Assembly: GCA_022820835.1 (NCBI GenBank)
Contig: JAJEET010000053.1
Location: 1-64,000 of the forward strand
DNA length: 64,000 nucleotides
Direction of reading: 5' to 3'
DNA from: Candidatus Poribacteria bacterium
GTDB taxonomy: Bacteria > Poribacteria > WGA-4E > WGA-3G
In this document: piece by piece, positions 1-64,000 of the stretch
Position numbering within the stretch: position 1 is the first letter of the stretch
Layout: every line of letters starts with the position of its first letter
The notes under the pieces: generated by a model
The model's input: only the letters and a program-made list of their open reading frames with translations
Told to the model about the DNA's origin: nothing
The model's database searches: none
Program-made: the position numbers and the translations under genes

Positions 1-331
1 AAGTCTGATAACATGTCTTCTAAGCGGGAAAGAGGATTCATCAAAAACATCCTTTCAATAAATGTCAGGTTTATTATGAAAGGATACCCTCTTTTCTGCT
101 ATTTGTCTGTAAAAAAGTTAAAATTGTCCAAACTATAGTTATTATAGTAAAATCCGTAATTATCTGGACAGTGGCGGGGTTCCAAACTCTGCTTGCAGTG
201 GGATATAAATCGATATTATCTGTCAAAGTGTAAATATATCTTCAGGTTTTAAAATAAATAGCGTCTGAACTTCACTGTGGGGTAACTGTCTTTGTAGTCT
301 GTACTACTTTTCAAAAAGCTGGAAAACCGTA
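1..331. other. Intergenic region with repeat fragment and possible promoter
   Basis: No gene is visible here. Near 127-150 there is a weak promoter-like pair (TTGTCC, 18 nt, TAAAAT). Its spacer holds a short inverted repeat (ACTATA, 5 nt, TATAGT) that could be an operator for the efflux operon downstream. Bases 173-200 are a degenerate copy of the GC-rich palindrome found at 60029-60056 (GGCGGGGTTCCAAAC, then TGCAGTG). The functions are guesses. Confidence 0.35.
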
Positions 332-781
332 ATGAAATTCAGTTTGACCAAAACAAAGTGTGCTGTCACTCTCTTGATTTGGGTATTCGTCTATCTGTCA
401 ATAATGCCGACGCAGTTTTCCAACTACGTTTTATGCATCGGTGAAGACGGTCACATCGCATTTGAAGTCTCTATCGACGGACGGTGTACCCACACGCACG
501 CTTTTGATTCAGAACACGCAGAGGTCTCACACCGCGAAATCGCGATGGAAACTGGCCATTGCGGTTCGTGCATTGATCTCGCTATATTTCCTAAGTTAGA
601 CATCGATTTGCATCTCGTGTCCGCAAATGATGCTCCTACATACTCTCATGTCCTGCTATCCGTTCCGCCTGCCCACCAGAAACAAGCTTCCGCAATTTCA
701 AAGCTTACGCCCCATCAGCGCACGTCACTGCTCATTAACCCCACGCTCATATATCTTCGTACCACTACCCTTCTCATTTAG
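332..781 (+). CDS. Small secreted His/Cys-rich protein upstream of RND efflux genes
   Basis: A 149-residue protein of no recognised family. The N-terminus has a positive start and a hydrophobic stretch (about residues 9-26) that reads as a signal peptide or anchor. The mature part is rich in His and Cys (HTHAF, HAEVSH, GHCGSC), a composition often seen in small periplasmic proteins encoded beside metal-efflux pumps. It lies 121 nt ahead of the channel gene on the same strand. A metal-binding or metal-sensing accessory role is an inference from composition and position. The ribosome-binding site is weak. Confidence 0.6.
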   Translation: MKFSLTKTKCAVTLLIWVFVYLSIMPTQFSNYVLCIGEDGHIAFEVSIDGRCTHTHAFDSEHAEVSHREIAMETGHCGSCIDLAIFPKLDIDLHLVSANDAPTYSHVLLSVPPAHQKQASAISKLTPHQRTSLLINPTLIYLRTTTLLI

Positions 782-902
782 ATCTTTTCCATATTCTATA
801 TATCTGTAGTTTTGATTGTCGGCTATTTAAGCGTAAACATTAGCAACGCAAGATATAGGCAGAAACCGTCAAATTATTCACTTATCTATATGGAGAAGAA
901 CA

Positions 903-2183
903 TTGCGTACGAAAATTATACTCAACCCAATTTTCATGATTGTCGGCATTTGTCTATCAGCATTAAGTATAGCGAAAGTGCCGTCTGCCTCTTCAAACGG
1001 AGAAAGTAGGATTTCACTTGCGAACGCCATTGAGATAGCATTGCGCGAAAACCCAGAACTCAACACGATTCGTGAAAAAGTTAAAGTTGCTCGTGCCCGA
1101 ATTGATGGCATCGCACTGCTTAGTAACCCGGAACTCGAAACCGAATTTTTTGGAGGCGCATACGCTCAACAGAGTCTTGAATTAACCAAGGCGTTCGAGC
1201 TCGGTGGACAACGTGGACACCGGATACGAATTGCCGAGACACAACTTGAAAAAGTAGAGACCGAACTTGCTAAAGCATCCCAATCCGTTACGAAATCGGT
1301 GAAAATTGCTTTTTATGAGTTGTTACTGATTCAAGAGAAACTTAAGTTATCCAAAGAAATCGCTCGACACAACGAACAGATGCGCGACATCGCCGAGACC
1401 CGATTTAAAACTGGTGATATTTCGGTGACACAAGCAAATCTGGCGAGCATTCATCTGCAATCAGCACTGCGCGAAGCAGCGATATTAGAGAGTAAATTGC
1501 AACTGGCACAATTAACACTAAATAGGTTAATGGGAGCCGCGCTTGAAACTTCAAGCGTCGCTGTTGGAAAGCTGCGCGAAAAGATATTGGCAGATACAGA
1601 TCAGCAATTGGCATTTGACACCTTGAAAATGCAAGCCCTTGCACATCGTAAGGACCTGAAGGTGCTCCAATTAAACACGCAATTGAGCGAAAGCGAGCTC
1701 CGACTCGCGAAAGCAGTGAACATTCCAAATTTGAGCGTCGGTGCCCTTGCCGAACGCGATGCTGGAGAGAACGCATTGGGTGTGAAGTTTTCAATCCCGT
1801 TGCCATTGTTTAATAGGAATCGTGCGGACATCAATGCGGCAGAAGCCCGGCAACAGGTAAACACCGCAGAAATTAACAATTTTGAGAAGCAGATTGTTCA
1901 AGAAGTCATAGCAGCGTTTTTATCACTTCAGACTGCCCGAAAAATGCTCACATTTTACGGCGGTGACTCACTGAAGCTGCTCAACGAAAACCTCAAACTA
2001 ACACGTACCGCGTATGAGTTAGGCGAAACAGAACTCTTAGAACTCATTTTGATGCAGAACGAGTTTATCAAAACACGATTTACCTATCTTGACGCGCTCG
2101 CAGCGTATCATCAGTCGTTGGCTGAACTTGAAGCAGCGGTAGGTACACCTCTCGGATCCATACCACGAACTCGCAATGATTGA
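903..2183 (+). CDS. TolC/CzcC-family outer-membrane efflux channel
   Basis: A 426-residue outer-membrane factor of the TolC/CzcC type, expected to form the exit duct of the RND pump encoded next. The start is TTG at 903, supported by a GGAGAAG ribosome-binding site about 5 nt upstream. An N-terminal hydrophobic segment is followed by two outer-membrane-efflux repeats. These are long amphipathic helices rich in Ala, Glu, Leu and Lys (about 35-225 and 245-420), with the typical opening LANAIEIALRENPEL. The length fits CzcC/CusC-like proteins. It is the first pump gene of a three-gene operon, 24 nt before the adaptor gene. The substrate cannot be told from this subunit. Confidence 0.88.
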   Translation: MRTKIILNPIFMIVGICLSALSIAKVPSASSNGESRISLANAIEIALRENPELNTIREKVKVARARIDGIALLSNPELETEFFGGAYAQQSLELTKAFELGGQRGHRIRIAETQLEKVETELAKASQSVTKSVKIAFYELLLIQEKLKLSKEIARHNEQMRDIAETRFKTGDISVTQANLASIHLQSALREAAILESKLQLAQLTLNRLMGAALETSSVAVGKLREKILADTDQQLAFDTLKMQALAHRKDLKVLQLNTQLSESELRLAKAVNIPNLSVGALAERDAGENALGVKFSIPLPLFNRNRADINAAEARQQVNTAEINNFEKQIVQEVIAAFLSLQTARKMLTFYGGDSLKLLNENLKLTRTAYELGETELLELILMQNEFIKTRFTYLDALAAYHQSLAELEAAVGTPLGSIPRTRND

Positions 2184-2207
2184 GGCATAATACAAGGAGA
2201 AATCAAA

Positions 2208-4112
2208 ATGTTACGTCATTCTCATATCACACCATTTTTAGCGATTTTTGTCGTTGCAATAGGAGTCTTAGTTTCACTAAACCCTATGCTTACACTGACT
2301 TGGGCGCAAGATACGCATGTTCACGATGATGGACAGACACATACCCATAGCGGGCAAATCGGACAGACACACAAGCAAGAAAATATGGTAACGCTCACCG
2401 ATAAAGCGAAAGTTAATATCGGTCTAAAGACAGATGAAGCCGATATTCGTGCGATTGAGACGGTTGTCTCCGTTCATGGAAATGTAATTGCCCATCCCAG
2501 ACGGCAGGCAATTGTCACACCAAGAACCGGTGGTATTGTAAAGCGTATTCACTTCGGTGTTGGCGAAACTGTTAAGAAAGGTGATCTACTGCTTGAACTG
2601 GAGAGCCTTGACTTACAGATGGCGCAGATTGAACTCATTGAAGCAGCATCCCAACAGAAATCGTTAGTATCCAAATTGGCAAGGCTGACAGAGGTTTTCG
2701 CTAAGCAAATTCGGAGGGAGTTGCAAACACGACAGATTGACTATTTGCAATCACTTTCCGAACTACAGCAGCTGCAAATGACAGTTGAAAAACGTAAAGC
2801 CATCGCTGTCACTGAGATTATCTCAGCATTAGAACAGATGCGCTTTAGATTAATCAAAGCCGACGTTGAACGCCAATTGCTTGAGACGACACTCACGAGG
2901 ATTAAAACCCTCACAGAAAAACGTATCTCAGCCCAGAAAGAATTCATAACGAAACAGGCAGCGTATAAGAAAGGAAAAAATGAGTTAGTAGATGCCAAAC
3001 GGCAATTCCAAATCCTCGGTACCAGTGAACAGACGTTGGAAAAAATCTTGCGTGATAACGGTGAGACACCAATCCTATCATTATTAGATACAGATAGAGA
3101 GGACAGTAAGGGTGAGGTAACCTCGTCCCTATTGGAAAGATATGCGGTGCTCAGTGCTGTAGCGACAGCGTTCGTTGATGCAGAAGTCGCGTACGAACTC
3201 GCTGTTATCAAGGTTGCAGCAAACAGACAACGGGCGTTGGCTGCTGGATTACCTGAAGCCCTTCTCAACACCTTGGCTAAAACAGGTTCAATTACATCTT
3301 TTGACGATTTATCCACTGACACCTTGATTGAGAATTACCTCGCCTTTGTGGAAAGTTCTGAAGCCCTTGAGGGCGTGCTTCAATTGGAAGAAACATTGCG
3401 TAACGCGAACATTACCTTGAACAAAACTCGACAGAAACTTCAAGTGTCCGGACTCACGCTTGATGCTATTGACAAAATTATTCGAACAGGCCAGCCCTCG
3501 GCTATGTTTTACGTTACAGCCCCCGCTTCTGGACAAATCACACAGGAACACGTAACTGTCGGCACGACGGTTGAAAAGAGTGATATACTCTTCTCAATAC
3601 TCGACACCGATATTGTTTGGGTTCAAGGGGCGGTACACGAAGACACACTTTCCCGCGTTGAGAACAAATGGCAGATCGGTAGTGAGGTACGTATTAGCGT
3701 CGCCGCTTATCCAGAAACGATTTTCACCGGCAAGATCTCTGGAATTTCGGATGTTGTCGAGCCTGAGGAACAGGTCGTTCACTTTTGGGCTGAAATCGAA
3801 AATCCTGATCACCAACTTAAACCTGGGATGTTTGCTGATCAGACAATTGTCCTTGATAAAGGAACTGATGTCTTAAGCGTTCCGTTGGATGCAGTTCTTG
3901 AAGAAGGAGGTAGTCGGTTTGTTTTCGTTGAGGACGGTGCGGTCTACACCAAACATGAAATCGTGGTCGGGGCCAAGGATGACCAGTACATAGAGGTCAG
4001 AGATGGCGTACTGCTGGGCGATCGTGTCGTTGTTCGAGGGATACATCAACTTATGAGTGCCTTAGCGGCTCCTTCCGAAGTTAATGATGCCCACCACGGG
4101 CATAACCATTAA
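2208..4112 (+). CDS. RND efflux periplasmic adaptor (CzcB-like), unusually long and His-rich
   Basis: A membrane-fusion protein linking the inner-membrane pump to the TolC-like channel. A signal-peptide-like segment (about residues 7-33) is followed by a His-rich stretch (about 37-57). The biotin/lipoyl-like half-motif GGIVKRIHFGVGETVKKGDLLLELES follows (about 107-131, key residues G-V-G-E and K-K-G-D). The matching half and beta-barrel lie near 440-590, and the C-terminus is HHGHNH. At 634 residues it is far longer than the usual roughly 400. The extra length is in the helical hairpin region (about 140-420). A good AGGAGA ribosome-binding site precedes the ATG. Both His clusters suggest a divalent-metal substrate, which is inference. 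Confidence 0.88.
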   Translation: MLRHSHITPFLAIFVVAIGVLVSLNPMLTLTWAQDTHVHDDGQTHTHSGQIGQTHKQENMVTLTDKAKVNIGLKTDEADIRAIETVVSVHGNVIAHPRRQAIVTPRTGGIVKRIHFGVGETVKKGDLLLELESLDLQMAQIELIEAASQQKSLVSKLARLTEVFAKQIRRELQTRQIDYLQSLSELQQLQMTVEKRKAIAVTEIISALEQMRFRLIKADVERQLLETTLTRIKTLTEKRISAQKEFITKQAAYKKGKNELVDAKRQFQILGTSEQTLEKILRDNGETPILSLLDTDREDSKGEVTSSLLERYAVLSAVATAFVDAEVAYELAVIKVAANRQRALAAGLPEALLNTLAKTGSITSFDDLSTDTLIENYLAFVESSEALEGVLQLEETLRNANITLNKTRQKLQVSGLTLDAIDKIIRTGQPSAMFYVTAPASGQITQEHVTVGTTVEKSDILFSILDTDIVWVQGAVHEDTLSRVENKWQIGSEVRISVAAYPETIFTGKISGISDVVEPEEQVVHFWAEIENPDHQLKPGMFADQTIVLDKGTDVLSVPLDAVLEEGGSRFVFVEDGAVYTKHEIVVGAKDDQYIEVRDGVLLGDRVVVRGIHQLMSALAAPSEVNDAHHGHNH

Positions 4113-4133
4113 GCGCATAGAGGAGGAAAATCA

Positions 4134-7100
4134 ATGTGGTCAAAAATCACCGAGGTTTCACTGAAAAACAGACTCCTCGTTATCGCTGGCACGATTGTGG
4201 CGGTTATTATCGGCTTCAGGATGTTTCAATCGGCCCCAATTGATGTCTATCCGGATATCAATCCGCCCCGCATTACCGTTCTGACGGAGGCACACGGTTG
4301 GTCTCCTGAGGAGATGGAGACGCTTGTCACTTTACCTCTTGAAAGCGCGCTGAACGGTGCGCCGGATGTTACACGGGTTCGGTCTTCGTCGGCGATTGGT
4401 CTGTCGCTTGTTTTCGTTGAATTCGACTGGGGTATGGATATATTCCTGGCGCGGCAGATGGTTTCTGAAAGGCTTCAACTCGTCGCTCCGAATCTGCCCG
4501 ACGGTGTTGATGCCCCGATTATTTTGCCAACTTCTTCCCTTTTAGGCGAGATTATCGAATATGCGCTCATTGATGAAACAGGCCAATTTGATGAGATGGA
4601 GATGCGGGATCTCGCTGATTGGGTCATTCGATATCAGCTGCAATCACAAGGCGGCATCGCCAATGTGATTAACATCGGCGGATACGTGAAACAATTTCAA
4701 GTTTTCGTCAACCCTGAACGATTGATAACCTATCATCTCTCACTTGAAGATGTTGCCACCGCACTCGAAAAGAGCAACGAAAATTCCGCAGGGGGTTTCC
4801 TTATTAAAGAGTCCCGTGAATTGATGATTCGTGGGTTGGGACGGATTTCTACGGTTACCGATATTGAAAACGTTGTCGTTGACGTACGGGAACGAGGCAC
4901 GCCGATTCTCATTAAGGATATTGCGACAGTGAAAATTGGATCGCTTCCAGAAATTCGGCGCGGCGCGGGTAGCCATAACGGCAAAGAAACCGTTTTAGGC
5001 AAAATCGTCAAGCAACCAGGTATCAATACGATAACTCTCAGTGACAAAGTCACTTCCGTATTGAAATCACTTGAGCAGTCAATGCCTGAAGGTGTAAAGA
5101 TCAAAGTTGAGTATGCACAAGCGGAACTTATTCGCCGTGCTGTGGATACCGTTAAAGACGCTCTACGCGATGGCGCGATCCTTGTGGTTGTAATTTTAGC
5201 CATTTTTCTTTTTAATATACGCACTGCCCTGATTACCCTAACGGCGATTCCACTTTCACTTATCATAGCAGTTATCGCGCTACTTTCTCAGGGCGGCACT
5301 CTCAACATCATGACCCTCGCCGGTCTGGCGATTGCGGTCGGTATGGTGGTTGACGATGCCATTGTGTACGTCGAAAATATCTTCCGACGACTCCAAGAAT
5401 ATTTCCGTCGCCGTTATATGGGTGAAGACCCCGACGAAACACCCGCAGAAGTTGTAACACGTGCAAGTGATGAAATCCGGGCATCCATTGTTTTTGCGAC
5501 GTTGATTATCATCCTCGTTTTTGTGCCGTTGTTTAGTCTCAGCGGTATGGAGGGTAGAATGTTCCGTCCACTCGGTTGGGCTGTTGTCATATCAATGGCG
5601 GCATCGCTGCTCGTTGCGCTGACAGTGGTTCCCGTCCTAAGCGATCTGCTGTTGACCCGTTTCCGATGGCAGAACATGAGAAAAGAATCGGATTCAGAAC
5701 CGTCGCCGCCGAAGGAGAGTCCGGTAGTGGGGTGGATCAAACGAGTCTATCGTCCGATGCTCGCCCTGGTTATGCGTCTGCGTTGGGTGGTTGTCGCTCT
5801 GGCACTGTTATTGGTCGTATTAACTGTGACGGCAATTCCGCGTCTGGGACGCGAATTTTTACCGGTTATGGATGAAGCCACGTTCGTTATCAGTGTCTTT
5901 TCACCGCCCGGCACCTCGTTGGGAGAATCGACGCGTATCGGTAGAGAGATGGAAACAAGACTCTTAAGCATTCCCGAAGTGACAAGCGTCAGCAGTCGGA
6001 CTGGACGTGCAGAAGCCGATGAACACGCACACGATGTGAACACACACGAAATCCTTGTGAACTTCATTCCTCCCGATGAACGCGAAAAAACACGGGAGGC
6101 ACTCCTCACGGAAGTACGCACACTCTTATCGCCTGAAAACTTTCCAGGCGTACTCGTATCTGTCGGTCAACCGATTCAACATCGACTCGATCATCTTTTG
6201 TCGGGTGTCAGCGCACAAGTGGCCCTGAAGTTATTCGGACCAGACCTGGATACGCTCAGACAGAAGGCAGAAGAAATTCGGACAGTCATTTCCGAAATTC
6301 AAGGCGCAGCCGATTTACAAGTGGAGCAGCAGGTACAAGTGGAGCAGCTTCAAATCAAAGTTAAAAGACTTGAAGCTGCACGCTACGGTTTACGGGTTGA
6401 AGATGTTACACATTTCACAGAAACCGCATTCAAAGGGGAAACAGTCAGTCAAGTTATCCAAGGGCAACGCCAATATCCGCTTTTAATTCGGGTTGACCCA
6501 ACACGCATTAACACCGTTGAGTCCATCGAAAGCTTAGAACTCCAAACGCCTTCAGGGACATTCGTTCCGCTGAAACAAGTCGCCGATGTCAGTTTTGGCT
6601 ACGGACCGAATACGATCAACCGCGAGAACGTTTCCCGGCGTATTGTCATTCAGTGTAATGTTCAAGATCGGGACCTCGGTAACTTCATAGCGGAAGTCCA
6701 ACGAGCAGTCAACGAACATGTAGACCTACCTGAAGCCTACTTCCTTACCTACGGTGGACAGTTCGAGAACCAACAATCCGCACAAAGAAGAATTCTGATT
6801 CAGACCGGCTTTGTGGTCGTTGGTATCTGTGTTCTACTATTTTTGGCGATGGGTTCATTTCGGCTCTCGCTGTTAGTGATGCTGAACTTGCCGTTAGCAC
6901 TCATCGGTGGAGTCGTCAGTATTTTCCTCACTGGCGGTGTGCTAAGTATCCCGTCCCTGGTAGGTTTCATTCTACTGTTTGGTATTGCTGTGCGTAACGG
7001 TATTATCTTGGTGACACATATCAACGCCTTACGTGCAGAAGGTATGTCACTCTATGATGCCGTTCTGAAAGGTGCTGAGGAGCGTATCAGTCCAGTGTTA

Positions 7101-7307
7101 ATGACAGCCTTGACCACAGGGTTAGGTATGCTGCCGCTCGCACTTGCACACGGTTCCGGGGCAGAACTACAGAAACCGCTTGCTATCGTCATCAGTGGCG
7201 GTATGATAACAGCGACACTCCTGACTCTACTCGTTTTGCCGGTCTTGTACTACATCGTTGAATTGAGCTGGATAGCGAGTTTCCAACGCAAACGTGCCGA
7301 ATCGTAA
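4134..7307 (+). CDS. RND efflux inner-membrane pump (CzcA/AcrB superfamily)
   Basis: A 1057-residue RND permease of normal family length that should export substrate using the proton gradient. It has the twofold RND layout: TM1 near residues 14-30, a large periplasmic loop, TM2-6 near 345-500, a second TM near 550, a second loop, and TM8-12 near 880-1045. The TM4 motif VGMVVDDAIVYVEN carries the adjacent acidic pair at about 407-408, as in AcrB. Heavy-metal pumps of the CzcA type more often read VDGAV here, so metal specificity rests mainly on the His-rich adaptor. It starts 21 nt after the adaptor gene with a GAGGAGG ribosome-binding site. Confidence 0.92.
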   Translation: MWSKITEVSLKNRLLVIAGTIVAVIIGFRMFQSAPIDVYPDINPPRITVLTEAHGWSPEEMETLVTLPLESALNGAPDVTRVRSSSAIGLSLVFVEFDWGMDIFLARQMVSERLQLVAPNLPDGVDAPIILPTSSLLGEIIEYALIDETGQFDEMEMRDLADWVIRYQLQSQGGIANVINIGGYVKQFQVFVNPERLITYHLSLEDVATALEKSNENSAGGFLIKESRELMIRGLGRISTVTDIENVVVDVRERGTPILIKDIATVKIGSLPEIRRGAGSHNGKETVLGKIVKQPGINTITLSDKVTSVLKSLEQSMPEGVKIKVEYAQAELIRRAVDTVKDALRDGAILVVVILAIFLFNIRTALITLTAIPLSLIIAVIALLSQGGTLNIMTLAGLAIAVGMVVDDAIVYVENIFRRLQEYFRRRYMGEDPDETPAEVVTRASDEIRASIVFATLIIILVFVPLFSLSGMEGRMFRPLGWAVVISMAASLLVALTVVPVLSDLLLTRFRWQNMRKESDSEPSPPKESPVVGWIKRVYRPMLALVMRLRWVVVALALLLVVLTVTAIPRLGREFLPVMDEATFVISVFSPPGTSLGESTRIGREMETRLLSIPEVTSVSSRTGRAEADEHAHDVNTHEILVNFIPPDEREKTREALLTEVRTLLSPENFPGVLVSVGQPIQHRLDHLLSGVSAQVALKLFGPDLDTLRQKAEEIRTVISEIQGAADLQVEQQVQVEQLQIKVKRLEAARYGLRVEDVTHFTETAFKGETVSQVIQGQRQYPLLIRVDPTRINTVESIESLELQTPSGTFVPLKQVADVSFGYGPNTINRENVSRRIVIQCNVQDRDLGNFIAEVQRAVNEHVDLPEAYFLTYGGQFENQQSAQRRILIQTGFVVVGICVLLFLAMGSFRLSLLVMLNLPLALIGGVVSIFLTGGVLSIPSLVGFILLFGIAVRNGIILVTHINALRAEGMSLYDAVLKGAEERISPVLMTALTTGLGMLPLALAHGSGAELQKPLAIVISGGMITATLLTLLVLPVLYYIVELSWIASFQRKRAES

Positions 7308-7623
7308 ATCCTTTGGTTCTGCTGTAAACTTCTTTATTGCGCTGATCGTTAATTTTTTACGTATCTGAACGGACGCGAAGCTTGGTTTTTCAATTTTTTC
7401 TAAAATTATGCACCCCTTTTACTGCTGAATTGCGTCATTAATAGTTAAATGGCAGCATATAGGGTGTTTTGAAACACCATCAAGTACTGCTTGAACCGAG
7501 TTGAATTTTACGCTACGGAAGTCATTTTTGGGGAGCTGGAACTTTTTTTGAAACTTTTTAGCCTCAAGAGTGTCTAATAGGGTAAGAAAGAGAAACTTAT
7601 GAAATTAAGCGAAGGAGATCAGT
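7308..7623. other. Intergenic region after the efflux operon
   Basis: AT-rich stretch with no gene. It holds a perfect short hairpin, GGTGTTT-TG-AAACACC, at 7463-7478 that is not followed by a T run, so it is not a clear intrinsic terminator. A good ribosome-binding site (GAAGGAGAT) for the next gene lies at its end. Confidence 0.4.
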
Positions 7624-8364
7624 ATGAAACGCGCACAATTTTATTTGCTTACTTTTTTCGTGGTCGTCCTATTTGTCGGAATCAGTATGGTCAGCATGGC
7701 TGAAGAGGCGGTTGTCTTGAAAATAGAGATTTCCGATGTCGTCAGCAACGCCGATGCCCGGCAGATTCGTCGGTTGTTAGAACCGTGGGCGGACCCAAAG
7801 GATATTACGTTTAGCACACCTGTTGACAAGCACGGCAGAACTCGGCTTTTCACTACCGTTGTGGAAATAAAACCGAGGCAAGGCGTTTCTAAGTACAGCG
7901 AAACGCATACATTTGATGTGTATGACATCATGCGGCAGCTCAACGACTCACGTTTCCGGGGTCGCCACGGACTCGGTACCGCCCGCGTCCTTAAAACCGA
8001 TGTGACCATTCGCGGTGACCTGTTCGCACATCCCGGTTTTGGTCGAAGTTATATCCGAAATGTCCCGTCGTGGCGACGTTGGCGACCTGATACCTCTCAT
8101 ATACAACATGCAATGCGCACGGGGAACCGAGGACAGAATTTCGTCTTTGACGCAAACCCCGAATTTGATCAGATGCGGACAGATGTCGGAAATAACGGTA
8201 AACCGGTTGAAGTACAGGGAGTCGTCACCGGATTTGACGGTGCATATCCGATTATATCAGTGAAGAAATATGAGGTAGGCTACCATCTGAAAAACAGTAG
8301 ATCTGATAGCGATAAAGAAACAGAGGAAAAACCGACTTACGATTATCTTGAAAACCGAGAGTGA
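7624..8364 (+). CDS. Secreted hypothetical protein, possible HMA-like fold
   Basis: A 246-residue exported protein with a clear signal peptide (MKRAQFYLLTFFVVVLFVG..., cleavage near residues 26-27, SMA-EE). The first mature part (VVLKIEISDVVSNADARQIRRLLEPW) resembles the start of a ferredoxin-like or heavy-metal-associated fold, but the metal-binding CxxC is absent. The rest is not recognised. The C-terminus is acidic. It has its own strong ribosome-binding site and lies 316 nt after the pump gene, so it may be separate from that operon. Function unknown. Confidence 0.6.
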   Translation: MKRAQFYLLTFFVVVLFVGISMVSMAEEAVVLKIEISDVVSNADARQIRRLLEPWADPKDITFSTPVDKHGRTRLFTTVVEIKPRQGVSKYSETHTFDVYDIMRQLNDSRFRGRHGLGTARVLKTDVTIRGDLFAHPGFGRSYIRNVPSWRRWRPDTSHIQHAMRTGNRGQNFVFDANPEFDQMRTDVGNNGKPVEVQGVVTGFDGAYPIISVKKYEVGYHLKNSRSDSDKETEEKPTYDYLENRE

Positions 8365-8371
8365 TTCTCCT

Positions 8372-9613
8372 TTACGACTGATAGCCGCCGGTATTGAATA
8401 ACACAACGCGTTCGGAAGATTCAATCATCCCGTCCGAGACGAGCTGCTTGAGCGCAGCAACGGTCGCTGCACCTTCGGGACACGTCAAGAGTCCCTCTGT
8501 TGTCGGTAGCAGTTGCATTGCCTCACGTATAGCATCATCCGGGACAGCAATCGCGGCACCATTACTTTTACGGATCGCCTCCAAAATAAGGAAATCACCG
8601 ATCGCCTGTGGGACGCGTAAACCGCTTGCTACTGTGTGAGCGTCAGTCCACGGGGTTGCTTCAGTTGCCCCTTCCTTCCATGCTTTAACGATTGGCGCGC
8701 AGCCGGTTGATTGCACAGAAATAAAACGCGGTCTTTTTTTCCCGATCCACCCAATCGTCTCCAACTCAGCAAATCCTTTCCACATCCCGACGATACCTGT
8801 ACCTCCGCCTGTAGGATAGATGATAACATCCGGCAGTTCCCACTCGAATTGCTCGGCGAGTTCAAATCCCATCGTTTTTTTTCCTTCAACGCGGTACGGT
8901 TCTTTGAGGGTTGACACGTCAAACCACCCTTCACGCGTCTTTCGGTCTGCAACGATTCTGCCAGCGTCTGTGATTAATCCGTCAATCAACGTTACATTCG
9001 CTCCTGAGAGTTGACAGGTCTCTTTGTTAAAAGCAGGTGTGTCTTGTGGCATGAAGATGTGTGCGGTCATGCCAGCGGCGGCGGCATAAGCCGCGAGTGC
9101 CGTAGCGGCGTTGCCAGCGGACGGGATCGCCAGTTGTGTTAATCCGAGTGACTTCGCCTTGGATACTGCCATCGCCAAGCCGCGTGCTTTGAAACTACCG
9201 GTAGGCAACCGCGACTCATCCTTCACCCACACCTCTGACAGTCCAAACCTTTCGCCCAATCTTTTCGTGTGGATGAGCGGTGTCATCGTCTCGCCAAGTG
9301 TCACGATGTCGGTTGGATTAGATATAGGCAGGAGTTCCCAATAACGCCAGAGTGATGCGGGTCTTGATAGAAGAACATCGGGGGTCCATTTCCCTGACAG
9401 TTGTTCAAGGGCGTAACGGGCAAATAGCGGCTTCCCGCACGAACCACAGACGTTCTGTGGGACCGTGTGCGGATAGGTTTTACCACACTTGCTACATTCA
9501 AGTCTTTCTAATTTTCCTTGCGGTTCGGTCGGGTGGGTTGGCGTTTTCATGTCCGTTTTCATAGACCCACCCGGCGCGATGCTTGGGCTTGCGCGCTTTA
9601 GAGAAGAATTCAC
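8372..9613 (-). CDS. thrC: Threonine synthase
   Basis: A PLP-dependent enzyme converting O-phosphohomoserine to threonine. Up to 413 residues. A zinc-ribbon-like pair CSKC/CGSC (C40, C43, C56, C59) precedes the PLP fold. The Schiff-base lysine is K142 in PTGSFKARG, the PSAGNA motif is at 164-169 and the phosphate-binding glycine loop is PTGGGTG near 267. This matches bacterial ThrC with an N-terminal zinc ribbon. The long start is GTG at 9613 with a moderate AAGGA. An ATG at 9562 is also possible. It follows the carbamoyltransferase gene by 55 nt on the same strand and may share its transcript. A related PLP lyase is possible, but thrC is favoured. Confidence 0.88.
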   Translation of the reverse strand: MNSSLKRASPSIAPGGSMKTDMKTPTHPTEPQGKLERLECSKCGKTYPHTVPQNVCGSCGKPLFARYALEQLSGKWTPDVLLSRPASLWRYWELLPISNPTDIVTLGETMTPLIHTKRLGERFGLSEVWVKDESRLPTGSFKARGLAMAVSKAKSLGLTQLAIPSAGNAATALAAYAAAAGMTAHIFMPQDTPAFNKETCQLSGANVTLIDGLITDAGRIVADRKTREGWFDVSTLKEPYRVEGKKTMGFELAEQFEWELPDVIIYPTGGGTGIVGMWKGFAELETIGWIGKKRPRFISVQSTGCAPIVKAWKEGATEATPWTDAHTVASGLRVPQAIGDFLILEAIRKSNGAAIAVPDDAIREAMQLLPTTEGLLTCPEGAATVAALKQLVSDGMIESSERVVLFNTGGYQS

Positions 9614-9668
9614 AGGAGGTTCCTTTGATACAATTTCATCTAATATCTGTCAAAATTCTGAATATGGA

Positions 9669-10607
9669 TTAGGCTTGTGCAAGCAGCTTAAGAAAGACCG
9701 CTTTCATGCTATGGAGGCGATTTTCGGACTGCTCGAAGATAATTGAGCGTTCATCGTTGACGAGTTCACCTGCGATTTCGTAACCGTGATGTGCCGGGAG
9801 GCAGTGCATAATCTTGCAATCGTGTCCCCTCAATAGTTCGGAGTTCAATTGATACGGCATCATTTGTTTTAACCGTCGCTTCCGTTCTTCAGCAAAAGCC
9901 GGATCCTCGAAGAACTCCATATCCAGCCACGTGTCCGTATAGACGACATCGCTTTCAGCGATAATCTGTCCAAGCGCATCTCCGATATCTATGGTATCCG
10001 TATCAAGGGTCTTATAACATCCTTTCTGAGCGGCTGCGTCCCATAATTTCTTATCGATGGCAGCGGGGTTTACTTCGGGTGCAACGACAGTGACTTCGAT
10101 TCCGACCTTCATACCGGCGGCGATCAGCGAGTTACAGACGTTGTTATGTACACCGATGAAGCATAATTTAATCCCTTCCAACCTACCAAAATGTTCCTGT
10201 ATCGTCATCAGATCACCGAGTGCTTGCGTCGGGTGGTATTTATCACAGCACCCATTGATAATCGGCACGGTTGCGGGGGTGGCAGCTGTAACGAGTTCAT
10301 CGTTTTTTAAGAAACGAGCCAAGATAATATCAACGTACGCCGATAGGACGCGCATTTCATCGCCGAGGTCGGCTAATGCGAAGTTTGTTGTGCGCCAATC
10401 GAGGTAGTGCGCGTGTCCACCGAGTTGCGTAATACCGATTTCGCCAGCGCAGCGCGTTCGCGTAGAGGTCTTTTGGAAGAGTAGGCAGAGGCTTTTTCCA
10501 CCGACAGCGTGCCTATACTTTTCGGGGTATCTTTTCATATTTAGGCTGTCTTCGACTATTTCAAGGATGTCTGTTTCTGACCAAGGACTCAGTGTAATTA
10601 GGTGCAT
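9669..10607 (-). CDS. argF: Ornithine carbamoyltransferase-like enzyme with altered substrate loop
   Basis: A 312-residue transcarbamylase, normally making citrulline from carbamoyl phosphate and ornithine. The carbamoyl-phosphate motif STRTR is at 48-52, HPTQ at 125-128 and the HCLPAH signature at 268-273, so the catalytic core is intact. The ornithine-side loop, usually an SMG sequence, reads TDTWLDMEFF here (224-233), so the amino substrate may differ from ornithine. The ATG at 10607 is chosen over a GTG 12 nt upstream because GGAGGT sits at the right distance before it. It is followed by thrC after 61 nt (9614-9668 if the long thrC start is used). Confidence 0.85.
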   Translation of the reverse strand: MHLITLSPWSETDILEIVEDSLNMKRYPEKYRHAVGGKSLCLLFQKTSTRTRCAGEIGITQLGGHAHYLDWRTTNFALADLGDEMRVLSAYVDIILARFLKNDELVTAATPATVPIINGCCDKYHPTQALGDLMTIQEHFGRLEGIKLCFIGVHNNVCNSLIAAGMKVGIEVTVVAPEVNPAAIDKKLWDAAAQKGCYKTLDTDTIDIGDALGQIIAESDVVYTDTWLDMEFFEDPAFAEERKRRLKQMMPYQLNSELLRGHDCKIMHCLPAHHGYEIAGELVNDERSIIFEQSENRLHSMKAVFLKLLAQA

Positions 10608-10630
10608 AGTTACCTCCACAGCGGACTTTG

Positions 10631-10654
10631 GAAACCGGCACGCGGTTTCTTTTT
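10631..10654. other. Perfect hairpin upstream of argF
   Basis: GAAACCG at 10631-10637 and CGGTTTC at 10643-10649 form a 7-bp stem with a 5-nt loop, followed on the plus strand by five T. On that strand it would be an intrinsic terminator, but no plus-strand gene feeds into it. On the minus strand it lies in the 5' leader of argF. Role uncertain. Confidence 0.4.
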
Positions 10655-10729
10655 CGTGCTGATGTTAAATAGGAAACCATAATTATACCGAACTTTTTAC
10701 GATATGTCAAATATTTTCTATCCGTTAGG

Positions 10730-10920
10730 CAGGGCCATTCAATTTTAAGAAATTATTGGGTTTCGCGTCCTTTTTCCAGGGTCCGGTGCGAAAATCTAGC
10801 GAAATGCTGCGAAAATTTCCATCGTTTGCCATAATTTTATTCATATGTTAGGTATTATATATTAAGTATTATCATCTATGAAAAGGACAACACCAAAAAC
10901 GGACAATTGAATGCCCCTGA
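10730..10920. mobile_element. MITE-like element, copy 1
   Basis: A roughly 190-bp non-coding element. The ends are inverted: CAGGGCCATTCAATT on the left, AATTGAATGCCCCTG on the right. It is flanked by near-identical 9-bp direct repeats, TCCGTTAGG (10721-10729) and TTCGTTAGG (10921-10929). The left 40 bases closely match the left part of the element at 22064. No transposase is encoded, so it is non-autonomous. Confidence 0.65.
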
Positions 10921-11028
10921 TTCGTTAGGAAAAAGCATTCAGCTGTCAGAGGAATGATTGTCAGAATTAGGATTTACAGGATTAGAGATGCCTTTGTTAA
11001 GAATGATTCGCTCCCTACTCATCTTTAT

Positions 11029-13239
11029 TTAATTTTTAAGATCTGCTGCATCCGCAGTCAAAAACCTATCCTCAATTTGCTGCCATACCTTAGGTGAAAC
11101 ACGTCCAGCCGCTTCTTTGCACGCAATGATGAGCTCTACTGTCCGAAGATACTGGACATAACTTTCCAACTCTTCATGCAAAATAGCGAGCATTTCGTCA
11201 GTGATACCCAAAACAGAGAGCCATGTGTCGTGAATAGACTCCGCTGGCGGTTCAACAGATTTCCCGTCGCATGCCGCCTTGATGTATTTCCGCTGTGCCT
11301 TGAACCTCTGAATCATCCGTTGTAAATCTACCTCTTTGAAGATTTTCGTTTCTTCAATATGTTTAACAAGCCTTATTCGCTTCTGCAGTTCCTCATCAAA
11401 TTGATCTCCGGACGCAGCAGATAAAATCGGGTAGAAATAAGGTGTCACATATCGGTAAAGATCTATGTAGATAGTGAAGTCTTGGTATTGATTGGGATAT
11501 GGGTTGAAGCTGAGATATTGGCTCAAGGGGCTGTCCAAGTAGAAGGTGAAGTCTTGGTAGAAGTATTTGCCGAGGTATCGGCGGAAGTTGGGATTGAGGG
11601 ATCGGTAGAAGTGGAGGTCATATTTAACATTCTTCTTAACCTCTTCATCACTTTTGTCGAGCAGCGATAGAAAAAAGAATTGATCGATCGCAAACGCTCG
11701 TTTGGCAATTCCCTTGTACCCATCGTCTGTATTGTCCGTCATCCGTGCTGCCCATCGGAACAATACTTTGAGGCCAGGGGTGTTGATGAACCTAGAGGAT
11801 TCTTCTTCCATCGCCTTAAGCAAATCGTCTGCCTCCCGCATCAGTCCAGCAGTTAGTAAGAAGACTTCTCGCCACTGTGGGTCCTGTAAATGCTGATTCA
11901 CCAAGTCTTGAATTAATCGCGGATCGCCTACAATATAATTCGCCGTTAAATACTCCTGAAAGGTCAAGTGAGAGAAAGAATATGAACCGCTGACTTGTTC
12001 AATGAAAAGCCCTGGCTCAACAAGAATTGCGTCTAGGATCCCGGAAGCATCAAATTCTGAGGATGTATTGGGCCTCCGTTGATAAAATTCTTGAATCTGA
12101 TCGATAAGTTCGTCCTCAGGAAAAAGAAAACGATTTGCCTTGAAATTCTCTGCTGCAATTTCAGAAAGCATCTCTTTTATTGTCGGGATGTCCAAATACG
12201 GACTCACCGGTAGGTCTCTACGAACATTTTTTTCCGCTGTCCACTTTTTGAAAAAAATACTGAGAATTCTTTTATAAAGGATCGCTCTATTTGGCGGAAA
12301 GTTTTGTAATTCTTCATAAATCGTACACAGCAGCGCGAGTGATAAAGGATTCTGCGCTAACGCTTTTATTGATCTATACTCTGTGGCATTCAATGCCTCC
12401 CAACATCGTTCGGACGTTTTCATCTCTCGGTGGGCCCCTGAGGCAAACCAATTGTTGATGTAGTCTTGAATCTGCGAATCATCAAAGTCTGCGATCTCCA
12501 CTACAGCAAATTCTGTAAACCCTCCGGTGTAAGCACCCACTCGTAAGGAAACGATAAAGCGGTTTTGGCTATATTGATCGACGAAATCTTTAATCTTATT
12601 GATGATGTTATGAACGTTCGGAGTTGGCACTTCGTCAAGACCATCAAAGAGTATTAGGAGATCACCCGCTTCCAACTTATCATTTGCCATCAGTTCAGGA
12701 TACGGATAACCGCATATCTTAAACTCGTTGACAATCAATGCCTCAATAGCAATCTCATCCTCGGTGAATCTCTTCAGTTCAAGAAAAACGGGAGTACATT
12801 CGTGTTCAAAATCGCCATCTTCTCGCTTCAGTGCTTCAAGCCCAACCTTACGAAGGAAGGTTGATTTTCCAACTCCAGGACCGCCGAGTACCATCAAATA
12901 CTGTTCGTTATTGGCAACCCTCATCCCATCTTGGCGTTTATCTGAAGCTGAATCGAAATGCTGTTCACTTGATTCTTGTAAAACTCTTTCAATGTTTTTA
13001 GGCGATCCATAGGTCGCTGCTTTTCTCTTATCTAGGAACTGAACCGCTACATAGACATCGCCAAGCGATCTTGCTGCTTCCATTCCAACGCAGGAGACTT
13101 TGAGTTGGCCGTGTCGCTTCTTGTAGGGACAATCATAATCGTGAGAAGCATTTTTCGACCTTTGGTGTTTGTTCTTAACGCGCTCCCAGCCTTCTTTTAA
13201 CACTTTTGTTAAAATCCCTATTCCGATCTTCTCAAGCAT
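11029..13239 (-). CDS. NACHT-domain NTPase (putative defence protein)
   Basis: A 736-residue STAND-type NTPase. The Walker A GGPGVGKST is at 119-127 and the Walker B/NACHT signature LLILFDGLDEVP at 194-205, followed by the helical region typical of NACHT proteins up to about residue 480. The N-terminal 100 residues are of unknown type. Residues about 555-625 are unusually rich in Tyr and Phe (FYRSL, RRYLGKYFY, DFTFYLD, DFTIYIDLYRY). Bacterial NACHT proteins are known antiphage sensors. The gene follows the restriction-modification gene by 51 nt on the same strand with a strong AAGGAGAT site, which supports a joint defence unit. The trigger and effector are not evident. Confidence 0.85.
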   Translation of the reverse strand: MLEKIGIGILTKVLKEGWERVKNKHQRSKNASHDYDCPYKKRHGQLKVSCVGMEAARSLGDVYVAVQFLDKRKAATYGSPKNIERVLQESSEQHFDSASDKRQDGMRVANNEQYLMVLGGPGVGKSTFLRKVGLEALKREDGDFEHECTPVFLELKRFTEDEIAIEALIVNEFKICGYPYPELMANDKLEAGDLLILFDGLDEVPTPNVHNIINKIKDFVDQYSQNRFIVSLRVGAYTGGFTEFAVVEIADFDDSQIQDYINNWFASGAHREMKTSERCWEALNATEYRSIKALAQNPLSLALLCTIYEELQNFPPNRAILYKRILSIFFKKWTAEKNVRRDLPVSPYLDIPTIKEMLSEIAAENFKANRFLFPEDELIDQIQEFYQRRPNTSSEFDASGILDAILVEPGLFIEQVSGSYSFSHLTFQEYLTANYIVGDPRLIQDLVNQHLQDPQWREVFLLTAGLMREADDLLKAMEEESSRFINTPGLKVLFRWAARMTDNTDDGYKGIAKRAFAIDQFFFLSLLDKSDEEVKKNVKYDLHFYRSLNPNFRRYLGKYFYQDFTFYLDSPLSQYLSFNPYPNQYQDFTIYIDLYRYVTPYFYPILSAASGDQFDEELQKRIRLVKHIEETKIFKEVDLQRMIQRFKAQRKYIKAACDGKSVEPPAESIHDTWLSVLGITDEMLAILHEELESYVQYLRTVELIIACKEAAGRVSPKVWQQIEDRFLTADAADLKN

Positions 13240-13290
13240 TGCTTATCTCCTTGTTTTAATCGATGGGTTACGGCATAAGGCTTGGGGCTC

Positions 13291-16200
13291 TTACGACTTT
13301 AAAGCGGGTAAACTGTTAACAATGTCTACTGTCTCTAAACTGACGGTGATGATCTGTCCAATCAGACGGAGGATATACTCTGGGTCTTCCTTGCGATTCG
13401 GATCGTTCTTAATGCCACTCCGTTTGTCTACCTTGATGCGATACTGATCCACTACCCACTCCAATGCAGACCGGTTCCCTAACCGATATTGAAACACTTC
13501 AGGCGGGATGCCCTCCAATGTGAGGAAGTCATTGTATGTCAACTGTGTTTTGTCTTTGGAGAATTTCATTCCCTCCACCAGCAAATTTACTTGCATCCCT
13601 GGTGTCTCGATCATCTCAAGTTTATCGTATTCGGGTTGGGATTCGTAGGTGATGTGGAGGGCTGCTAATCGCGCCCCTGCCTTCGCAAACGTCCAGAAGT
13701 CTCCGGTGAAGGGGACATGCGGTAAATCTCGTTTGAGGTTTTCTTGATACCGCTCGCGATAATCGGGTTGATGCAGGAGTCCATAGGTATAGTGGAAGAT
13801 GTCCCATTTGGTGATGGTGGTGTCATCTTCATAGTGTTTTTGAAACTGTGTCAACGCCCAATCGGTGATGTTTTCGCGGCGGTTGGTGCCATCCTCATTG
13901 TAGGTGTAGAATGGAAAACACTGTGTCGGCGATCCAAAACCACCAGCCATAACATTTACAGGAATACAATTACTCACTAAACAGGCAAAAGGCCTCTCCG
14001 GAGTCATATTGACACAGAGAATTAGATTTTCCTTTTCCGCTTCAAGCGTGGGAAAAATGGAAGGAAACACATAAGTTCTCTGATTCATTAACCTATCAAA
14101 ATAGAGATTAGATCTTGTGAACGGTCGATAGAGAGAATTTCTGATTTTCTCTGAATCAAATTCAACCAACCTTCCCTTTGTTAGTTCTGCCTTCAGTCGA
14201 TCCGTCCATTTTATTTTCGTGCTGTCAGTAGAAATAAACGCGTCAACACTTTGTGTTCTATCAACTCGCCGTTCCCATTTAGATACCTCTGAGTTATAAA
14301 AGTCTATCATTGACTGCATGTTTTTAGTGAGCGTGTTTTGATTGCAGTTGTAAACCCATGCGTCGCGATTCGTTGCGATACCGAGACTGTAGACTTTAAA
14401 AAGCGTCCCCTCTGCCTGCCCCTTGTTCGCCTTTGCTATTTTACTTCCGATCGGGATGAAGGTATCAAAGTCCGTATGGAGATCTGCTGTGAGCCATGTA
14501 TGCCGCTTATCCGGCATCAACTCCTGCCACTTTATATTACCAACATGCTGATTTTGGTCAAGGAACGCAAAGGTCCGTGCCTTACTCAAATCTGCAGTCT
14601 CTTCGTTATAGAGGATACGCGCTGGAGACATTCCGCTGTCCCGTTTCGACTTCACGAGAAAGTTGATACTCACGCCGACCTGAATGCCGAATACGTTAGC
14701 GTCCCCCGGCTGTCCCTTGCGGACGTTTCCGCCTAAATCCAGAATATAGAGCGTGTCAAACTCCTCGGAGAGGTGTTTTCGCATACCGTCAAACATTTGT
14801 GCGTCAATAAAACTGTTGTTCGTCACAAACGCAACGATCCCTTCATCACCAAGCTTGTCCATTGCCCATCGGAATGCTTTGACGTACGGATCATAGAGTT
14901 TGTTTTTCAGTTGTGCGCTGGAGTCGGCTGCAAATGTGTTCCGTACCCGCGTATCAACCGCTACATGCCGTCGGTTCTTGTTGTTATCGTTCTCGTTGTC
15001 CTGACTTGCATTATAGGGCGGATTGCCGATAACGACGAACATTGGGGTCTCTCTCTGTTCTTCAACACGAAGCGTATTCTCCGGTGTGAAAAAGGAAAAC
15101 TGTCCTGTTTGATGGGGAGCGTCCATTAAATCAACCGTATCAAACGTATCCACGAAGCAGATATGCGGAAACGGCTCATAATCGCCTGTTTTCTCAAAAT
15201 AGGCGTGTTCAATGTTGAGACTGGCGATGTAATAGGGGAGCAGCATCACCTCATTGCAGTGGAGCTCCTCTCGGTATTTTTGTGGCAGTCGTCTGCCTTG
15301 AATTTCTTGCATGAGGCGTACGATAAAGTTGCCGGTGCCGACGAAGGGATCGATGATGTGAACGCCCATATCCGAAAGTGACCGTCCGAACTCGGTTTTA
15401 AGAACGTGTTCAACGCTTTTCACCATGAAATCCACGATTGGCTGCGGCGTATAGACGATACCGTGCGTATCGGCAACTTTCACCGAAAAGCCTTGAAAAA
15501 ACTGTTCGTAGACGGTATTTAAGAACGACTGTTTCTGTGAGAAATCGGTGATAGTCGCGGCGGTTTTTTCGATTGCAATGTAGAACGGATTTAAGGGACG
15601 TAGGAATTCGGAACGGCTTGGGGAACGCTGCGTAAGGACGTGGATCACCTTTTCAATTTCTTGGGCGATGATGTTTCTATTGGTAAAATCGGGATTGTCA
15701 AAGACTGTGCGGAAAATCCGCTCGGTGAGGAGATGTTGGATCAGCATTTCCTCCACTTGTGCCTCGGTGAGGTTTGGGTCAATAGCGGCTCGGCACTGCT
15801 GATGAAAATTCGCAAATGCTTGCCGAAACGACGGGTTGTCTTGCATCTCGGTCTCAACACGTTTTGCAACACCACGCCCCAGTACTGGTACCTTTTCCCG
15901 AAATTCTTCCACCGCGGCATACCAATCGACGATGTTTTCCTCCTGATATCCAAAGAAGGTGTTCAACAAATTGATAAGATTCTTTGGATCCGTCAGATCA
16001 CAATCAAGGCGGAGGTGCCCATTTTGATAGAGGAGCGCGCGGTTCGGCGATTGAATAATGATATTTTTAAACGGATATCCTGCTTCCGATTTTCGCCTCG
16101 CTTCGGCCGGGAGATCGTCCTGTGTATCTTTTGCTTCCCAGTGTCCGTGTGGCAAGTCGAAAGCATCAACGACTTCGCCATCTAATTGGATGCGCCTGTT

Positions 16201-16389
16201 CGTTTTTGTGTAGCGTGTCTTTTCGCAAACAAGGATGAGGTCTGCTTGTCGGCAATAGTGTTGGAGGAGCGTTTGGAACGCGGTTCGGACTGCACCTTCG
16301 TGTTCCGCGCCGATTTTCGTGTATGCTTCGAGTTCTGCATAGTAGTTTTTGACGGGTTTATGTGTCGGTTTGATATTAGGTGTTGGCAT
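13291..16389 (-). CDS. Type ISP/IIG-like restriction-modification enzyme
   Basis: A single-chain enzyme of 1032 residues. The N-terminus carries a nuclease-like motif (DAFDLP...HWEAKD, about residues 76-93). A helical connector follows (about 130-310). The N6-adenine methyltransferase core has motif I IIDPFVGTGNF (near 356-366) and the catalytic NPPY (near 456-459). The C-terminal half, about 600-1010, is the likely target-recognition region. This resembles the type ISP family (LlaBIII-like) but lacks a recognisable helicase block between nuclease and methylase, so a type IIG-like mode is possible. The ATG is preceded by CGGAGA. First gene of a two-gene operon with the NACHT protein. Confidence 0.85.
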   Translation of the reverse strand: MPTPNIKPTHKPVKNYYAELEAYTKIGAEHEGAVRTAFQTLLQHYCRQADLILVCEKTRYTKTNRRIQLDGEVVDAFDLPHGHWEAKDTQDDLPAEARRKSEAGYPFKNIIIQSPNRALLYQNGHLRLDCDLTDPKNLINLLNTFFGYQEENIVDWYAAVEEFREKVPVLGRGVAKRVETEMQDNPSFRQAFANFHQQCRAAIDPNLTEAQVEEMLIQHLLTERIFRTVFDNPDFTNRNIIAQEIEKVIHVLTQRSPSRSEFLRPLNPFYIAIEKTAATITDFSQKQSFLNTVYEQFFQGFSVKVADTHGIVYTPQPIVDFMVKSVEHVLKTEFGRSLSDMGVHIIDPFVGTGNFIVRLMQEIQGRRLPQKYREELHCNEVMLLPYYIASLNIEHAYFEKTGDYEPFPHICFVDTFDTVDLMDAPHQTGQFSFFTPENTLRVEEQRETPMFVVIGNPPYNASQDNENDNNKNRRHVAVDTRVRNTFAADSSAQLKNKLYDPYVKAFRWAMDKLGDEGIVAFVTNNSFIDAQMFDGMRKHLSEEFDTLYILDLGGNVRKGQPGDANVFGIQVGVSINFLVKSKRDSGMSPARILYNEETADLSKARTFAFLDQNQHVGNIKWQELMPDKRHTWLTADLHTDFDTFIPIGSKIAKANKGQAEGTLFKVYSLGIATNRDAWVYNCNQNTLTKNMQSMIDFYNSEVSKWERRVDRTQSVDAFISTDSTKIKWTDRLKAELTKGRLVEFDSEKIRNSLYRPFTRSNLYFDRLMNQRTYVFPSIFPTLEAEKENLILCVNMTPERPFACLVSNCIPVNVMAGGFGSPTQCFPFYTYNEDGTNRRENITDWALTQFQKHYEDDTTITKWDIFHYTYGLLHQPDYRERYQENLKRDLPHVPFTGDFWTFAKAGARLAALHITYESQPEYDKLEMIETPGMQVNLLVEGMKFSKDKTQLTYNDFLTLEGIPPEVFQYRLGNRSALEWVVDQYRIKVDKRSGIKNDPNRKEDPEYILRLIGQIITVSLETVDIVNSLPALKS

Positions 16390-16566
16390 CGCGTTTCTCC
16401 GTGTAGCGTTGGCAATCGGATTTAAGATATGGTAAAGCCCACAATTACTTGGACACTCACAAAATGGCGAGGATACAATCCTCTCCTGCAGTGGGAGGGC
16501 TTGGTCCCTAACGAGCAGTGGGAGGGCTTGGTCCCTGACGAACTGTAAACTTATTTTTAGATTTTA
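16390..16566. repeat. Two-copy 27-bp tandem repeat
   Basis: Within this gap, 16488-16514 and 16515-16541 are two head-to-tail copies of a 27-bp unit (GCAGTGGGAGGGCTTGGTCC followed by CTRACGA) differing at one base. No gene is visible. The unit shares the CTGCAGTG string with the palindromic repeats at 173-200 and 60029-60056. Confidence 0.7.
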
Positions 16567-17634
16567 CTATCGGATCCATGGGATTTCAACATCTAACTCA
16601 TCAGCGAGGTTTTCAATTTCTTGCACGGGCTGCTTGTGTAGCGGAATCCCGTTTGCGAGGCGTTCCTGCGTCAATTCCCATTCAATCTCACCGGGTAAGG
16701 TGACGCGATCGAAACCGCTGCGGGGTGTCGCCTGACGCGTCATCCGAATTTGTCGGTCAATTTCCGCTTTGAATTCTGTAACATCGGTAAAACTGGCGAT
16801 GTTAATTGCAAAGAAAAAGTGTGCCGATACGCGCTTTTCTGGTGGCGCGTCCCCAGGTTGAAACCGTTTGTTAATGCCCATCAACCCACCGCTCAAGGGA
16901 CCGCATAAGACATCCATCACAATCGCAAGGGCAGAACCTTTCGGACCTGCAGCAGGTAGAATAACGGCGACTTTCGTGGGATCATCGGTTTCGTTGCCGT
17001 CTGCGTCGAGTGCCCATCCCAACGGGATTTTCTCTTGGTATAGCCTTGCAGTCCCAATCCGCCCCGCGGCAGCAGCACCGCACGCCATGTCCAACACGAT
17101 TGGGGGTTCCTCATCAGCAGGGATCGCGAACGAAAATGCATTATTTCCGATTGAAGCACTTCTGGCACCGAAAACGGCGGTATTCACACCGAGTCCATTG
17201 GTCGTTGCGAAGCCGATCATGTCGTGTGGGAGTGCGCGCATCGCATGGCTTGAGGCAGCCCCAAAGTGATTGCTGTTCCGAACAACTGCCACACCTATTG
17301 AAGCGGACTTCGCTTTTTCAATAGCGATATTCATTGCTCGGATACCGACGAGATGTCCTAACCCGCGATCACCGTCTAACAAGACAGAGGCAGGATTATC
17401 CTCAAGCGTTTGAAGTGCTGGATCCGGATTGATACTTCCACTGATAACACCGCGGACATAACCCGGCATGGCACGTGTTGCGTGTGAATGAACTCCACGT
17501 AAGTCCATCAGGACCTGCATTTCAGCGATGGTATCCGCATCGGATTCGGCGACACCGACTTTCTGGTAGAGTTGGCTACAGACGTTTTGTAATGCTGTTG
17601 CGCTTACAATTACTTCCTGTTCATGTTGATTCAT
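16567..17634 (-). CDS. Ldh2/MDH2-family malate/L-lactate-type dehydrogenase
   Basis: An NAD(P)-dependent oxidoreductase of the Ldh2/YlbC/AllD family (malate, lactate, sulfolactate or ureidoglycolate type). With the ATG at 17634 it is 355 residues, the normal size. That start is chosen because GGGGG lies upstream and the 22 residues before it are not family-like. Family features are DLRGVHSHATRAMP (near 48-61), the catalytic-region RNSNHFGAAS (near 119-128) and GPKGSALAIVMDVLCGPLSGG (key residues G-P-K-G and D). The substrate cannot be assigned. It stands alone, convergent with nothing and divergent from the DUF1592 gene. Confidence 0.88.
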   Translation of the reverse strand: MNQHEQEVIVSATALQNVCSQLYQKVGVAESDADTIAEMQVLMDLRGVHSHATRAMPGYVRGVISGSINPDPALQTLEDNPASVLLDGDRGLGHLVGIRAMNIAIEKAKSASIGVAVVRNSNHFGAASSHAMRALPHDMIGFATTNGLGVNTAVFGARSASIGNNAFSFAIPADEEPPIVLDMACGAAAAGRIGTARLYQEKIPLGWALDADGNETDDPTKVAVILPAAGPKGSALAIVMDVLCGPLSGGLMGINKRFQPGDAPPEKRVSAHFFFAINIASFTDVTEFKAEIDRQIRMTRQATPRSGFDRVTLPGEIEWELTQERLANGIPLHKQPVQEIENLADELDVEIPWIR

Positions 17635-17933
17635 GGCTATGGACCCCCTATCACGATTTGAGAGTGTTACCATTTTAGCAAACCCGTCGTAAAAAAGCAA
17701 ATTTCGGAATCATTTAGGGGGAATTATGGAAACTGTGGATAAGTTTAGCGAACCCAACATTCCAAACCGTGTTGGTATTAGAATGCATTGGGTTTCACTC
17801 GGTTTGTGGTAATTTCAGATTTCCCTCTCCCTTTGAAAGCTCTGCGCTATGTGCGGTTTTTAGTAGGGACCCGTTCAACCCAACCTACAGGATTTTGACT
17901 GCGGCGGGATTGATAATTTTTTTCGTGAGACAC

Positions 17934-17963
17934 TTGACTTTTTGTAAAAAATTGTGGTATTAT
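17934..17963 (+). promoter_or_regulatory. Sigma70-like promoter for the DUF1592 gene
   Basis: TTGACT (17934-17939), an 18-nt spacer and TATTAT (17958-17963), about 85 nt before the start codon at 18050. It lies in the 415-nt divergent gap (17635-18049), where nothing else is evident. Confidence 0.55.
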
Positions 17964-18049
17964 TAGTGTACCATTGGTCAAATCAATAAACATAAGCAAT
18001 CACTAATAAACAAGCACACCCCAATTCTACAGCTTGGTGGAGTCTATCG

Positions 18050-20569
18050 ATGATCTCGCTTAATTATACCTCACGATGCCTCTGTTTGACGTTGGTATTC
18101 GTGCTCGTTGCCGTTACTGCTAATCCGGGTGAAGAGGTGACCTCTCAATTTGCGCAAGAGGGGCTCCCGTTCATGGAAAAATACTGCTTCAGTTGTCATA
18201 CCGGCGATCAACCCGCCGCTGAAATCTCCCTTGATGTTTTTTCAGATGACCGTTCCTTGATTGAGAACCGTGATATATGGGACCGTATCTTAGATATGGT
18301 TGCAACGGGTTATATGCCGCCCTCCGAAAGTGAGGTTCAACCGCCGTTAGAAGCATCTGAGGCGTTTGTTGCACATATTGAAGCGATTTTTGAACACGCT
18401 GATCGCACGGCTAAGCCGGACCCTGGACATATCACAGTACGCCGACTCAACAGGGTTGAATACAAAAATACTGTCCGAGATATGCTCGGTGTCGATTTCG
18501 ATCCTACCGAAAACTTTCCAGCGGATGATGTCGGACACGGATTTGATAATATCGGTGATGTGCTGACGATGTCGCCACTCCTGATGGAACGCTACTTTGA
18601 AGCGGCGGAAGCCATCGCGACGCGTGTCATCTTAGTAGAACCACCACCCCCATCGAAACGTTACCAAAGAGGTTCGCGTCTCGATCCACGCCACGATGAT
18701 GTCCCGGATACACGCTTCCGACTGCTCGACCCAACGGCGACAGAGGCGTGGAAATCTGGTCCCTTTACGACAGGTGCGGCCTTTTTCAAAATGTTCCCCG
18801 AAGAAGAAATCATCTATCGCGCGACGCTTTACATTGAACCTGACGATGAAACCACTGACACCGAGGCTGAAACCGAAGCCGCAGCGACTGAGACTGATGA
18901 TAAAACCGCTGCCGCTGAAGATGACAGTCAAACGCCAGTTGAAATTGCCTTATTTATTCAGGGTGAAGCATTAGAAGAAGTATCTCCGCCCGAAGAACTT
19001 GCACGATTGGTCGGCGTGGACCTAGCAGCGGATAACAGAATCAAGATTTTAGAGACTTTTGAGATTACCTCCCGCGATCCGAAAAAGAATCAGACGGTTA
19101 AGGTCCTCGTTACCGGCATCCCGAACATCGAAAGAGCTGGAATTGCGATGGTTAAACCGGCAGAGGGTGAGCCATCTGCGAAACTTCAGATTCGGACACT
19201 CTGGGCAGAAGGTCCATTGGATACGCGGCCAGACACCCAACTCGAAATTTTGGCATGCACACCGGATATCCCGCAAATAGAGCAGACGCGTGAAGTGTTG
19301 ACCCGTCTGCTTCGCCGAGGCTATCGGCGCCCGCCGACTGAAACTGAAGTGGAAGAACTTTTACAGTTCACGGCATCCGTTCAAGCGGATGGTACAAAGT
19401 GGGAAGCAGCGGTCCAGCAAGCGATCAAGGTTATCCTCTGTTCGCCTAAGTTCCTATTCCGACTGGAGTTAGATGACCGTCCGCAAGGGGCAGATCCATA
19501 CGCGATTGATGAATTCCAACTCGCCTCACGGCTCTCGTATTTTTTATGGCGGAGTATGCCGGACGATGAACTCTTTGAACTCGCATCGCAAAACCAGTTG
19601 ACTGCGAATCTTGAAGCACAAGTTAAACGGATGTTGGCGGACCCGAAAGCGACAGAAATGGCGCGCGACTTCGGCACGCAGTGGCTACAAATTCAACGGT
19701 TGGCAACAGTTACGCCTGATCGCGAACGATTCCCGCACTTCCGGCGTAGGTGGCTAGCCGCGATGCTAAAGGAGACAGAACTTTTTCTTGAATCCATCTT
19801 TCGTGAGGATCGGAGCGTCATTGATCTACTTGACGCAGACTACACCTTCCTCAATCAAGAATTGGCGAACCACTACGGCATTGCTGACACCAATGGAAAC
19901 TGGAAGTATCAGGAGAAAACGGTACCGGGTGGTGAACCGATTAAGGGCAGTGCGTTTCGGCGCGTTGCGTTGCAAGGCACTTCACGCGGTGGTATACTTA
20001 CCCACGCCAGCGTGCTGACGGTGACTTCTAATCCAACCCGTACCTCGCCTGTCAAACGCGGACGTTGGGTCTTGGAACAGGTACTCGGTACACCGCCACC
20101 ACCGCCACCACCAGATGTCCCAGAATTGGAAGAAGATAAGGCAGAGACTTCGGCAACAACCTTGCGAGAGCTGCTCGAACAGCATCGCGAAGACCCCGCA
20201 TGTGCTAACTGTCACGCGAAAATGGACCCGATCGGATTCGCGCTCGAAAACTACAACGCTATTGGGGCATTTCGGAAAAAAGATGGCGATTTGGCAATTG
20301 ATACAACCGCAGAACTACCAGATGGCACCACTCTTGACGGTATGGCAGACTTAAAAGAAATTCTTAAAGACAGGAAACAGGAATTTGTGCGGTGTCTGAC
20401 AGAGAAGATGTTGATCTACGCTTTAGGTAGAGGACTGGAATATTACGACCGTCCAACTGTTGATAGAATCGTTGCGCAGCTCGAAGCCGAAGGTTATCGG
20501 AGTTCCGTCCTGATTACTGAAATTGTTAAAAGCGATCCGTTCCGCCTGCGACGCGGTTTTTCAGATTAA
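18050..20569 (+). CDS. DUF1592-family planctomycete-type cytochrome-like protein
   Basis: An 839-residue exported protein of the PSCyt1/DUF1587/DUF1595/DUF1592/DUF1588/DUF1585 architecture. A signal peptide (about 1-25) precedes a heme-c motif CFSCH at 46-50. The DUF1587-like block VRRLNRVEYKNTVRDMLG follows near 127. A low-complexity Thr/Glu/Ala linker lies near 265-300, DUF1592/1588 (GTSRGGILTHASVLT) near 645, a polyproline run near 683, and a second CANCH near 722 in the DUF1585 part. Known members are widespread in planctomycetes and relatives, usually paired with DUF1552 proteins. Such a partner lies at 23722. The biochemical role is unknown, and a periplasmic redox or surface complex is likely. 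Confidence 0.9.
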   Translation: MISLNYTSRCLCLTLVFVLVAVTANPGEEVTSQFAQEGLPFMEKYCFSCHTGDQPAAEISLDVFSDDRSLIENRDIWDRILDMVATGYMPPSESEVQPPLEASEAFVAHIEAIFEHADRTAKPDPGHITVRRLNRVEYKNTVRDMLGVDFDPTENFPADDVGHGFDNIGDVLTMSPLLMERYFEAAEAIATRVILVEPPPPSKRYQRGSRLDPRHDDVPDTRFRLLDPTATEAWKSGPFTTGAAFFKMFPEEEIIYRATLYIEPDDETTDTEAETEAAATETDDKTAAAEDDSQTPVEIALFIQGEALEEVSPPEELARLVGVDLAADNRIKILETFEITSRDPKKNQTVKVLVTGIPNIERAGIAMVKPAEGEPSAKLQIRTLWAEGPLDTRPDTQLEILACTPDIPQIEQTREVLTRLLRRGYRRPPTETEVEELLQFTASVQADGTKWEAAVQQAIKVILCSPKFLFRLELDDRPQGADPYAIDEFQLASRLSYFLWRSMPDDELFELASQNQLTANLEAQVKRMLADPKATEMARDFGTQWLQIQRLATVTPDRERFPHFRRRWLAAMLKETELFLESIFREDRSVIDLLDADYTFLNQELANHYGIADTNGNWKYQEKTVPGGEPIKGSAFRRVALQGTSRGGILTHASVLTVTSNPTRTSPVKRGRWVLEQVLGTPPPPPPPDVPELEEDKAETSATTLRELLEQHREDPACANCHAKMDPIGFALENYNAIGAFRKKDGDLAIDTTAELPDGTTLDGMADLKEILKDRKQEFVRCLTEKMLIYALGRGLEYYDRPTVDRIVAQLEAEGYRSSVLITEIVKSDPFRLRRGFSD

Positions 20570-21648
20570 TGCCAGCGTGGAATAACAAAATGACGCGAAT
20601 TATCAGCAATTTCGCTCTTCTTGCTATCATAATTCTACAACCGAGTTGTTATATATCTCAGTATACTACAGAAAATAAAAATCCGACTTCACAATCGGAG
20701 AAAAAATACGCTTTTCACTTGGCATTGGAGGAAAAGTATTCTGTTTACTTAGATGCTACATGGACGACGAAAGATGCACACGCGCTTTTAAAGGTTTTTG
20801 AATCGATGCCGTTGGGTCTGAACCTGAACTTTTCTACATGGCGTATAAGCGATGACGACTTAGAAGACGGTATTAAGATTGAAGTCAAGGATAAGTTAAA
20901 ATCCGTTACGATGAGTAGGCGTATCCTGCCAGTTGCCGAACCTCAAGAGGCGTTGTTAACGGACAAAAAACTGTATTATGCTGTTGTTCAATTCATAACA
21001 GAGGATGGAACAAATAGACCTATAATCAAATTGATATTGAGAGAAAGATACGGTATCAGTATAGATGTCCCGTCTTATGCTGCATTAACTGAGGGAGCGA
21101 CGAACGAAACAGCAGAACATTATTCGGATTTTGAGAATGAAGATCTGATGATTTTTATATCTATCCTCGAAGGATTCCCGCAAGCACTCCAAAAACTTCC
21201 GCAATTAAAGTATGTGATACGCAGAATCGATACTGATATCAGAAGCGCGGCTGTGGCATGGACGAGTCACGGTTATATCGAGTTTGCGGAATCTATTTTG
21301 GGTCGTGATTATGTAGATGATACGCGTCGGCTCATCGCTCACGAAAAAGCGCATTTTCTATGGGCATACATTTTCAACGACCAACTTAAACAGGATTGGA
21401 CGGAACTCGGCGGATGGTATCAAGATTCAACAAGCGAATCCGGTTGGTCAACAACGAAAGAACGATCGGCGTTCGTGTCCGATTACGCTTATACAGAGAA
21501 TCCGAATGAGGATATGGCGGAAAGCATCGGATACTATTTCGTATTTCCCGATAAACTCCGTTCCTGTTGCCCTGCCAAGTATGAATTTATCCGTAATCGG
21601 ATTATGCTGATGTATGGCAACCGTTATGCGCCGTCTAATCTCATGTAA
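20569..21648 (+). CDS. Exported zincin-like protein (HExxH, possible ATLF-type metallopeptidase)
   Basis: A 359-residue protein starting at an ATG that overlaps the preceding stop (TAATG), implying translational coupling. The N-terminus has a hydrophobic segment ending in PSC (lipoprotein-like but not a canonical lipobox). A metal-site motif HEKAH lies at 258-262, and a downstream YAYTENPNEDMAES block carries Glu at 314 and 318. HExxH followed about 55 residues later by Tyr and Glu recalls the anthrax lethal factor/Zmp1 group of metallopeptidases. That assignment is inference. The next in-frame codons after its TAA encode a surface-sorting domain (see 21649-22011). Confidence 0.65.
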   Translation: MPAWNNKMTRIISNFALLAIIILQPSCYISQYTTENKNPTSQSEKKYAFHLALEEKYSVYLDATWTTKDAHALLKVFESMPLGLNLNFSTWRISDDDLEDGIKIEVKDKLKSVTMSRRILPVAEPQEALLTDKKLYYAVVQFITEDGTNRPIIKLILRERYGISIDVPSYAALTEGATNETAEHYSDFENEDLMIFISILEGFPQALQKLPQLKYVIRRIDTDIRSAAVAWTSHGYIEFAESILGRDYVDDTRRLIAHEKAHFLWAYIFNDQLKQDWTELGGWYQDSTSESGWSTTKERSAFVSDYAYTENPNEDMAESIGYYFVFPDKLRSCCPAKYEFIRNRIMLMYGNRYAPSNLM

Positions 21649-22011
21649 GGACACATATTTTCCACGTTCCAACGCGGTGTGCTGACGCTCGAACAACTTC
21701 TAATCGTGCTACCCCCCAAAGACACTGCTCTTTTACCCAATTATCCGAATCCGTTCAATCCCGAGACATGGATACCGTATCAATTGGAGAAGTCGGCGGA
21801 GGTCACTATATCCATTTATTCTGGGGACGGCACTTTGATTCGTACATTACTATTAGGCTATCAACCTGCTGGTATCTATCGGAGTCGAGATCGCGCAGCG
21901 TATTGGGATGGAACGAATGAAATGGGTGAGTCAATGGCAAGTGGTGTCTATTTTTACACATTTTCCGCTGGAGATTTCAAGGCTACTCGTAAAATGTTAG
22001 TAGTGAAATAA
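21649..22011 (+). pseudogene. Detached C-terminal sorting domain (T9SS-like, poribacterial type)
   Basis: After the TAA at 21646-21648 the same reading frame continues with GHIFSTFQRG, then LTLEQLL and LLPNYPNPFNPETWIPYQL. It ends with DGTNEMGESMASGVYFYTFSAG and KMLVVK. This is the FlgD-like/type IX-style C-terminal sorting domain common at the ends of large exported proteins in this lineage. A GTG at 21679 could start a 110-residue ORF, but the domain has no signal peptide of its own and its family-like sequence begins upstream of that GTG. It looks like the tail of the preceding gene cut off by a nonsense codon, or a remnant of a lost gene. Confidence 0.7.
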
Positions 22012-22063
22012 CGTGCGTTCAATATCGGAAATAGATAGAGACATTGAGTTTACTGAAACAACG

Positions 22064-22194
22064 CAGGTCATTCAATTTTAAGAAATTATTGGGTTTCACG
22101 TCTTTTTTTTAGGATCCGGTTCGGTTAGGAAACCGAACCTACCGGGCCTGGGGGTGAAAATTCGATTGAAAAATGGACAATTGAATGACCTTGC
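22064..22194. mobile_element. MITE-like element, copy 2
   Basis: A roughly 130-bp element with ends CAGGTCATTCAATT and AATTGAATGACCTTG (inverted over 12 perfect bases), flanked by perfect 9-bp direct repeats GAAACAACG at 22055-22063 and 22195-22203. The left part matches copy 1 at 10730. The interior holds the palindromic core at 22117-22144 that recurs elsewhere in the window. No coding capacity. Confidence 0.7.
22117..22144. repeat. Dispersed palindromic repeat core, copy A
   Basis: CGGTTCGGTTAGGAAACCGA followed by ACCTACCG. The GGTTCGGTT and AACCGAACC arms can pair. Other copies are at 25314-25340 and 49482-49509. Confidence 0.7.
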
Positions 22195-22265
22195 GAAACA
22201 ACGGCAACACCCTTGAGAATTTTTAGATTTCGGTGTATAATTCATGGATATACGGATTTACCAAG

Positions 22266-22469
22266 ATGAGAAAATACAAGAACTACAAAGAGGGCCTCAA
22301 GGTGCGATTGGCAGATTCGGCGTATGCGAAGGAATATCTTACCGTAGCACTTGAGGAATATGAGGAAGATGGTAACATTGAGGCGTTTTTGCTTGCAGTC
22401 AAAGATGTAGCAAACGCTCAAGGCAGCGAGTCTCAACCTTGCTGCCGCAACGATGGAAAATGCTTATGA
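22266..22469 (+). pseudogene. Truncated addiction-module antitoxin (COG3636-like)
   Basis: From the ATG at 22266 the frame reads MRKYKNYKEGLKVRLAD, then AYAKEYLTVALEEYEEDGN and AFLLAVKDVANAQG. This matches the N-terminal half of HigA-like 'addiction module antidote' proteins. The helix-turn-helix half that should follow is missing. The frame runs into a Cys-rich tail and stops in the next gene, while an alternative frame reads SLNLAAATMENAY over the same bases, suggesting a frameshift plus truncation. No toxin gene is adjacent. Probably a remnant. Confidence 0.55.
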
Positions 22470-23506
22470 ACACATCAAAACAACTTTCACGTCGAACATT
22501 CTTAGGCGGTCTGGGTGTAAGTGTTGCATTGCCAATGCTAAGTCCCCTGACGGCTTTGGCAGATATTCCTTCAAAAGAGGGACCCATCACCCGCTATCCC
22601 GATCCAGCGGTTGAAGTTATCGACCCGCGTTTTGCGGAATATAAAATCGGGAACGCCGTTGTGGAACGGCTCTGGACCGGCGCCCGCTGGTCTGAGGGGC
22701 CTGTCTGGTTCGGCGATGGTGGATACCTCCTCTGGAGCGATATTCCGAATAACCGTATCTTGAAATGGCAGGAAGCCACTGGTAAGGTCAGCGTTTATCG
22801 CAAACCGTCTAACCATACCAACGGTCACACGCGCGATCGGCAAGGCAGACTCGTCAGCTGCGAACACGGGACACGGCGCGTCACACGCACCGAATACGAC
22901 GGAACAATCACCGTCTTAATTGACAATTTTGAAGGGAAACGGTTCAACGCCCCTAACGATGTGGTCGTCCACCCTGACGAACATATCTGGTTTACCGATC
23001 CGGGATACGGTATCATGTTCAATTACGAGGGACATAAAGCACCGTTTGAATTGCCGACTTCCGTCTATCGTCTGAATCCGGTTACCGGTAAGGCAACTGT
23101 TGTAACGGATGAACTCGAAAAACCTAATGGCATCTGCTTTTCACCTGACTATGAAAAACTCTATATCGCTGACACAGGAACCCCGAAAAATATCGTTGTC
23201 TTTGATGTTGTGGACGGTGAACGGTTGAGCAATAAACAGGTCTTCGCTGATATGGCACCCGGTGCCGCTGACGGTCTCCGATGCGATACCGATGGCAATG
23301 TCTGGACAGGGACCGGTTGGGTCGGTGAAGGCTATGATGGTGTGCACATCTTTGCACCGGACGGAACGCTTATCGGCAAGATTCATCTGCCAGAAATCTG
23401 TTCCAACATCTGCTTCGGTGGTGTGAAACGGAACAGGCTGTTTATGACGGGCAGCCAATCCCTCTACTCAGTTTATGTTGAAGCACAAGGGGCACCGATG
23501 TTTTAA
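22466..23506 (+). CDS. SMP-30/gluconolactonase-family lactonase with Tat signal
   Basis: A 346-residue protein. The ATG at 22466 is chosen because the next residues form a twin-arginine leader (SRRTFLGGLG, then a hydrophobic stretch ending ALA), nearly identical to that of the DUF1552 protein. SMP-30 beta-propeller features follow: WSEGPVWFGDGGYLLWSD (metal-ligand Glu), NAPNDVVVHPDEHIWFTDPGYG and KPNGICFSPDYEKLYIADTG. The family hydrolyses sugar or other lactones with a divalent metal. This member is exported in folded form. The substrate is unknown. Its start overlaps the end of the antitoxin remnant. Confidence 0.88.
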   Translation: MNTSKQLSRRTFLGGLGVSVALPMLSPLTALADIPSKEGPITRYPDPAVEVIDPRFAEYKIGNAVVERLWTGARWSEGPVWFGDGGYLLWSDIPNNRILKWQEATGKVSVYRKPSNHTNGHTRDRQGRLVSCEHGTRRVTRTEYDGTITVLIDNFEGKRFNAPNDVVVHPDEHIWFTDPGYGIMFNYEGHKAPFELPTSVYRLNPVTGKATVVTDELEKPNGICFSPDYEKLYIADTGTPKNIVVFDVVDGERLSNKQVFADMAPGAADGLRCDTDGNVWTGTGWVGEGYDGVHIFAPDGTLIGKIHLPEICSNICFGGVKRNRLFMTGSQSLYSVYVEAQGAPMF

Positions 23507-23521
23507 CGATTACGAATAAAT

Positions 23522-23550
23522 TTGACATTTATATTAAAATGTGTTACGAT
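23522..23550 (+). promoter_or_regulatory. Sigma70-like promoter for the DUF1552 gene
   Basis: TTGACA (23522-23527), a 17-nt spacer and TACGAT (23545-23550) in the gap before the gene starting at 23722. The implied leader would be about 165 nt. Confidence 0.5.
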
Positions 23551-23721
23551 TAAAGGTACATGATTTCAGTTCGCTTTTTAGCGTCCACGTGAAACACAGT
23601 AGACCGTTTCGATACGGAATAATAGCCTACAAGTGGAGCAAGGAATAAAAGATTGTAAATTTTGTAAATAGACGTAATAGCCCTCCCTTTAGGCAGTAGG
23701 TGGTATCACGAAGGAAAAATT

Positions 23722-25065
23722 ATGAACACATCAAAACAGCTTTCACGTCGAACATTTCTACGTGGTTTAGGTGTCACTGTCGCGTTACCGTGGTTGGAAG
23801 CGATGGGACCCCTTACCTCGTGGGCAGCCGCGCCTGCGAATGCGACACAGATAGTCCCGAATCGGATGGCGTTCCTCTATGTACCGAACGGCAAGATTAT
23901 GGAGGATTGGACTCCGACGCAGGTAGGTGCTGATTATGAACTCACGAATATCCTGAAACCGTTAGCGAATGTGAAAGATAAAACGCTGGTGCTCAGCGGT
24001 TTAACAGCAGACAAGGCACGCGCCAACGGTGATGGTGGTGGAGACCATGCGCGAGCGATGGCAGCCTTTTTGACAGGCGCACAGCCCCGTAAAACCGACG
24101 GTTCCGATATTCACGCCGGAATCTCCGTTGACCAAGCCGCAGCGTCGCATATCGGTAAAGAAACCCGTCTCCCGTCGTTAGAACTCGGCATTGATCCCGG
24201 GTATAGATCCGGGAATTGCGACTCTGGTTATAGCTGCGTTTACTCCGCAACGATGTCGTGGCGTTCCGCGACGCAACCGCTTCCGAAAGAGGTTAATCCG
24301 AAACTCGCCTTTGAACGCCTGTTCTCGACCCTGCCAGATACCGAACGCGTCGAACGCGATCAACAACGAAAAAGCATCCTTGACTTTGTGATGCAGGACT
24401 CAAAGGATTTGATCCGTCAAGTCAGTGGAAACGATGTGCGTAAACTTGATGAGTACTTCTCTGCTATTCGGGACATCGAACTGCGCATTGACGCAGCCGA
24501 AAAGTTTCCAGCGATCGAAAGACCCGATTACATCGCACCTGAAGAAATTCCCAAAGATTTCCAAGAACATGTCCGACTCATGATGGACCTGATTGTTCTT
24601 GCCTTCCAGACAGATGTGACCCGCGTCGTGACGTTTACGTTAGCAAATGAGGGGAGCAATAAGTCGTATCCAGATGTCAATGTTACTGATGGGCATCACT
24701 ATCTATCGCATCACCGTGGTGACGAGGAGAAAATAGAAAAAATCCGTAAAATCGATATCTACCATACGCAACAGTTGGCATACTTCTTGGAGAAACTCGA
24801 CGCAATCCCTGAAGGCGATGGATCGTTGTTAGACCATTCTATGATTTTGTATGGCAGTGGAAACGCAGATGGCAACCGACACAGCCATCATGATCTCCCG
24901 ATTCTGCTCTCGGGTTCTGGCTGTGGCACGCTCAAAACGGGTCGCCATATCCGTTATCCGAAGGAGACACCGCTGAACAATCTCTGGTTGTCGATGCTCA
25001 ACCGCATGGATGTTGATCTGGCGAAATTAGGCGATAGCACCGGCAGTTTACCGGATCTCTCTTAA
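23722..25065 (+). CDS. DUF1552-family exported protein
   Basis: A 447-residue protein with a Tat leader (SRRTFLRGLGVTVALPWLEA) followed by the DUF1552 pattern: MAFLYVPNGKIMEDWTP, GGDHARAMAAFLTGA, a central helical part with DLIRQVSGNDVRKLDEYF, and a C-terminal LLDHSMILYGSGNADGNRHS with HHDLPILLSG. The last part resembles the DUF1501/alkaline-phosphatase-like fold seen in relatives. DUF1552 genes are habitually found with DUF1592 genes in planctomycetes. Here the partner is 3 kb upstream (18050). Function is unknown; it probably acts in the periplasm. Confidence 0.9.
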   Translation: MNTSKQLSRRTFLRGLGVTVALPWLEAMGPLTSWAAAPANATQIVPNRMAFLYVPNGKIMEDWTPTQVGADYELTNILKPLANVKDKTLVLSGLTADKARANGDGGGDHARAMAAFLTGAQPRKTDGSDIHAGISVDQAAASHIGKETRLPSLELGIDPGYRSGNCDSGYSCVYSATMSWRSATQPLPKEVNPKLAFERLFSTLPDTERVERDQQRKSILDFVMQDSKDLIRQVSGNDVRKLDEYFSAIRDIELRIDAAEKFPAIERPDYIAPEEIPKDFQEHVRLMMDLIVLAFQTDVTRVVTFTLANEGSNKSYPDVNVTDGHHYLSHHRGDEEKIEKIRKIDIYHTQQLAYFLEKLDAIPEGDGSLLDHSMILYGSGNADGNRHSHHDLPILLSGSGCGTLKTGRHIRYPKETPLNNLWLSMLNRMDVDLAKLGDSTGSLPDLS

Positions 25066-25090
25066 GACCGTACTTTCTCACATATTTGTT

Positions 25091-25122
25091 GGCGAGGTTT
25101 CCCGACCTCGCCATTTTTTTTT
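25091..25122 (+). terminator. Intrinsic terminator after the DUF1552 gene
   Basis: An 8-bp stem GGCGAGGT/ACCTCGCC (25091-25098 and 25105-25112) with a 6-nt loop, followed by A and nine T. Confidence 0.88.
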
Positions 25123-25834
25123 GCCTATTCATATCCGCTTTTATCTTATCTTGCCTTTAGTGCTGTGTCACACCGAAACGGTATTTTGTAGGAACGTCTC
25201 TACAAATGCCGCCCCTACGGGGCTGAGGTCTTTGGGGCACGCGCTGCTATAAACATTGCGTCGCTACGCGACTGAGGAAGTTTTTGAAAGTTTCAAGGTT
25301 TCCGTGTCGAATCCGGTTCGGTTGGAAACCAAACCTACCGGGCCTGGGGCTGAGATGGTTGTTATTGCTAAAATTGACACTTATGAGTCTTCGTTCAACA
25401 CAGCCTACGGGACGTTTTAATTTTACTTTTAAATTCACGTTCAATTTAGCAAAGCAATAATAGAGACAATTGAGACGATGACAATTGAATCACAGTCAAA
25501 GGCTCGCCGATTTTCGCTCAAAAATTTATCTTTTCGTTAACACCTCCTGAGCACCAGATCGGGATTGTAAAGAAGCAACTGCGCCTTTTCTGGCATCAAT
25601 GCTGCTGAAACTATTAGGTATGTTCCTCCTGGAAATATAAAACTGATTTCCCAAATCTTTGGCGTTAAATTTTCGAGATTCAAAGCCTGTAAACCAACGT
25701 CCCACGTGGGTTTTATGAGAAATATCATTACTTTGGAAAAACAGAATTGATAATGGATTTCATTATCAATAGTTGTAAATTGGGCGATATTTAGATGCGG
25801 TTAATTCTTTCGACGCAAAAGTTGTTGAAGTGAA
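25123..25834. other. Gene-poor gap with palindromic repeats
   Basis: No supported gene. At 25211-25223 and 25260-25272 two small hairpins (GCCCC-TAC-GGGGC and GTCGC-TAC-GCGAC) share the TAC loop and both run into a TGAGG string, as REP-like elements do. A copy of the dispersed palindromic core lies at 25314-25340. A 63-codon open frame on the minus strand at 25537-25728 has no family resemblance or convincing start, and is not annotated as a gene. Confidence 0.5.
25314..25340. repeat. Dispersed palindromic repeat core, copy B
   Basis: CGGTTCGGTTGGAAACCAAA followed by CCTACCG, one base shorter than the copies at 22117 and 49482, with the palindrome kept by a compensating G-to-A change. Confidence 0.6.
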
Positions 25835-27739
25835 TTACCAATCTTTAAATGGAAATATTCGGGTCTCCGTCGCCATGCCGTAGAAGCTCCATAGACTGCC
25901 TGCAACGAATTCACCGAGTATCAAACCGAGGAAGAAGGGTGCTGCCTTCCGGTGTAATTGTAATCCGCCCTGTTTAATAATCAGCCATTTTGCACCAGTG
26001 CTAATCACGAGTGAAATCCAGAGCCAGTTCATACACCAATCCGCCGCGCCGGAAACAGCGTAGCCGACAGCATGGAAGGGCCACCAGAAGAAACGCATCC
26101 GTAGAAACATCAAGAGAAACGTGAACCCCATCCCGATACCCATAAACGTCACTTCAGGGATGTTCGTGTTTGTTGGAAAATTGAGCTGCTGTTGGAGTCG
26201 ATTGAAAGGGTGATGTGCGAAACTTCCAGCGGATCCAAACCGATACACATCATGCAAATATGCCCAGAAAGAGCCGATTGAACCGACAACCACTGCTAAA
26301 AGCATTACCCAAACCAGCGGTTTCGGGTTAAAACGCGCCCGTGAAGCGAGTTGGAAGCCTTCGAGTTGGTGTGGCATCGGATGACTTCGGTGTGCCCGAT
26401 TGAAAAAGAATAAAAAAGAGAGTGCAGTTAGATTAGAGCCTCCCATACGACGTGAACCTAAAATCGCTGGTAAGGCGTAATCCGGTCCCATGAAGTGTAA
26501 ATCATGCGCTGGTGCCCCGGATTCGACGCGCATACGCGTGATCCCAGTTGAGAGTGCGAAATACATGACGAAAAAGGCAATACCGAGTGAAATACTGATC
26601 CCTATCTTCACAGAAAACACTATGAGATAGATGCATCCTAACACAATACCGATGATCGCCGTCCGGTACTGCATCGGCTCAACGGATTCGTCAAGGCTTG
26701 AGCGTCCAGTGGCGACTTGTTTAAAGACCTCTGTGAGGTACTTACGACTTGCCCATACTGCGAAAATCGCGAGTCCGAGATATGCGCCCAGAGACTGCTG
26801 TCGGTCATAAGGAAATCCCGGTAACCCGCGTACCCCGATAATCGCGCCGCCGACCCGTTGCATCTTGCGAAACAGATAAAAGAACCAACAAGAAAACGAC
26901 AAATCCAGAGGCATAAAGAATCCGAGTCCAATCACAAACGGATAGATAGAGAACGGTGTCCAACCGATGGCATTCCACGGTTTTTCAGTAAAAAATTGGC
27001 TGATATTCCGAAATCGAACACCGATAATAGGAATCGTCGGAAAGAGATAACTTAATCCGTTAATCAGGTTCAGGATTGAAACGAGGATAAACGCAGTCCA
27101 AAACGCTCTACCTCGAAAGAAATTAGCACCACTGTCGCGCGTCATCTCTAACGGGAGTTGGATGATTGGATAGGCGAGTTTCTCGCGTTCTGTCCACTGT
27201 TTTCGTAGCACAACATTGATACATAGCATCACAAAGCCGAGTGCGAGAATAAAACTTGTCCACCACAATGTCGGGCCTAACCATGTCTGCAAAACCTCTA
27301 TATCATAAAGCGTGGATTGCCCTTCGTAAAATCCCTCCAAAACGCCTTTATCTTGGACTGTCGCCCATGTCGGCATGTATCGGTGGATGAGTTCTCGCCA
27401 CTCGTTCTCAGGCGTATCAAACCAGAAGACGTGTCCGATCATTGGGATAAGCACTTGCGTGTGATCGTGCGATGCGATAGCGCTCGCCATACAAAGCATG
27501 ACGTAGATAACGAGCAATTCACCGTGTGTCAATGCCCACTGCCGTTTCACCTGTCGTAATAGCAAGTTGAGAAGTGTAATAACAAACAGAAAGAAGACCG
27601 CATTGAAAAAGAGCGACATCGTTGTCGGAAAAAGTCCCCACCAGACCATTTCCGTGTACATAATCCAATAACAGTTGATAGGGATAAGGATAAGAGCTAA
27701 TATAACTGACTTCGGGGTGACACCGCGGGTCGAAGGCAT
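25835..27739 (-). CDS. Multi-pass membrane protein of the DUF6785/DUF6784 type
   Basis: A 634-residue integral membrane protein with about 12-14 hydrophobic helices spread over the whole length (for example about 9-30, 38-60, 72-90, 155-178, 205-225, 360-400, 470-495, 535-555). The N-terminal WWGLFPTTMSLFFNAVF, the HGELLVIYVMLCMASAI segment and the REKLAYPIIQLPLEM loop match the large poribacterial/planctomycete DUF6785 family, which resembles oligopeptide-type transporters in topology. The substrate is unknown. It is the last gene of a four-gene operon, 9 nt after the FG-GAP gene, with a clear TAGGAGA site. Confidence 0.8.
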   Translation of the reverse strand: MPSTRGVTPKSVILALILIPINCYWIMYTEMVWWGLFPTTMSLFFNAVFFLFVITLLNLLLRQVKRQWALTHGELLVIYVMLCMASAIASHDHTQVLIPMIGHVFWFDTPENEWRELIHRYMPTWATVQDKGVLEGFYEGQSTLYDIEVLQTWLGPTLWWTSFILALGFVMLCINVVLRKQWTEREKLAYPIIQLPLEMTRDSGANFFRGRAFWTAFILVSILNLINGLSYLFPTIPIIGVRFRNISQFFTEKPWNAIGWTPFSIYPFVIGLGFFMPLDLSFSCWFFYLFRKMQRVGGAIIGVRGLPGFPYDRQQSLGAYLGLAIFAVWASRKYLTEVFKQVATGRSSLDESVEPMQYRTAIIGIVLGCIYLIVFSVKIGISISLGIAFFVMYFALSTGITRMRVESGAPAHDLHFMGPDYALPAILGSRRMGGSNLTALSFLFFFNRAHRSHPMPHQLEGFQLASRARFNPKPLVWVMLLAVVVGSIGSFWAYLHDVYRFGSAGSFAHHPFNRLQQQLNFPTNTNIPEVTFMGIGMGFTFLLMFLRMRFFWWPFHAVGYAVSGAADWCMNWLWISLVISTGAKWLIIKQGGLQLHRKAAPFFLGLILGEFVAGSLWSFYGMATETRIFPFKDW

Positions 27740-27748
27740 GCGGATCTC

Positions 27749-29896
27749 CTACTGTTTTCTCAATATTTTGCTTGATGCTTTGAGTATCTTTACGATTTCC
27801 GAGTGTCCTTTTGACTCTGCGAGTGTTAACGCCGTTTGACCGTGCCCATTTTTTAAGGTAGCATCGGCCCGGTTTTCGAGGAGAAATTCGACAATATCCG
27901 TGTATCCGCGCCAGGCTGCATACATCAACGCCGTTTCACCCGTCCGGTTTTGGGTGTTTACGGCTGCGCCTTTTTCAATTAAGTGTTTGGTTATCTCCAG
28001 ATTCCCTGTCTTATTGATGATGAAAATCAGTGGTGTATTGCCGTTGGCATCCGTTATGTTCACATCCGCACCATTTTCGATGAGAAACATCGCCGTACGG
28101 ATGTCCCCTTTTTCGGCTGCGATGCGTAACGGTGTCCGTCCTACCGCATCCTTTAGATTTACATCTATGTTCATAGTACGAAGGGTTGAGATATCCCCTG
28201 TCCAGACTGCTTTGAAGAGTGTTCCCTCCGGTGTATCGGAAAATTCGGAGATGGTATGTTCTTGATTTGCAGGCAGGTTTTCAAAGATTTGCCTAACGCC
28301 GCTCTGCCATCGGACTTCAAGTCTATTGACGGTGGCATTCGTACCTAACCCAAAATAGCATCGAGCGTCGTGACTGGAGAGGTAACTTGACGCTGGATTG
28401 ACCTCTCGTATTTGCGTTTGTTCACCGGCTGTTAAAGTGATGCGTGTACCTATTCCAGTCCGATTACTGATAACACCGACGGTTTTAATGGACACATAGT
28501 TGTTTTGTGTCTCCGTTTCATTTCGCAACAAGGTGACGGGACCGTTGGATTGTGTGACGAGCATATCAACGTCCCCATCGTTATCATAATCGCCAAAGAG
28601 TGTTCCTCGGCTGACCGCAACGTTCTGAAAATAGGCACCGGCACTCTCGGATATCTCCTGAAAGGTGCCGTTCCGTTTATTATGGAACAGCTGATCGGGT
28701 TGACGATAGGTTAGGATATCGTGTGTGTCTTCAATATTGTCAAGGATATGCCCATTTGCGATGAAAATATCCAACCATCCGTCACTATCTGCGTCAAAGA
28801 AACCTGTGCCGAACCCGACGAAAAGGTAGCTCTCTTTACCGAGCTGTGCCTCATAAATTACGTCCGTAAAGGTGCCGTCGCCATTGTTGCGATAGAGTGC
28901 GTTGGTTTCGTAGGAAAGGTTTGTGACAAAAATATCGAACCACCCGTCGCCGTTGTAGTCGCCGGTAGCAACTCCCATACCAGCTTGTGCCACGCCGTTG
29001 AAACTGTAGGCACACCCGGCGAGGAGTGAGATCTCACTGAAGGTCCCATCGCCATTATTATAGAAGAAATCGTTTCGGGTGTCGTCGTTTGCGACGTAAA
29101 GATCGGGCGCGCCGTCGTTATTGAAGTCCGCTGAAACGACGCCTAACCCCTTCCCGTGAAACGGACCGCCGATGTCGCCGACCCCGGCTTCTTGACTGAC
29201 ATCGGTAAAGGTGCTATCACCGTTGTTGCGATAGAGTCGGTCGGGTGCGCCTTCAAATAGGGACGGATGGCAATAGGTGGGGATTCCGTCTTCGCCGCAC
29301 GGTGGATATGGGACATCAACCGAATAGACGAGATAATTGACAACAAACAGGTCAAGGTATCCATCTAAATTGTAATCGAGGAAGCAAGCACTACTGCTCC
29401 ATCCGGGATCGCCGACCCCAGCAGAGCTTGTGACATCTGTGAAGGAACCGTCGCCGTTGTTACGATAGAGGACGTTGGTTCCAAAATTGGTTACGTACAG
29501 ATCCATGTTGCCGTCGTTATCGTAATCTGCACAGGCAGCACCTTGTCCATAGTTGCCACTGTTTCCGACTTTCGCGGTCGCTGTGATGTCAGTAAAAGTG
29601 CCGTCACGGTTGTTCCGATAGAGCGCGCTCGTCGCTTGTTTTGTCGATGGTGATGTGTCCCAGTAACCGCTATTGACGAGGTATATGTCAAGGTAACCGT
29701 CGTTATCAGCGTCAAAGAATGCACCGCCGGCACCGAGGGTTTCAGGGATATGGAATGCGCCTTCGGCACCGTTAACGTGTCGAAAACGGATGCCTGCCTC
29801 CTCGGTTACATCGACGAACTGAATCGCTGCAGCGGAAAATAGAGGCAGAACATAGATCAGGAATAGAATCAGAGGAAGTCTTGTCTTATTTTTCAT
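27749..29896 (-). CDS. FG-GAP/ASPIC-UnbV beta-propeller protein fused to ankyrin repeats
   Basis: A 715-residue exported protein. The signal peptide is about 1-23. Residues about 27-470 hold FG-GAP/VCBS repeats with calcium-loop sequences such as DADNDGYLDIYLVN and DYDNDGNMDLYVTN, each followed by LYRNNGDGTFTDV. Residues about 475-555 form an ASPIC/UnbV domain (TGIGTRITLTAG, SSYLSSHDARCYFGLG). Residues about 565-712 are four ankyrin repeats (GRTPLRIAAEKGD, GNTPLIFIINK, GETALMYAAWRGY, GQTALTLAESKGH). The first two parts match CRTAC1-like proteins. The ankyrin tail is unusual. Its start overlaps the stop of the SUMF1-like gene by 11 nt. Likely a secreted interaction or adhesion protein. Confidence 0.88.
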   Translation of the reverse strand: MKNKTRLPLILFLIYVLPLFSAAAIQFVDVTEEAGIRFRHVNGAEGAFHIPETLGAGGAFFDADNDGYLDIYLVNSGYWDTSPSTKQATSALYRNNRDGTFTDITATAKVGNSGNYGQGAACADYDNDGNMDLYVTNFGTNVLYRNNGDGSFTDVTSSAGVGDPGWSSSACFLDYNLDGYLDLFVVNYLVYSVDVPYPPCGEDGIPTYCHPSLFEGAPDRLYRNNGDSTFTDVSQEAGVGDIGGPFHGKGLGVVSADFNNDGAPDLYVANDDTRNDFFYNNGDGTFSEISLLAGCAYSFNGVAQAGMGVATGDYNGDGWFDIFVTNLSYETNALYRNNGDGTFTDVIYEAQLGKESYLFVGFGTGFFDADSDGWLDIFIANGHILDNIEDTHDILTYRQPDQLFHNKRNGTFQEISESAGAYFQNVAVSRGTLFGDYDNDGDVDMLVTQSNGPVTLLRNETETQNNYVSIKTVGVISNRTGIGTRITLTAGEQTQIREVNPASSYLSSHDARCYFGLGTNATVNRLEVRWQSGVRQIFENLPANQEHTISEFSDTPEGTLFKAVWTGDISTLRTMNIDVNLKDAVGRTPLRIAAEKGDIRTAMFLIENGADVNITDANGNTPLIFIINKTGNLEITKHLIEKGAAVNTQNRTGETALMYAAWRGYTDIVEFLLENRADATLKNGHGQTALTLAESKGHSEIVKILKASSKILRKQ

Positions 29897-30710
29897 AGGC
29901 AGGCGTTGCGTCCTTAGCGAGACGGAATCCGATGAAACTGGTGCCGATTGCTGGATATTGACCGATCCGAGTGGAACACCGAGCGAACATTTCCGGGTTC
30001 AACCATGAACCCCCTTTCACAACACGCCGACTTCCAACTGCTGGCCCCTTCGGGTTTCGAGTGGCACTGCGGCGATAATAGGTATCCGAATACCTGTCAG
30101 CAACCCACTCCCAGACGTTACCCGCCATGTCATAAGCACCGTAGGGACTTGCCCCCGTAGGGAATGTTCCGACCGGTTGTAAATGCGATCCTGACTGTTT
30201 CCAAACGTTCGCGTGGACGGTTGCCCCTTTAATGCGCGGTGTGAAAGTATCTCCCCAGGGCCACCGTTTAGCATCCGTTCCACGTGCGGCTTTTTCCCAC
30301 TCAGCTTCAGTAGGGAGCCGCATGCCGCGCCACGCTGCGTAGGCAACTGCAGAATCCCATGAGACACCAATGACCGGATAGTTCGGCTTCGTTTTTGCGA
30401 TCTCGGGCCAGGTACCGAACGTTTCTCCATAACTGATAGGGGTATGCTCACTGTCTATGCCACCCGTTTCAAGCCAAAACGGATAATATTCGGCGTTGGT
30501 CACCTCGGTCTTACCGATATAGTAGGCATCGAGATGGATTTCATGTGCGGGTGCTTCGTTCGGGAGATCATCATCACTGCCCATCGTAAAGGCACCAGCG
30601 GGGATAAGACAAAGGTCAGGTTCAGCGAACGCATAAGATAAGAATCCGGTAATTGTGAAAAGGAGGATTAGGAATTTTGTAAGCAGACAGGTACTCGGAC
30701 TTGCCCACAT
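29886..30710 (-). CDS. SUMF1/FGE-like domain protein lacking the catalytic cysteine pair
   Basis: A 274-residue exported protein. The ATG at 30710 is chosen because it opens a signal peptide (hydrophobic core LLTKFLILLFTITGFLSYAFA). The formylglycine-generating-enzyme fold is clear: PAGAFTMGS, YYIGKTEVTNAEY, WDSAVAYAAWRGMRLPTEAEWEKAARG, WPWGD, NVWEWVADRY, and GGSW ending in GFRLA. In true FGE two catalytic Cys follow GGS. Here the segment reads GGSWLNPEMFARCSTR and only the third, structural-position Cys remains. So sulfatase activation is unlikely, and a binding or other FGE-family role fits better. Second gene of the operon, 13 nt after the TPR gene. Confidence 0.85.
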   Translation of the reverse strand: MWASPSTCLLTKFLILLFTITGFLSYAFAEPDLCLIPAGAFTMGSDDDLPNEAPAHEIHLDAYYIGKTEVTNAEYYPFWLETGGIDSEHTPISYGETFGTWPEIAKTKPNYPVIGVSWDSAVAYAAWRGMRLPTEAEWEKAARGTDAKRWPWGDTFTPRIKGATVHANVWKQSGSHLQPVGTFPTGASPYGAYDMAGNVWEWVADRYSDTYYRRSATRNPKGPAVGSRRVVKGGSWLNPEMFARCSTRIGQYPAIGTSFIGFRLAKDATPAYEK

Positions 30711-30723
30711 GATTGTTTTGTTC

Positions 30724-31884
30724 CTATTCCGACTTTGATATAAGACGCTCATATTCTTGATAAATTTTCGCGGCTTCTTCGTGTTCCCCTGCAAGTTCAT
30801 ACGCTTTAGAAAGGTTTAGATAGAAGCGCGGTTCAGACGGTTTTAATCGGATAGCGGTCTGATATTGTGCAATTGCCTCCGTATAGGCTTCCAACATCAG
30901 ATAAACACTACCGAGGCTATTACGGTAAGTTGCGACATTTGGTTTATGCACAATCACTTTTTCGTACATTGCTTTTGCCTGTGGATAGTTTTGTTGTTGG
31001 AAGTGAACATATCCGAGTGCTTCATAGCCGCGCGTCTCTTGTGGCGCAAGTGCGACGTAACGCTCTAAAGATTCGGTTGCCTCACTCCATAGCTGCCGTC
31101 TGAGTTGGATCCTACCAAGTCGGTACCACGCTTCTGGATCGTCGGCGTTTTGTTGCACAAACCGCTTGAGATGTGTCAACTGTTCTTCCTCAATAGACAG
31201 AGCCTCAAAACGTTGTAAATTCTTCTGTGCCGTTTCTATTTCCCCGATACGGCGATAGGCCGTACCTAAACTAAAGTGCGCTTTCACATGGAAGGGATCG
31301 ATTTCAATCAGTGTTTTGAAAGTATTAATAGCGGATTGCCACGCCTCCTTTTGGAGATATGCGGCACCGAGCGTGTAGTATGCCGAGGGTGAAGTCGGGT
31401 CAAGTTTAATCGCTTGTTGGAGTTCGGTGATGGCAGCGTCCGTTCGGTTCTCACGGAAACAAGCAGTGCCTAACAGGGTTCTTGCCCGAGCGTGATCGGC
31501 ATCCATCATGACGGCTTTCTGTAAGGCTTGCATCGCTTGCGTAGGATCTGCTAAGTAGACCAGTAACACATCACCCAATTCATAATATGCGTCAATATAG
31601 TTTTTATCGGCGATTGTGGCACGTTGAAATGCGTCAGCTGCGGCGTGGAATTCTTCTGCGCCTTTATAGATTAACCCCAGAACGTAGTGTGCGTCCGCTA
31701 ACGAGGTATCAAGTTCAACCGCCTTCTCTAAAGCGGTTCGCGCCCGTTTTTGTTCTCCATGCGTGAGTGCGCGTAACCCGACATCATAGAGTCGTGCCGC
31801 TTCGGGATGGTATCTCGATGCTGAAATAGCGAACGAGGTTTGGAGGCATATTAGGAGTATGAGAACATATTTGTATAGGGGCAT
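30724..31884 (-). CDS. Tetratricopeptide-repeat protein, exported
   Basis: A 386-residue protein with a signal peptide (about 1-20) and some nine to ten TPR units covering the remainder. Examples are ADAHYVLGLIYKGAEEFHAA, PSAYYTLGAAYLQKEAWQSA, VKAHFSLGTAYRRIGEIETA and ATYRNSLGSVYLMLEAYTEA. TPRs bind other proteins. The gene opens an operon with the SUMF1-like, FG-GAP/ankyrin and membrane proteins, so it may scaffold that set at the cell surface. No catalytic domain is seen. Confidence 0.88.
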   Translation of the reverse strand: MPLYKYVLILLICLQTSFAISASRYHPEAARLYDVGLRALTHGEQKRARTALEKAVELDTSLADAHYVLGLIYKGAEEFHAAADAFQRATIADKNYIDAYYELGDVLLVYLADPTQAMQALQKAVMMDADHARARTLLGTACFRENRTDAAITELQQAIKLDPTSPSAYYTLGAAYLQKEAWQSAINTFKTLIEIDPFHVKAHFSLGTAYRRIGEIETAQKNLQRFEALSIEEEQLTHLKRFVQQNADDPEAWYRLGRIQLRRQLWSEATESLERYVALAPQETRGYEALGYVHFQQQNYPQAKAMYEKVIVHKPNVATYRNSLGSVYLMLEAYTEAIAQYQTAIRLKPSEPRFYLNLSKAYELAGEHEEAAKIYQEYERLISKSE

Positions 31885-32041
31885 AATCTTATTTTTTCTG
31901 CGGCTTGCTGCCTCCTGAATTCAAGACTCTCTACACTTAGTCAGGAAAACTAATTTATCACGAGATTTCGGTAGCGTCAAGTAAATTTTGCAGCGCATCC
32001 AGAGACGTTCAGTAGTTTAATTAGATTTACATCTCGAAATT

Positions 32042-32050
32042 TGCTATAAT
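32042..32050 (+). promoter_or_regulatory. Extended -10 promoter
   Basis: TGC-TATAAT at 32042-32050 is an extended -10 with a perfect hexamer. The -35 is weak (TTAGAT, 18 nt upstream). It lies about 75 nt before the gene at 32123, in the divergent gap 31885-32122. Confidence 0.5.
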
Positions 32051-32122
32051 GTCATAGAATTATTTGTAAAGAGATTATCCGCACCCTAAAAACCTTAGTC
32101 TCTTAGTCAAAAGGAAAAAACG

Positions 32123-32497
32123 ATGGACGGTAAGCATCTACCTTGGCACCTCCCTTTGACAGATTGGTGTATCGGAGCAACGGTTTTATTTACTGTCACT
32201 GGTGCCATCATTCTGTGCCGATTCTTGTTGCGGAAGTGGCGTTCATGGCGGATTCAACGGTTTCTCGCCCAACGGTCAGCACTCGCATCTCCGGGCACGC
32301 AGAAACTGACGGCTCACGATAAGCAGGTATTAGCAAAAAAGGTTCAGCAATCGGGAAACCAACGTTTAGAAAAGAGTTTTGCCTCTCAAGGGAACTTTGA
32401 TCTTTACATTGCTATCGGGCTTTTCGGTTTGGCGATGATTGCCTTAGTCGTGTTGGCTGTCGCCAACGGTTTCCATAAACACGGATTCCCGTTTTGA
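32123..32497 (+). CDS. Small two-helix membrane protein
   Basis: A 124-residue protein of unknown family with hydrophobic helices near 17-36 and 95-115 and a basic, Arg/Gln/Lys-rich linker between them. A good AAAGGA site precedes the ATG. It is followed after 19 nt by an alcohol dehydrogenase gene, so the two are probably co-transcribed. No function is assigned. Confidence 0.65.
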   Translation: MDGKHLPWHLPLTDWCIGATVLFTVTGAIILCRFLLRKWRSWRIQRFLAQRSALASPGTQKLTAHDKQVLAKKVQQSGNQRLEKSFASQGNFDLYIAIGLFGLAMIALVVLAVANGFHKHGFPF

Positions 32498-32516
32498 TCT
32501 ATCAGAGGAGATTTGA

Positions 32517-33533
32517 ATGAAAGTCGTTGCAAAATTCGGACTCGAAAGTGCAGGCTTAATTGACAAACCGGACCCGGTTGCTCAGGGTAAATTCGCTGTC
32601 GTTAAAATTCATTCTGCACCTATGTGTACGGAATACAAAAGTTTCAAAGATGAAGGTGAGAGTGACCATTTCGGACACGAAGCCGCTGGTGAAGTGGTAG
32701 AAATCGCACAGGAGAGCAGTGTTAAGGTCGGGGATCGTGTTGTGGTGATGCCACACTACCCTTGTGGAACGTGTTACCTCTGCTTAGCGGGTGAATATGC
32801 GCACTGTCAGAACGATCATAAGCCGCCAAACATTCCCGAACAGACGGGTGTGACGGCGACTTTTGCGCAGTACATCCTTAAACAGGACTGGCAGCTGGTA
32901 CCTATTCCAGAGGGTCTCTCCTATCATCACGCCGGGATGGCATGCTGTGGACTTGGATCAACATTCAATGCTATGCGGTTAATGAACGTCACCGCGCTTG
33001 ATACTGTCCTTATTACTGGGATGGGACCGATTGGACTTGGCGGTGTGATTAATGCGGTGTATAGAGGTGCGCGCGTTATCGCTGTTGAAAGCCATCCATA
33101 CCGCGCAGCGCTTGCCAAAAAACTCGGTGCAGTGGAAGTCGTTAATCCGGAAGACGCAGATGTTCTCAATCAGATTCTGAATTTGACCGATGGTAGAGGC
33201 ATCGACAAAAGTGTGGAGTGTTCAGCGGCTCCGGCGGCAGTCCAATTATTGATTGATGCATCGCGTCCGAAAGGACATATATCCTTGATCGGTGGAATTC
33301 GTGAAGTAGCAATTAAGAGCTGGGGGGTTCTTATCAATCACGGCTTGACGGTACACGGCACGCGGCATTATAACCTCATAGACACACCTGCTATGATGCG
33401 GATGATTACACAAGTGAAGGATCAACTGGATACATTCATCACACATACCTTCCCTATGCACCAGATTCAGGATGCATGGGCATTGCAATGTACACATAAC
33501 TGCGGAAAAGTTGTCCTTGATCCATGGAAATAG
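32517..33533 (+). CDS. Zinc-type alcohol dehydrogenase (MDR superfamily) with altered catalytic motif
   Basis: A 338-residue medium-chain dehydrogenase. GHE at 53-55 and the four structural-zinc Cys (C83, C86, C89, C97 in PCGTCYLCLAGEYAHC) are present. The NAD(P)-binding loop is TGMGPIGLGG near 170. The usual CG(S/T)D around the catalytic Cys reads CTEY (C37), an uncommon form, so zinc chemistry and substrate may be atypical. A GAGGAG site precedes the ATG. It is followed by a Gfo/Idh/MocA gene, a pairing that suggests sugar or polyol oxidation. The substrate is unknown. Confidence 0.85.
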   Translation: MKVVAKFGLESAGLIDKPDPVAQGKFAVVKIHSAPMCTEYKSFKDEGESDHFGHEAAGEVVEIAQESSVKVGDRVVVMPHYPCGTCYLCLAGEYAHCQNDHKPPNIPEQTGVTATFAQYILKQDWQLVPIPEGLSYHHAGMACCGLGSTFNAMRLMNVTALDTVLITGMGPIGLGGVINAVYRGARVIAVESHPYRAALAKKLGAVEVVNPEDADVLNQILNLTDGRGIDKSVECSAAPAAVQLLIDASRPKGHISLIGGIREVAIKSWGVLINHGLTVHGTRHYNLIDTPAMMRMITQVKDQLDTFITHTFPMHQIQDAWALQCTHNCGKVVLDPWK

Positions 33534-33581
33534 GAAATAATACCCAATGAATCTACTCTGCTTTGATGAAAGGGACTTGTT

Positions 33582-34634
33582 ATGAATTCTGGGACAAACA
33601 ACCTACCGCTCTCAACACCGTTAGACATTCGCCTCGGTCTCACACATGCGAGTGATGTCGCTTTTCCTTTACGATGGGGTATCCTTGGTGCTGGTAGAAT
33701 ATCGGGGATGTGGGTAGAGGCACTGGGTGCCTGCGAAGGGGCAACTGCCACGGCTGTAGCAGCGCGCGAAATCGACCGGGCAAAAGAATTTGCAAGGCAG
33801 TATGGGGTTACGACCGCCTATGGCGATTACAGGGAAATGGTGGCAGCCGATGATGTAGATATTGTTTACATTGGCACGATCAACAGATTACACAAGGAAC
33901 ATACGCTTCTCGCGATAGCAGCGGGCAAACACGTTTTGTGTGAAAAACCGTTTGCTGAGAATATTTCTGAAGCGCGGGAAATGTACGCTGCTGCTGAAAA
34001 GAAAGGTGTAATGCTGCAGGATGGTGTCTGGACTCGCTTCTTTCCCGCGGTGGAACATGCGCGAACTGAGATTGAGAACGGTACTATTGGTGAAGTTGTG
34101 CTTGTCCAATCAGATTTTTTCGATCCGATTTATACGATTCAAGCTGTTCCGCTTGGCTTCGGCGTGGATGCCGTACCGACATCAATTGTGGCAACAGGTA
34201 GATATGCGCGCGGTGCGATTGTGGAATACGGTGAAGATAAGTGCGCGATATTGACATTCCCGCCCCGAAACTCCGAGTTGCCAGAAGTGACAGAGATTGT
34301 CGGTACAAAAGGACGTATCACGCTTGAGCGTCCGGCGCACTGCCCGACGCGTCTCTCTATCCGAATCCCGCCGCCGGATGGTGTGCCTTCTCAGTACAGA
34401 ACGGGGAACGCGCCTGCTCCGTTACACTATTTCGAGTATCCGTTACCGAGGACAGTGCGTATGCGACACGCCTCTCCAAACCAGCACGGTTTCCTGTACC
34501 AAGCTGAAGCGATTCACCGATGTCTCGCTGCAGGGCTGTCTCAATGTCCACAATATAATAAAGAAGAATCGCTACACGCCATGAATCTGCTGACGGAGAT
34601 TTACAAGGCAAATCCGCCTATACCGCGGCGTTAG
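33582..34634 (+). CDS. Gfo/Idh/MocA-family oxidoreductase
   Basis: A 350-residue NAD(P)-dependent dehydrogenase of sugars, inositols or related compounds. The Rossmann loop WGILGAGRISG lies near residues 29-39, after a roughly 25-residue N-terminal extension. The catalytic-lysine motif CEKPFAEN is near 122-129, and the C-terminal beta-sheet domain follows. An alternative start nearer to the Rossmann fold cannot be excluded. It lies 48 nt after the alcohol dehydrogenase gene. Confidence 0.87.
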   Translation: MNSGTNNLPLSTPLDIRLGLTHASDVAFPLRWGILGAGRISGMWVEALGACEGATATAVAAREIDRAKEFARQYGVTTAYGDYREMVAADDVDIVYIGTINRLHKEHTLLAIAAGKHVLCEKPFAENISEAREMYAAAEKKGVMLQDGVWTRFFPAVEHARTEIENGTIGEVVLVQSDFFDPIYTIQAVPLGFGVDAVPTSIVATGRYARGAIVEYGEDKCAILTFPPRNSELPEVTEIVGTKGRITLERPAHCPTRLSIRIPPPDGVPSQYRTGNAPAPLHYFEYPLPRTVRMRHASPNQHGFLYQAEAIHRCLAAGLSQCPQYNKEESLHAMNLLTEIYKANPPIPRR

Positions 34635-34695
34635 TAGTATTCTGCTCGTAATGGGTAGGTTTTGGTCGATTTCCATTCGGGTATGTACTGCCGAA

Positions 34696-35601
34696 TTAGT
34701 CGCTTCCACCGCTTTCTGAATCAGCGGATTTGATCTCATATTTCTTCAATTCAAAGGTTTTAACCGTTGTTGAAGCCACAATCCCAGGCATAGGAATAGT
34801 TTTCAGAAGGATATCTGCCGCTTCTTGGTGAAACTTGACGATTCCGACGTTGGGAGCTAGCCACAACGTTGTAACAGATTCGCCAGGTGGTTTTAACTCT
34901 CCATCTCCTGCTGCATCACCGAATCTCGCCACGCCTGTATGCGTTCGGTATTCAATTTTCAAACAGTCTTCAAAAGTACCAGCAAGTGTCTCAATACTCT
35001 CCGTGCCTAAGATATCGCCTTTTTCAATGATAGTAAATTCAAGTACGACTTCTTGAGGATCTCCCTGCGGAGGATCAAGTGTTATGGTGACTTTGGCTTT
35101 TATCTCTGCCACGTCCCATTTTTCGTTGTCGGTGGTAGATGCTGGCAGCATGTAGAAATGGTCTTGTGCTTCTACCTCAATCTTGTGGAGCACATTAAAG
35201 TCTATCTCCGCTTGGGGTGGTGCCATTTCCTTTAGCATTTTGCGGAGAGCTTCCATCTCTTTAGCAAGGCGTGCCTGCACTGCTCTTTGTGCTTCATCAC
35301 CGACCCAGAACGTAACCTGCTTTTCACCGACTTGATATAGGTTTGCGTGGATGTGATAGTCGTAATCTACCCAGTTCTCTAAGGCAGGTTCATAGTCAAA
35401 AACACGGTGTATCTTCTTTGCAATCTCTTCACTTTCAACGGCTCGACGTGTTACTTCGTTTCCATTTTGGTCTACGTAAACCCAGTAACTTCCGAGCGTA
35501 TCTGGAAAATATTGAAAGGTTTCTGACCCATCGCTTATGAGGGCTATACTGAACCCAAAAACGAGTAAAAGTGCAAAGATAGTGTGAAATGTTTTTAACA
35601 T
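34696..35601 (-). CDS. Exported hypothetical protein
   Basis: A 301-residue protein. The ATG at 35601 is preferred because AAGGAAAT lies 6 nt upstream and a signal peptide follows at once (LKTFHTIFALLLVFGFSIALI). The mature part begins FQYFPDTLGSYWVYVDQNG and includes GTFEDCLKIEY and TTLWLAPNVGIVKF. These are features of secreted DUF3108-like or lipoprotein-localisation-like beta-barrel proteins found as orphans in many bacteria. The specific function is unknown. Confidence 0.7.
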   Translation of the reverse strand: MLKTFHTIFALLLVFGFSIALISDGSETFQYFPDTLGSYWVYVDQNGNEVTRRAVESEEIAKKIHRVFDYEPALENWVDYDYHIHANLYQVGEKQVTFWVGDEAQRAVQARLAKEMEALRKMLKEMAPPQAEIDFNVLHKIEVEAQDHFYMLPASTTDNEKWDVAEIKAKVTITLDPPQGDPQEVVLEFTIIEKGDILGTESIETLAGTFEDCLKIEYRTHTGVARFGDAAGDGELKPPGESVTTLWLAPNVGIVKFHQEAADILLKTIPMPGIVASTTVKTFELKKYEIKSADSESGGSD

Positions 35602-35724
35602 GTTAATTTCCTTCCGTGGCATCCGTTTTAGGTGAGTTTGATTAGATAGACGTGTTCAGGCGAAAAGGATAGTAAAAGTTTAATCGGAAACTCACAAATT
35701 GGCAAGTAGAAGTTAAAAAAGTTG

Positions 35725-35753
35725 TTGACATTCTTAAAGCTGTATTGTATACT
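35725..35753 (+). promoter_or_regulatory. Near-consensus sigma70-like promoter
   Basis: TTGACA (35725-35730), a 17-nt spacer and TATACT (35748-35753): one of the best promoter matches in the window. It lies 85 nt before the sulfatase ATG at 35839, and makes the upstream TTG at 35779 an unlikely start. Confidence 0.75.
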
Positions 35754-35838
35754 CGATCTATCGATTGGATAATGTCAGTTGTCTTTGTCCACTACATTCA
35801 TACGCTTTGCACACGTTGAAGATGAAAAATATAAAAAT

Positions 35839-37167
35839 ATGAAAAAACCAAATATAATCTATATTCATTCACACGACACGGGACGGTATGTGCAACCCTA
35901 CGGACACGCGATCCCGACCCCGAACATACAAAAACTTGCGGAAGAGGGTGTTGTGTTCCGAAACGCGTTTTGTGCGAATCCGACCTGTTCGCCGTCGCGC
36001 GCTGCACTCCTCACCGGACAGTGGGCACATAGCTGCGGTATGGGCGGATTGGCGAACCGCGGCTGGAGTCTCCCTGTATCCGACCATCTCATACCGCATA
36101 CGCTAAACCGTAACGGGTATGTCACCGCATTGGCTGGGTTCCAACATGTTGTGCGAGATGTTCAAGAGACAGGCTACCAACGGCTCTTAGCACAAGATAG
36201 CGGACGCGACGGTGCAGAGGAACGCGCACGCAACTTCATCGCCGAGAACCACGATGCTCCCTTCTTTTTAGATGTCGGTTTCGGTGAAACACATCGCCGC
36301 GCGAAAGGATTCGCACCACAGCCAGAAGGTGAGTCGAAGACCGATCCGCGCTATGTGAAACCACCTGCACCGTTCCCTGACACACCTGTAACGCGTCAGG
36401 ATATGGCGGAATACATAGATTCAGCCCGAACACTCGATCAAAAGATGGGTGTGGTTTTTGATGCCCTCGAAGAAAATGGGATCGCTGAAAATACACTTGT
36501 GATATGTACGACTGACCACGGACTCGCCTTCCCCCGAATGAAATGCCACCTTAGCGATCACGGTATCGGCGTAATGCTGATCGTCCGCGGTCCTGGCGGT
36601 TTTGATGGTGGGCAAGTCGTGGACGGATTGGTTAGCCAAGTGGATCTATTCCCTACGATCTGTGAATTGGCAGGTATTGAAGCACCCGCGTGGTTGCAAG
36701 GTACTTCTGTTTTACCGTTGGTTCGCGGCGAGGCGGACGATGTTCGCTACGCTATTTTCGCGGAAGTCAATTATCACTGTTGCTATGAACCGCAGCGCGC
36801 CGTCCGGACGCAGCGGTGGAAATATATCCGACGCTATGACGATGCTGAGAAATGGGCACTGCCGAATTGCGACGATAGTATCAGCAAAACTTTCATGCTG
36901 GAGCACGGTTGGGCGGATCAACCCGTTGAATCGGAGCGGTTGTACGATGTCGTATTTGATTCATCGGAGGCGCACAACCTCGCTGGGGATCCCGATCACG
37001 CGGAGGTTTTGGCAGAGATGCGCGAGCGTTTGGAGCAGTGGCGGTCAGAAACCGATGATCCGGTGAGTGAGAACCAGATTATGGTCCCACCAGAAACAGC
37101 TGTGGTAAATGATCCGACGGATGTGTCACCGGGGGATCAACACTATCCGGCGCGTGAGATGGTATAG
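35839..37167 (+). CDS. Sulfatase (Cys-type), cytoplasmic-looking
   Basis: A 442-residue type I sulfatase. The ATG at 35839 is chosen because MKKPNIIYIHSHDTGR is the usual opening. The maturation motif C50-S-P-S-R, in which Cys becomes formylglycine, is followed by AALLTG. Metal-site segments are HSHDTGR (near 10-16) and VICTTDHGLAFPRMKCHLSDHG (key residues T-D-H-G, near 220). No signal peptide is visible. The C-terminal GDQHYPARE tail is typical of a poribacterial/planctomycete subgroup. Probable role: desulfation of sulfated glycans or small sulfate esters. Own promoter and terminator. Confidence 0.9.
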   Translation: MKKPNIIYIHSHDTGRYVQPYGHAIPTPNIQKLAEEGVVFRNAFCANPTCSPSRAALLTGQWAHSCGMGGLANRGWSLPVSDHLIPHTLNRNGYVTALAGFQHVVRDVQETGYQRLLAQDSGRDGAEERARNFIAENHDAPFFLDVGFGETHRRAKGFAPQPEGESKTDPRYVKPPAPFPDTPVTRQDMAEYIDSARTLDQKMGVVFDALEENGIAENTLVICTTDHGLAFPRMKCHLSDHGIGVMLIVRGPGGFDGGQVVDGLVSQVDLFPTICELAGIEAPAWLQGTSVLPLVRGEADDVRYAIFAEVNYHCCYEPQRAVRTQRWKYIRRYDDAEKWALPNCDDSISKTFMLEHGWADQPVESERLYDVVFDSSEAHNLAGDPDHAEVLAEMRERLEQWRSETDDPVSENQIMVPPETAVVNDPTDVSPGDQHYPAREMV

Positions 37168-37178
37168 GGTCAATGTAA

Positions 37179-37205
37179 GGGCGGATATTGTATCCGCCCA
37201 CTTTT
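37179..37205 (+). terminator. Intrinsic terminator after the sulfatase gene
   Basis: A 9-bp perfect stem GGGCGGATA/TATCCGCCC (37179-37187 and 37191-37199) with a 3-nt loop, followed by ACTTTTA. Confidence 0.75.
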
Positions 37206-37253
37206 ACAAACAACATCGACTAATTGTTGACTAATTGTTCTACAGATAGAACA

Positions 37254-38462
37254 TCAGAAAAAGGAACGACTTGTCGTTATCTCTTGAATTTCAGCCCCCC
37301 CGTGTGCACTACGTCGCGGACGGACACGGATTGTGTTAACAGACTCGGTCTCGTCATCAACCAGAAGTGCCTCGCCACGGCGGTTAAGTTGCCGAATATA
37401 CCCTTTCAAATCACCTTCCATGTACGTCGCGCTCAATCGATCAAGGGCGTTGATGTCGTCCCACGTCGTAATTTTATGTGCCATAATCAAGTCGCACTGC
37501 GAAAGCAATTCGGAATCAATTGCCGAAGGTTGTTGCGTAGCGACGATAAGACTCAGTCCGGGCTGCCGCCCCTCTTTCACCCAACGAATTAACATATCTT
37601 TACACAAGGATGCTCTTCCCTGCGGTACAAACTGATGTGCTTCATCAATTGCCATCCAAACTCGAGGCAGACTTGTTTCCATTCCAAATTCTTCGCGACG
37701 GCGCATCCGCGTCCGTTCTGTAAACAATCGTCGCGCAACAATATCCAACACTAAATTCCGCAATCCTTTAGTGCCTGCATCAATTACACTTAAATCCAAA
37801 ACGTTAATGTGTTCCAAGGAAAAGACATCGGTCAATCGGGTCGGTTCTTCAGAGAAAAATCCCCATCTCTGAGCGGCTGTCAAGCGATTTTCGAGTGCTT
37901 CCACTGTGGTGCCTTTAGCCCGCGTGTCTTTACGGAGACTTGCGAGGATATCTGAAATATTGAAACTGTCATGGTTTTCGTGGAGGGTATCCACTGCCCG
38001 CCACATCGCTATCCCCATAGAATTATTGATTTCCAAATCAAACAATTCACACCAAGCATCTGGTGACAGGTCATGCGCGTTAATCCATAACGATGTTACC
38101 TCAACGCCGTTCGTTTGCAGCCTATTAACTATTTGAGCGTCTCCGAAACAGGCAAGTGGATCACCTGGGACAATCAGACGTACCGGAAACCCTTCTGTTA
38201 GTAATCCTGCTTGTCGGACTTCATCCGATTGGCTTTCGTTGGCTGAAACCATTGTGTGATAGATGCCCATGGGATCAGCAATAATCAGAACCGCTTTTCC
38301 TCGTTCCTGTGAAAATAATTCTTCTGCAATCACGCCGAGTGTGTAACTTTTTCCGGAACCGCGTTTCCCACAAATAAAAATAGCGCGGGAACCAGTTGCT
38401 CGGATATAAGCAATTTCTTCACTTTGATAATCCGTTCCGACTCGTAAATTGACTTCAGCCAT
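37254..38462 (-). CDS. HerA-like P-loop ATPase of the TGT/PglZ cluster
   Basis: A 402-residue HerA/FtsK-superfamily ATPase (DUF87-like). Walker A is GKRGSGKS at 32-39, Walker B RVWMAIDEAHQFVP with D273-E274, and the sensor region LSLIVATQQPSAID is near 303-316. HerA-type hexamers translocate DNA or act as motors in antiphage systems. It lacks an attached nuclease domain. It follows the PglZ gene by 15 nt with a GAGGTG site and is the last gene of the cluster. It probably supplies DNA translocation for the system. That role is inference. Confidence 0.85.
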   Translation of the reverse strand: MAEVNLRVGTDYQSEEIAYIRATGSRAIFICGKRGSGKSYTLGVIAEELFSQERGKAVLIIADPMGIYHTMVSANESQSDEVRQAGLLTEGFPVRLIVPGDPLACFGDAQIVNRLQTNGVEVTSLWINAHDLSPDAWCELFDLEINNSMGIAMWRAVDTLHENHDSFNISDILASLRKDTRAKGTTVEALENRLTAAQRWGFFSEEPTRLTDVFSLEHINVLDLSVIDAGTKGLRNLVLDIVARRLFTERTRMRRREEFGMETSLPRVWMAIDEAHQFVPQGRASLCKDMLIRWVKEGRQPGLSLIVATQQPSAIDSELLSQCDLIMAHKITTWDDINALDRLSATYMEGDLKGYIRQLNRRGEALLVDDETESVNTIRVRPRRSAHGGAEIQEITTSRSFF

Positions 38463-38477
38463 TAAACACCTCTTATG

Positions 38478-39572
38478 TTATTCATAAATATCCCAAAATG
38501 GAACTAATGATTCTTGTGCTGAGATACCACCGTGAAAACCCCATTCTGTTACCTTACGGTTTTTTGTGATAACTTTGTCGCCAGTTAAAACAGTGTAGAT
38601 GCCTTCATCGGTCTTCAGCATAAGAACATTCTCGCCTCCTACAATAGTTCCTTCAGCGTACCGTGCACTGCCTTTTTCTTGCGCCAGAGGCACGATGTCT
38701 TGGTCGGCATACCAAAGAATACCATGATCGGCAGTAATAAAGAGACGATATGATTTTCCAATTTCCTGCAATACCTCAAGGAGCAACAAAATATCTTGTT
38801 TTAGATCTTCAAGAAGTAAGTTAACATTTGGACGCTCCCTGTTAAAATGGCAAACGCCATCAAGCCCAGCGCGGATAATCTGCACATAGGTGTGTGCAGA
38901 CCACTCCGATGTCTTTATTGTCTGTAAAACTTCATCAAAGGTTGTCATGCGATGTAGTTGGTTTGGTGGAAATTGAAAAAAAAGCGTGTTAGTCAATGCA
39001 TTCTTAGCGCGCTCCCAATATGAAAATCCCAACCGCCGGATATATCCCAGTTCAAAAAGTCTGTGTGTTAAGACCGGTGAACCGATAAGTCGTTGCATAG
39101 CACTGCTCGTAATGCTTAATCCATCTACAAGGCATGGCTCCAGTATTGCTTGCGGTAATTCCCAGTCTATAACATCATAAAAGGATAAACCATCGAAAAC
39201 CAGCAGAACGACTATCTGTGGTAATTCTTGACGAATTCGCTCTGTAATTTCTGCAGCGACATCGGATTGTTTGCACAGATTAGTCGTTTCAAAACGGTTT
39301 GGTAATGCTTCATTGACCTGTTCTATTGAAGGAAGTGCTGGAAACTCAATTGTCGGAAAACCGAAAACCTGCGTTAATTCTTCTCGGTTTGATGGCGATA
39401 AATTTACAAAAAGTGTTGAATCTGCATCAATTTCGCGAGGTGAGTCAATTCGGTCTCGCCACTCCTCCACGGTTGTTGGACACCAAACATCAGTAAGGCA
39501 AAGTTCCCACAAGGCGCGATAGTTTTGCGGGATTTCAGTTATGCGGGGGATTGTGCACAATTGCTGTGCCAT
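38478..39572 (-). CDS. pglZ-like: PglZ-domain protein (alkaline-phosphatase superfamily)
   Basis: A 364-residue protein, shorter than BREX PglZ (about 800). Metal-site Asp is D127 in VVLLVFDGLSFYD. A candidate nucleophile lies in LSITSSAMQR (152-161). D238 sits in RAGLDGVCH and TADHG at 280-284. The closing EWGFHGGISAQESLVPFW (344-360) is the hallmark end of PglZ domains. PglZ is the defining phosphatase-fold component of BREX and Pgl systems, of unsettled activity. Here it lies between a membrane-protein gene and a HerA-like ATPase gene, with no PglX methylase nearby. Confidence in the domain is high and in the exact family low. Confidence 0.85.
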   Translation of the reverse strand: MAQQLCTIPRITEIPQNYRALWELCLTDVWCPTTVEEWRDRIDSPREIDADSTLFVNLSPSNREELTQVFGFPTIEFPALPSIEQVNEALPNRFETTNLCKQSDVAAEITERIRQELPQIVVLLVFDGLSFYDVIDWELPQAILEPCLVDGLSITSSAMQRLIGSPVLTHRLFELGYIRRLGFSYWERAKNALTNTLFFQFPPNQLHRMTTFDEVLQTIKTSEWSAHTYVQIIRAGLDGVCHFNRERPNVNLLLEDLKQDILLLLEVLQEIGKSYRLFITADHGILWYADQDIVPLAQEKGSARYAEGTIVGGENVLMLKTDEGIYTVLTGDKVITKNRKVTEWGFHGGISAQESLVPFWDIYE

Positions 39573-39614
39573 TTCATTCTGTCCTTTGTGCTCGGGACCA
39601 GAGAATGTGCCTAC

Positions 39615-40049
39615 CTAACTATCTGTCTCTGGGGCTTTTGGGGGTTCGGGTTGTGGTTTATCCTGGCCGTTTTTAGCCCATTCCACCCATTCTGCATGTT
39701 TTTTCTGTGCTTCGGATAAACCTTCAGCTAAACCTTTTAAACGCGCTTTTTCGAGCCTCCGATACTCAAGTTTTTCAAACAGTATCTTCACTAACATGAT
39801 AACCTCCCAGGCAACTTCCCATATTTCCATGAGAATCACGGCGATAAATGTAAAAATGGGTAAGGCCGCGCTTGTATTTAATATGATCGTATTTAGGGTT
39901 TCTCCGTTAGGTCTGAGTATGAGAAATACATACAGTATCTCCAAGGCAATTACATGGATTAAAATGGCGAGCGACCATTCAGGCGTTACAATCTCTCGCC
40001 AATTTCTACCTGATTTTCCTTCAGTCATAGGATCCTGTTTTTTTCTCAT
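39615..40049 (-). CDS. Small membrane protein within the TGT/PglZ cluster
   Basis: A 144-residue protein with two hydrophobic helices (about 27-47 and 58-80) and a charged C-terminal helix with an EKLEYRRLEKARLKGLAEGL stretch that should form a coiled coil, then a Pro-rich tail. Similar small proteins occur as orphans in poribacteria. It sits between the small P-loop gene (213-nt gap) and pglZ (42-nt gap). It could be a membrane-effector or anchor of the system, or a passenger. Function unknown. Confidence 0.6.
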   Translation of the reverse strand: MRKKQDPMTEGKSGRNWREIVTPEWSLAILIHVIALEILYVFLILRPNGETLNTIILNTSAALPIFTFIAVILMEIWEVAWEVIMLVKILFEKLEYRRLEKARLKGLAEGLSEAQKKHAEWVEWAKNGQDKPQPEPPKAPETDS

Positions 40050-40262
40050 CTCTATAGAACCGATTTTTAATAATTTTAATCGCTTTTTCGGGATTTGTCA
40101 ATGTTATAAACGGGTTGGGTAAGGCTATTTAGTTTAAGAAATAGATTCACTTGTGTGTAGGTGCCGTAATAATAACGCAAGTTGCTATCTATGAGATTTT
40201 AATAATGGAGTCTGAGTTTTTCCACGGTAAACTGTTCGTGTACGGACGCATAGGTACACAGA

Positions 40263-40811
40263 CTAACAATCTATGCTACAACAAAGGTTTTTGACGTACC
40301 ACCACAAGCCTGAACGTTGCTGAGCATACTCATTAAAGTCCTCAAAATGAGATTCACTAAATTGTTGGCGTATGATATTTTCTATGTGGACGATGTCAAT
40401 GTCTGTCAATGTTAGCTCAATCTTCCGTATATCATCATCAATGGGTTGACGCGTGATTAAGATAACATTCTTTGGACCGGTATAATCCTTTTGTCCCCAT
40501 CGGATCCTACCATAAAGTCGGCGTGCTTCTTGACGGGTGTGGGGAGCGTTATCAATTGCTACAACCGAATCGCGTGAAACCTGTACATCATAGCGAGATG
40601 GATTCGGAAAATAGAGGAGGTCAGTGCGATGATGCAAACAGTGGAAAATAAAAGTTTTCCCAACACCGGGTTGTCCGTACAGGTTGATGTATGGTTCCCA
40701 TGTTTGAATAGCAAATAGAAGCATATTTCGCGCGGAAATTTGAGAAGGCATTAGCGTTTCCATCGTTTCCGCTAATTTTGAGAGTTGTTTATGATAGGTT
40801 AACCAATTCAT
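40263..40811 (-). CDS. Small P-loop protein, BrxF-like
   Basis: A 182-residue protein with a Walker A LYGQPGVGKTFIF (GQPGVGKT at 45-52), a Walker-B-like VVAIDNAPHT near 89-98 and little else, the layout of the small BrxF ATPase of type 3 BREX. The downstream segment NVILITRQPIDDD fits a sensor-1 strand. It lies only 11 nt after the 1320-residue ATPase gene, just as brxF and brxC are neighbours in BREX type 3. The family name is an inference from size, P-loop and position. Confidence 0.65.
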   Translation of the reverse strand: MNWLTYHKQLSKLAETMETLMPSQISARNMLLFAIQTWEPYINLYGQPGVGKTFIFHCLHHRTDLLYFPNPSRYDVQVSRDSVVAIDNAPHTRQEARRLYGRIRWGQKDYTGPKNVILITRQPIDDDIRKIELTLTDIDIVHIENIIRQQFSESHFEDFNEYAQQRSGLWWYVKNLCCSIDC

Positions 40812-40822
40812 TTAATAGGTTG

Positions 40823-43800
40823 TCAAACGTTTGACCGCAATTCATACAATTCCTCTAAGCATTCAACAATTGCGCGAGCTGAAGGGAAAGTGCCATCCTC
40901 TATCAGTGGGTTTACAGCATCATGTAACCTTTGTGCTGTCTGGCTTAGAGCACTTCTAAACCTTTGCATATCTTCGTTAATTTTCTCCCATCTCTTCAAA
41001 TATGCTCGACCATCTTCGCCTAGGGAAATCAATGTAGACACCCAATTTCCTAATTCAGTGTCCACTTGCTCAATAGTCAACTCCGAGCGGACTGCCAAGA
41101 ATTTCTTGTCACACGTCTGTAGATCCTGACGTAAAGCGACTGATTCATCTTTTAATTCACCAGGGACAGCAAGAATATCAATTGGTTGCCGCAAATCACG
41201 GTTGAGACTATCAATTTGCCGCCTCGCTTCGCCTATAACTTCCCTTAACAACTTTTCAACAACCTTTTGCCGAGTGTCACGGTAACATCCATCTTGATCA
41301 GCAGGATTCCAACTTACGCCAATATGTGGTTTCTCAAGGAGTTTCCGCAAAAGATTCTCAAGGTTATCTTGATATTTGATAAATTCATTTTCTTTACCTT
41401 TTTCATATGTGCCAAATTCGGAATTAATGCTATCAATCTTTAACTTGAAGTGTTCACTGTTACTTAAAATATCTTTAAGGTTTTGGCGTTTTTCAGAAAG
41501 GTGTTGTCTTATCTCGCCCACAACATCATTCAACCGATCAATTAGATTGCCGACTTCCATATCTTCGCGACTGTTTTCCATTGAGCGTTTATCGTTATGG
41601 CACTGTCGCGCTAGCTGTCTCCACGGATCGAAAAGTTGGAACAATTCTTCGGTATCATTCTGTCTCTTACTCAGATTTTTAATTTGCGTGTCAACTTTAA
41701 TTCGTTCCGATTTCAATCGATCAGCTGTCTCAATTGCTTTGAATAGTGTCTGATCTGATTCATAAGTTTCAACTTCACGATCAACCATATCTCGCACTTT
41801 CGACTGAATTTTCGTAATTTCATCAGAAAGGCTTACATAAGCACGTTTCACATGGTTTTGGATATCATCAAAAAGGATTTGGCTGAAATCTACCGGCGGA
41901 TAATCTGTTTGCTGTTCTAAAACCGTAGGAACCGGGAGACGAAGTCTCTCAAGTTCGGTAATCTGTTGTTCAAGACAATTCTGCTCGGTGATAATCATAT
42001 TGCGGCAATACTGCTCAAAGTTCCTCTCTGTCGAATTCAACTTTTGACGCAATTCCTCTTTTTGTACCTCATCATTTTCAATGCCCCCAGTCTGGATGAG
42101 ATTACGGACAGAGGTGAGAACCTCATATTGATAGTCAAACCCCTTAGATTCTGCTAATTTAATCACGTCCTCAATATTACTCAATTTTGCTTCCAATTCG
42201 GAAAAATTGATAGAAACATCGGCGATATAGAGATGCTCCATACCAATTTCGCTTTTGGTCTTGATTATACCGCGGGTATTGAGAATATCTACTAACTCAT
42301 TAATTTCGTCCTTGGCATAACCAAGCTTAGCAGCATACTCGTGGACGAAAGGAAGCGTTATTGCATTAACAACCTCCCCATCAACAATAATAGTTGTGGA
42401 ACTGGCCTCAAGTTGTTCTACGAGTCGCTTTTCAAATCGATGAAGCGTAAACAAAACATTTACTTGTTCTTGTTTGCTTGTAACTTCGACTTGCCTCCCA
42501 GTCCTGTCCTCAAATCTCAACAACTCGCGTCCAACAACGTTATTGAAATTCCGAAAAGCGGAGATGCTGCTCAATCCAAAATGTCCTGGAACATCGGAAT
42601 TAACCATTGCCATGGGCTCAATTCCGCGTCTAATTGCAAGCGTAGGAATATTGCTGAGTGCGAGCTTATATGCATCCAAGTATCTTTTCCATTGCGCTGC
42701 CGTGGCAACCGCAGAATAGTCAGGGAATTGCTTTGGTATTAAAATTCGTAAAACATTTTCAACGAAGTCTTTTCCGGCAGTCACCGATTGAAAATCCGTA
42801 AAAAGTTCAACTGGATCAAAGTGAGCCTCTGCCTTAATTTCAGGTGAAAAAAAATAATGGATCAGTTCATTACGAATCCGCTCTTTAAGAAACCCAACTT
42901 CGGCTTCCTGTTTTGCAGATTCCACCATAGAAACTATTGAATCATCATCAAAAAAATCCAAGATAGAAAGCAAAAGCAGTGGTGTTATGAATTCAGGAAG
43001 GAACAATTCTCCTAGTTTACCGATGTCTTCTGGTACTCGTTGAGCGTCAATGGGTTGCTGTACATTAAAACGAAAATCAAGACTCTTTGCTGTAATGCAA
43101 CAAGCGTTGTCTACATGGTTAGTGGTGTCCAAAGTAAATTGTGTCCGAAACTGGCTGTCGGATGTTGGGAAATTCGAGAGAATTTCTGTGGCAACATCAA
43201 TGGTTAATGTTCTATCAGGATAATCTGACAAAACTGTGCCCTTTGCATCCAATCTGCAATGAAATCCAAAATTTCCATTTGTTTCGGTAATAACCCATCC
43301 GAGACTAGCTCCTGTCTTTTTCGTTAAAATTTCAGAGAGGATATGCCTGCTAAAAGCACGCACGGCAGCGCGGTGGAACTCTTTATCTGCTGGACTAAAC
43401 GTCCCTCTTAGCATTTTAAGAATTTCATTAAGCTCATCTACACCCAACAAATCGTCCCGATATATTTTTAGAGCCGGTCCCGTGACTTTTATATTAACAT
43501 GATCCCCAAGGAGCTCTTGGATAACAACATCTTTAGCCTGCTCAGGAATACCGTACTTCTGGAAACACTCCGACGGGATCCCCTCTGGATGTACACAGAG
43601 TAACTTAACGATTTTATCACCATCAGTTGTATTACGAACAATCGGTAATCCTATTATCTGGTTATAGGCTGATGCTGTTTCACTTTCTTGTGATCCATAA
43701 CTGATATTTCCAGAAAGATAATCATCACAAAAATCAAAGATAGAATAGGGTCTACTACTTTCAATATAACGTTGTGCTGCACGATTAAATGTCCTCACAA

Positions 43801-44785
43801 CTGAACGGGGACCACTCATAAGTTCACGTGATCGCGGATGACGTAAAAATTGCCCGAGTGCCTCTAAAACATCCGTATCTATAGCATTACGTTCTGAAGG
43901 CGACAGTTGAAGTGTTCCGGACAATTTCTCCCACAAATACTTTGCAAAATCTGTTTGCCCGTAAAGCTGCTCTAAGTTAATCTGACTCCCCTCGGGCTTA
44001 TTAAACCGATCTAATATATGACTTGCTCTGAGCTCAATATCAGCAAATGTGCGATTGTAGGTGAAGGCAACACATCCAATTGGGAAGTTTTCTTCTTCGT
44101 AAAGTCCGAAGATAAAGTCTTTGAGATTCTGATAATTCTGTGATATGTCAGGATTCGTCTTAAAAAGTTCAAACTCATCGGGCAGCATTAAGAGACCGTT
44201 GTAACCCGATTTTAGAAGTATTTGCGTTGTAAAACGGAGGTAGTCCAAAAGTTGGTGTGGAGACATAACCTCTAAAAGTCGACCTGCTTTTCTCAAGTGA
44301 TTAATCGTGTTGCGAGCCTGATCATAAGATAAGCTATTCTCTTGGACTAACCTTTGTGCCAACGTCTCTTCATCAACTTCAACTATCTCGCGATGTTTTT
44401 GCTCTATATCAGGGATAAGTTCGGGTCGTGTATCTTGCAAACGGTAGCAGACCCAGGCATGCGTTGCCGTAAGCATATCAGCAAGACTCCCCCAGACAAA
44501 CGGGGGGACTGTGACAATTTGTTTCGCCTCCGCTGCTTCCCATAAAGAAATACCGGTAGAAGTTTTACCGTAACCTTTATCTGCATAAATCAAACCGGTT
44601 ACAGAACGTTTTTTCAGGAGATTGTTAATGATAGCGTCCCACCGGTTCCCTAAATTCCCAATAGATATATGAGTACTGACATGAAAACGAAATTTACGAT
44701 CCCACATATCTGGTGCAGCTACTAAATTATAAACCGAGGGCGTAGCCACAGTAGGTTCTTTTTTATGAATTTCGTGTAATGACAT
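40823..44785 (-). CDS. Large BrxC/PglY-like ATPase
   Basis: A 1320-residue protein. An N-terminal AAA-type ATPase part has Walker A ADKGYGKTS (68-76) and Walker B GLLMLPDEFE (D203-E204). Winged-helix-like and helical regions lie in the middle. A long coiled-coil-rich stretch follows (about 890-1260) with repeated Leu/Glu/Lys heptads. Size, N-terminal P-loop and helical tail match BrxC/PglY, the large ATPase of BREX and Pgl systems. Its start has a CGGAG site and follows the winged-helix gene by 17 nt. It is likely the scaffold or motor of the complex. DpdH-type ATPases are an alternative relative. Confidence 0.75.
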   Translation of the reverse strand: MSLHEIHKKEPTVATPSVYNLVAAPDMWDRKFRFHVSTHISIGNLGNRWDAIINNLLKKRSVTGLIYADKGYGKTSTGISLWEAAEAKQIVTVPPFVWGSLADMLTATHAWVCYRLQDTRPELIPDIEQKHREIVEVDEETLAQRLVQENSLSYDQARNTINHLRKAGRLLEVMSPHQLLDYLRFTTQILLKSGYNGLLMLPDEFELFKTNPDISQNYQNLKDFIFGLYEEENFPIGCVAFTYNRTFADIELRASHILDRFNKPEGSQINLEQLYGQTDFAKYLWEKLSGTLQLSPSERNAIDTDVLEALGQFLRHPRSRELMSGPRSVVRTFNRAAQRYIESSRPYSIFDFCDDYLSGNISYGSQESETASAYNQIIGLPIVRNTTDGDKIVKLLCVHPEGIPSECFQKYGIPEQAKDVVIQELLGDHVNIKVTGPALKIYRDDLLGVDELNEILKMLRGTFSPADKEFHRAAVRAFSRHILSEILTKKTGASLGWVITETNGNFGFHCRLDAKGTVLSDYPDRTLTIDVATEILSNFPTSDSQFRTQFTLDTTNHVDNACCITAKSLDFRFNVQQPIDAQRVPEDIGKLGELFLPEFITPLLLLSILDFFDDDSIVSMVESAKQEAEVGFLKERIRNELIHYFFSPEIKAEAHFDPVELFTDFQSVTAGKDFVENVLRILIPKQFPDYSAVATAAQWKRYLDAYKLALSNIPTLAIRRGIEPMAMVNSDVPGHFGLSSISAFRNFNNVVGRELLRFEDRTGRQVEVTSKQEQVNVLFTLHRFEKRLVEQLEASSTTIIVDGEVVNAITLPFVHEYAAKLGYAKDEINELVDILNTRGIIKTKSEIGMEHLYIADVSINFSELEAKLSNIEDVIKLAESKGFDYQYEVLTSVRNLIQTGGIENDEVQKEELRQKLNSTERNFEQYCRNMIITEQNCLEQQITELERLRLPVPTVLEQQTDYPPVDFSQILFDDIQNHVKRAYVSLSDEITKIQSKVRDMVDREVETYESDQTLFKAIETADRLKSERIKVDTQIKNLSKRQNDTEELFQLFDPWRQLARQCHNDKRSMENSREDMEVGNLIDRLNDVVGEIRQHLSEKRQNLKDILSNSEHFKLKIDSINSEFGTYEKGKENEFIKYQDNLENLLRKLLEKPHIGVSWNPADQDGCYRDTRQKVVEKLLREVIGEARRQIDSLNRDLRQPIDILAVPGELKDESVALRQDLQTCDKKFLAVRSELTIEQVDTELGNWVSTLISLGEDGRAYLKRWEKINEDMQRFRSALSQTAQRLHDAVNPLIEDGTFPSARAIVECLEELYELRSNV

Positions 44786-44802
44786 AAAAATAACTCCGTA
44801 AA

Positions 44803-45627
44803 CTAAAAATCGGAGATTTGTGGTTCATTATTAATAACAATATAAAGACCACCGGATCTGCGAACAGATAAGTAAGCAGAAAAGCGGCGAAGCGTTTCAT
44901 TGAACATGAAGTCAAACCGCGTCTCGTCAATTAAACAGAATCGGCAAACTTGTCGTCTCTGTTCCTCCCCGATCATCCATAAATCTCCGTAGATGCTTCC
45001 AGATTCTCTGGCTACCCAATCCAATCCCATTAAAAATAACGCTGTAGAGCAGTGAGAGCGCCGTTTAAAAGTGGCATTCCTGAAATTTCTGCCGTTTGCT
45101 GTTTCTCTGACCCCCTCAAACATTTGTGGAGAAAGTGGTAAAAGCCAATCGTAGGCATGATTCACAGATTTACCGTCAAACGCAGCATTTTCTGGATCTA
45201 TATCCAGATATGAGAGGTTATTATAGATATGACTGATAACGTCATCCCTTTCAGGTAAGGAATCAGAGTCCCAAAGATAATTACAAACCTCTCGGTAAGA
45301 CCAAGACTCTGTATTTTGAGTCCGCAAATGTTTTGTCCACAAACCATATTGCAACCCGTGTAGCACATCAATAGCCACATCTCGATTCCTTTCCCACAAG
45401 GCATAAAATTCTTTACCTTTGTGAGTTAATTCCGATGGATTGCGTCGGGCAATTCCCCATTTAATTAATAACAGAATGATTTCATAATCTTTATTAGCCA
45501 CCGTATAACCCTTATCACGAACTATTTGGACTAAATCTGAACGACTTTGGGGACCCGGATGATACTTCAAAACCCATAATGCACTATCTACATCAGAAAA
45601 TCCTTTGAGAATATGTATTCGGGACAT
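44803..45627 (-). CDS. Winged-helix-like protein of the TGT/PglZ cluster
   Basis: A 274-residue protein. The ATG at 45627 is chosen for its AAAGGA site; the frame stays open upstream into the TGT gene. The first 75 residues (VLKYHPGPQSRSDLVQIVRD, EIILLLIKWGIARRNPSELT, HKGKEFYALW) look like a winged-helix DNA-binding domain of the type common in DUF4007/DpdG-like partners. The rest is helical, with a CRFC pair near the C-terminus. It lies between the TGT fusion gene (16-nt gap) and the large ATPase gene. It probably binds DNA or recognises the mark. Not assigned to a named family. Confidence 0.65.
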   Translation of the reverse strand: MSRIHILKGFSDVDSALWVLKYHPGPQSRSDLVQIVRDKGYTVANKDYEIILLLIKWGIARRNPSELTHKGKEFYALWERNRDVAIDVLHGLQYGLWTKHLRTQNTESWSYREVCNYLWDSDSLPERDDVISHIYNNLSYLDIDPENAAFDGKSVNHAYDWLLPLSPQMFEGVRETANGRNFRNATFKRRSHCSTALFLMGLDWVARESGSIYGDLWMIGEEQRRQVCRFCLIDETRFDFMFNETLRRFSAYLSVRRSGGLYIVINNEPQISDF

Positions 45628-45643
45628 GTTGTTTCCTTTAACG

Positions 45644-47224
45644 TTATGTTGGTATTTGCACATCTTTAAGCATTCGGTAATAATGTCCGGAGTACTCTTC
45701 GAGGATCTTCCATTGTGGTTGGTAGTTGTAAGTCCCTAATTCTGCCATAACTATTAGGTTATGCATAATCCGAAACCACCGTCCACTTTCCTCTGCAAGC
45801 TTATCAAAGGACTCACAAAATGGACATCGATGTCCAATGTTCAATTTTAGTGGTTCAAACTCATCCTTATGAATACGAGAATATTTACGAGTTTTACAAT
45901 CAATCCGCCTACCATACATGAACGGAAAAAATATAGATCCATAACCACCTGTCCGCATCCAGCCATTGGAATCAAAAGTTTTCACACCCACTTGTGCCAA
46001 ACAGAAAACAGCAGGAGGCGTTGAAATTCCAAAACTATGAAGCCGACTCCCATTGAGTAGCGGGACTAAATCATCAAGCAAACGTAACACATCCACATTG
46101 ACCCGATTAATTGAATTCGTCGCACCCATGGTTGAAAAAGACCCGAAACCGATACGGTGTGAGTCCGCCATTAAAGCTTCATAGTTTTGCAGGCAATACC
46201 CCAGATGTGCGGGCTGTTTGGCATGGATTACTGGCATCACCTTTCCACGGAGATCAGACGGCATTTGGTAAGCAAAACTAACACTTCCATCAACTGTCTG
46301 TCGGATTTTAGTTTCAGCATCGGACATAGAATCCTTACTCAACGGTGGATTGTCTGGCAAAATGTAGATATCCGCCCAATCTTCTGTCTGGTAAACCTCG
46401 CGTAATTTCGAGTAGAGTTCGTTGTAAGTAATGTCCCCTTTTTGGACGAAAAAACCGCCGGAATCAAACATCACCTCTTCTGTTTCACCCCTCCGTTTAA
46501 GCTCACGGACAAACGCGAGTGTTGAAGGGCTGGCAATCACCGGTGAGATTAACAACCGTTGGAACGGATTCGGTTTACCTCGGGGCCAATCAAAATCGTG
46601 GGCATGCGTATGCCAGAGCTCGTAGATTTTTCGCATTTCTCCAGGGGCAATCGTTGCTGAAGCGAAAAAATGTGGGGAATTCTCTGGTGGACTGTGTAAA
46701 AATCCATCACCGTTCTCATGGAATTCAAACCGCCGGGGCAACGGCTTGAGGAAGTAGTGCCATACGTTTAACGGACGCTTTTTCCCGATTTCGGTATCTG
46801 TCCGTGTAAATTGCAGTTTCTCGTAAAACGCGTTCGCGGAGAGTGATTGGGGGCACTTGAGTCGAATATGTTCGCCTCCAGCTACGTTCACTAACCACGT
46901 TAACCTTTGTATAAGTCGCTTTCCGATTTTCTGCTTACGAAAGGGTTCGTCAATAACAATATCGTAAAGCGTGGCGTTGTTATCCTGACGGATACGAAAA
47001 TTAGCGAAACCGATGACCTGTTCATCCTGAACGGCGACGAGGAGCCACTTCTTTTTTTGCGCTTCGTGTAGTACCGATGTCCGAATAAAGCCTAATTCCA
47101 CCCGATGCCGGTCAGCGAGATCCTTTGCCCCGGTTACATCTGTTTCACGGGCATAACGGATCGTTACAGGTTGAATCTCGTTTGGCGTTACAGGTACAAA
47201 CTTAGTTCGGGATGAGCTCTTCAA
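45644..47224 (-). CDS. GNAT-TGT fusion: acetyltransferase domain plus DpdA/tRNA-guanine-transglycosylase-like enzyme
   Basis: A 526-residue fusion. Residues about 21-160 are a GNAT acyltransferase (GFANFRIRQ, DEPFRKQKIGKRL CoA loop at 93-104, NAFYEKLQF). Residues about 185-520 are a TGT-fold enzyme: D254 in MFDSGGF (general acid/base position), GFGS at 359-362, D418 in VKTFDSNGWMR (nucleophile position) and a zinc site C467-x-x-C470 with H488. TGT enzymes swap a guanine for a 7-deazaguanine in tRNA; DpdA does so in DNA. It is too diverged for the housekeeping queuine TGT and lies with BREX-type genes, which favours DNA. The start is TTG with a GAGGTG site, inside an upstream reading frame. 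Confidence 0.8.
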   Translation of the reverse strand: MKSSSRTKFVPVTPNEIQPVTIRYARETDVTGAKDLADRHRVELGFIRTSVLHEAQKKKWLLVAVQDEQVIGFANFRIRQDNNATLYDIVIDEPFRKQKIGKRLIQRLTWLVNVAGGEHIRLKCPQSLSANAFYEKLQFTRTDTEIGKKRPLNVWHYFLKPLPRRFEFHENGDGFLHSPPENSPHFFASATIAPGEMRKIYELWHTHAHDFDWPRGKPNPFQRLLISPVIASPSTLAFVRELKRRGETEEVMFDSGGFFVQKGDITYNELYSKLREVYQTEDWADIYILPDNPPLSKDSMSDAETKIRQTVDGSVSFAYQMPSDLRGKVMPVIHAKQPAHLGYCLQNYEALMADSHRIGFGSFSTMGATNSINRVNVDVLRLLDDLVPLLNGSRLHSFGISTPPAVFCLAQVGVKTFDSNGWMRTGGYGSIFFPFMYGRRIDCKTRKYSRIHKDEFEPLKLNIGHRCPFCESFDKLAEESGRWFRIMHNLIVMAELGTYNYQPQWKILEEYSGHYYRMLKDVQIPT

Positions 47225-47423
47225 ACTTCACCTCTTTCACTTCTCGTTCGGAGTTTGCCATAAAATCCCAGATTTCTTTGGCGGTTTCGGAGCCGCAGTT
47301 TTTCAAACATAAGAGTGCCGATATCTCACGGTACGCTACCAACTGTGTTTCCGATATACCAGCTTTGGCGAGAACATAACTGGCGCGCGTGCTGAGCCCA
47401 TTTCGTTTCCAATAAGCTGCAAG
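47202..47423 (-). pseudogene. 5'-truncated RpoA-CTD-like helix-hairpin-helix reading frame
   Basis: A 74-codon minus-strand frame, closed upstream by TAA and without a usable start. It reads AYWKRNGLSTRASYVLAKAG, then ISETQLVAYREISALLCLKN, CGSETAKEIWDFM and a charged tail. This is the RNA-polymerase alpha C-terminal/helix-hairpin-helix pattern (GLSTRA..., LKNCG...T). Its stop (47202-47204) lies inside the GNAT-TGT gene, and it contains that gene's ribosome-binding site. Either the 5' part has been deleted or the gene starts at a non-canonical codon. It hints that a DNA-binding HhH protein once belonged to the same operon. Confidence 0.55.
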
Positions 47424-47510
47424 TTAGGTTATAGATCGGGAATTTGACATCGGCTTATCCATTTGATAATCATTGTAAAAAATTTGACTAAAAAAGTCAA
47501 ATAAAAAAAT

Positions 47511-47634
47511 AGGACTTACGCAATTTTGACGATATGACGCTCCGTTATCAGGTAAACCCTCAAAGAACAGAGACGTTCTCAGTGCACAGGCTAACGGTTT
47601 CCTATGCTACAAAAGAGCAACCTGCGTAAGTCGT
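47511..47634. mobile_element. MITE-like element with GACTTACGCA ends
   Basis: A roughly 124-bp non-coding element upstream of the GNAT-TGT operon. GACTTACGCA at 47513-47522 is exactly inverted as TGCGTAAGTC at 47623-47632. The interior string CTAACGGTTTCCTATGCTAC resembles strings at about 40262-40280 and 48370-48390. The rest of the 47424-47703 gap shows no gene. Confidence 0.6.
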
Positions 47635-47703
47635 AAAAAATAAAAATACCGGATCTATCAAGAACCCGTACACAGCCATTCCGTTCACCACATCCAAAAA
47701 TAT

Positions 47704-48339
47704 CTAAATCCGAGTTCCTGCCCACAATGCGCCGCGCTGAATAATCGTCTGAAAACTTGGATTTTCGAGGACTGCCATATCGTGTCCGAGCGCGAAGTAG
47801 AAGACTCTGCCGTCACCATAGGTATGATGAAATGCCATGACGTGGGTCTGATCTTTCGTCTCGTCATAGGCGTGCATCAGATGGTGCGATGCGTCAGGGT
47901 TGTGCTTCAGGTAGTAGAGTTCATCTGTCGCTTGAAAATCGACTAACCCTTCGGTGATGGGGTGGTTGGGGGCGCTGACATTAACGGTGAAGTCCATATA
48001 TGGACTGTGCCCGTTGAAGAACCCGTTGAGCATATCGTGGTAGCCTTCAGACTCGCGGAATGAAGCGGCGGCGGTGTGCAGTCCGAAGAACCCGCCACCT
48101 GATCGGATATAGTCGAGTAAACCTGTCTCCTGTGCTTCCGTGAGTTCCCCAACGTCAGTGTAGAAAAGCACGGTGTTATACTTTTCAAGTCCGTTTGCAA
48201 GGATACCGTAGTCTTGCGAGAAATCGGCTTCAATGGTATCGGTGTTGTTCAGCATGGATGTTAGGAACTGCCCGTTTCCGGCATGGTCGTGATAGATTCC
48301 TTCAGTTCCGACAAATACGAGTAATTTAAGAGTCTCCAT
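47704..48339 (-). CDS. ThuA-domain protein
   Basis: A 211-residue protein of the ThuA-like (trehalose-utilisation) family, a class I glutamine-amidotransferase-like fold. Key segments are FVGTEGIYHDHAGNGQFL, VLFYTDVGELTEAQETGLLDYIRSGGGFFGLHTAAASF (key residues G-G-G-F-G-L-H), and the closing YGDGRVFYFALGHDMAVLENPSFQ. No signal peptide is seen. ThuA proteins in this lineage often stand beside dehydrogenases and Gfo/Idh enzymes, as here. Reaction unknown, likely in carbohydrate metabolism. Confidence 0.88.
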   Translation of the reverse strand: METLKLLVFVGTEGIYHDHAGNGQFLTSMLNNTDTIEADFSQDYGILANGLEKYNTVLFYTDVGELTEAQETGLLDYIRSGGGFFGLHTAAASFRESEGYHDMLNGFFNGHSPYMDFTVNVSAPNHPITEGLVDFQATDELYYLKHNPDASHHLMHAYDETKDQTHVMAFHHTYGDGRVFYFALGHDMAVLENPSFQTIIQRGALWAGTRI

Positions 48340-48395
48340 CTTTATTTTTTCCTTATTATCGAGGACGCAAACTAACAGTTTACGCTACAAAAACG

Positions 48396-49427
48396 CTATG
48401 AATTGGGGACCACGAGCACTTTGACGGATCCGTGTTCGTCGCGTCCTGCGGCGACGGCGAATGCTTCGCCAATATCGTCTAAGTTGAATCGGTGTGTAAT
48501 GAGTGGGTTCGGATCGAGTTTAGCAGCGGCGAGTAAGTCTATCGCGACCTGAAATTCTGTTCTTCCGCCACGTCTGCCGTAACAGAAGGACCAGATGACA
48601 GTGAGTTCTCGACTGCGTGCGAAGCGTTCTGAAAAGGTGAGCGGTGTTCGATGTCCACCGACCATACAGACGCGCCCGCGTTTCGCTGCGATCTCTGTTG
48701 CCTGTTCCAACGTATTTGCGGTGCCGCCGACCGCCTCAAAGACGACATCAGCACCGCGTCCGTCGCTCCAGTCCATGATCTCCGCGACAGCATCCGCCTT
48801 ATCTACATTGATAGGCACAGCTCCTACGGCTTCGTGCGCAATCTGTAGGGGATCATCCGGTTTTCCTAACATAGCGATAGAGGTTGCGCCGGCGACATCT
48901 GCTACCTGTGCGATTGTCAGTCCGACGGGCCCGCTTCCGATAATGGCGACACGATCCCCTGGTGAGACCATTGCTCTGTTGACAGCGTGGACAGCCACTG
49001 CGTAGACCTCTGCCAATACACCCCCTTCAAGAGAGACGCTCTCTGGTAACGCGTATACGTTTGAGGGGCGTGTAACCATAAACTCTGCGAAACCGCCGCC
49101 CCCGTGTCGTAAATTGCCGCAGATATTGTAGTAGCCATTATAGCATTCAGGGCAATCGTTACACGGCATAATCGGTTCGACTGCTACGCGTGCCCCCTTT
49201 TCATACCCGGTAACATCTTTACCTGTATCAATAACGAAACCTGCCAATTCATGTCCACCGATGCGTGGGGATAACGGTTTCTCCGGTTGATGGTGGTATC
49301 CGTGCAAATCGCTTCCGCAGATGCCTGTCGCCTCTACTTGGACAAGTACTTGTCCTGCTTCAGGTGTTGGGTCGGGGACGACTTCAACTCTTATATCTTT
49401 TCCACCGTAAAATTGTGCCGCTTTCAC
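48396..49427 (-). CDS. Zinc-dependent alcohol/polyol dehydrogenase (MDR superfamily)
   Basis: A 343-residue enzyme of the sorbitol/threonine dehydrogenase type. The catalytic Cys is in GICGSD (C37), GHE at 58-60, and the structural-zinc Cys are at 89, 92, 95 and 103 (CNDCPECYNGYYNIC). The Rossmann loop IIGSGPVGLT lies near 163-172. The start is GTG at 49427 with AAGGAG six bases upstream. Same strand as the ThuA gene, 56 nt before it, so the two may form an operon. Substrate unknown, probably a sugar alcohol. Confidence 0.88.
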   Translation of the reverse strand: MKAAQFYGGKDIRVEVVPDPTPEAGQVLVQVEATGICGSDLHGYHHQPEKPLSPRIGGHELAGFVIDTGKDVTGYEKGARVAVEPIMPCNDCPECYNGYYNICGNLRHGGGGFAEFMVTRPSNVYALPESVSLEGGVLAEVYAVAVHAVNRAMVSPGDRVAIIGSGPVGLTIAQVADVAGATSIAMLGKPDDPLQIAHEAVGAVPINVDKADAVAEIMDWSDGRGADVVFEAVGGTANTLEQATEIAAKRGRVCMVGGHRTPLTFSERFARSRELTVIWSFCYGRRGGRTEFQVAIDLLAAAKLDPNPLITHRFNLDDIGEAFAVAAGRDEHGSVKVLVVPNS

Positions 49428-49752
49428 AACAGTCTCCTTACAAGTTATAGCAAAGTTTAGAATTAATTGGACACTCTGTTTCGGTTCGGTTAGGAAACCG
49501 AACCTACCGGCGGATGAAAGTGTCTATCTGTTTTTAGGTTTCACTATAGTAATCTGCTTGAAATATAGCATAGGTTCGGAATTGTGTCAATTGGTAATCC
49601 AATGGTCCAATGGTTGTCAGTTAAGGATCGCGAGCACAGCTCGCTCCTACCAGAAGAGGTTGTTGATGCATCGCAGCCCAGAAATTTATCTTGACTTTCA
49701 AAGCAGAAATGATTAAAATCAAAAGTATACAATACAGAATGAGGAGAATTTA
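49428..49752. promoter_or_regulatory. Divergent gap with repeat core and promoter
   Basis: The 325-nt gap between divergent genes. 49482-49509 is copy C of the dispersed palindromic core, itself flanked by an outer inverted pair (GGACACT and AGTGTCT). A promoter for the Gfo/Idh gene lies at 49691-49719: TTGACT, 17 nt, TAAAAT. A GAGGAG site precedes the ATG at 49753. Confidence 0.6.
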
Positions 49753-50811
49753 ATGAGAACAGTTAAGTTAGGTTTGATTGGAGCGGGCGGTATTGCCCAG
49801 GCGCACTGCGGCACACTTGCTGATATTAAAGGTGCTGAAATTATAGCCGCTGCCGACCTTGTTCCTGCGAACCTCGAACGTGCTGAAGAAAAATGGGGCA
49901 TTAAACGCACATTCACTGACTACAACGAAATGCTGAAAATGGACGAGATCGAGGCGGTCTACGTCTGTACACCTACCGGTGTGCATGCGGCACCGACGGT
50001 TGCTGCGCTGAATGCGGGTAAACACGTTTTCTGCGAGAAGCCGATGGAGGCGACCTTGGACGCTGCCGCGTCAATGTGGCGTGCGGCAAAAGAAAACGAT
50101 AAGATTTTGATGGTCGGTTTAAAACTCCGGTATTCACCGCAGGTTATTAAGGCAAAAGAGATTGTAGACGCTGGCACGCTCGGCGATATCTATTACGTTG
50201 AGACCGTTGCGGACCGGCGGCGTGGAAATCCGGGTGGCAGTTTTATCCGAAAAGCGACTGCTGGCTTAGGTGCATCTGCAGACATCGGTGTTTACGCGCT
50301 CGACACTGCGCTCTATCTGATGGGACACCCGAAACCCGTTGCGGTCTCCGGTATTACTTCCAACTATCTGAGTCTGCACAATACTTGGAACCCCGCGCTT
50401 AAAGAGACCGAAGTTGAAGATTTTGGTGTCGGTTGGGTGGTCTTTGAGAATGGTGCACGCATGGTCTTCAAAACGTGCTGGTGCATGAACATGGATTCGC
50501 TCGGTGGAACGATCTTCCTCGGTAAAAAAGCGGGGCTGCGTCTCGGCATCGGCGAGGTCCGTGGACCACAAGAAGGTGTACGCGTTTATGGCGATAAAGA
50601 TGGTGAAATTTTCGATCAAGAGTTCACGAAGTTTGAATCGGTAAGTGTATTTCACGAGGAAGATTCGGCGTTTATTGATGCTGTCCGTGAAGGGAAATCT
50701 TCGCCGATTGATCCGTACGGCGTGATGCTCACGAATGTTATTATCCAAGGGGTTATTGATTCCTCTAATGCGGGCGGACGCGAAGTCGCGGTGACAGTGC
50801 CAACACTGTAG
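49753..50811 (+). CDS. Gfo/Idh/MocA-family oxidoreductase
   Basis: A 352-residue NAD(P)-dependent dehydrogenase. Rossmann loop KLGLIGAGGIAQAHCG at residues 5-20, YVCTPTGVHAAP, catalytic Lys in CEKPMEAT near 96-103, and the C-terminal substrate domain with GASADIGVYALDTALYLMG near 175. No signal peptide. It stands beside an alcohol dehydrogenase and a ThuA gene on the opposite strand. Substrate unknown; sugar, polyol or glycoside oxidation is likely. Confidence 0.9.
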   Translation: MRTVKLGLIGAGGIAQAHCGTLADIKGAEIIAAADLVPANLERAEEKWGIKRTFTDYNEMLKMDEIEAVYVCTPTGVHAAPTVAALNAGKHVFCEKPMEATLDAAASMWRAAKENDKILMVGLKLRYSPQVIKAKEIVDAGTLGDIYYVETVADRRRGNPGGSFIRKATAGLGASADIGVYALDTALYLMGHPKPVAVSGITSNYLSLHNTWNPALKETEVEDFGVGWVVFENGARMVFKTCWCMNMDSLGGTIFLGKKAGLRLGIGEVRGPQEGVRVYGDKDGEIFDQEFTKFESVSVFHEEDSAFIDAVREGKSSPIDPYGVMLTNVIIQGVIDSSNAGGREVAVTVPTL

Positions 50812-50825
50812 CGAACACAATATCC

Positions 50826-50858
50826 GGTGCGAGGTTTCTGTGCTTCGCACCTTCTTCC
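50826..50858 (+). terminator. Probable terminator after the Gfo/Idh gene
   Basis: GGTGCGA (50826-50832) pairs with TCGCACC (50845-50851), followed by TTCTTCC. The T run is weak. Confidence 0.45.
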
Positions 50859-50933
50859 GAACGCTATTTTGCTATCCTTTTCCGTCTTTGTTGACTCTAC
50901 ATATATAGGTACATATAACAGAGGTTTTGTAGA

Positions 50934-52118
50934 ATGAAGTTTATTGAGGTAGCAGGGAAAAAATTCAAATTGGCATCTCGATTTGCGCGGTTGCTCGCGT
51001 TTTTCATAGATGGAATGCTTGTAGCAGGTATTCTATCAATTTTGGTTTTTCTGTTCGATGCAATGGGTTCTGGTATTGGTCCGAGTCTTATTCGGATTGG
51101 GTTGCTCAGTGCGTTGCTGTGGACACTGGGTCCTAAAACTGAAGTAAATGAAGACGCGTTCCCTCTGGTGCAAATGTCTATAATTGGTCTTTTCGGACCG
51201 TGGCTGAACTATGGTTTAGAGACTTTACTATGGGGCGGTACAGCGATAGGGGTGGCTATTCTACTTTTTATGGACGGCTTTGGTGACGGACAAGGTGCCG
51301 GCAAAAAACTGCTGTCGCTACAAGTACTTCGATTGAAAAATGGTAAACCGTGCTCCTTTAAAGATTCTTTTGTTCGCCGTCTGACAAGCATCTTTCAACC
51401 TCTGGATTCCTTCTGGACGTTTGGAAAACAACGGCAGCGAATGGGAGATAAGTTAGCAGAAACTGTTGTGGTAAAGCTCGATCCGGTGCCAGAAGTGTTG
51501 GAAACCGAAGCCGAAGATCCTGAGAAAATTTTAGAGAATGCTATCGCTGAGATGACAAACCGGCTTTCAGATGCGCGCCAGAAAGTTGATGCCGCTATCG
51601 GGGTCGAAAAACTGTTTCAGAATGCTTATGAAGGTGCTGTCGCCCAAGCGGAAAGATGGCAAGAGCGTGCTATTATTAACCTCAAGGCAGGACGCGAGGA
51701 TTTGGCAAAGGAAGACCTCGGAAAACGCAACGAATACCAGCGATTGGCAGATCAGTACAAAAAGCAAGGCGAAGAACAGGAACAGGTTATCCAAACGCTT
51801 AGCGACCTTCTTGAGCATCTCCAGCAGCAAACCATGGAAGCGGAAGGGAAAAAGGCGACTGTCGTCGCCCAACACAGAAATATTGATGCCGAAGTGCATC
51901 TCCGCGAAACGCTGAAAGAGATACAAAACAACCCAGCGTTTGAGACACTTGCGAATATGGAGAAAAAAGCGACAGAGGCAGCCACTTTGGCAAAGGCGGC
52001 AACTGAAGCCGATGTCGCCTATCAAAATGCGGCACTGGCGCGTGAATTTTCGGGTCATGCCGAAGAAGCATCACTTGACAAAGACCTCACTGAATTGAAA
52101 GCGAAATTACAGGAATAA
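50934..52118 (+). CDS. RDD membrane domain fused to a PspA/IM30-like coiled coil, paralogue 1
   Basis: A 394-residue protein. Residues 1-155 form an RDD-family membrane domain: SRFARLLAFFIDGML (Arg/Asp signature), hydrophobic helices near 19-44, 52-66 and 98-118, and DGQGAGKKLLSLQVLRL. Residues about 195-392 resemble PspA/IM30: EDPEKILENAIAEM, then a long helix with RWQERAIINLKAGREDLAKEDL and an Ala/Glu-rich end. PspA-type proteins are ESCRT-III-like membrane remodellers. A covalent RDD anchor is unusual. First of three paralogues in one operon with sulfatase and PhyH genes. A membrane-stress or vesicle role is inference. Confidence 0.8.
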   Translation: MKFIEVAGKKFKLASRFARLLAFFIDGMLVAGILSILVFLFDAMGSGIGPSLIRIGLLSALLWTLGPKTEVNEDAFPLVQMSIIGLFGPWLNYGLETLLWGGTAIGVAILLFMDGFGDGQGAGKKLLSLQVLRLKNGKPCSFKDSFVRRLTSIFQPLDSFWTFGKQRQRMGDKLAETVVVKLDPVPEVLETEAEDPEKILENAIAEMTNRLSDARQKVDAAIGVEKLFQNAYEGAVAQAERWQERAIINLKAGREDLAKEDLGKRNEYQRLADQYKKQGEEQEQVIQTLSDLLEHLQQQTMEAEGKKATVVAQHRNIDAEVHLRETLKEIQNNPAFETLANMEKKATEAATLAKAATEADVAYQNAALAREFSGHAEEASLDKDLTELKAKLQE

Positions 52119-52170
52119 AAATTCATCCGGCAGGCACCGTTCAAACACAAAAGATTTTTAGGATTCAAAG

Positions 52171-53265
52171 ATGAAGTTTATCGAAGTTGCAGGAAAAAAA
52201 TTTAAATTAGCATCCCGACTGACACGGTTATACGCCTTTTTCATAGACATCGCGCTTATTGGTGCCGCACAATCAGTTTTAGGGATGCTTTTATCAGTTG
52301 TAGTCGTTTTTCTTGGTATAGGAGGGTCCTTCGGCTTACCTGAGTTGTTGTTAGGCATCGGTGGGCTTAGCATCTTTACCCTTTTGTTCAGTGCTGCCTT
52401 GTGGATATTTGGTCTATTTTTTATAGACGGCTTCAGAAAGGGGCAGGGCATAGGAAAGAAGTTGTTGTCGTTACAAGTGCTCCGTTTGAAAGATGGCAAG
52501 CCGTGTACTTTCAAAGATGCCTTTATTCGCCGATTCGCTGGTCTCCTCCAACCGCTTGACTTACTCTGGTTCCTTGGTAAGAAACAGCAACGCCTCGGCG
52601 ATAAGTTCGCGGAGACAGTAGTCGTAAAATTTGAGCCGGAACCGGAACAGATTGAACCGGAAACCGAAGACCCGGAAAAGGTCTTAGAGCGTGCTATTGC
52701 TGAGATGGCAAATCGGCTTTCGGAGGCGCGCGAGAAGGTCGATGCCTCCATCAGTGTTGAAAAACAGTTTCAAGATGCTTATGAAGGGGCTGTTGCGGAA
52801 GCGGAACGATGGCAAGAACGCGCCGTTATTTCTCTGAAAGCAGAACGCGAGGATTTGGCACGCGAAGATTTGGAAAAACGAAACGAATATCGGCAATTGG
52901 CAGATCAATACCAAACACAATGGGAGGAACAGAAAGAGATCGTTCGATCTCTTAGCGACCTCCTTGAGCACCTCCAGCAAAAGATGACGGAAGCACAAGG
53001 GAAAAAGACAGCCGTAGTCGCGAAACACAGGAACGTTGATGCCGAAACGCATCTCCGGGAGATGCTGAAAGAAATTCAGGGTAACAAGGCGTTTGAAACG
53101 CTGTCAAAGATGGAGCAGAACGCGACTGAGGCGGCTACTTTGGCGAAAGCCGCAGCTGAAGTAGATGTTGAATACCAAGATACGAAATTAGAGCGCGAAT
53201 TCGCGGGTTATGCGGAAGAAGCGTCGCTTGACAAGGATCTCGCCGAATTAAAGGCGAAGATATAA
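52171..53265 (+). CDS. RDD-PspA-like fusion, paralogue 2
   Basis: A 364-residue paralogue of the preceding protein with the same opening MKFIEVAGKKFKLASR. RDD membrane helices lie near 18-45, 54-72 and 74-88, GQGIGKKLLSLQVLRLKDG follows, and the PspA-like half starts near residue 168 (EDPEKVLERAIAEMANRLSEAREKV). The central loop of paralogue 1 is missing, which accounts for the shorter length. The helical half is much more conserved between the copies than the membrane half. It starts 52 nt after paralogue 1. Confidence 0.8.
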   Translation: MKFIEVAGKKFKLASRLTRLYAFFIDIALIGAAQSVLGMLLSVVVVFLGIGGSFGLPELLLGIGGLSIFTLLFSAALWIFGLFFIDGFRKGQGIGKKLLSLQVLRLKDGKPCTFKDAFIRRFAGLLQPLDLLWFLGKKQQRLGDKFAETVVVKFEPEPEQIEPETEDPEKVLERAIAEMANRLSEAREKVDASISVEKQFQDAYEGAVAEAERWQERAVISLKAEREDLAREDLEKRNEYRQLADQYQTQWEEQKEIVRSLSDLLEHLQQKMTEAQGKKTAVVAKHRNVDAETHLREMLKEIQGNKAFETLSKMEQNATEAATLAKAAAEVDVEYQDTKLEREFAGYAEEASLDKDLAELKAKI

Positions 53266-53287
53266 TAAAATATCGAAAGGAGATTTT

Positions 53288-53596
53288 GTGGTGTTTATTG
53301 AGATCATTAATTCGGATGATGGGTATAAAAACCCTTACCATGGGATGGTGAATATTGAGTTTGTTCATCAGATCAAAATAATCAGAGGCAGACATCGCCA
53401 ATATGAATTACATATCAATTTGTCGAACTCACCGAGCATAGAGTTGCTCGGCACAAAGGAAGCGTGTGAACAATTTTACGAGGAACTGAAACAGATATTA
53501 AAAACACATAAACAATTGTCGACAACCGATACGCTTGTTTTCCCACCGCGATCGCCATCAAAACCGTCAGCAGATGGAACTGAAGAAGAGGCATAA
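53288..53596 (+). CDS. Small hypothetical protein between the RDD-PspA genes
   Basis: A 102-residue protein starting at GTG 53288 (or the next GTG, 53291) with an AAAGGAGA site upstream. The body (HQIKIIRGRHRQYELHINLS, ACEQFYEELKQILKTHK) is a mixed alpha/beta fold reminiscent of small DUF-type sensor proteins, and the tail is Pro/Ser/Glu-rich. No family is recognised. It begins 22 nt after paralogue 2, so it belongs to the operon. Confidence 0.65.
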   Translation: MVFIEIINSDDGYKNPYHGMVNIEFVHQIKIIRGRHRQYELHINLSNSPSIELLGTKEACEQFYEELKQILKTHKQLSTTDTLVFPPRSPSKPSADGTEEEA

Positions 53597-53685
53597 TCAT
53601 ATTTCTTTTTTTGAAGCCGAACCGTAGCACTCATACATCATATTTTTAACGAGAACCGATCCTAATACAGAAGGAGTTCCCACCG

Positions 53686-54798
53686 ATGTCCATTATTAAG
53701 GTTGCAGGGAAAAAATTCAAGTTGGCATCCCGATGGTCTCGATTGGGCGCGTTCTTATTAGACATAGGGCTGCTCGGTTTCTGTCAAGTCCTTTTAATGT
53801 TTAGCGGTTTCGCACTATTCAACATTCTTGATGGTTTTAATTTTGATGATGCATCGGGCATGACAACAGTGAGTATTGGGACCCTAAGTGTTATTTTATG
53901 GGGGTTTGGTCTGTTTTACATGGATGGATTCCAGAAAGGCGGTGGCTTCGGAAAAAAACTTTTATCTCTTCAGGTAATCCGGTTGGAAGATGGAAAACCT
54001 GCGAACTTTAAAGATGCTTTCGTTCGTCGCTTTGCGGGTATATTCCAACCCATCGACTGGTTATTCGCAACGGGGAAAGAGAGACAGCGGATGGGTGACA
54101 AACTTGCGAAGACAGTTGTCGTCGAATTAGACACAAAACCTGTTGAATTTGTAGAGGCTGCAACCGAGGCTGATGGTAACGCTATAACCGAAACAGCGGA
54201 CCTGGAAAAGATTTTAGCGGATATTATCGGTGAAATTACAAGCCGATTCTCAGAGGCGAGACAGAAAGTTGATGCCTCTATCGGCGTCGAAAAACAGTTT
54301 CGAGATGCCTATGAAGGGGCTATTGTGCAAGCGGAACGGTGTGAGGAACGCGCAATCATTGCCGTCCAAGCGGGTCGTGAAGACCTTGCGCGTGAAGACT
54401 TAGCGCAACGTAACGAGTATCGGCAACTCGCTGGCAGTTACAAAACCCAATGGGAGGAACAGAAACAGGCAGTCGCCCATCTCACATCGTTATTTGAAAC
54501 GCTTCAGCAGAAGACTGAAGCGACAGAAAGAAAAAGGGATCAGGTTATCGCGCAGCACACAAACGTTGATGCGCATGAACATCTCCGGGAAGCGTTGACA
54601 GAACTCGAAGATAGCAAAACTTTTGAAATTCTTAGGAAAGTAGAAGAGAATGTTACCGAAGCCGCTGCGTTAGCCAAAGCGGCATCTGAGGTAGATGTAG
54701 CGTTCAAGGACGTGAAATTACATCGTGAATTTGCGAGTGACGCAGAAGACGCATCAATTGACCAAGAACTGGCGGAATTAAAGGCGAAATTACAATAG
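53686..54798 (+). CDS. RDD-PspA-like fusion, paralogue 3
   Basis: A 370-residue third paralogue: MSIIKVAGKKFKLASRWSRLGAFLLDIG (Arg/Asp of RDD) with hydrophobic helices near 21-43, 58-80 and GGGFGKKLLSLQVIRLEDG. The PspA-like half starts near residue 180 (DLEKILADIIGEITSRFSEAR) and has the conserved REDLAREDLAQRNEYRQLA segment. A strong AAGGAG site precedes the ATG. Most diverged of the three in its N-terminal membrane part. It is followed after 38 nt by a sulfatase gene. Confidence 0.8.
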   Translation: MSIIKVAGKKFKLASRWSRLGAFLLDIGLLGFCQVLLMFSGFALFNILDGFNFDDASGMTTVSIGTLSVILWGFGLFYMDGFQKGGGFGKKLLSLQVIRLEDGKPANFKDAFVRRFAGIFQPIDWLFATGKERQRMGDKLAKTVVVELDTKPVEFVEAATEADGNAITETADLEKILADIIGEITSRFSEARQKVDASIGVEKQFRDAYEGAIVQAERCEERAIIAVQAGREDLAREDLAQRNEYRQLAGSYKTQWEEQKQAVAHLTSLFETLQQKTEATERKRDQVIAQHTNVDAHEHLREALTELEDSKTFEILRKVEENVTEAAALAKAASEVDVAFKDVKLHREFASDAEDASIDQELAELKAKLQ

Positions 54799-54836
54799 GC
54801 GCGATATTACATCGCCAACCCCACTGAGGAGCTATC

Positions 54837-56309
54837 ATGGACACACGCACTTCTCCGAACATTGTCTTTATCATGGCAGACGATATGGGATACGGTGATG
54901 TCGGCTGCTATAACCCAGATTCAAAAATTCCGACACCGAATATGGATAAACTCGCGGAAGAAGGTATCCGTTTCACGGATGCGCACTCCCCTTCTGCTGT
55001 CTGTACGCCGACACGCTACGGGGTCTTGACAGGACGTTACTGTTGGCGGACGCGTCTCAAGTACGGCGTGCTTTACGGTTACGAACCGCCACTTATTGAG
55101 CCTGAACGTTTGACAGTCGCGGGGCTGCTGAAAGATGCGGGGTATAATACAGCCTGTGTCGGTAAGTGGCATTTAGGACTCGGATTTTCGACGGTGCCGG
55201 GATACGATTACGATTTCGATGCGCCGCTACCGTGGGGTAATGCCAAACGCGAACTGGAAGAACATATCGACTTCACAGCACCGTTAACAGGGGGACCAAC
55301 CGATCTCGGTTTCGACTATTTTTACGGTGCCTCCGGCTGTCCGACGTGCCAACCCCCTTATGGTTTTATTGAAAACGATGCTTTTGTTGAGATTCCGAGC
55401 ATCTATCATGAAATGCCGGAGTTTACGAGTCGTCCTGGGATGATGGCTCCGAGTTGGGAACATAAGGATGCGGATCCAATTACTGCGGAGAAAGCTGTTG
55501 AATATATTGAGAGTCAAGCGGATGCTGATGCACCGTTCTTCCTCTACTTGACCCCCTCCGCACCGCATGAACCTTGCACAGAGGCAGTCGTGCCAGACTT
55601 TGCGCGTGGACAGAGCAGTGCCGGTGCCCGCGGTGATCTGGTGTGGTTAGTGGATTGGATGGTCGGTGAAGTTATGGAGGCGTTAGAACGTACCGGTAAA
55701 ACTGATGAAACGCTAATCTTTGTTACGAGCGATAACGGCGCATTGCCGGGTGACAGGGTTCAAGGCGATAGGAGTCCGATGCCGTATCACCTCTACGACC
55801 ATAAATCATGCGGTGACTGGCGTGGCTACAAGGCACACATTTGGGAAGGTGGACACCGTGAACCGTTAATCGCGCGTTGGCCCGGGGTCATCGCACCGAA
55901 TACCGAAACCGATACGTTAGCCTGTCTGACAGACCTGATGGCGACCTGTGCCGCTATTGTCGGTACGGAAGTGCCAGACGATGCAGGGCAGGATAGCTGC
56001 AATATCTTGCCTGCACTTTTGGGTGAAGCGGTAGAGAGTCCGCTACGTGAGGCTATTGTACATCATTCCAGTACGGGTGCCTTTTCTATTCGGCACGGTG
56101 ATTGGAAATTGATTCTGGACACGCAAGGGTCAGGCGGATGGCCCCCACCGAGTGATGGTCGTCCGAAACAGGGAACACCGGGACAGCTGTATCATATTTA
56201 TGATGATCCGAGTGAGACGCAGAATGTATGGGATACGTATCCGGAGATTGTGGAACGCTTGACAGCATTGTTGGAACAATTCAAGCAAGATGGACACAGC
56301 CAGATGTAA
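54837..56309 (+). CDS. Arylsulfatase-type sulfatase (Cys-type)
   Basis: A 490-residue type I sulfatase. NIVFIMADDMGYGDVGCYNP is the metal-binding opening (D14, D15), and the maturation motif is C56-T-P-T-R followed by YGVLTGRY. KWHLGLG near 117, TSDNGALPG near 298 (active-site Asp-Asn) and HIWEGGHREPLIARWPG near 339 complete the arylsulfatase pattern. No signal peptide. GAGGAG site. It lies in the operon of RDD-PspA, sulfatase and PhyH genes. Substrate unknown; likely a sulfated sugar. Confidence 0.92.
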   Translation: MDTRTSPNIVFIMADDMGYGDVGCYNPDSKIPTPNMDKLAEEGIRFTDAHSPSAVCTPTRYGVLTGRYCWRTRLKYGVLYGYEPPLIEPERLTVAGLLKDAGYNTACVGKWHLGLGFSTVPGYDYDFDAPLPWGNAKRELEEHIDFTAPLTGGPTDLGFDYFYGASGCPTCQPPYGFIENDAFVEIPSIYHEMPEFTSRPGMMAPSWEHKDADPITAEKAVEYIESQADADAPFFLYLTPSAPHEPCTEAVVPDFARGQSSAGARGDLVWLVDWMVGEVMEALERTGKTDETLIFVTSDNGALPGDRVQGDRSPMPYHLYDHKSCGDWRGYKAHIWEGGHREPLIARWPGVIAPNTETDTLACLTDLMATCAAIVGTEVPDDAGQDSCNILPALLGEAVESPLREAIVHHSSTGAFSIRHGDWKLILDTQGSGGWPPPSDGRPKQGTPGQLYHIYDDPSETQNVWDTYPEIVERLTALLEQFKQDGHSQM

Positions 56310-56339
56310 AAGGGTTCGGGGAAATAGGAGGCTTAGCGT

Positions 56340-57191
56340 ATGGAAACCTATAGTTTGTCACAACTGTCTTTTGATTCACTTTTCCGATTATCAGGTCCGT
56401 CGCAAGCGGATATAGATTGCTTTCACAACGATGGCTACATCGCCTATCCAGATGTGCTGACGGACGATGGCAGAGAAGGTTTGATTGAAGAAATCACCCA
56501 GCATTTTGAACCGACTCGCCAATATATTGAGGCGTTGAACAGCGGTGAGAAACCCGAACGCGCCTATTTCATTCGTCCGTGGAATGATCGTCGTGAATAT
56601 AGCGATCGACTTATTGACGACCCTTTCATCACGGCATTGATATGTGCAACTATCGGCGACGCCTACCACTTCTGTCACTCCGCGCTCAACATAGCACCCC
56701 GCGGAGTTGGTCCTCTCGGGTTCCACCAAGACCACCACCATTGGAAACATGAGAATCCGGTTAATCTCGCTGAACGCGATAACTATTATGTGCAGATTCT
56801 GTATTATCCGAACGGATTTACACGTGGTGATCGAAACCTCAAAGTTATTCCGGGTAGCCATAAGATCGCGCCGACACGAGAGGCAACACCAGAACGGATG
56901 CTTGCAGGCGATTATGACCAAGAAGCAGGACGCAAATTAGAAGAGAAACGGTTGGAATTACCGCCGGGGAGTATGATCTACATAGACGCACGTATTTTCC
57001 ACGCGGTTGAGGCGAAACCTGTGGACTCGCCGCAGCTCTATCGTATTTTCAATATCGACATTTTCAAGGAAGCAGGACCGCCGCACCGTTACACACAGGA
57101 GATCCCTGAGGAATGGTTGGCGGGCGCGACACCGTTTCGTCAGAAGTTATTTGGTCGCGAGGCATATACAGAGGGATGTTGGAATTCGTAA
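56340..57191 (+). CDS. Phytanoyl-CoA dioxygenase (PhyH)-family oxygenase
   Basis: A 283-residue Fe(II)/2-oxoglutarate-dependent oxygenase. The iron site HxD is in LGFHQDHHHW (near 127-136), the distal His in IYIDARIFHAVE (near 220), with a following Arg (YRIFN) for 2-oxoglutarate. A strong TAGGAGG site lies 8 nt before the ATG. It starts 30 nt after the sulfatase gene. PhyH paralogues are very numerous in poribacteria. Substrate unknown. Confidence 0.9.
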   Translation: METYSLSQLSFDSLFRLSGPSQADIDCFHNDGYIAYPDVLTDDGREGLIEEITQHFEPTRQYIEALNSGEKPERAYFIRPWNDRREYSDRLIDDPFITALICATIGDAYHFCHSALNIAPRGVGPLGFHQDHHHWKHENPVNLAERDNYYVQILYYPNGFTRGDRNLKVIPGSHKIAPTREATPERMLAGDYDQEAGRKLEEKRLELPPGSMIYIDARIFHAVEAKPVDSPQLYRIFNIDIFKEAGPPHRYTQEIPEEWLAGATPFRQKLFGREAYTEGCWNS

Positions 57192-57229
57192 TGGAAATCT
57201 GAATGACCGCATAGTTCTTTGCGATCCTA

Positions 57230-57258
57230 TTGACTTAAACCACCGTTTGAAGTACAAT
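57230..57258 (+). promoter_or_regulatory. Sigma70-like promoter before the sulfatase/lactonase pair
   Basis: TTGACT (57230-57235), a 17-nt spacer and TACAAT (57253-57258), 28 nt before the ATG at 57286. It shows that the long open frame upstream of that ATG is not translated. Confidence 0.65.
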
Positions 57259-57285
57259 CAGTACCAAAAAAGGAAACGAGTTTCC

Positions 57286-58896
57286 ATGAATATACCAGAT
57301 CGTCCAAACGTTCTTTGGATATCATTAGAGGATACGACACCCCGCTTCGGTTGCTACGGGGATACGCTGGCGCGTACACCGAACATTGATCGCCTCGCTG
57401 CAGGCGGTTGCCGTTTTCCGAACGCGTTTTCGACTGCCGGTGTCTGTGCGCCGAGTCGTTCAGCGATTATCACCGGTATGTATCAAACCTCTATCGGTAC
57501 GCATCACATGCGGACGCGGCATACGAACGCGAACACACCAGAGATGCCGACACCGTATTCTGCAGTACCACCGCCTTATGTTAAGACCTTCACTGAATAT
57601 CTAAGAGCGGCAGGTTACTACTGTACAAATAACAGCAAGACCGATTACCAGTTCACACCGCCGATCACGGCATGGGATGAAAGCGATAACCAAGCGCATT
57701 GGCGAAACCGTGATGATGGACAGCCGTTCTTCTCGGTTTTCAATCCGACTGTTACGCATGAAAGCGGTATGTGGGAACGAGATAATCGTCCACGAACGAC
57801 AACTACGAATCCTGACGATGTCCAGTTGCCGCCCTATCTGCCGGATACACCGAAAGCGCGGCAGGCGTTGGCTCGTCAATACGACAACCTTGCCACCGCT
57901 GATGCGCGTGTCGGTGAACTGTTAGATCAACTCGAAGAAGACGGTCTTGCGGAGAACACGATAGTCTTTCTCTGGAGCGATCACGGTGAAGGACTTCCAC
58001 GTGGCAAACGGTGGCCTTATGACGCTGGCATCCGTATTCCGCTGATTGTCCGTTGGCCCGGCACATTGAATCCGGGTAGTACGACCGAACAGTTGGTGAG
58101 TTTGGTTGACTTGGGTCCGACGGTGCTTTCGCTTTGTGGCGTGCAGGCACCGACCCATCTGCAGGGACAACCGTTCCTCGGAGCGGAGAAGGTAGAACGC
58201 GATTATATCTTCGCGACGCGCGACCGGTATGACGAATCTTATGATATGATGCGTGCTGTCCGTGATAAACGGTATAAATACATCAAAAATTATTATCCTG
58301 AAAAACCGTATCTGCTTTGGATCCCGTATCGCAACCGGCATCCGGTCATGCAAGAGATGTGGCGGTTGTATGTCGCTGGCGAGTTGGAAGGCGATCAAGC
58401 GGTGATGTTCCGTTCGCCGCGTCCAGCAGAAGAACTCTACGATACCGAAAACGATCGGTATGAACTCAACAACTTAGCAGATGATGCCGGACATCAGGAT
58501 ATACTCGAACGGATGCGTGGGGAATTGGCAGCGTGGCAATCCGAATTCGGCGATATGGGACATATACCCGAAAAGGAGATGGTTGCGACGTGGTACCCTG
58601 ATGGTACAGAGCCGCAAACGGCAGCGCCGATTTTTATTCCGATTAACGCCGAACATCCGGGCAGGGAGGTAATATATGAGGTTGGTGAATGGAAGGCTCC
58701 GCTTGTTTTACAACTTCACTGTTCCACACAAGGGGCATCTATTGCCTACACAACAGAACAAGGGGAGGATGTGCATTGGCGATTGTATACTGACCCACTG
58801 CGCCTGGAAAAGGGCGAAACAAACCTACGAGCGAAAGCGATTCGCATCGGTTATCGTGAAAGTGAAGAGAGAACGATTCATCTCAAAATTTCGTAA
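57286..58896 (+). CDS. Sulfatase (Cys-type) with C-terminal chitobiase-like domain
   Basis: A 536-residue sulfatase. The ATG at 57286 is chosen because MNIPDRPNVLWISLEDTTPRFGCYG is the family opening and a promoter lies just upstream; the frame open from 57007 overlaps PhyH and is not family-like. The maturation motif is C54-A-P-S-R with SAIITGMYQ. FLWSDHGEGLPRGKRWPYDAGIRIPLIVRWPG (key residues S-D-H-G) lies near 228. Residues about 470-536 (LVLQLHCSTQGASIAYTTEQ...ETNLRAKAIRIGYRES) resemble the chitobiase/hexosaminidase C-terminal beta-sandwich. That addition may bind glycan. No signal peptide. Confidence 0.9.
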   Translation: MNIPDRPNVLWISLEDTTPRFGCYGDTLARTPNIDRLAAGGCRFPNAFSTAGVCAPSRSAIITGMYQTSIGTHHMRTRHTNANTPEMPTPYSAVPPPYVKTFTEYLRAAGYYCTNNSKTDYQFTPPITAWDESDNQAHWRNRDDGQPFFSVFNPTVTHESGMWERDNRPRTTTTNPDDVQLPPYLPDTPKARQALARQYDNLATADARVGELLDQLEEDGLAENTIVFLWSDHGEGLPRGKRWPYDAGIRIPLIVRWPGTLNPGSTTEQLVSLVDLGPTVLSLCGVQAPTHLQGQPFLGAEKVERDYIFATRDRYDESYDMMRAVRDKRYKYIKNYYPEKPYLLWIPYRNRHPVMQEMWRLYVAGELEGDQAVMFRSPRPAEELYDTENDRYELNNLADDAGHQDILERMRGELAAWQSEFGDMGHIPEKEMVATWYPDGTEPQTAAPIFIPINAEHPGREVIYEVGEWKAPLVLQLHCSTQGASIAYTTEQGEDVHWRLYTDPLRLEKGETNLRAKAIRIGYRESEERTIHLKIS

Positions 58897-58910
58897 GGAG
58901 ATTATCAACA

Positions 58911-60005
58911 ATGGCGCAACAAAATAGCCAGGACTATTTCGTTTATGTTGGCACCTATACGCACGGAGACAGCGAAGGGATATATGTCTATCGCTTAGAT
59001 GGAGCGACGGGTGCTTTGGAATACAGCAGCAAGATAACAGGTGTTGAAAACCCGTCGTTTGTGGAGATACACCCGAGCGGACAGTATCTCTTTGCTGTCA
59101 ATGAACTTGGCGAGTTTGAAGGTAAAGCCAGCGGTGCGGTCACGGCGTTTTACATTCATAAAGAAACAGGGGAGCTTAGTTATCTCAACCAGCAAGCAAC
59201 TGGCGGTGGTGCGCCGTGTCACCTGAGTGTGGACGCGACCGGTAAATGTCTACTCGTTGCAAATTATGGTGGTGGCAGTGTTACTGCTTATCCGATAGGG
59301 TCAGATGGCAGGCTCGGTGAAGCCTCTGATTTTGTGCAGCATCAAGGTTCAAGTGTCAATCCACAACGACAGATGGGCCCGCACGCGCACGCAATTATGA
59401 TTGATCCAGGCAACCGCTACGCCTTCTCTCCGGATCTCGGGCTTGATAAAATCCTTATCTATCAGTTAGATGTTAAAAACGGAACGCTCACGCCGAATAC
59501 GCAGCCGTGGGTTCGGGTGCAACCGGGTGCGGGCCCGCGGCACTTCGATTTCCATCCAAATGGACAGTACGCCTACGTTATCAACGAGATAGGTTCCACC
59601 TTTACCGCTTTTCGATACGACGCGAGTGCTGGCACGTTGGCAGAATTCCAGACGATCTCCACGCTTCCAGATGACTTCGAGGGCACCAGCCACTGTGCAG
59701 ATATTCACGTTCACCCTTCAGGGAAATTCTTGTATGGGTCAAACCGTGGACACGATAGCATTGCGATTTGCACGATTGATGCGGAGACAGGAATGTTGAA
59801 TCCGATCGGTTATGAATCAACACAGGGACAAACTCCTCGGAACTTCGGTCTGAATCCGGAAGGCACGTTCCTCTTTGCTGCCAACCAGCAGACGGATACA
59901 GTTGTTACGTTCGCTATTGACGCTGAGACGGGTGAATTGAATGCGACGGGACATGTTACAGAGGTGCCAACACCGGTCTGTTTGAAGCTGCTGGCGTGTG
60001 GTTAA
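58911..60005 (+). CDS. Lactonase-family beta-propeller (6-phosphogluconolactonase-like)
   Basis: A 364-residue seven-bladed propeller of the YkgB/Pgl lactonase family. Repeated motifs include YVGTYTHGDSEGIYVYRLD, NPSFVEIHPSGQYLFAVNE, GGAPCHLSVDATGKCLLVANYGGGSV and GPRHFDFHPNGQYAYVINE, ending FLFAANQQTDTVVTFAID. The family hydrolyses 6-phosphogluconolactone or related lactones. It starts 14 nt after the sulfatase gene with AAGGAG, so the two are co-transcribed and probably act on the same carbohydrate route. The exact substrate is unproven. Confidence 0.9.
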   Translation: MAQQNSQDYFVYVGTYTHGDSEGIYVYRLDGATGALEYSSKITGVENPSFVEIHPSGQYLFAVNELGEFEGKASGAVTAFYIHKETGELSYLNQQATGGGAPCHLSVDATGKCLLVANYGGGSVTAYPIGSDGRLGEASDFVQHQGSSVNPQRQMGPHAHAIMIDPGNRYAFSPDLGLDKILIYQLDVKNGTLTPNTQPWVRVQPGAGPRHFDFHPNGQYAYVINEIGSTFTAFRYDASAGTLAEFQTISTLPDDFEGTSHCADIHVHPSGKFLYGSNRGHDSIAICTIDAETGMLNPIGYESTQGQTPRNFGLNPEGTFLFAANQQTDTVVTFAIDAETGELNATGHVTEVPTPVCLKLLACG

Positions 60006-60028
60006 TTTTTCACGGATAGGATGGTTAG

Positions 60029-60056
60029 GGCGGGGTTCCAAACCCCGCCTGCAGTG
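60029..60056. repeat. GC-rich palindrome between convergent genes (possible bidirectional terminator)
   Basis: GGCGGGGTT/AACCCCGCC forms a 9-bp stem with a 3-nt loop (60029-60049), followed by TGCAGTG. It lies between the stops of convergent genes. No T run follows. A degenerate copy is at 173-200. Confidence 0.5.
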
Positions 60057-60073
60057 ATAATTGCCTTGCATAT

Positions 60074-61678
60074 TTACCGTTGCTGGCGGCGTTGTCTGCG
60101 GCGTTCTTGGAGTTGATCCCACGGGTAGATGAGACACCGATCTGCCCAGTCTTGGTAAAGTCCAGCGAGGTTTTCGAGTTTCTGTGGATGCTTATCAGCG
60201 AGATTGTTGATCTCTGTTCTTTCGGCCGCCAGATCGTAAAGTTCCCAATCGCCGGGGAATCTACTGACGAGTTTCCACTGACCTTGACGGACTGCACAAT
60301 TCCCCTCGTGTTCCCAATGGAGTACCTCTTTCCCGTTATCCTTGTCATCAAAGATCGGTACTAAACTGGTGCCTTCTAAGGGTAAAATCGGTTTCCCGTC
60401 GTGTTCTTCAGGGTAGTTGGCACCTGAAACCTCAAGGCATGTCGCCATAATATCTGGGAGCTGTCCGGGTTGATGTCGGAGTTCTCCGGCAGATTTTATA
60501 GCCTCTGGCCAGTGTGCGATCAACGGGGTAGCGATCCCGCCTTCATGTACCCAGTGTTTGTACAATCGGAACGGCGTATTGGATAGGTTCGCCCACGGGA
60601 CACCGTAGCTCTGATATGTCGTTTCGGGTCCTGGCATAATACTTGGGTCGTTGCCACGATAGACAGGTTTTCCATCAGAAGTCGTATCGGTGCTGATGAG
60701 TGACCCCTTGTCGCGTATTGCTGGCGGACCGCCGAGTTCTTCAGCACAGCCGCCGTTATCGGCTAAAAATAGGATGAGCGTGTTGTCGAGTTGACCTGTC
60801 TCTTCCAATGTGTCAATAATTCGTCCGATGCCGGCATCCATCCGTGTAATCTGTGCCGCGTAGACCTCCATCCGGCGTTGATTCCACTCTTTATATTGCG
60901 CGTCACTCCACGGTGGTTGTGATGGGTCTCTTGCCGTCAGTTGCCATTCCTCATCCAATATTTTCATTTCTCGCATCCGTTGAAGCCGTTCTTCTCGCAG
61001 TTCGTCCCATCCTGCGGCGAAGCGTCCGTTGTACTGTGCGATGTCTTCTTCGTGTGCGTGAAGGGGCCAATGCGGTGCGGTGTAAGCGACGTAGGTAAAG
61101 AATGGATTTTCCGGTGTCTTCTCATTATGGTTTCGGATATACGTCGCTGCCTGATCACTGACAGCATCCGTGAAGAAATAGCCTTCAGGGAGTTCGTCGT
61201 GCTGAATACGTGTATTATTACGCGTGAGGGTATTCGGTTTCCAGAAGTTCGCTGCCCCCGTAATAATACCGTAGTACTCGTCAAACCCGCGTTGACAGGG
61301 CCAACTGTGCTTAGGTCCATCGGGACCTGTATGACGAGAGATATGCCATTTACCGCTCATATACGTTCCGTAGCCTTCCGAACGGACGGCGTCGGCAATA
61401 GTGATACACCGATCATTGAGGTCGCCGCGATAGCCTTCAAGTCCATCGTCGCCCATCATGTGTCCGACACCGGTTTGGTGTGGGTGTAACCCTGTAAGCA
61501 TAGAAGCGCGGGATGGACAACATCGTGCGGTGTTGTAAAATTGAGTAAACCGTAAGCCGCCGGTGGCAAGCCGATCAAGGTTCGGCGTGTGGACTTCGCC
61601 GCCGTAGCAGGCTAAGTCGGAAAATCCCATATCGTCGTTCAGAATGAGGACGATATTAGTTTTTTTGTTTTCGCTCAT
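60074..61678 (-). CDS. Arylsulfatase-type sulfatase (Cys-type)
   Basis: A 534-residue sulfatase. The ATG at 61678 is preferred (AAAGG eight nt upstream; MSENKKTNIVLILNDDMGFSD is the family opening), and the upstream open frame is rejected. The maturation motif is C53-C-P-S-R with ASMLTG, where the first Cys is the one converted. GKWHISRHTGP lies near 110, DNGGCAEELGG near 305 (active-site Asp-Asn) and HWVHEGGIATPLIAHWP near 375. No signal peptide. It is the only minus-strand gene between 49.7 and 62.4 kb and is convergent with the lactonase gene. Substrate unknown. Confidence 0.91.
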   Translation of the reverse strand: MSENKKTNIVLILNDDMGFSDLACYGGEVHTPNLDRLATGGLRFTQFYNTARCCPSRASMLTGLHPHQTGVGHMMGDDGLEGYRGDLNDRCITIADAVRSEGYGTYMSGKWHISRHTGPDGPKHSWPCQRGFDEYYGIITGAANFWKPNTLTRNNTRIQHDELPEGYFFTDAVSDQAATYIRNHNEKTPENPFFTYVAYTAPHWPLHAHEEDIAQYNGRFAAGWDELREERLQRMREMKILDEEWQLTARDPSQPPWSDAQYKEWNQRRMEVYAAQITRMDAGIGRIIDTLEETGQLDNTLILFLADNGGCAEELGGPPAIRDKGSLISTDTTSDGKPVYRGNDPSIMPGPETTYQSYGVPWANLSNTPFRLYKHWVHEGGIATPLIAHWPEAIKSAGELRHQPGQLPDIMATCLEVSGANYPEEHDGKPILPLEGTSLVPIFDDKDNGKEVLHWEHEGNCAVRQGQWKLVSRFPGDWELYDLAAERTEINNLADKHPQKLENLAGLYQDWADRCLIYPWDQLQERRRQRRQQR

Positions 61679-61709
61679 AGAATGACCTTTCTTTTTTAAA
61701 AAATTAATG

Positions 61710-61738
61710 TTGCTTTTAGTAATTGGATATGCTACTAT
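61710..61738 (+). promoter_or_regulatory. Probable promoter of the phosphatidyltransferase gene
   Basis: TTGCTT (61710-61715), a 17-nt spacer and TACTAT (61733-61738), about 60 nt before the ATG at 61797. Confidence 0.45.
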
Positions 61739-61796
61739 TAAACGAAATCCGAACAGGACCGAGGCATACGAACAGTGTCCGACAAAGGAGTAAAAA

Positions 61797-62399
61797 ATGA
61801 TTGCGAATTTGATTACACTTTTCCGACTGATGCTTGTCTTTGTTGTGATTTCCCTCTTTGGATACCACATCTATTTAGATATCTTGCTCGTGGCACTGAT
61901 CGGCTTGATTCTGCTTCTTGATGCAGTCGATGGTTACGTGGCTCGCAAACTGAATCAGACTTCCGCTTTGGGTGCGCTGCTTGATATAGTCGGCGACCGG
62001 ATCGTTGAATGCGTCTTCTGGGTTTACTTCGCTGTTGTTGGATTGGTCCCATTCTGGATTCCAGTCATTGTGATTGCGCGCGGCTTCTTTACAGACGGGT
62101 TGCGGAGTGCCGCCTTTGCACAAGGTAAGACTGCTTTCGGCGAGAACAGTATGATGACCTCAAGATGGACACGTGCGCTGACGAGTTCACGGGCAAGCCG
62201 TAGCATCTATGGCATTGCCAAAGCAATTGCCTTCGTGTACCTCGGCGGCGTTATTGCCTTCAAAAATTCCGGCATCTACCCTGAATTAGTCGTTGGTTTG
62301 GAATTAGCAGGCGTAATCCTATCTGTTATAGCCGTCGCTATGTGCGTAATTCGTGGACTCCCCGTTCTGGTTGATGGCTGGAAGTATGTCAAGGGTTAA
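61797..62399 (+). CDS. CDP-alcohol phosphatidyltransferase (PgsA-like)
   Basis: A 200-residue integral membrane enzyme with about five to six helices. The family motif D-x2-D-G-x2-A-R-x8-G-x3-D-x3-D is intact from residue 42 (LDAVDGYVARKLNQTSALG, then ALLDIVGDR). Such enzymes transfer a phosphatidyl group from CDP-diacylglycerol to glycerol-3-phosphate, inositol or similar alcohols. The acceptor cannot be told here, so no gene symbol is given. AAAGGAG ribosome-binding site. Own promoter. Confidence 0.9.
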   Translation: MIANLITLFRLMLVFVVISLFGYHIYLDILLVALIGLILLLDAVDGYVARKLNQTSALGALLDIVGDRIVECVFWVYFAVVGLVPFWIPVIVIARGFFTDGLRSAAFAQGKTAFGENSMMTSRWTRALTSSRASRSIYGIAKAIAFVYLGGVIAFKNSGIYPELVVGLELAGVILSVIAVAMCVIRGLPVLVDGWKYVKG

Positions 62400-62455
62400 C
62401 GCTGTTTAGTCGTCCGATGTGCTCCTGAAACTGCTTCCTAAACCCCCAAAAGTCG

Positions 62456-64000
62456 TCATTTTCGTGACATGCGATTGCCATCACCTGTGTTTAAGAGTAA
62501 ACGCGCCCCATCTTCACTCGCAAGCGACATAAAGAGCGATCTCACTGTGGAATATGCAGCTGCCGACAGTATCCGATTTTTCAGGGTAAACATGAGTTTG
62601 TAAGTAATCATATTTCCGACCTGCTTGTACTGGCGAGTCAGTTCTGCACTTTCGACAACGTGATGAATATCCTTTGGTAGTGTTGCTGTCCATCCGTCTG
62701 GGATTTCAATGTGAATCGACTTTTCAATTTGCATCGGGTACCCCATATCTAACGAATAGGTGCGATGTTCATTTGCAAAGGTTTCAGCATAATCGGCAAA
62801 TTCATCAATCGGTAAAGGCAGCAGCATGTCGTTTCCGACCTCCGTTGCGTAATTCTCAACATGGAATCCGAGATTAATTGTGAGTGGTACGTTTAAATCG
62901 CTAAGGTCAGATATATCGTGCCACGCTATCTGAATTCCGGGAAATTGTTCACTGAGTTCAGCTGCCAAAGTGTTTTTTACCAAACTCGGCTGTATCTGTT
63001 GATATGCCCACCGCGCATTTAGGGCATACTGTCCGTTCATCTGGATGTCCAGCGTGCCTTGTACACTTCCTTCGTTATTTAGTGTCAATTCCGTTGTGCT
63101 TACAAGCCGGTTGGTTTTTGGTGGCAAAACAGGTATCTCCACAAATTCACCGCGTGTATCGGAGATGAGGAATCCTGCGCGTCCCTGAACGTTGTAAGGA
63201 AGATTGCCATACCGACAGGTTGAGGATGTTGGATCCAGCCAAGTATAGGTATCTGCCCCGGTTGGAATTGCGGCGACCAGATGGTTAAACTGGCTGAGCG
63301 AAGGCAGTGTTGTATCAACGCGTTCGTGTGGTGCGACACTCACCAAGACAGGATATGCTTTAATGCCTACCAAATCTAACATCGAAATCAGGAGTGTTGT
63401 TTTATCTTTACAATCGCCGTATTGCATCCGAAAAACTTCGGTAGCATGAGAAGGTTGGTAAGCACTCTGTCCGAGTTCGATACCGACGTACCGGATATTT
63501 GTGGCGACAAAATGATAGATCGCCTGTATTTTCGCGTCTTTGGTTGGCAGATGGCTCGTGATTTGCTTGACTTTCGCCTCAATATGTGCATCCGAGGTAT
63601 ATCTCGCCTTCGCGAGTTCTTTATACCAGTTGTAGACACTATCCCAATCTTTAATTGAGGAATAACGCAAGCGGGGTACGACATTATTAACGTGTGGCAT
63701 CCCGTCTTCCAATGTCAACGCAGGCATCTCACCGTATCTCCAGATATAAACAACGGTATCATTTTCTGTATAGGACATCTCAGGTTCTTTTGGATTTGCG
63801 TCGTTGGCGATTTTCCATTGCAGATGCCACATCTTCGGCATCTGAAGTGCATAAGTGGTTTCCAATGTCCCCTCTGTCCCCTGAAAATTATATCCACTTG
63901 TAATCCAGGTTTCTCCTCCAGGGATTTTATCTTCAAGTGTTACCTGATACTCAATGCAGACCCCGGGTGTGAGGCCGACCATGGAGATGACCTTCCACAT
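62456..64000 (-). CDS. DUF3857/transglutaminase-domain protein, 5' end cut by the window
   Basis: The visible 514 residues lack the true N-terminus, since the frame runs off the window edge. The Met at 64000 may not be the start. The front part is DUF3857-like (LPTKDAKIQAIYHFVATNIRYV before the core). The transglutaminase-like triad is C197 (YGDCKDKTTLL), H240 (FNHLVAA) and D256 (TWLDPT). A DUF3858-like beta domain follows. The family is generally exported and of unknown role; a signal peptide would lie outside the window. Ends 57 nt from the convergent phosphatidyltransferase gene. Confidence 0.85.
   Translation of the reverse strand: MWKVISMVGLTPGVCIEYQVTLEDKIPGGETWITSGYNFQGTEGTLETTYALQMPKMWHLQWKIANDANPKEPEMSYTENDTVVYIWRYGEMPALTLEDGMPHVNNVVPRLRYSSIKDWDSVYNWYKELAKARYTSDAHIEAKVKQITSHLPTKDAKIQAIYHFVATNIRYVGIELGQSAYQPSHATEVFRMQYGDCKDKTTLLISMLDLVGIKAYPVLVSVAPHERVDTTLPSLSQFNHLVAAIPTGADTYTWLDPTSSTCRYGNLPYNVQGRAGFLISDTRGEFVEIPVLPPKTNRLVSTTELTLNNEGSVQGTLDIQMNGQYALNARWAYQQIQPSLVKNTLAAELSEQFPGIQIAWHDISDLSDLNVPLTINLGFHVENYATEVGNDMLLPLPIDEFADYAETFANEHRTYSLDMGYPMQIEKSIHIEIPDGWTATLPKDIHHVVESAELTRQYKQVGNMITYKLMFTLKNRILSAAAYSTVRSLFMSLASEDGARLLLNTGDGNRMSRK

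Follow-up and report, generated by a model that had tools for sequence, protein, structure and literature searches.

A recurring Poribacteria gene cluster with a fused GNAT-TGT enzyme joins the predicted BREX-Related Capture systems

Introduction

BREX-Related Capture (BRC), described in 45 taxa by Rakesh & Krishnan (NAR, January 2026; PMC12839542), consists according to the main text of that paper of PglZ, DUF6079 (BrxC), a STAND NTPase, DUF4007, HerA/FtsK, GNAT and TGT. The HerA/FtsK translocase is present in every BRC locus, and GNAT and TGT are found in a subset of them, the GNAT being "occasionally fused with TGT". The same text describes a PglZ that lacks the usual BREX extensions and has an N-terminal inactive helicase part, an active STAND NTPase that is a homologue of BrxB, and a DUF4007 protein that is a BrxA-like tripartite DNA-binding protein. 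A subset of the loci is proposed to perhaps mark host DNA, possibly with preQ0 (PMC12839542). The words Poribacteria, Druantia, QueC and preQ0 have no match in the main text of the paper, which also states that DpdB and DpdC help DpdA in the Dpd system. Among the BREX systems, type 4 uses phosphorothioate genes in place of the PglX/BrxX DNA methylase.

Here we analyze a gene cluster in a 64,000-nucleotide stretch of Poribacteria DNA, hereafter the window. The cluster is real and recurring, and it joins the recently published BRC, which so far is a prediction from gene neighbourhoods and to which the window adds an example with a fused GNAT-TGT. An earlier note on this DNA knew of no described system with this composition; that claim falls, as the same composition, GNAT-TGT fusion included, has been published as BRC (PMC12839542). 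Beyond the main text of that paper, our analysis adds a related gene trio beside Druantia genes, phages with the same enzyme pair and preQ0-synthesis genes beside one BRC locus.

Layout of the cluster

Six core genes, encoding the GNAT-TGT, a winged-helix candidate, a BrxC-like ATPase, a P-loop protein, a PglZ-like protein and a HerA-type ATPase, occupy positions 37254-47224 on the minus strand of the window. The features of the cluster are as follows.

45644..47224, minus strand: GNAT-TGT fusion, 526 aa, TTG start; GNAT at about residues 12-159, TGT at residues 183-513
46463..46465, minus strand: codon of D254, the aspartate of the D-S-G-G motif of the GNAT-TGT; D in 170/170 family rows
46352..46354, minus strand: codon of D291, a conserved aspartate of the GNAT-TGT; D in 170/170 family rows
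45971..45973, minus strand: codon of D418; D in 170/170 family rows, aligned with D of 2ash and 7ui4
45761..45832, minus strand: H465-x-C467-x-x-C470 ... H488, a zinc-site-like pattern; kept in 165, 165, 165 and 164 of 170 rows, the rest being gaps
44803..45663, minus strand: predicted winged-helix protein in the BrxA or DUF4007 position, 286 aa
40823..44785, minus strand: BrxC-like ATPase, 1320 aa
40263..40811, minus strand: P-loop NTPase in the STAND/BrxB position, with a Walker A motif, 182 aa
39615..40049, minus strand: small membrane protein, 144 aa; inside the cluster, not a stable part of the set
38478..39572, minus strand: short PglZ-like protein, 364 aa
37254..38462, minus strand: HerA-type ATPase, 402 aa

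All seven same-strand ORFs listed in the earlier note exist on the minus strand, but the seventh, encoding the small membrane protein, persists where the cluster is absent. The coordinates give a 20-nt overlap at the first junction, followed by gaps of 17, 11, 213, 42 and 15 nt, so that one junction departs from the short spacing described earlier. The upper end had also been set too high, at 47423: the frame is closed by a stop codon two codons upstream of the TTG at 47224, and the relative P0006 starts at the same place. On the other hand, the reported absence of a methylase was borne out, with no DNA methylase match among the nine proteins scanned against Pfam, PADLOC and NCBIfam. Nor did these nine proteins give a Pfam match to ParB or DUF328, looked for as signs of DpdB and DpdC.

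Recurrence in Poribacteria

Of 84 Poribacteria genomes, six (the window's own, G054, G048, G066, G081 and G057) carry all six core genes on a single contig with the order conserved, and two more (G044 and G050), whose contigs end inside the cluster, show part of that order. The gene order described in the earlier note is thus a recurring one, and its recurrence exceeds chance. In G057 the BrxC frame is interrupted and the P-loop gene is seen by tblastn only, while G081 carries extra ORFs between the P-loop and PglZ genes. A BRC-type GNAT-TGT is present in 8/84 genomes, the window's included, at 73-100% identity. PglZ is present in nine of the 84, once as a remnant; in two genomes (G015 and G017) the contig with PglZ and HerA stops short of the position of the GNAT-TGT.

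Five genomes (G071, G062, G070, G063 and G068) have a cluster-free version of the locus, in which the small membrane gene, intact or truncated, is still found with the same flanks; the start of PglZ is retained in G070. The small membrane protein was discarded as a core component because it remains at these loci and is matched in 31/84 genomes; it is shortened by truncation in G066 and G054. Its identity across genomes exceeds that of its flanks, so the gene may once have travelled with the cluster.

QueC, QueF and Tgt scored over their cut-offs in all 12 of the Poribacteria genomes with a BRC- or Druantia-type GNAT-TGT. As these genes are near-universal in the phylum (QueF is over its cut-off in 77/84 genomes), their presence does not discriminate.

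The GNAT-TGT enzyme

The GNAT half matches Pfam GNAT firmly (2.2e-11), with RimI-type models the nearest among NCBIfam, and the TGT half matches Pfam TGT under the cut-off (0.019). Given this match below cut-off and a separate Tgt on contig C5 of the same genome (549 bits), we rejected a housekeeping identity for the TGT half, which agrees with the earlier separation of this enzyme from the housekeeping queuine TGT.

Curated models did not support the description of the TGT half as DpdA-like, with no DpdA match in PADLOC or NCBIfam up to E = 1. When PDB sequences were searched with a profile, the DNA-guanine transglycosylase 7ui4 (E 3.4e-5, 58 positions aligned) and the tRNA TGT 2ash (E 6.4e-5) came out nearly level. 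The best structural match is archaeosine TGT, a tRNA enzyme, and no DNA enzyme is among the best 50 structural matches. The archaeosine TGT match ends at residue 352/577, which implies that the C-terminal part of that enzyme is absent from the TGT half.

Three catalytic-type aspartates, D254, D291 and D418, are invariant in 170/170 aligned family TGTs; D254 and D418 had been named in the earlier note. We take D254, D291 and D418 to correspond, in the numbering of the Z. mobilis TGT, to D102, the base-recognition residue D156 and the nucleophile D280, respectively. In the family zinc pattern a histidine stands for the first cysteine of the usual pattern; the zinc-site part is missing from the TGT of L061, and the distant phage TGT of G028 departs from the family at the G-F-G-S-F motif. 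No acidic residue is conserved in the 170-row alignment in the stretch where bacterial TGT keeps a Glu near the preQ1 amine, E235 in the Z. mobilis enzyme. The identities of the GNAT and TGT parts are correlated (0.945), mostly through the shared descent of fused proteins, and this value was therefore not counted as evidence.

Partner proteins

The HerA-type ATPase matches Pfam DUF87 firmly (2.1e-12) and the PADLOC models HerA (1.6e-22), mad8 (2.2e-21) and DndH (5.7e-6), is matched as well by repair HerA models of NCBIfam, and shares 47.5% identity with the HerA of a BRC locus of Haloplanus. The BrxC-like protein of the window matches Pfam BrxC_BrxD under the cut-off (0.004); this model is matched at E up to 0.01 by 5/11 members of the BrxC-like family (best 2.3e-6), and the protein is homologous to a Haloplanus protein annotated as BREX ATP-binding. 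For the PglZ-like protein only weak matches to BREX PglZ models were obtained (PADLOC 0.002, NCBIfam 8e-4); Pfam PglZ is matched in 6/25 of its relatives, and a PorX-like model also matches. The P-loop protein has a Walker A motif in its sequence, weak AAA matches in Pfam and 34% identity to the Haloplanus protein in the same position (3e-9). The winged-helix candidate gave no match in Pfam up to E = 1; it has homologues in the same position in Haloplanus (7e-16) and Oscillatoria (9e-16). Searches of PDB sequences with the winged-helix, PglZ and BrxC profiles gave nothing informative. Gene content and homology together bear out the core of the earlier proposal, that BREX-type parts are combined here with a TGT and with no methylase.

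Relatives beside Druantia genes, on plasmids and in phages

In four further Poribacteria genomes (G080, G064, G018 and G053), a GNAT-TGT (32-37% identity), a protein of roughly 280-290 aa and a BrxC-like ATPase form a trio, after which come DruF-like, DruL-like and DruE proteins, with DruE adjoining in all four. The Druantia-type set was profile-scanned in one of these genomes, G080, where DruE scored 1539 bits. An Oscillatoria plasmid typed as conjugative carries these six genes too, its Druantia part in convergent orientation, and five of them, together with a 671-aa P-loop protein, are found on an IMG/VR contig whose examined stretch ends after DruL. DruE is matched in 11/84 Poribacteria genomes and, at E 1e-30, is not matched in that of the window. 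No GNAT-TGT was found in seven annotated loci of the eight other Poribacteria DruE loci (G059 left out). That the GNAT-TGT replaces a methylase in Druantia was not supported; four proteins scanned from two of these other DruE loci included a PD-(D/E)XK nuclease and no methylase. No description of Druantia with a GNAT-TGT was found in the open-licence PMC literature examined. In a TGT tree of 81 thinned rows, the Oscillatoria Druantia, the Haloplanus BRC and one phage row join with a support of 92/95; as this is below the tool's star, repeated swapping between effector sets is only suggested.

Relatives of the BRC BrxC-like protein and GNAT-TGT were found on only 2 of 72,556 plasmid records. 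In the Haloplanus plasmid BRC, a single case, the TGT is a gene of its own, queC, queE and a QueD-type gene lie divergently alongside, and the GNAT is generic (33.5 bits versus 143-215 for the fused and phage GNATs in loci). QueF matched none of four archaeal control genomes. No queue-synthesis genes were detected in the Poribacteria BRC stretches by comparison with Haloplanus QueC/D/E, or by Pfam among the nine proteins of the window.

On two IMG/VR viral contigs a GNAT gene and a TGT gene stand next to each other; one contig also has DNA polymerase, helicase and clamp matches, the other a tape-measure match. The GNATs of both score 158 bits against the fused-family GNAT profile and retain most of the near-invariant residues of that family. 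A distant family TGT (29% identity) was found on a phage contig of 143,886 bases with major head, portal, terminase and tail matches, where FolE, QueC and QueE lie together with it within 22 kb; QueD was not found there by comparison with Haloplanus QueD. The viral-contig scans matched three contigs in all, with one further weak match and one scan empty, and the phage-record searches yielded two equally long records matched by the GNAT alone as well as distant Sulfolobus-virus TGTs, one search being empty. Formyl-preQ1 occurs in phage DNA.

Proposed mechanism and alternatives

By its gene content the cluster is a BRC member in which the GNAT-TGT probably swaps guanines of host DNA for a 7-deazaguanine self-mark, while BrxC, PglZ and HerA would attack unmarked DNA. 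This reading is based on gene content and order, homology, recurrence, conservation of the catalytic-type residues of the TGT, and the occurrence of family members beside preQ0-synthesis genes and in phages. The TGT would exchange guanine for 7-deazaguanine in the cell's own DNA, and the mark would spare the host. The winged-helix protein and the BrxC-like ATPase may bind and scan DNA and hand sites to the GNAT-TGT, the P-loop protein may couple ATP use to the complex, and HerA would move invader DNA to PglZ for cutting. Several observations speak against a self-mark: the failure of curated DpdA models to match the TGT half, a tRNA enzyme as its best structural match, the adjoining of queue-synthesis genes at only one BRC locus seen (Haloplanus), the deviating TGTs of G028, a distant phage one, and of L061, and the absence of DpdB and DpdC from the cluster.

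The inserted base could be preQ0, since the family has no conserved acidic residue near the position of the preQ1 amine. A neutral acylated preQ1 would suit the same absence and would explain the dedicated GNAT. The GNAT and TGT would then make an acylated 7-deazaguanine in DNA (e.g. 7-acetamidomethyl-7-deazaguanine, built from preQ1 and acetyl-CoA). This would be a portable self-mark that the PglZ/HerA set recognizes in BRC and DruE/DruF/DruL in Druantia-type loci, and that phages would have copied in order to escape. To our knowledge such an acylated 7-deazaguanine is no known DNA base. We regard this acetyl reading as tentative and as a minority hypothesis, because the Haloplanus BRC has a generic GNAT and not the dedicated subfamily. 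The preQ1 amine as a universal GNAT acceptor is weakened by the same generic GNAT and by the lack of QueF matches in the archaeal controls.

It is rather unlikely that the GNAT-TGT acts on tRNA or other RNA and defends the cell through altered translation during infection. The folds nearest to the TGT half are indeed those of tRNA TGTs, and the RimI-type affinity of the GNAT half points the same way; a tRNA role is disfavoured, however, by the separate housekeeping Tgt, by the missing C-terminal part, by partners of DNA type (HerA, BrxC-like, PglZ-like) and by phage relatives that occur with DNA-replication or preQ0 genes. Were the GNAT-TGT instead on the attack side, it would alter or remove guanine in invader DNA so that PglZ could cut there, in line with TGT chemistry, which runs via a base-free covalent intermediate, and with a cluster that has no obvious separate recognition nuclease. 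We consider this role unlikely, as the GNAT and TGT pair also occurs in phages, for which a protective mark is the better fit, and a 7-deazaguanine mark protects phage DNA (PMC6884629).

A function in DNA repair or chromosome maintenance, and not in defence, is very improbable: HerA-type ATPases also serve repair, and repair HerA models match the protein of the window, but the distribution is patchy, with the BRC-type GNAT-TGT in less than a tenth of the genomes, five versions of the locus are cluster-free, one copy is plasmid-borne and the related trio adjoins known Druantia genes. We give hardly any credence to a TGT half that has lost catalysis and serves as a sensor or binds DNA, as the histidine in the zinc pattern might suggest; invariance of the three aspartates throughout the alignment is unexpected for a dead enzyme.

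With regard to the preferred reading of a 7-deazaguanine self-mark, the GNAT-TGT relatives beside Druantia genes and in phages suggest that the mark is portable. If it is real, DNA marking would be a module apart from the nuclease side, swappable between defence types and copyable by phages. The links to preQ0 synthesis, phages and Druantia make the question of a 7-deazaguanine DNA mark directly testable.

Comparison with known systems

BRIGADE, a hybrid already in print, joins a 7-deazaguanine cluster to YprA-family helicases related to Druantia and is described in its main text only in halophilic archaea, usually with PLD nucleases (PMC12458937); the words "BrxC", "GNAT" and "TGT" are absent from that main text. 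In Druantia, relatives of the GNAT-TGT, winged-helix-position and BrxC-like trio adjoin DruE/DruF/DruL elsewhere, whereas the genome of the window gave no DruE match at the 1e-30 threshold. The cluster shares with Dpd (DpdA-DpdK) a TGT-family base-exchange enzyme proposed to modify DNA, but it has no curated DpdA match and its partners are of BREX type, not of Dpd type. A BrxC-like ATPase, a PglZ-like protein and proteins in the BrxA and BrxB positions are common to the cluster and BREX; unlike BREX, the cluster has no PglX-type methylase, HerA and the GNAT-TGT being present instead, and its PglZ-like protein is short. No feature of the Poribacteria cluster excludes membership of BRC as set out in the main text of PMC12839542. 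The cluster contains the HerA, the PglZ without BREX extensions, the BrxC-type ATPase (Pfam BrxC_BrxD in 5/11 family members) and the GNAT and TGT by which BRC is recognized there; it also has candidate counterparts of the small NTPase and of the protein in the BrxA/DUF4007 position, and self-marking of DNA is proposed for both.

Cluster-free versions of the locus

The locus that houses the cluster in the window occurs without it in five Poribacteria genomes (L114 in G070, L116 in G071, L118 in G062, L126 in G063 and L129 in G068). At all five, the flanks enclose an intact or truncated small membrane gene, and the G070 locus additionally retains a PglZ remnant.

Other TGT-family genes in Poribacteria

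Apart from the GNAT-TGT cluster type of the window, seven Poribacteria genomes carry a second cassette with a TGT, at the following loci:

L045:9346-14195, second TGT-linked cassette
L046:5615-10385, second TGT-linked cassette
L047:9041-13938, second TGT-linked cassette
L048:9323-14112, second TGT-linked cassette
L049:9149-13575, second TGT-linked cassette
L050:9166-12884, second TGT-linked cassette
L051:2-1914, second TGT-linked cassette (partial)

Every locus (7/7) encodes a BrxD-like ATPase and a TGT roughly 400 aa long. Six of the seven also have a protein of some 310 aa, six have a PIN-domain protein (split or fragmentary in two of these), and four have a protein of some 145 aa. A text search of the open-licence PMC literature found no paper matching this cassette.

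Many Poribacteria genomes encode an additional long TGT-family protein, the matches lying within open frames of about 575-680 aa (for example, G080:C1:4028882-4029754). Within one Poribacteria genome bin, G028:C1 is a 144-kb phage contig (stretches L145, L146, L147, L067, L043, L068, L148 and L149), which encodes a ribonucleotide reductase, a RecJ-like nuclease, DNA polymerase III alpha and a DNA methylase; it also encodes FolE, QueC and QueE, together with a family TGT.

Druantia loci and the GNAT-TGT trio

Seven further Poribacteria Druantia loci (L105-L111; genomes G052, G053, G070, G076, G031, G046 and G041) encode DruE, DruF-like, DruL-like and coiled-coil proteins, with a PD-(D/E)XK nuclease among the proteins where scanned, and no GNAT-TGT was seen in any of the seven. 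In stretches L039-L042, taken with L052-L055, L057 and L059, the trio of GNAT-TGT, winged-helix-position protein and BrxC-like ATPase is linked with DruF, DruL and DruE, an arrangement that appears to be a Druantia variant carrying a base-exchange-type enzyme.
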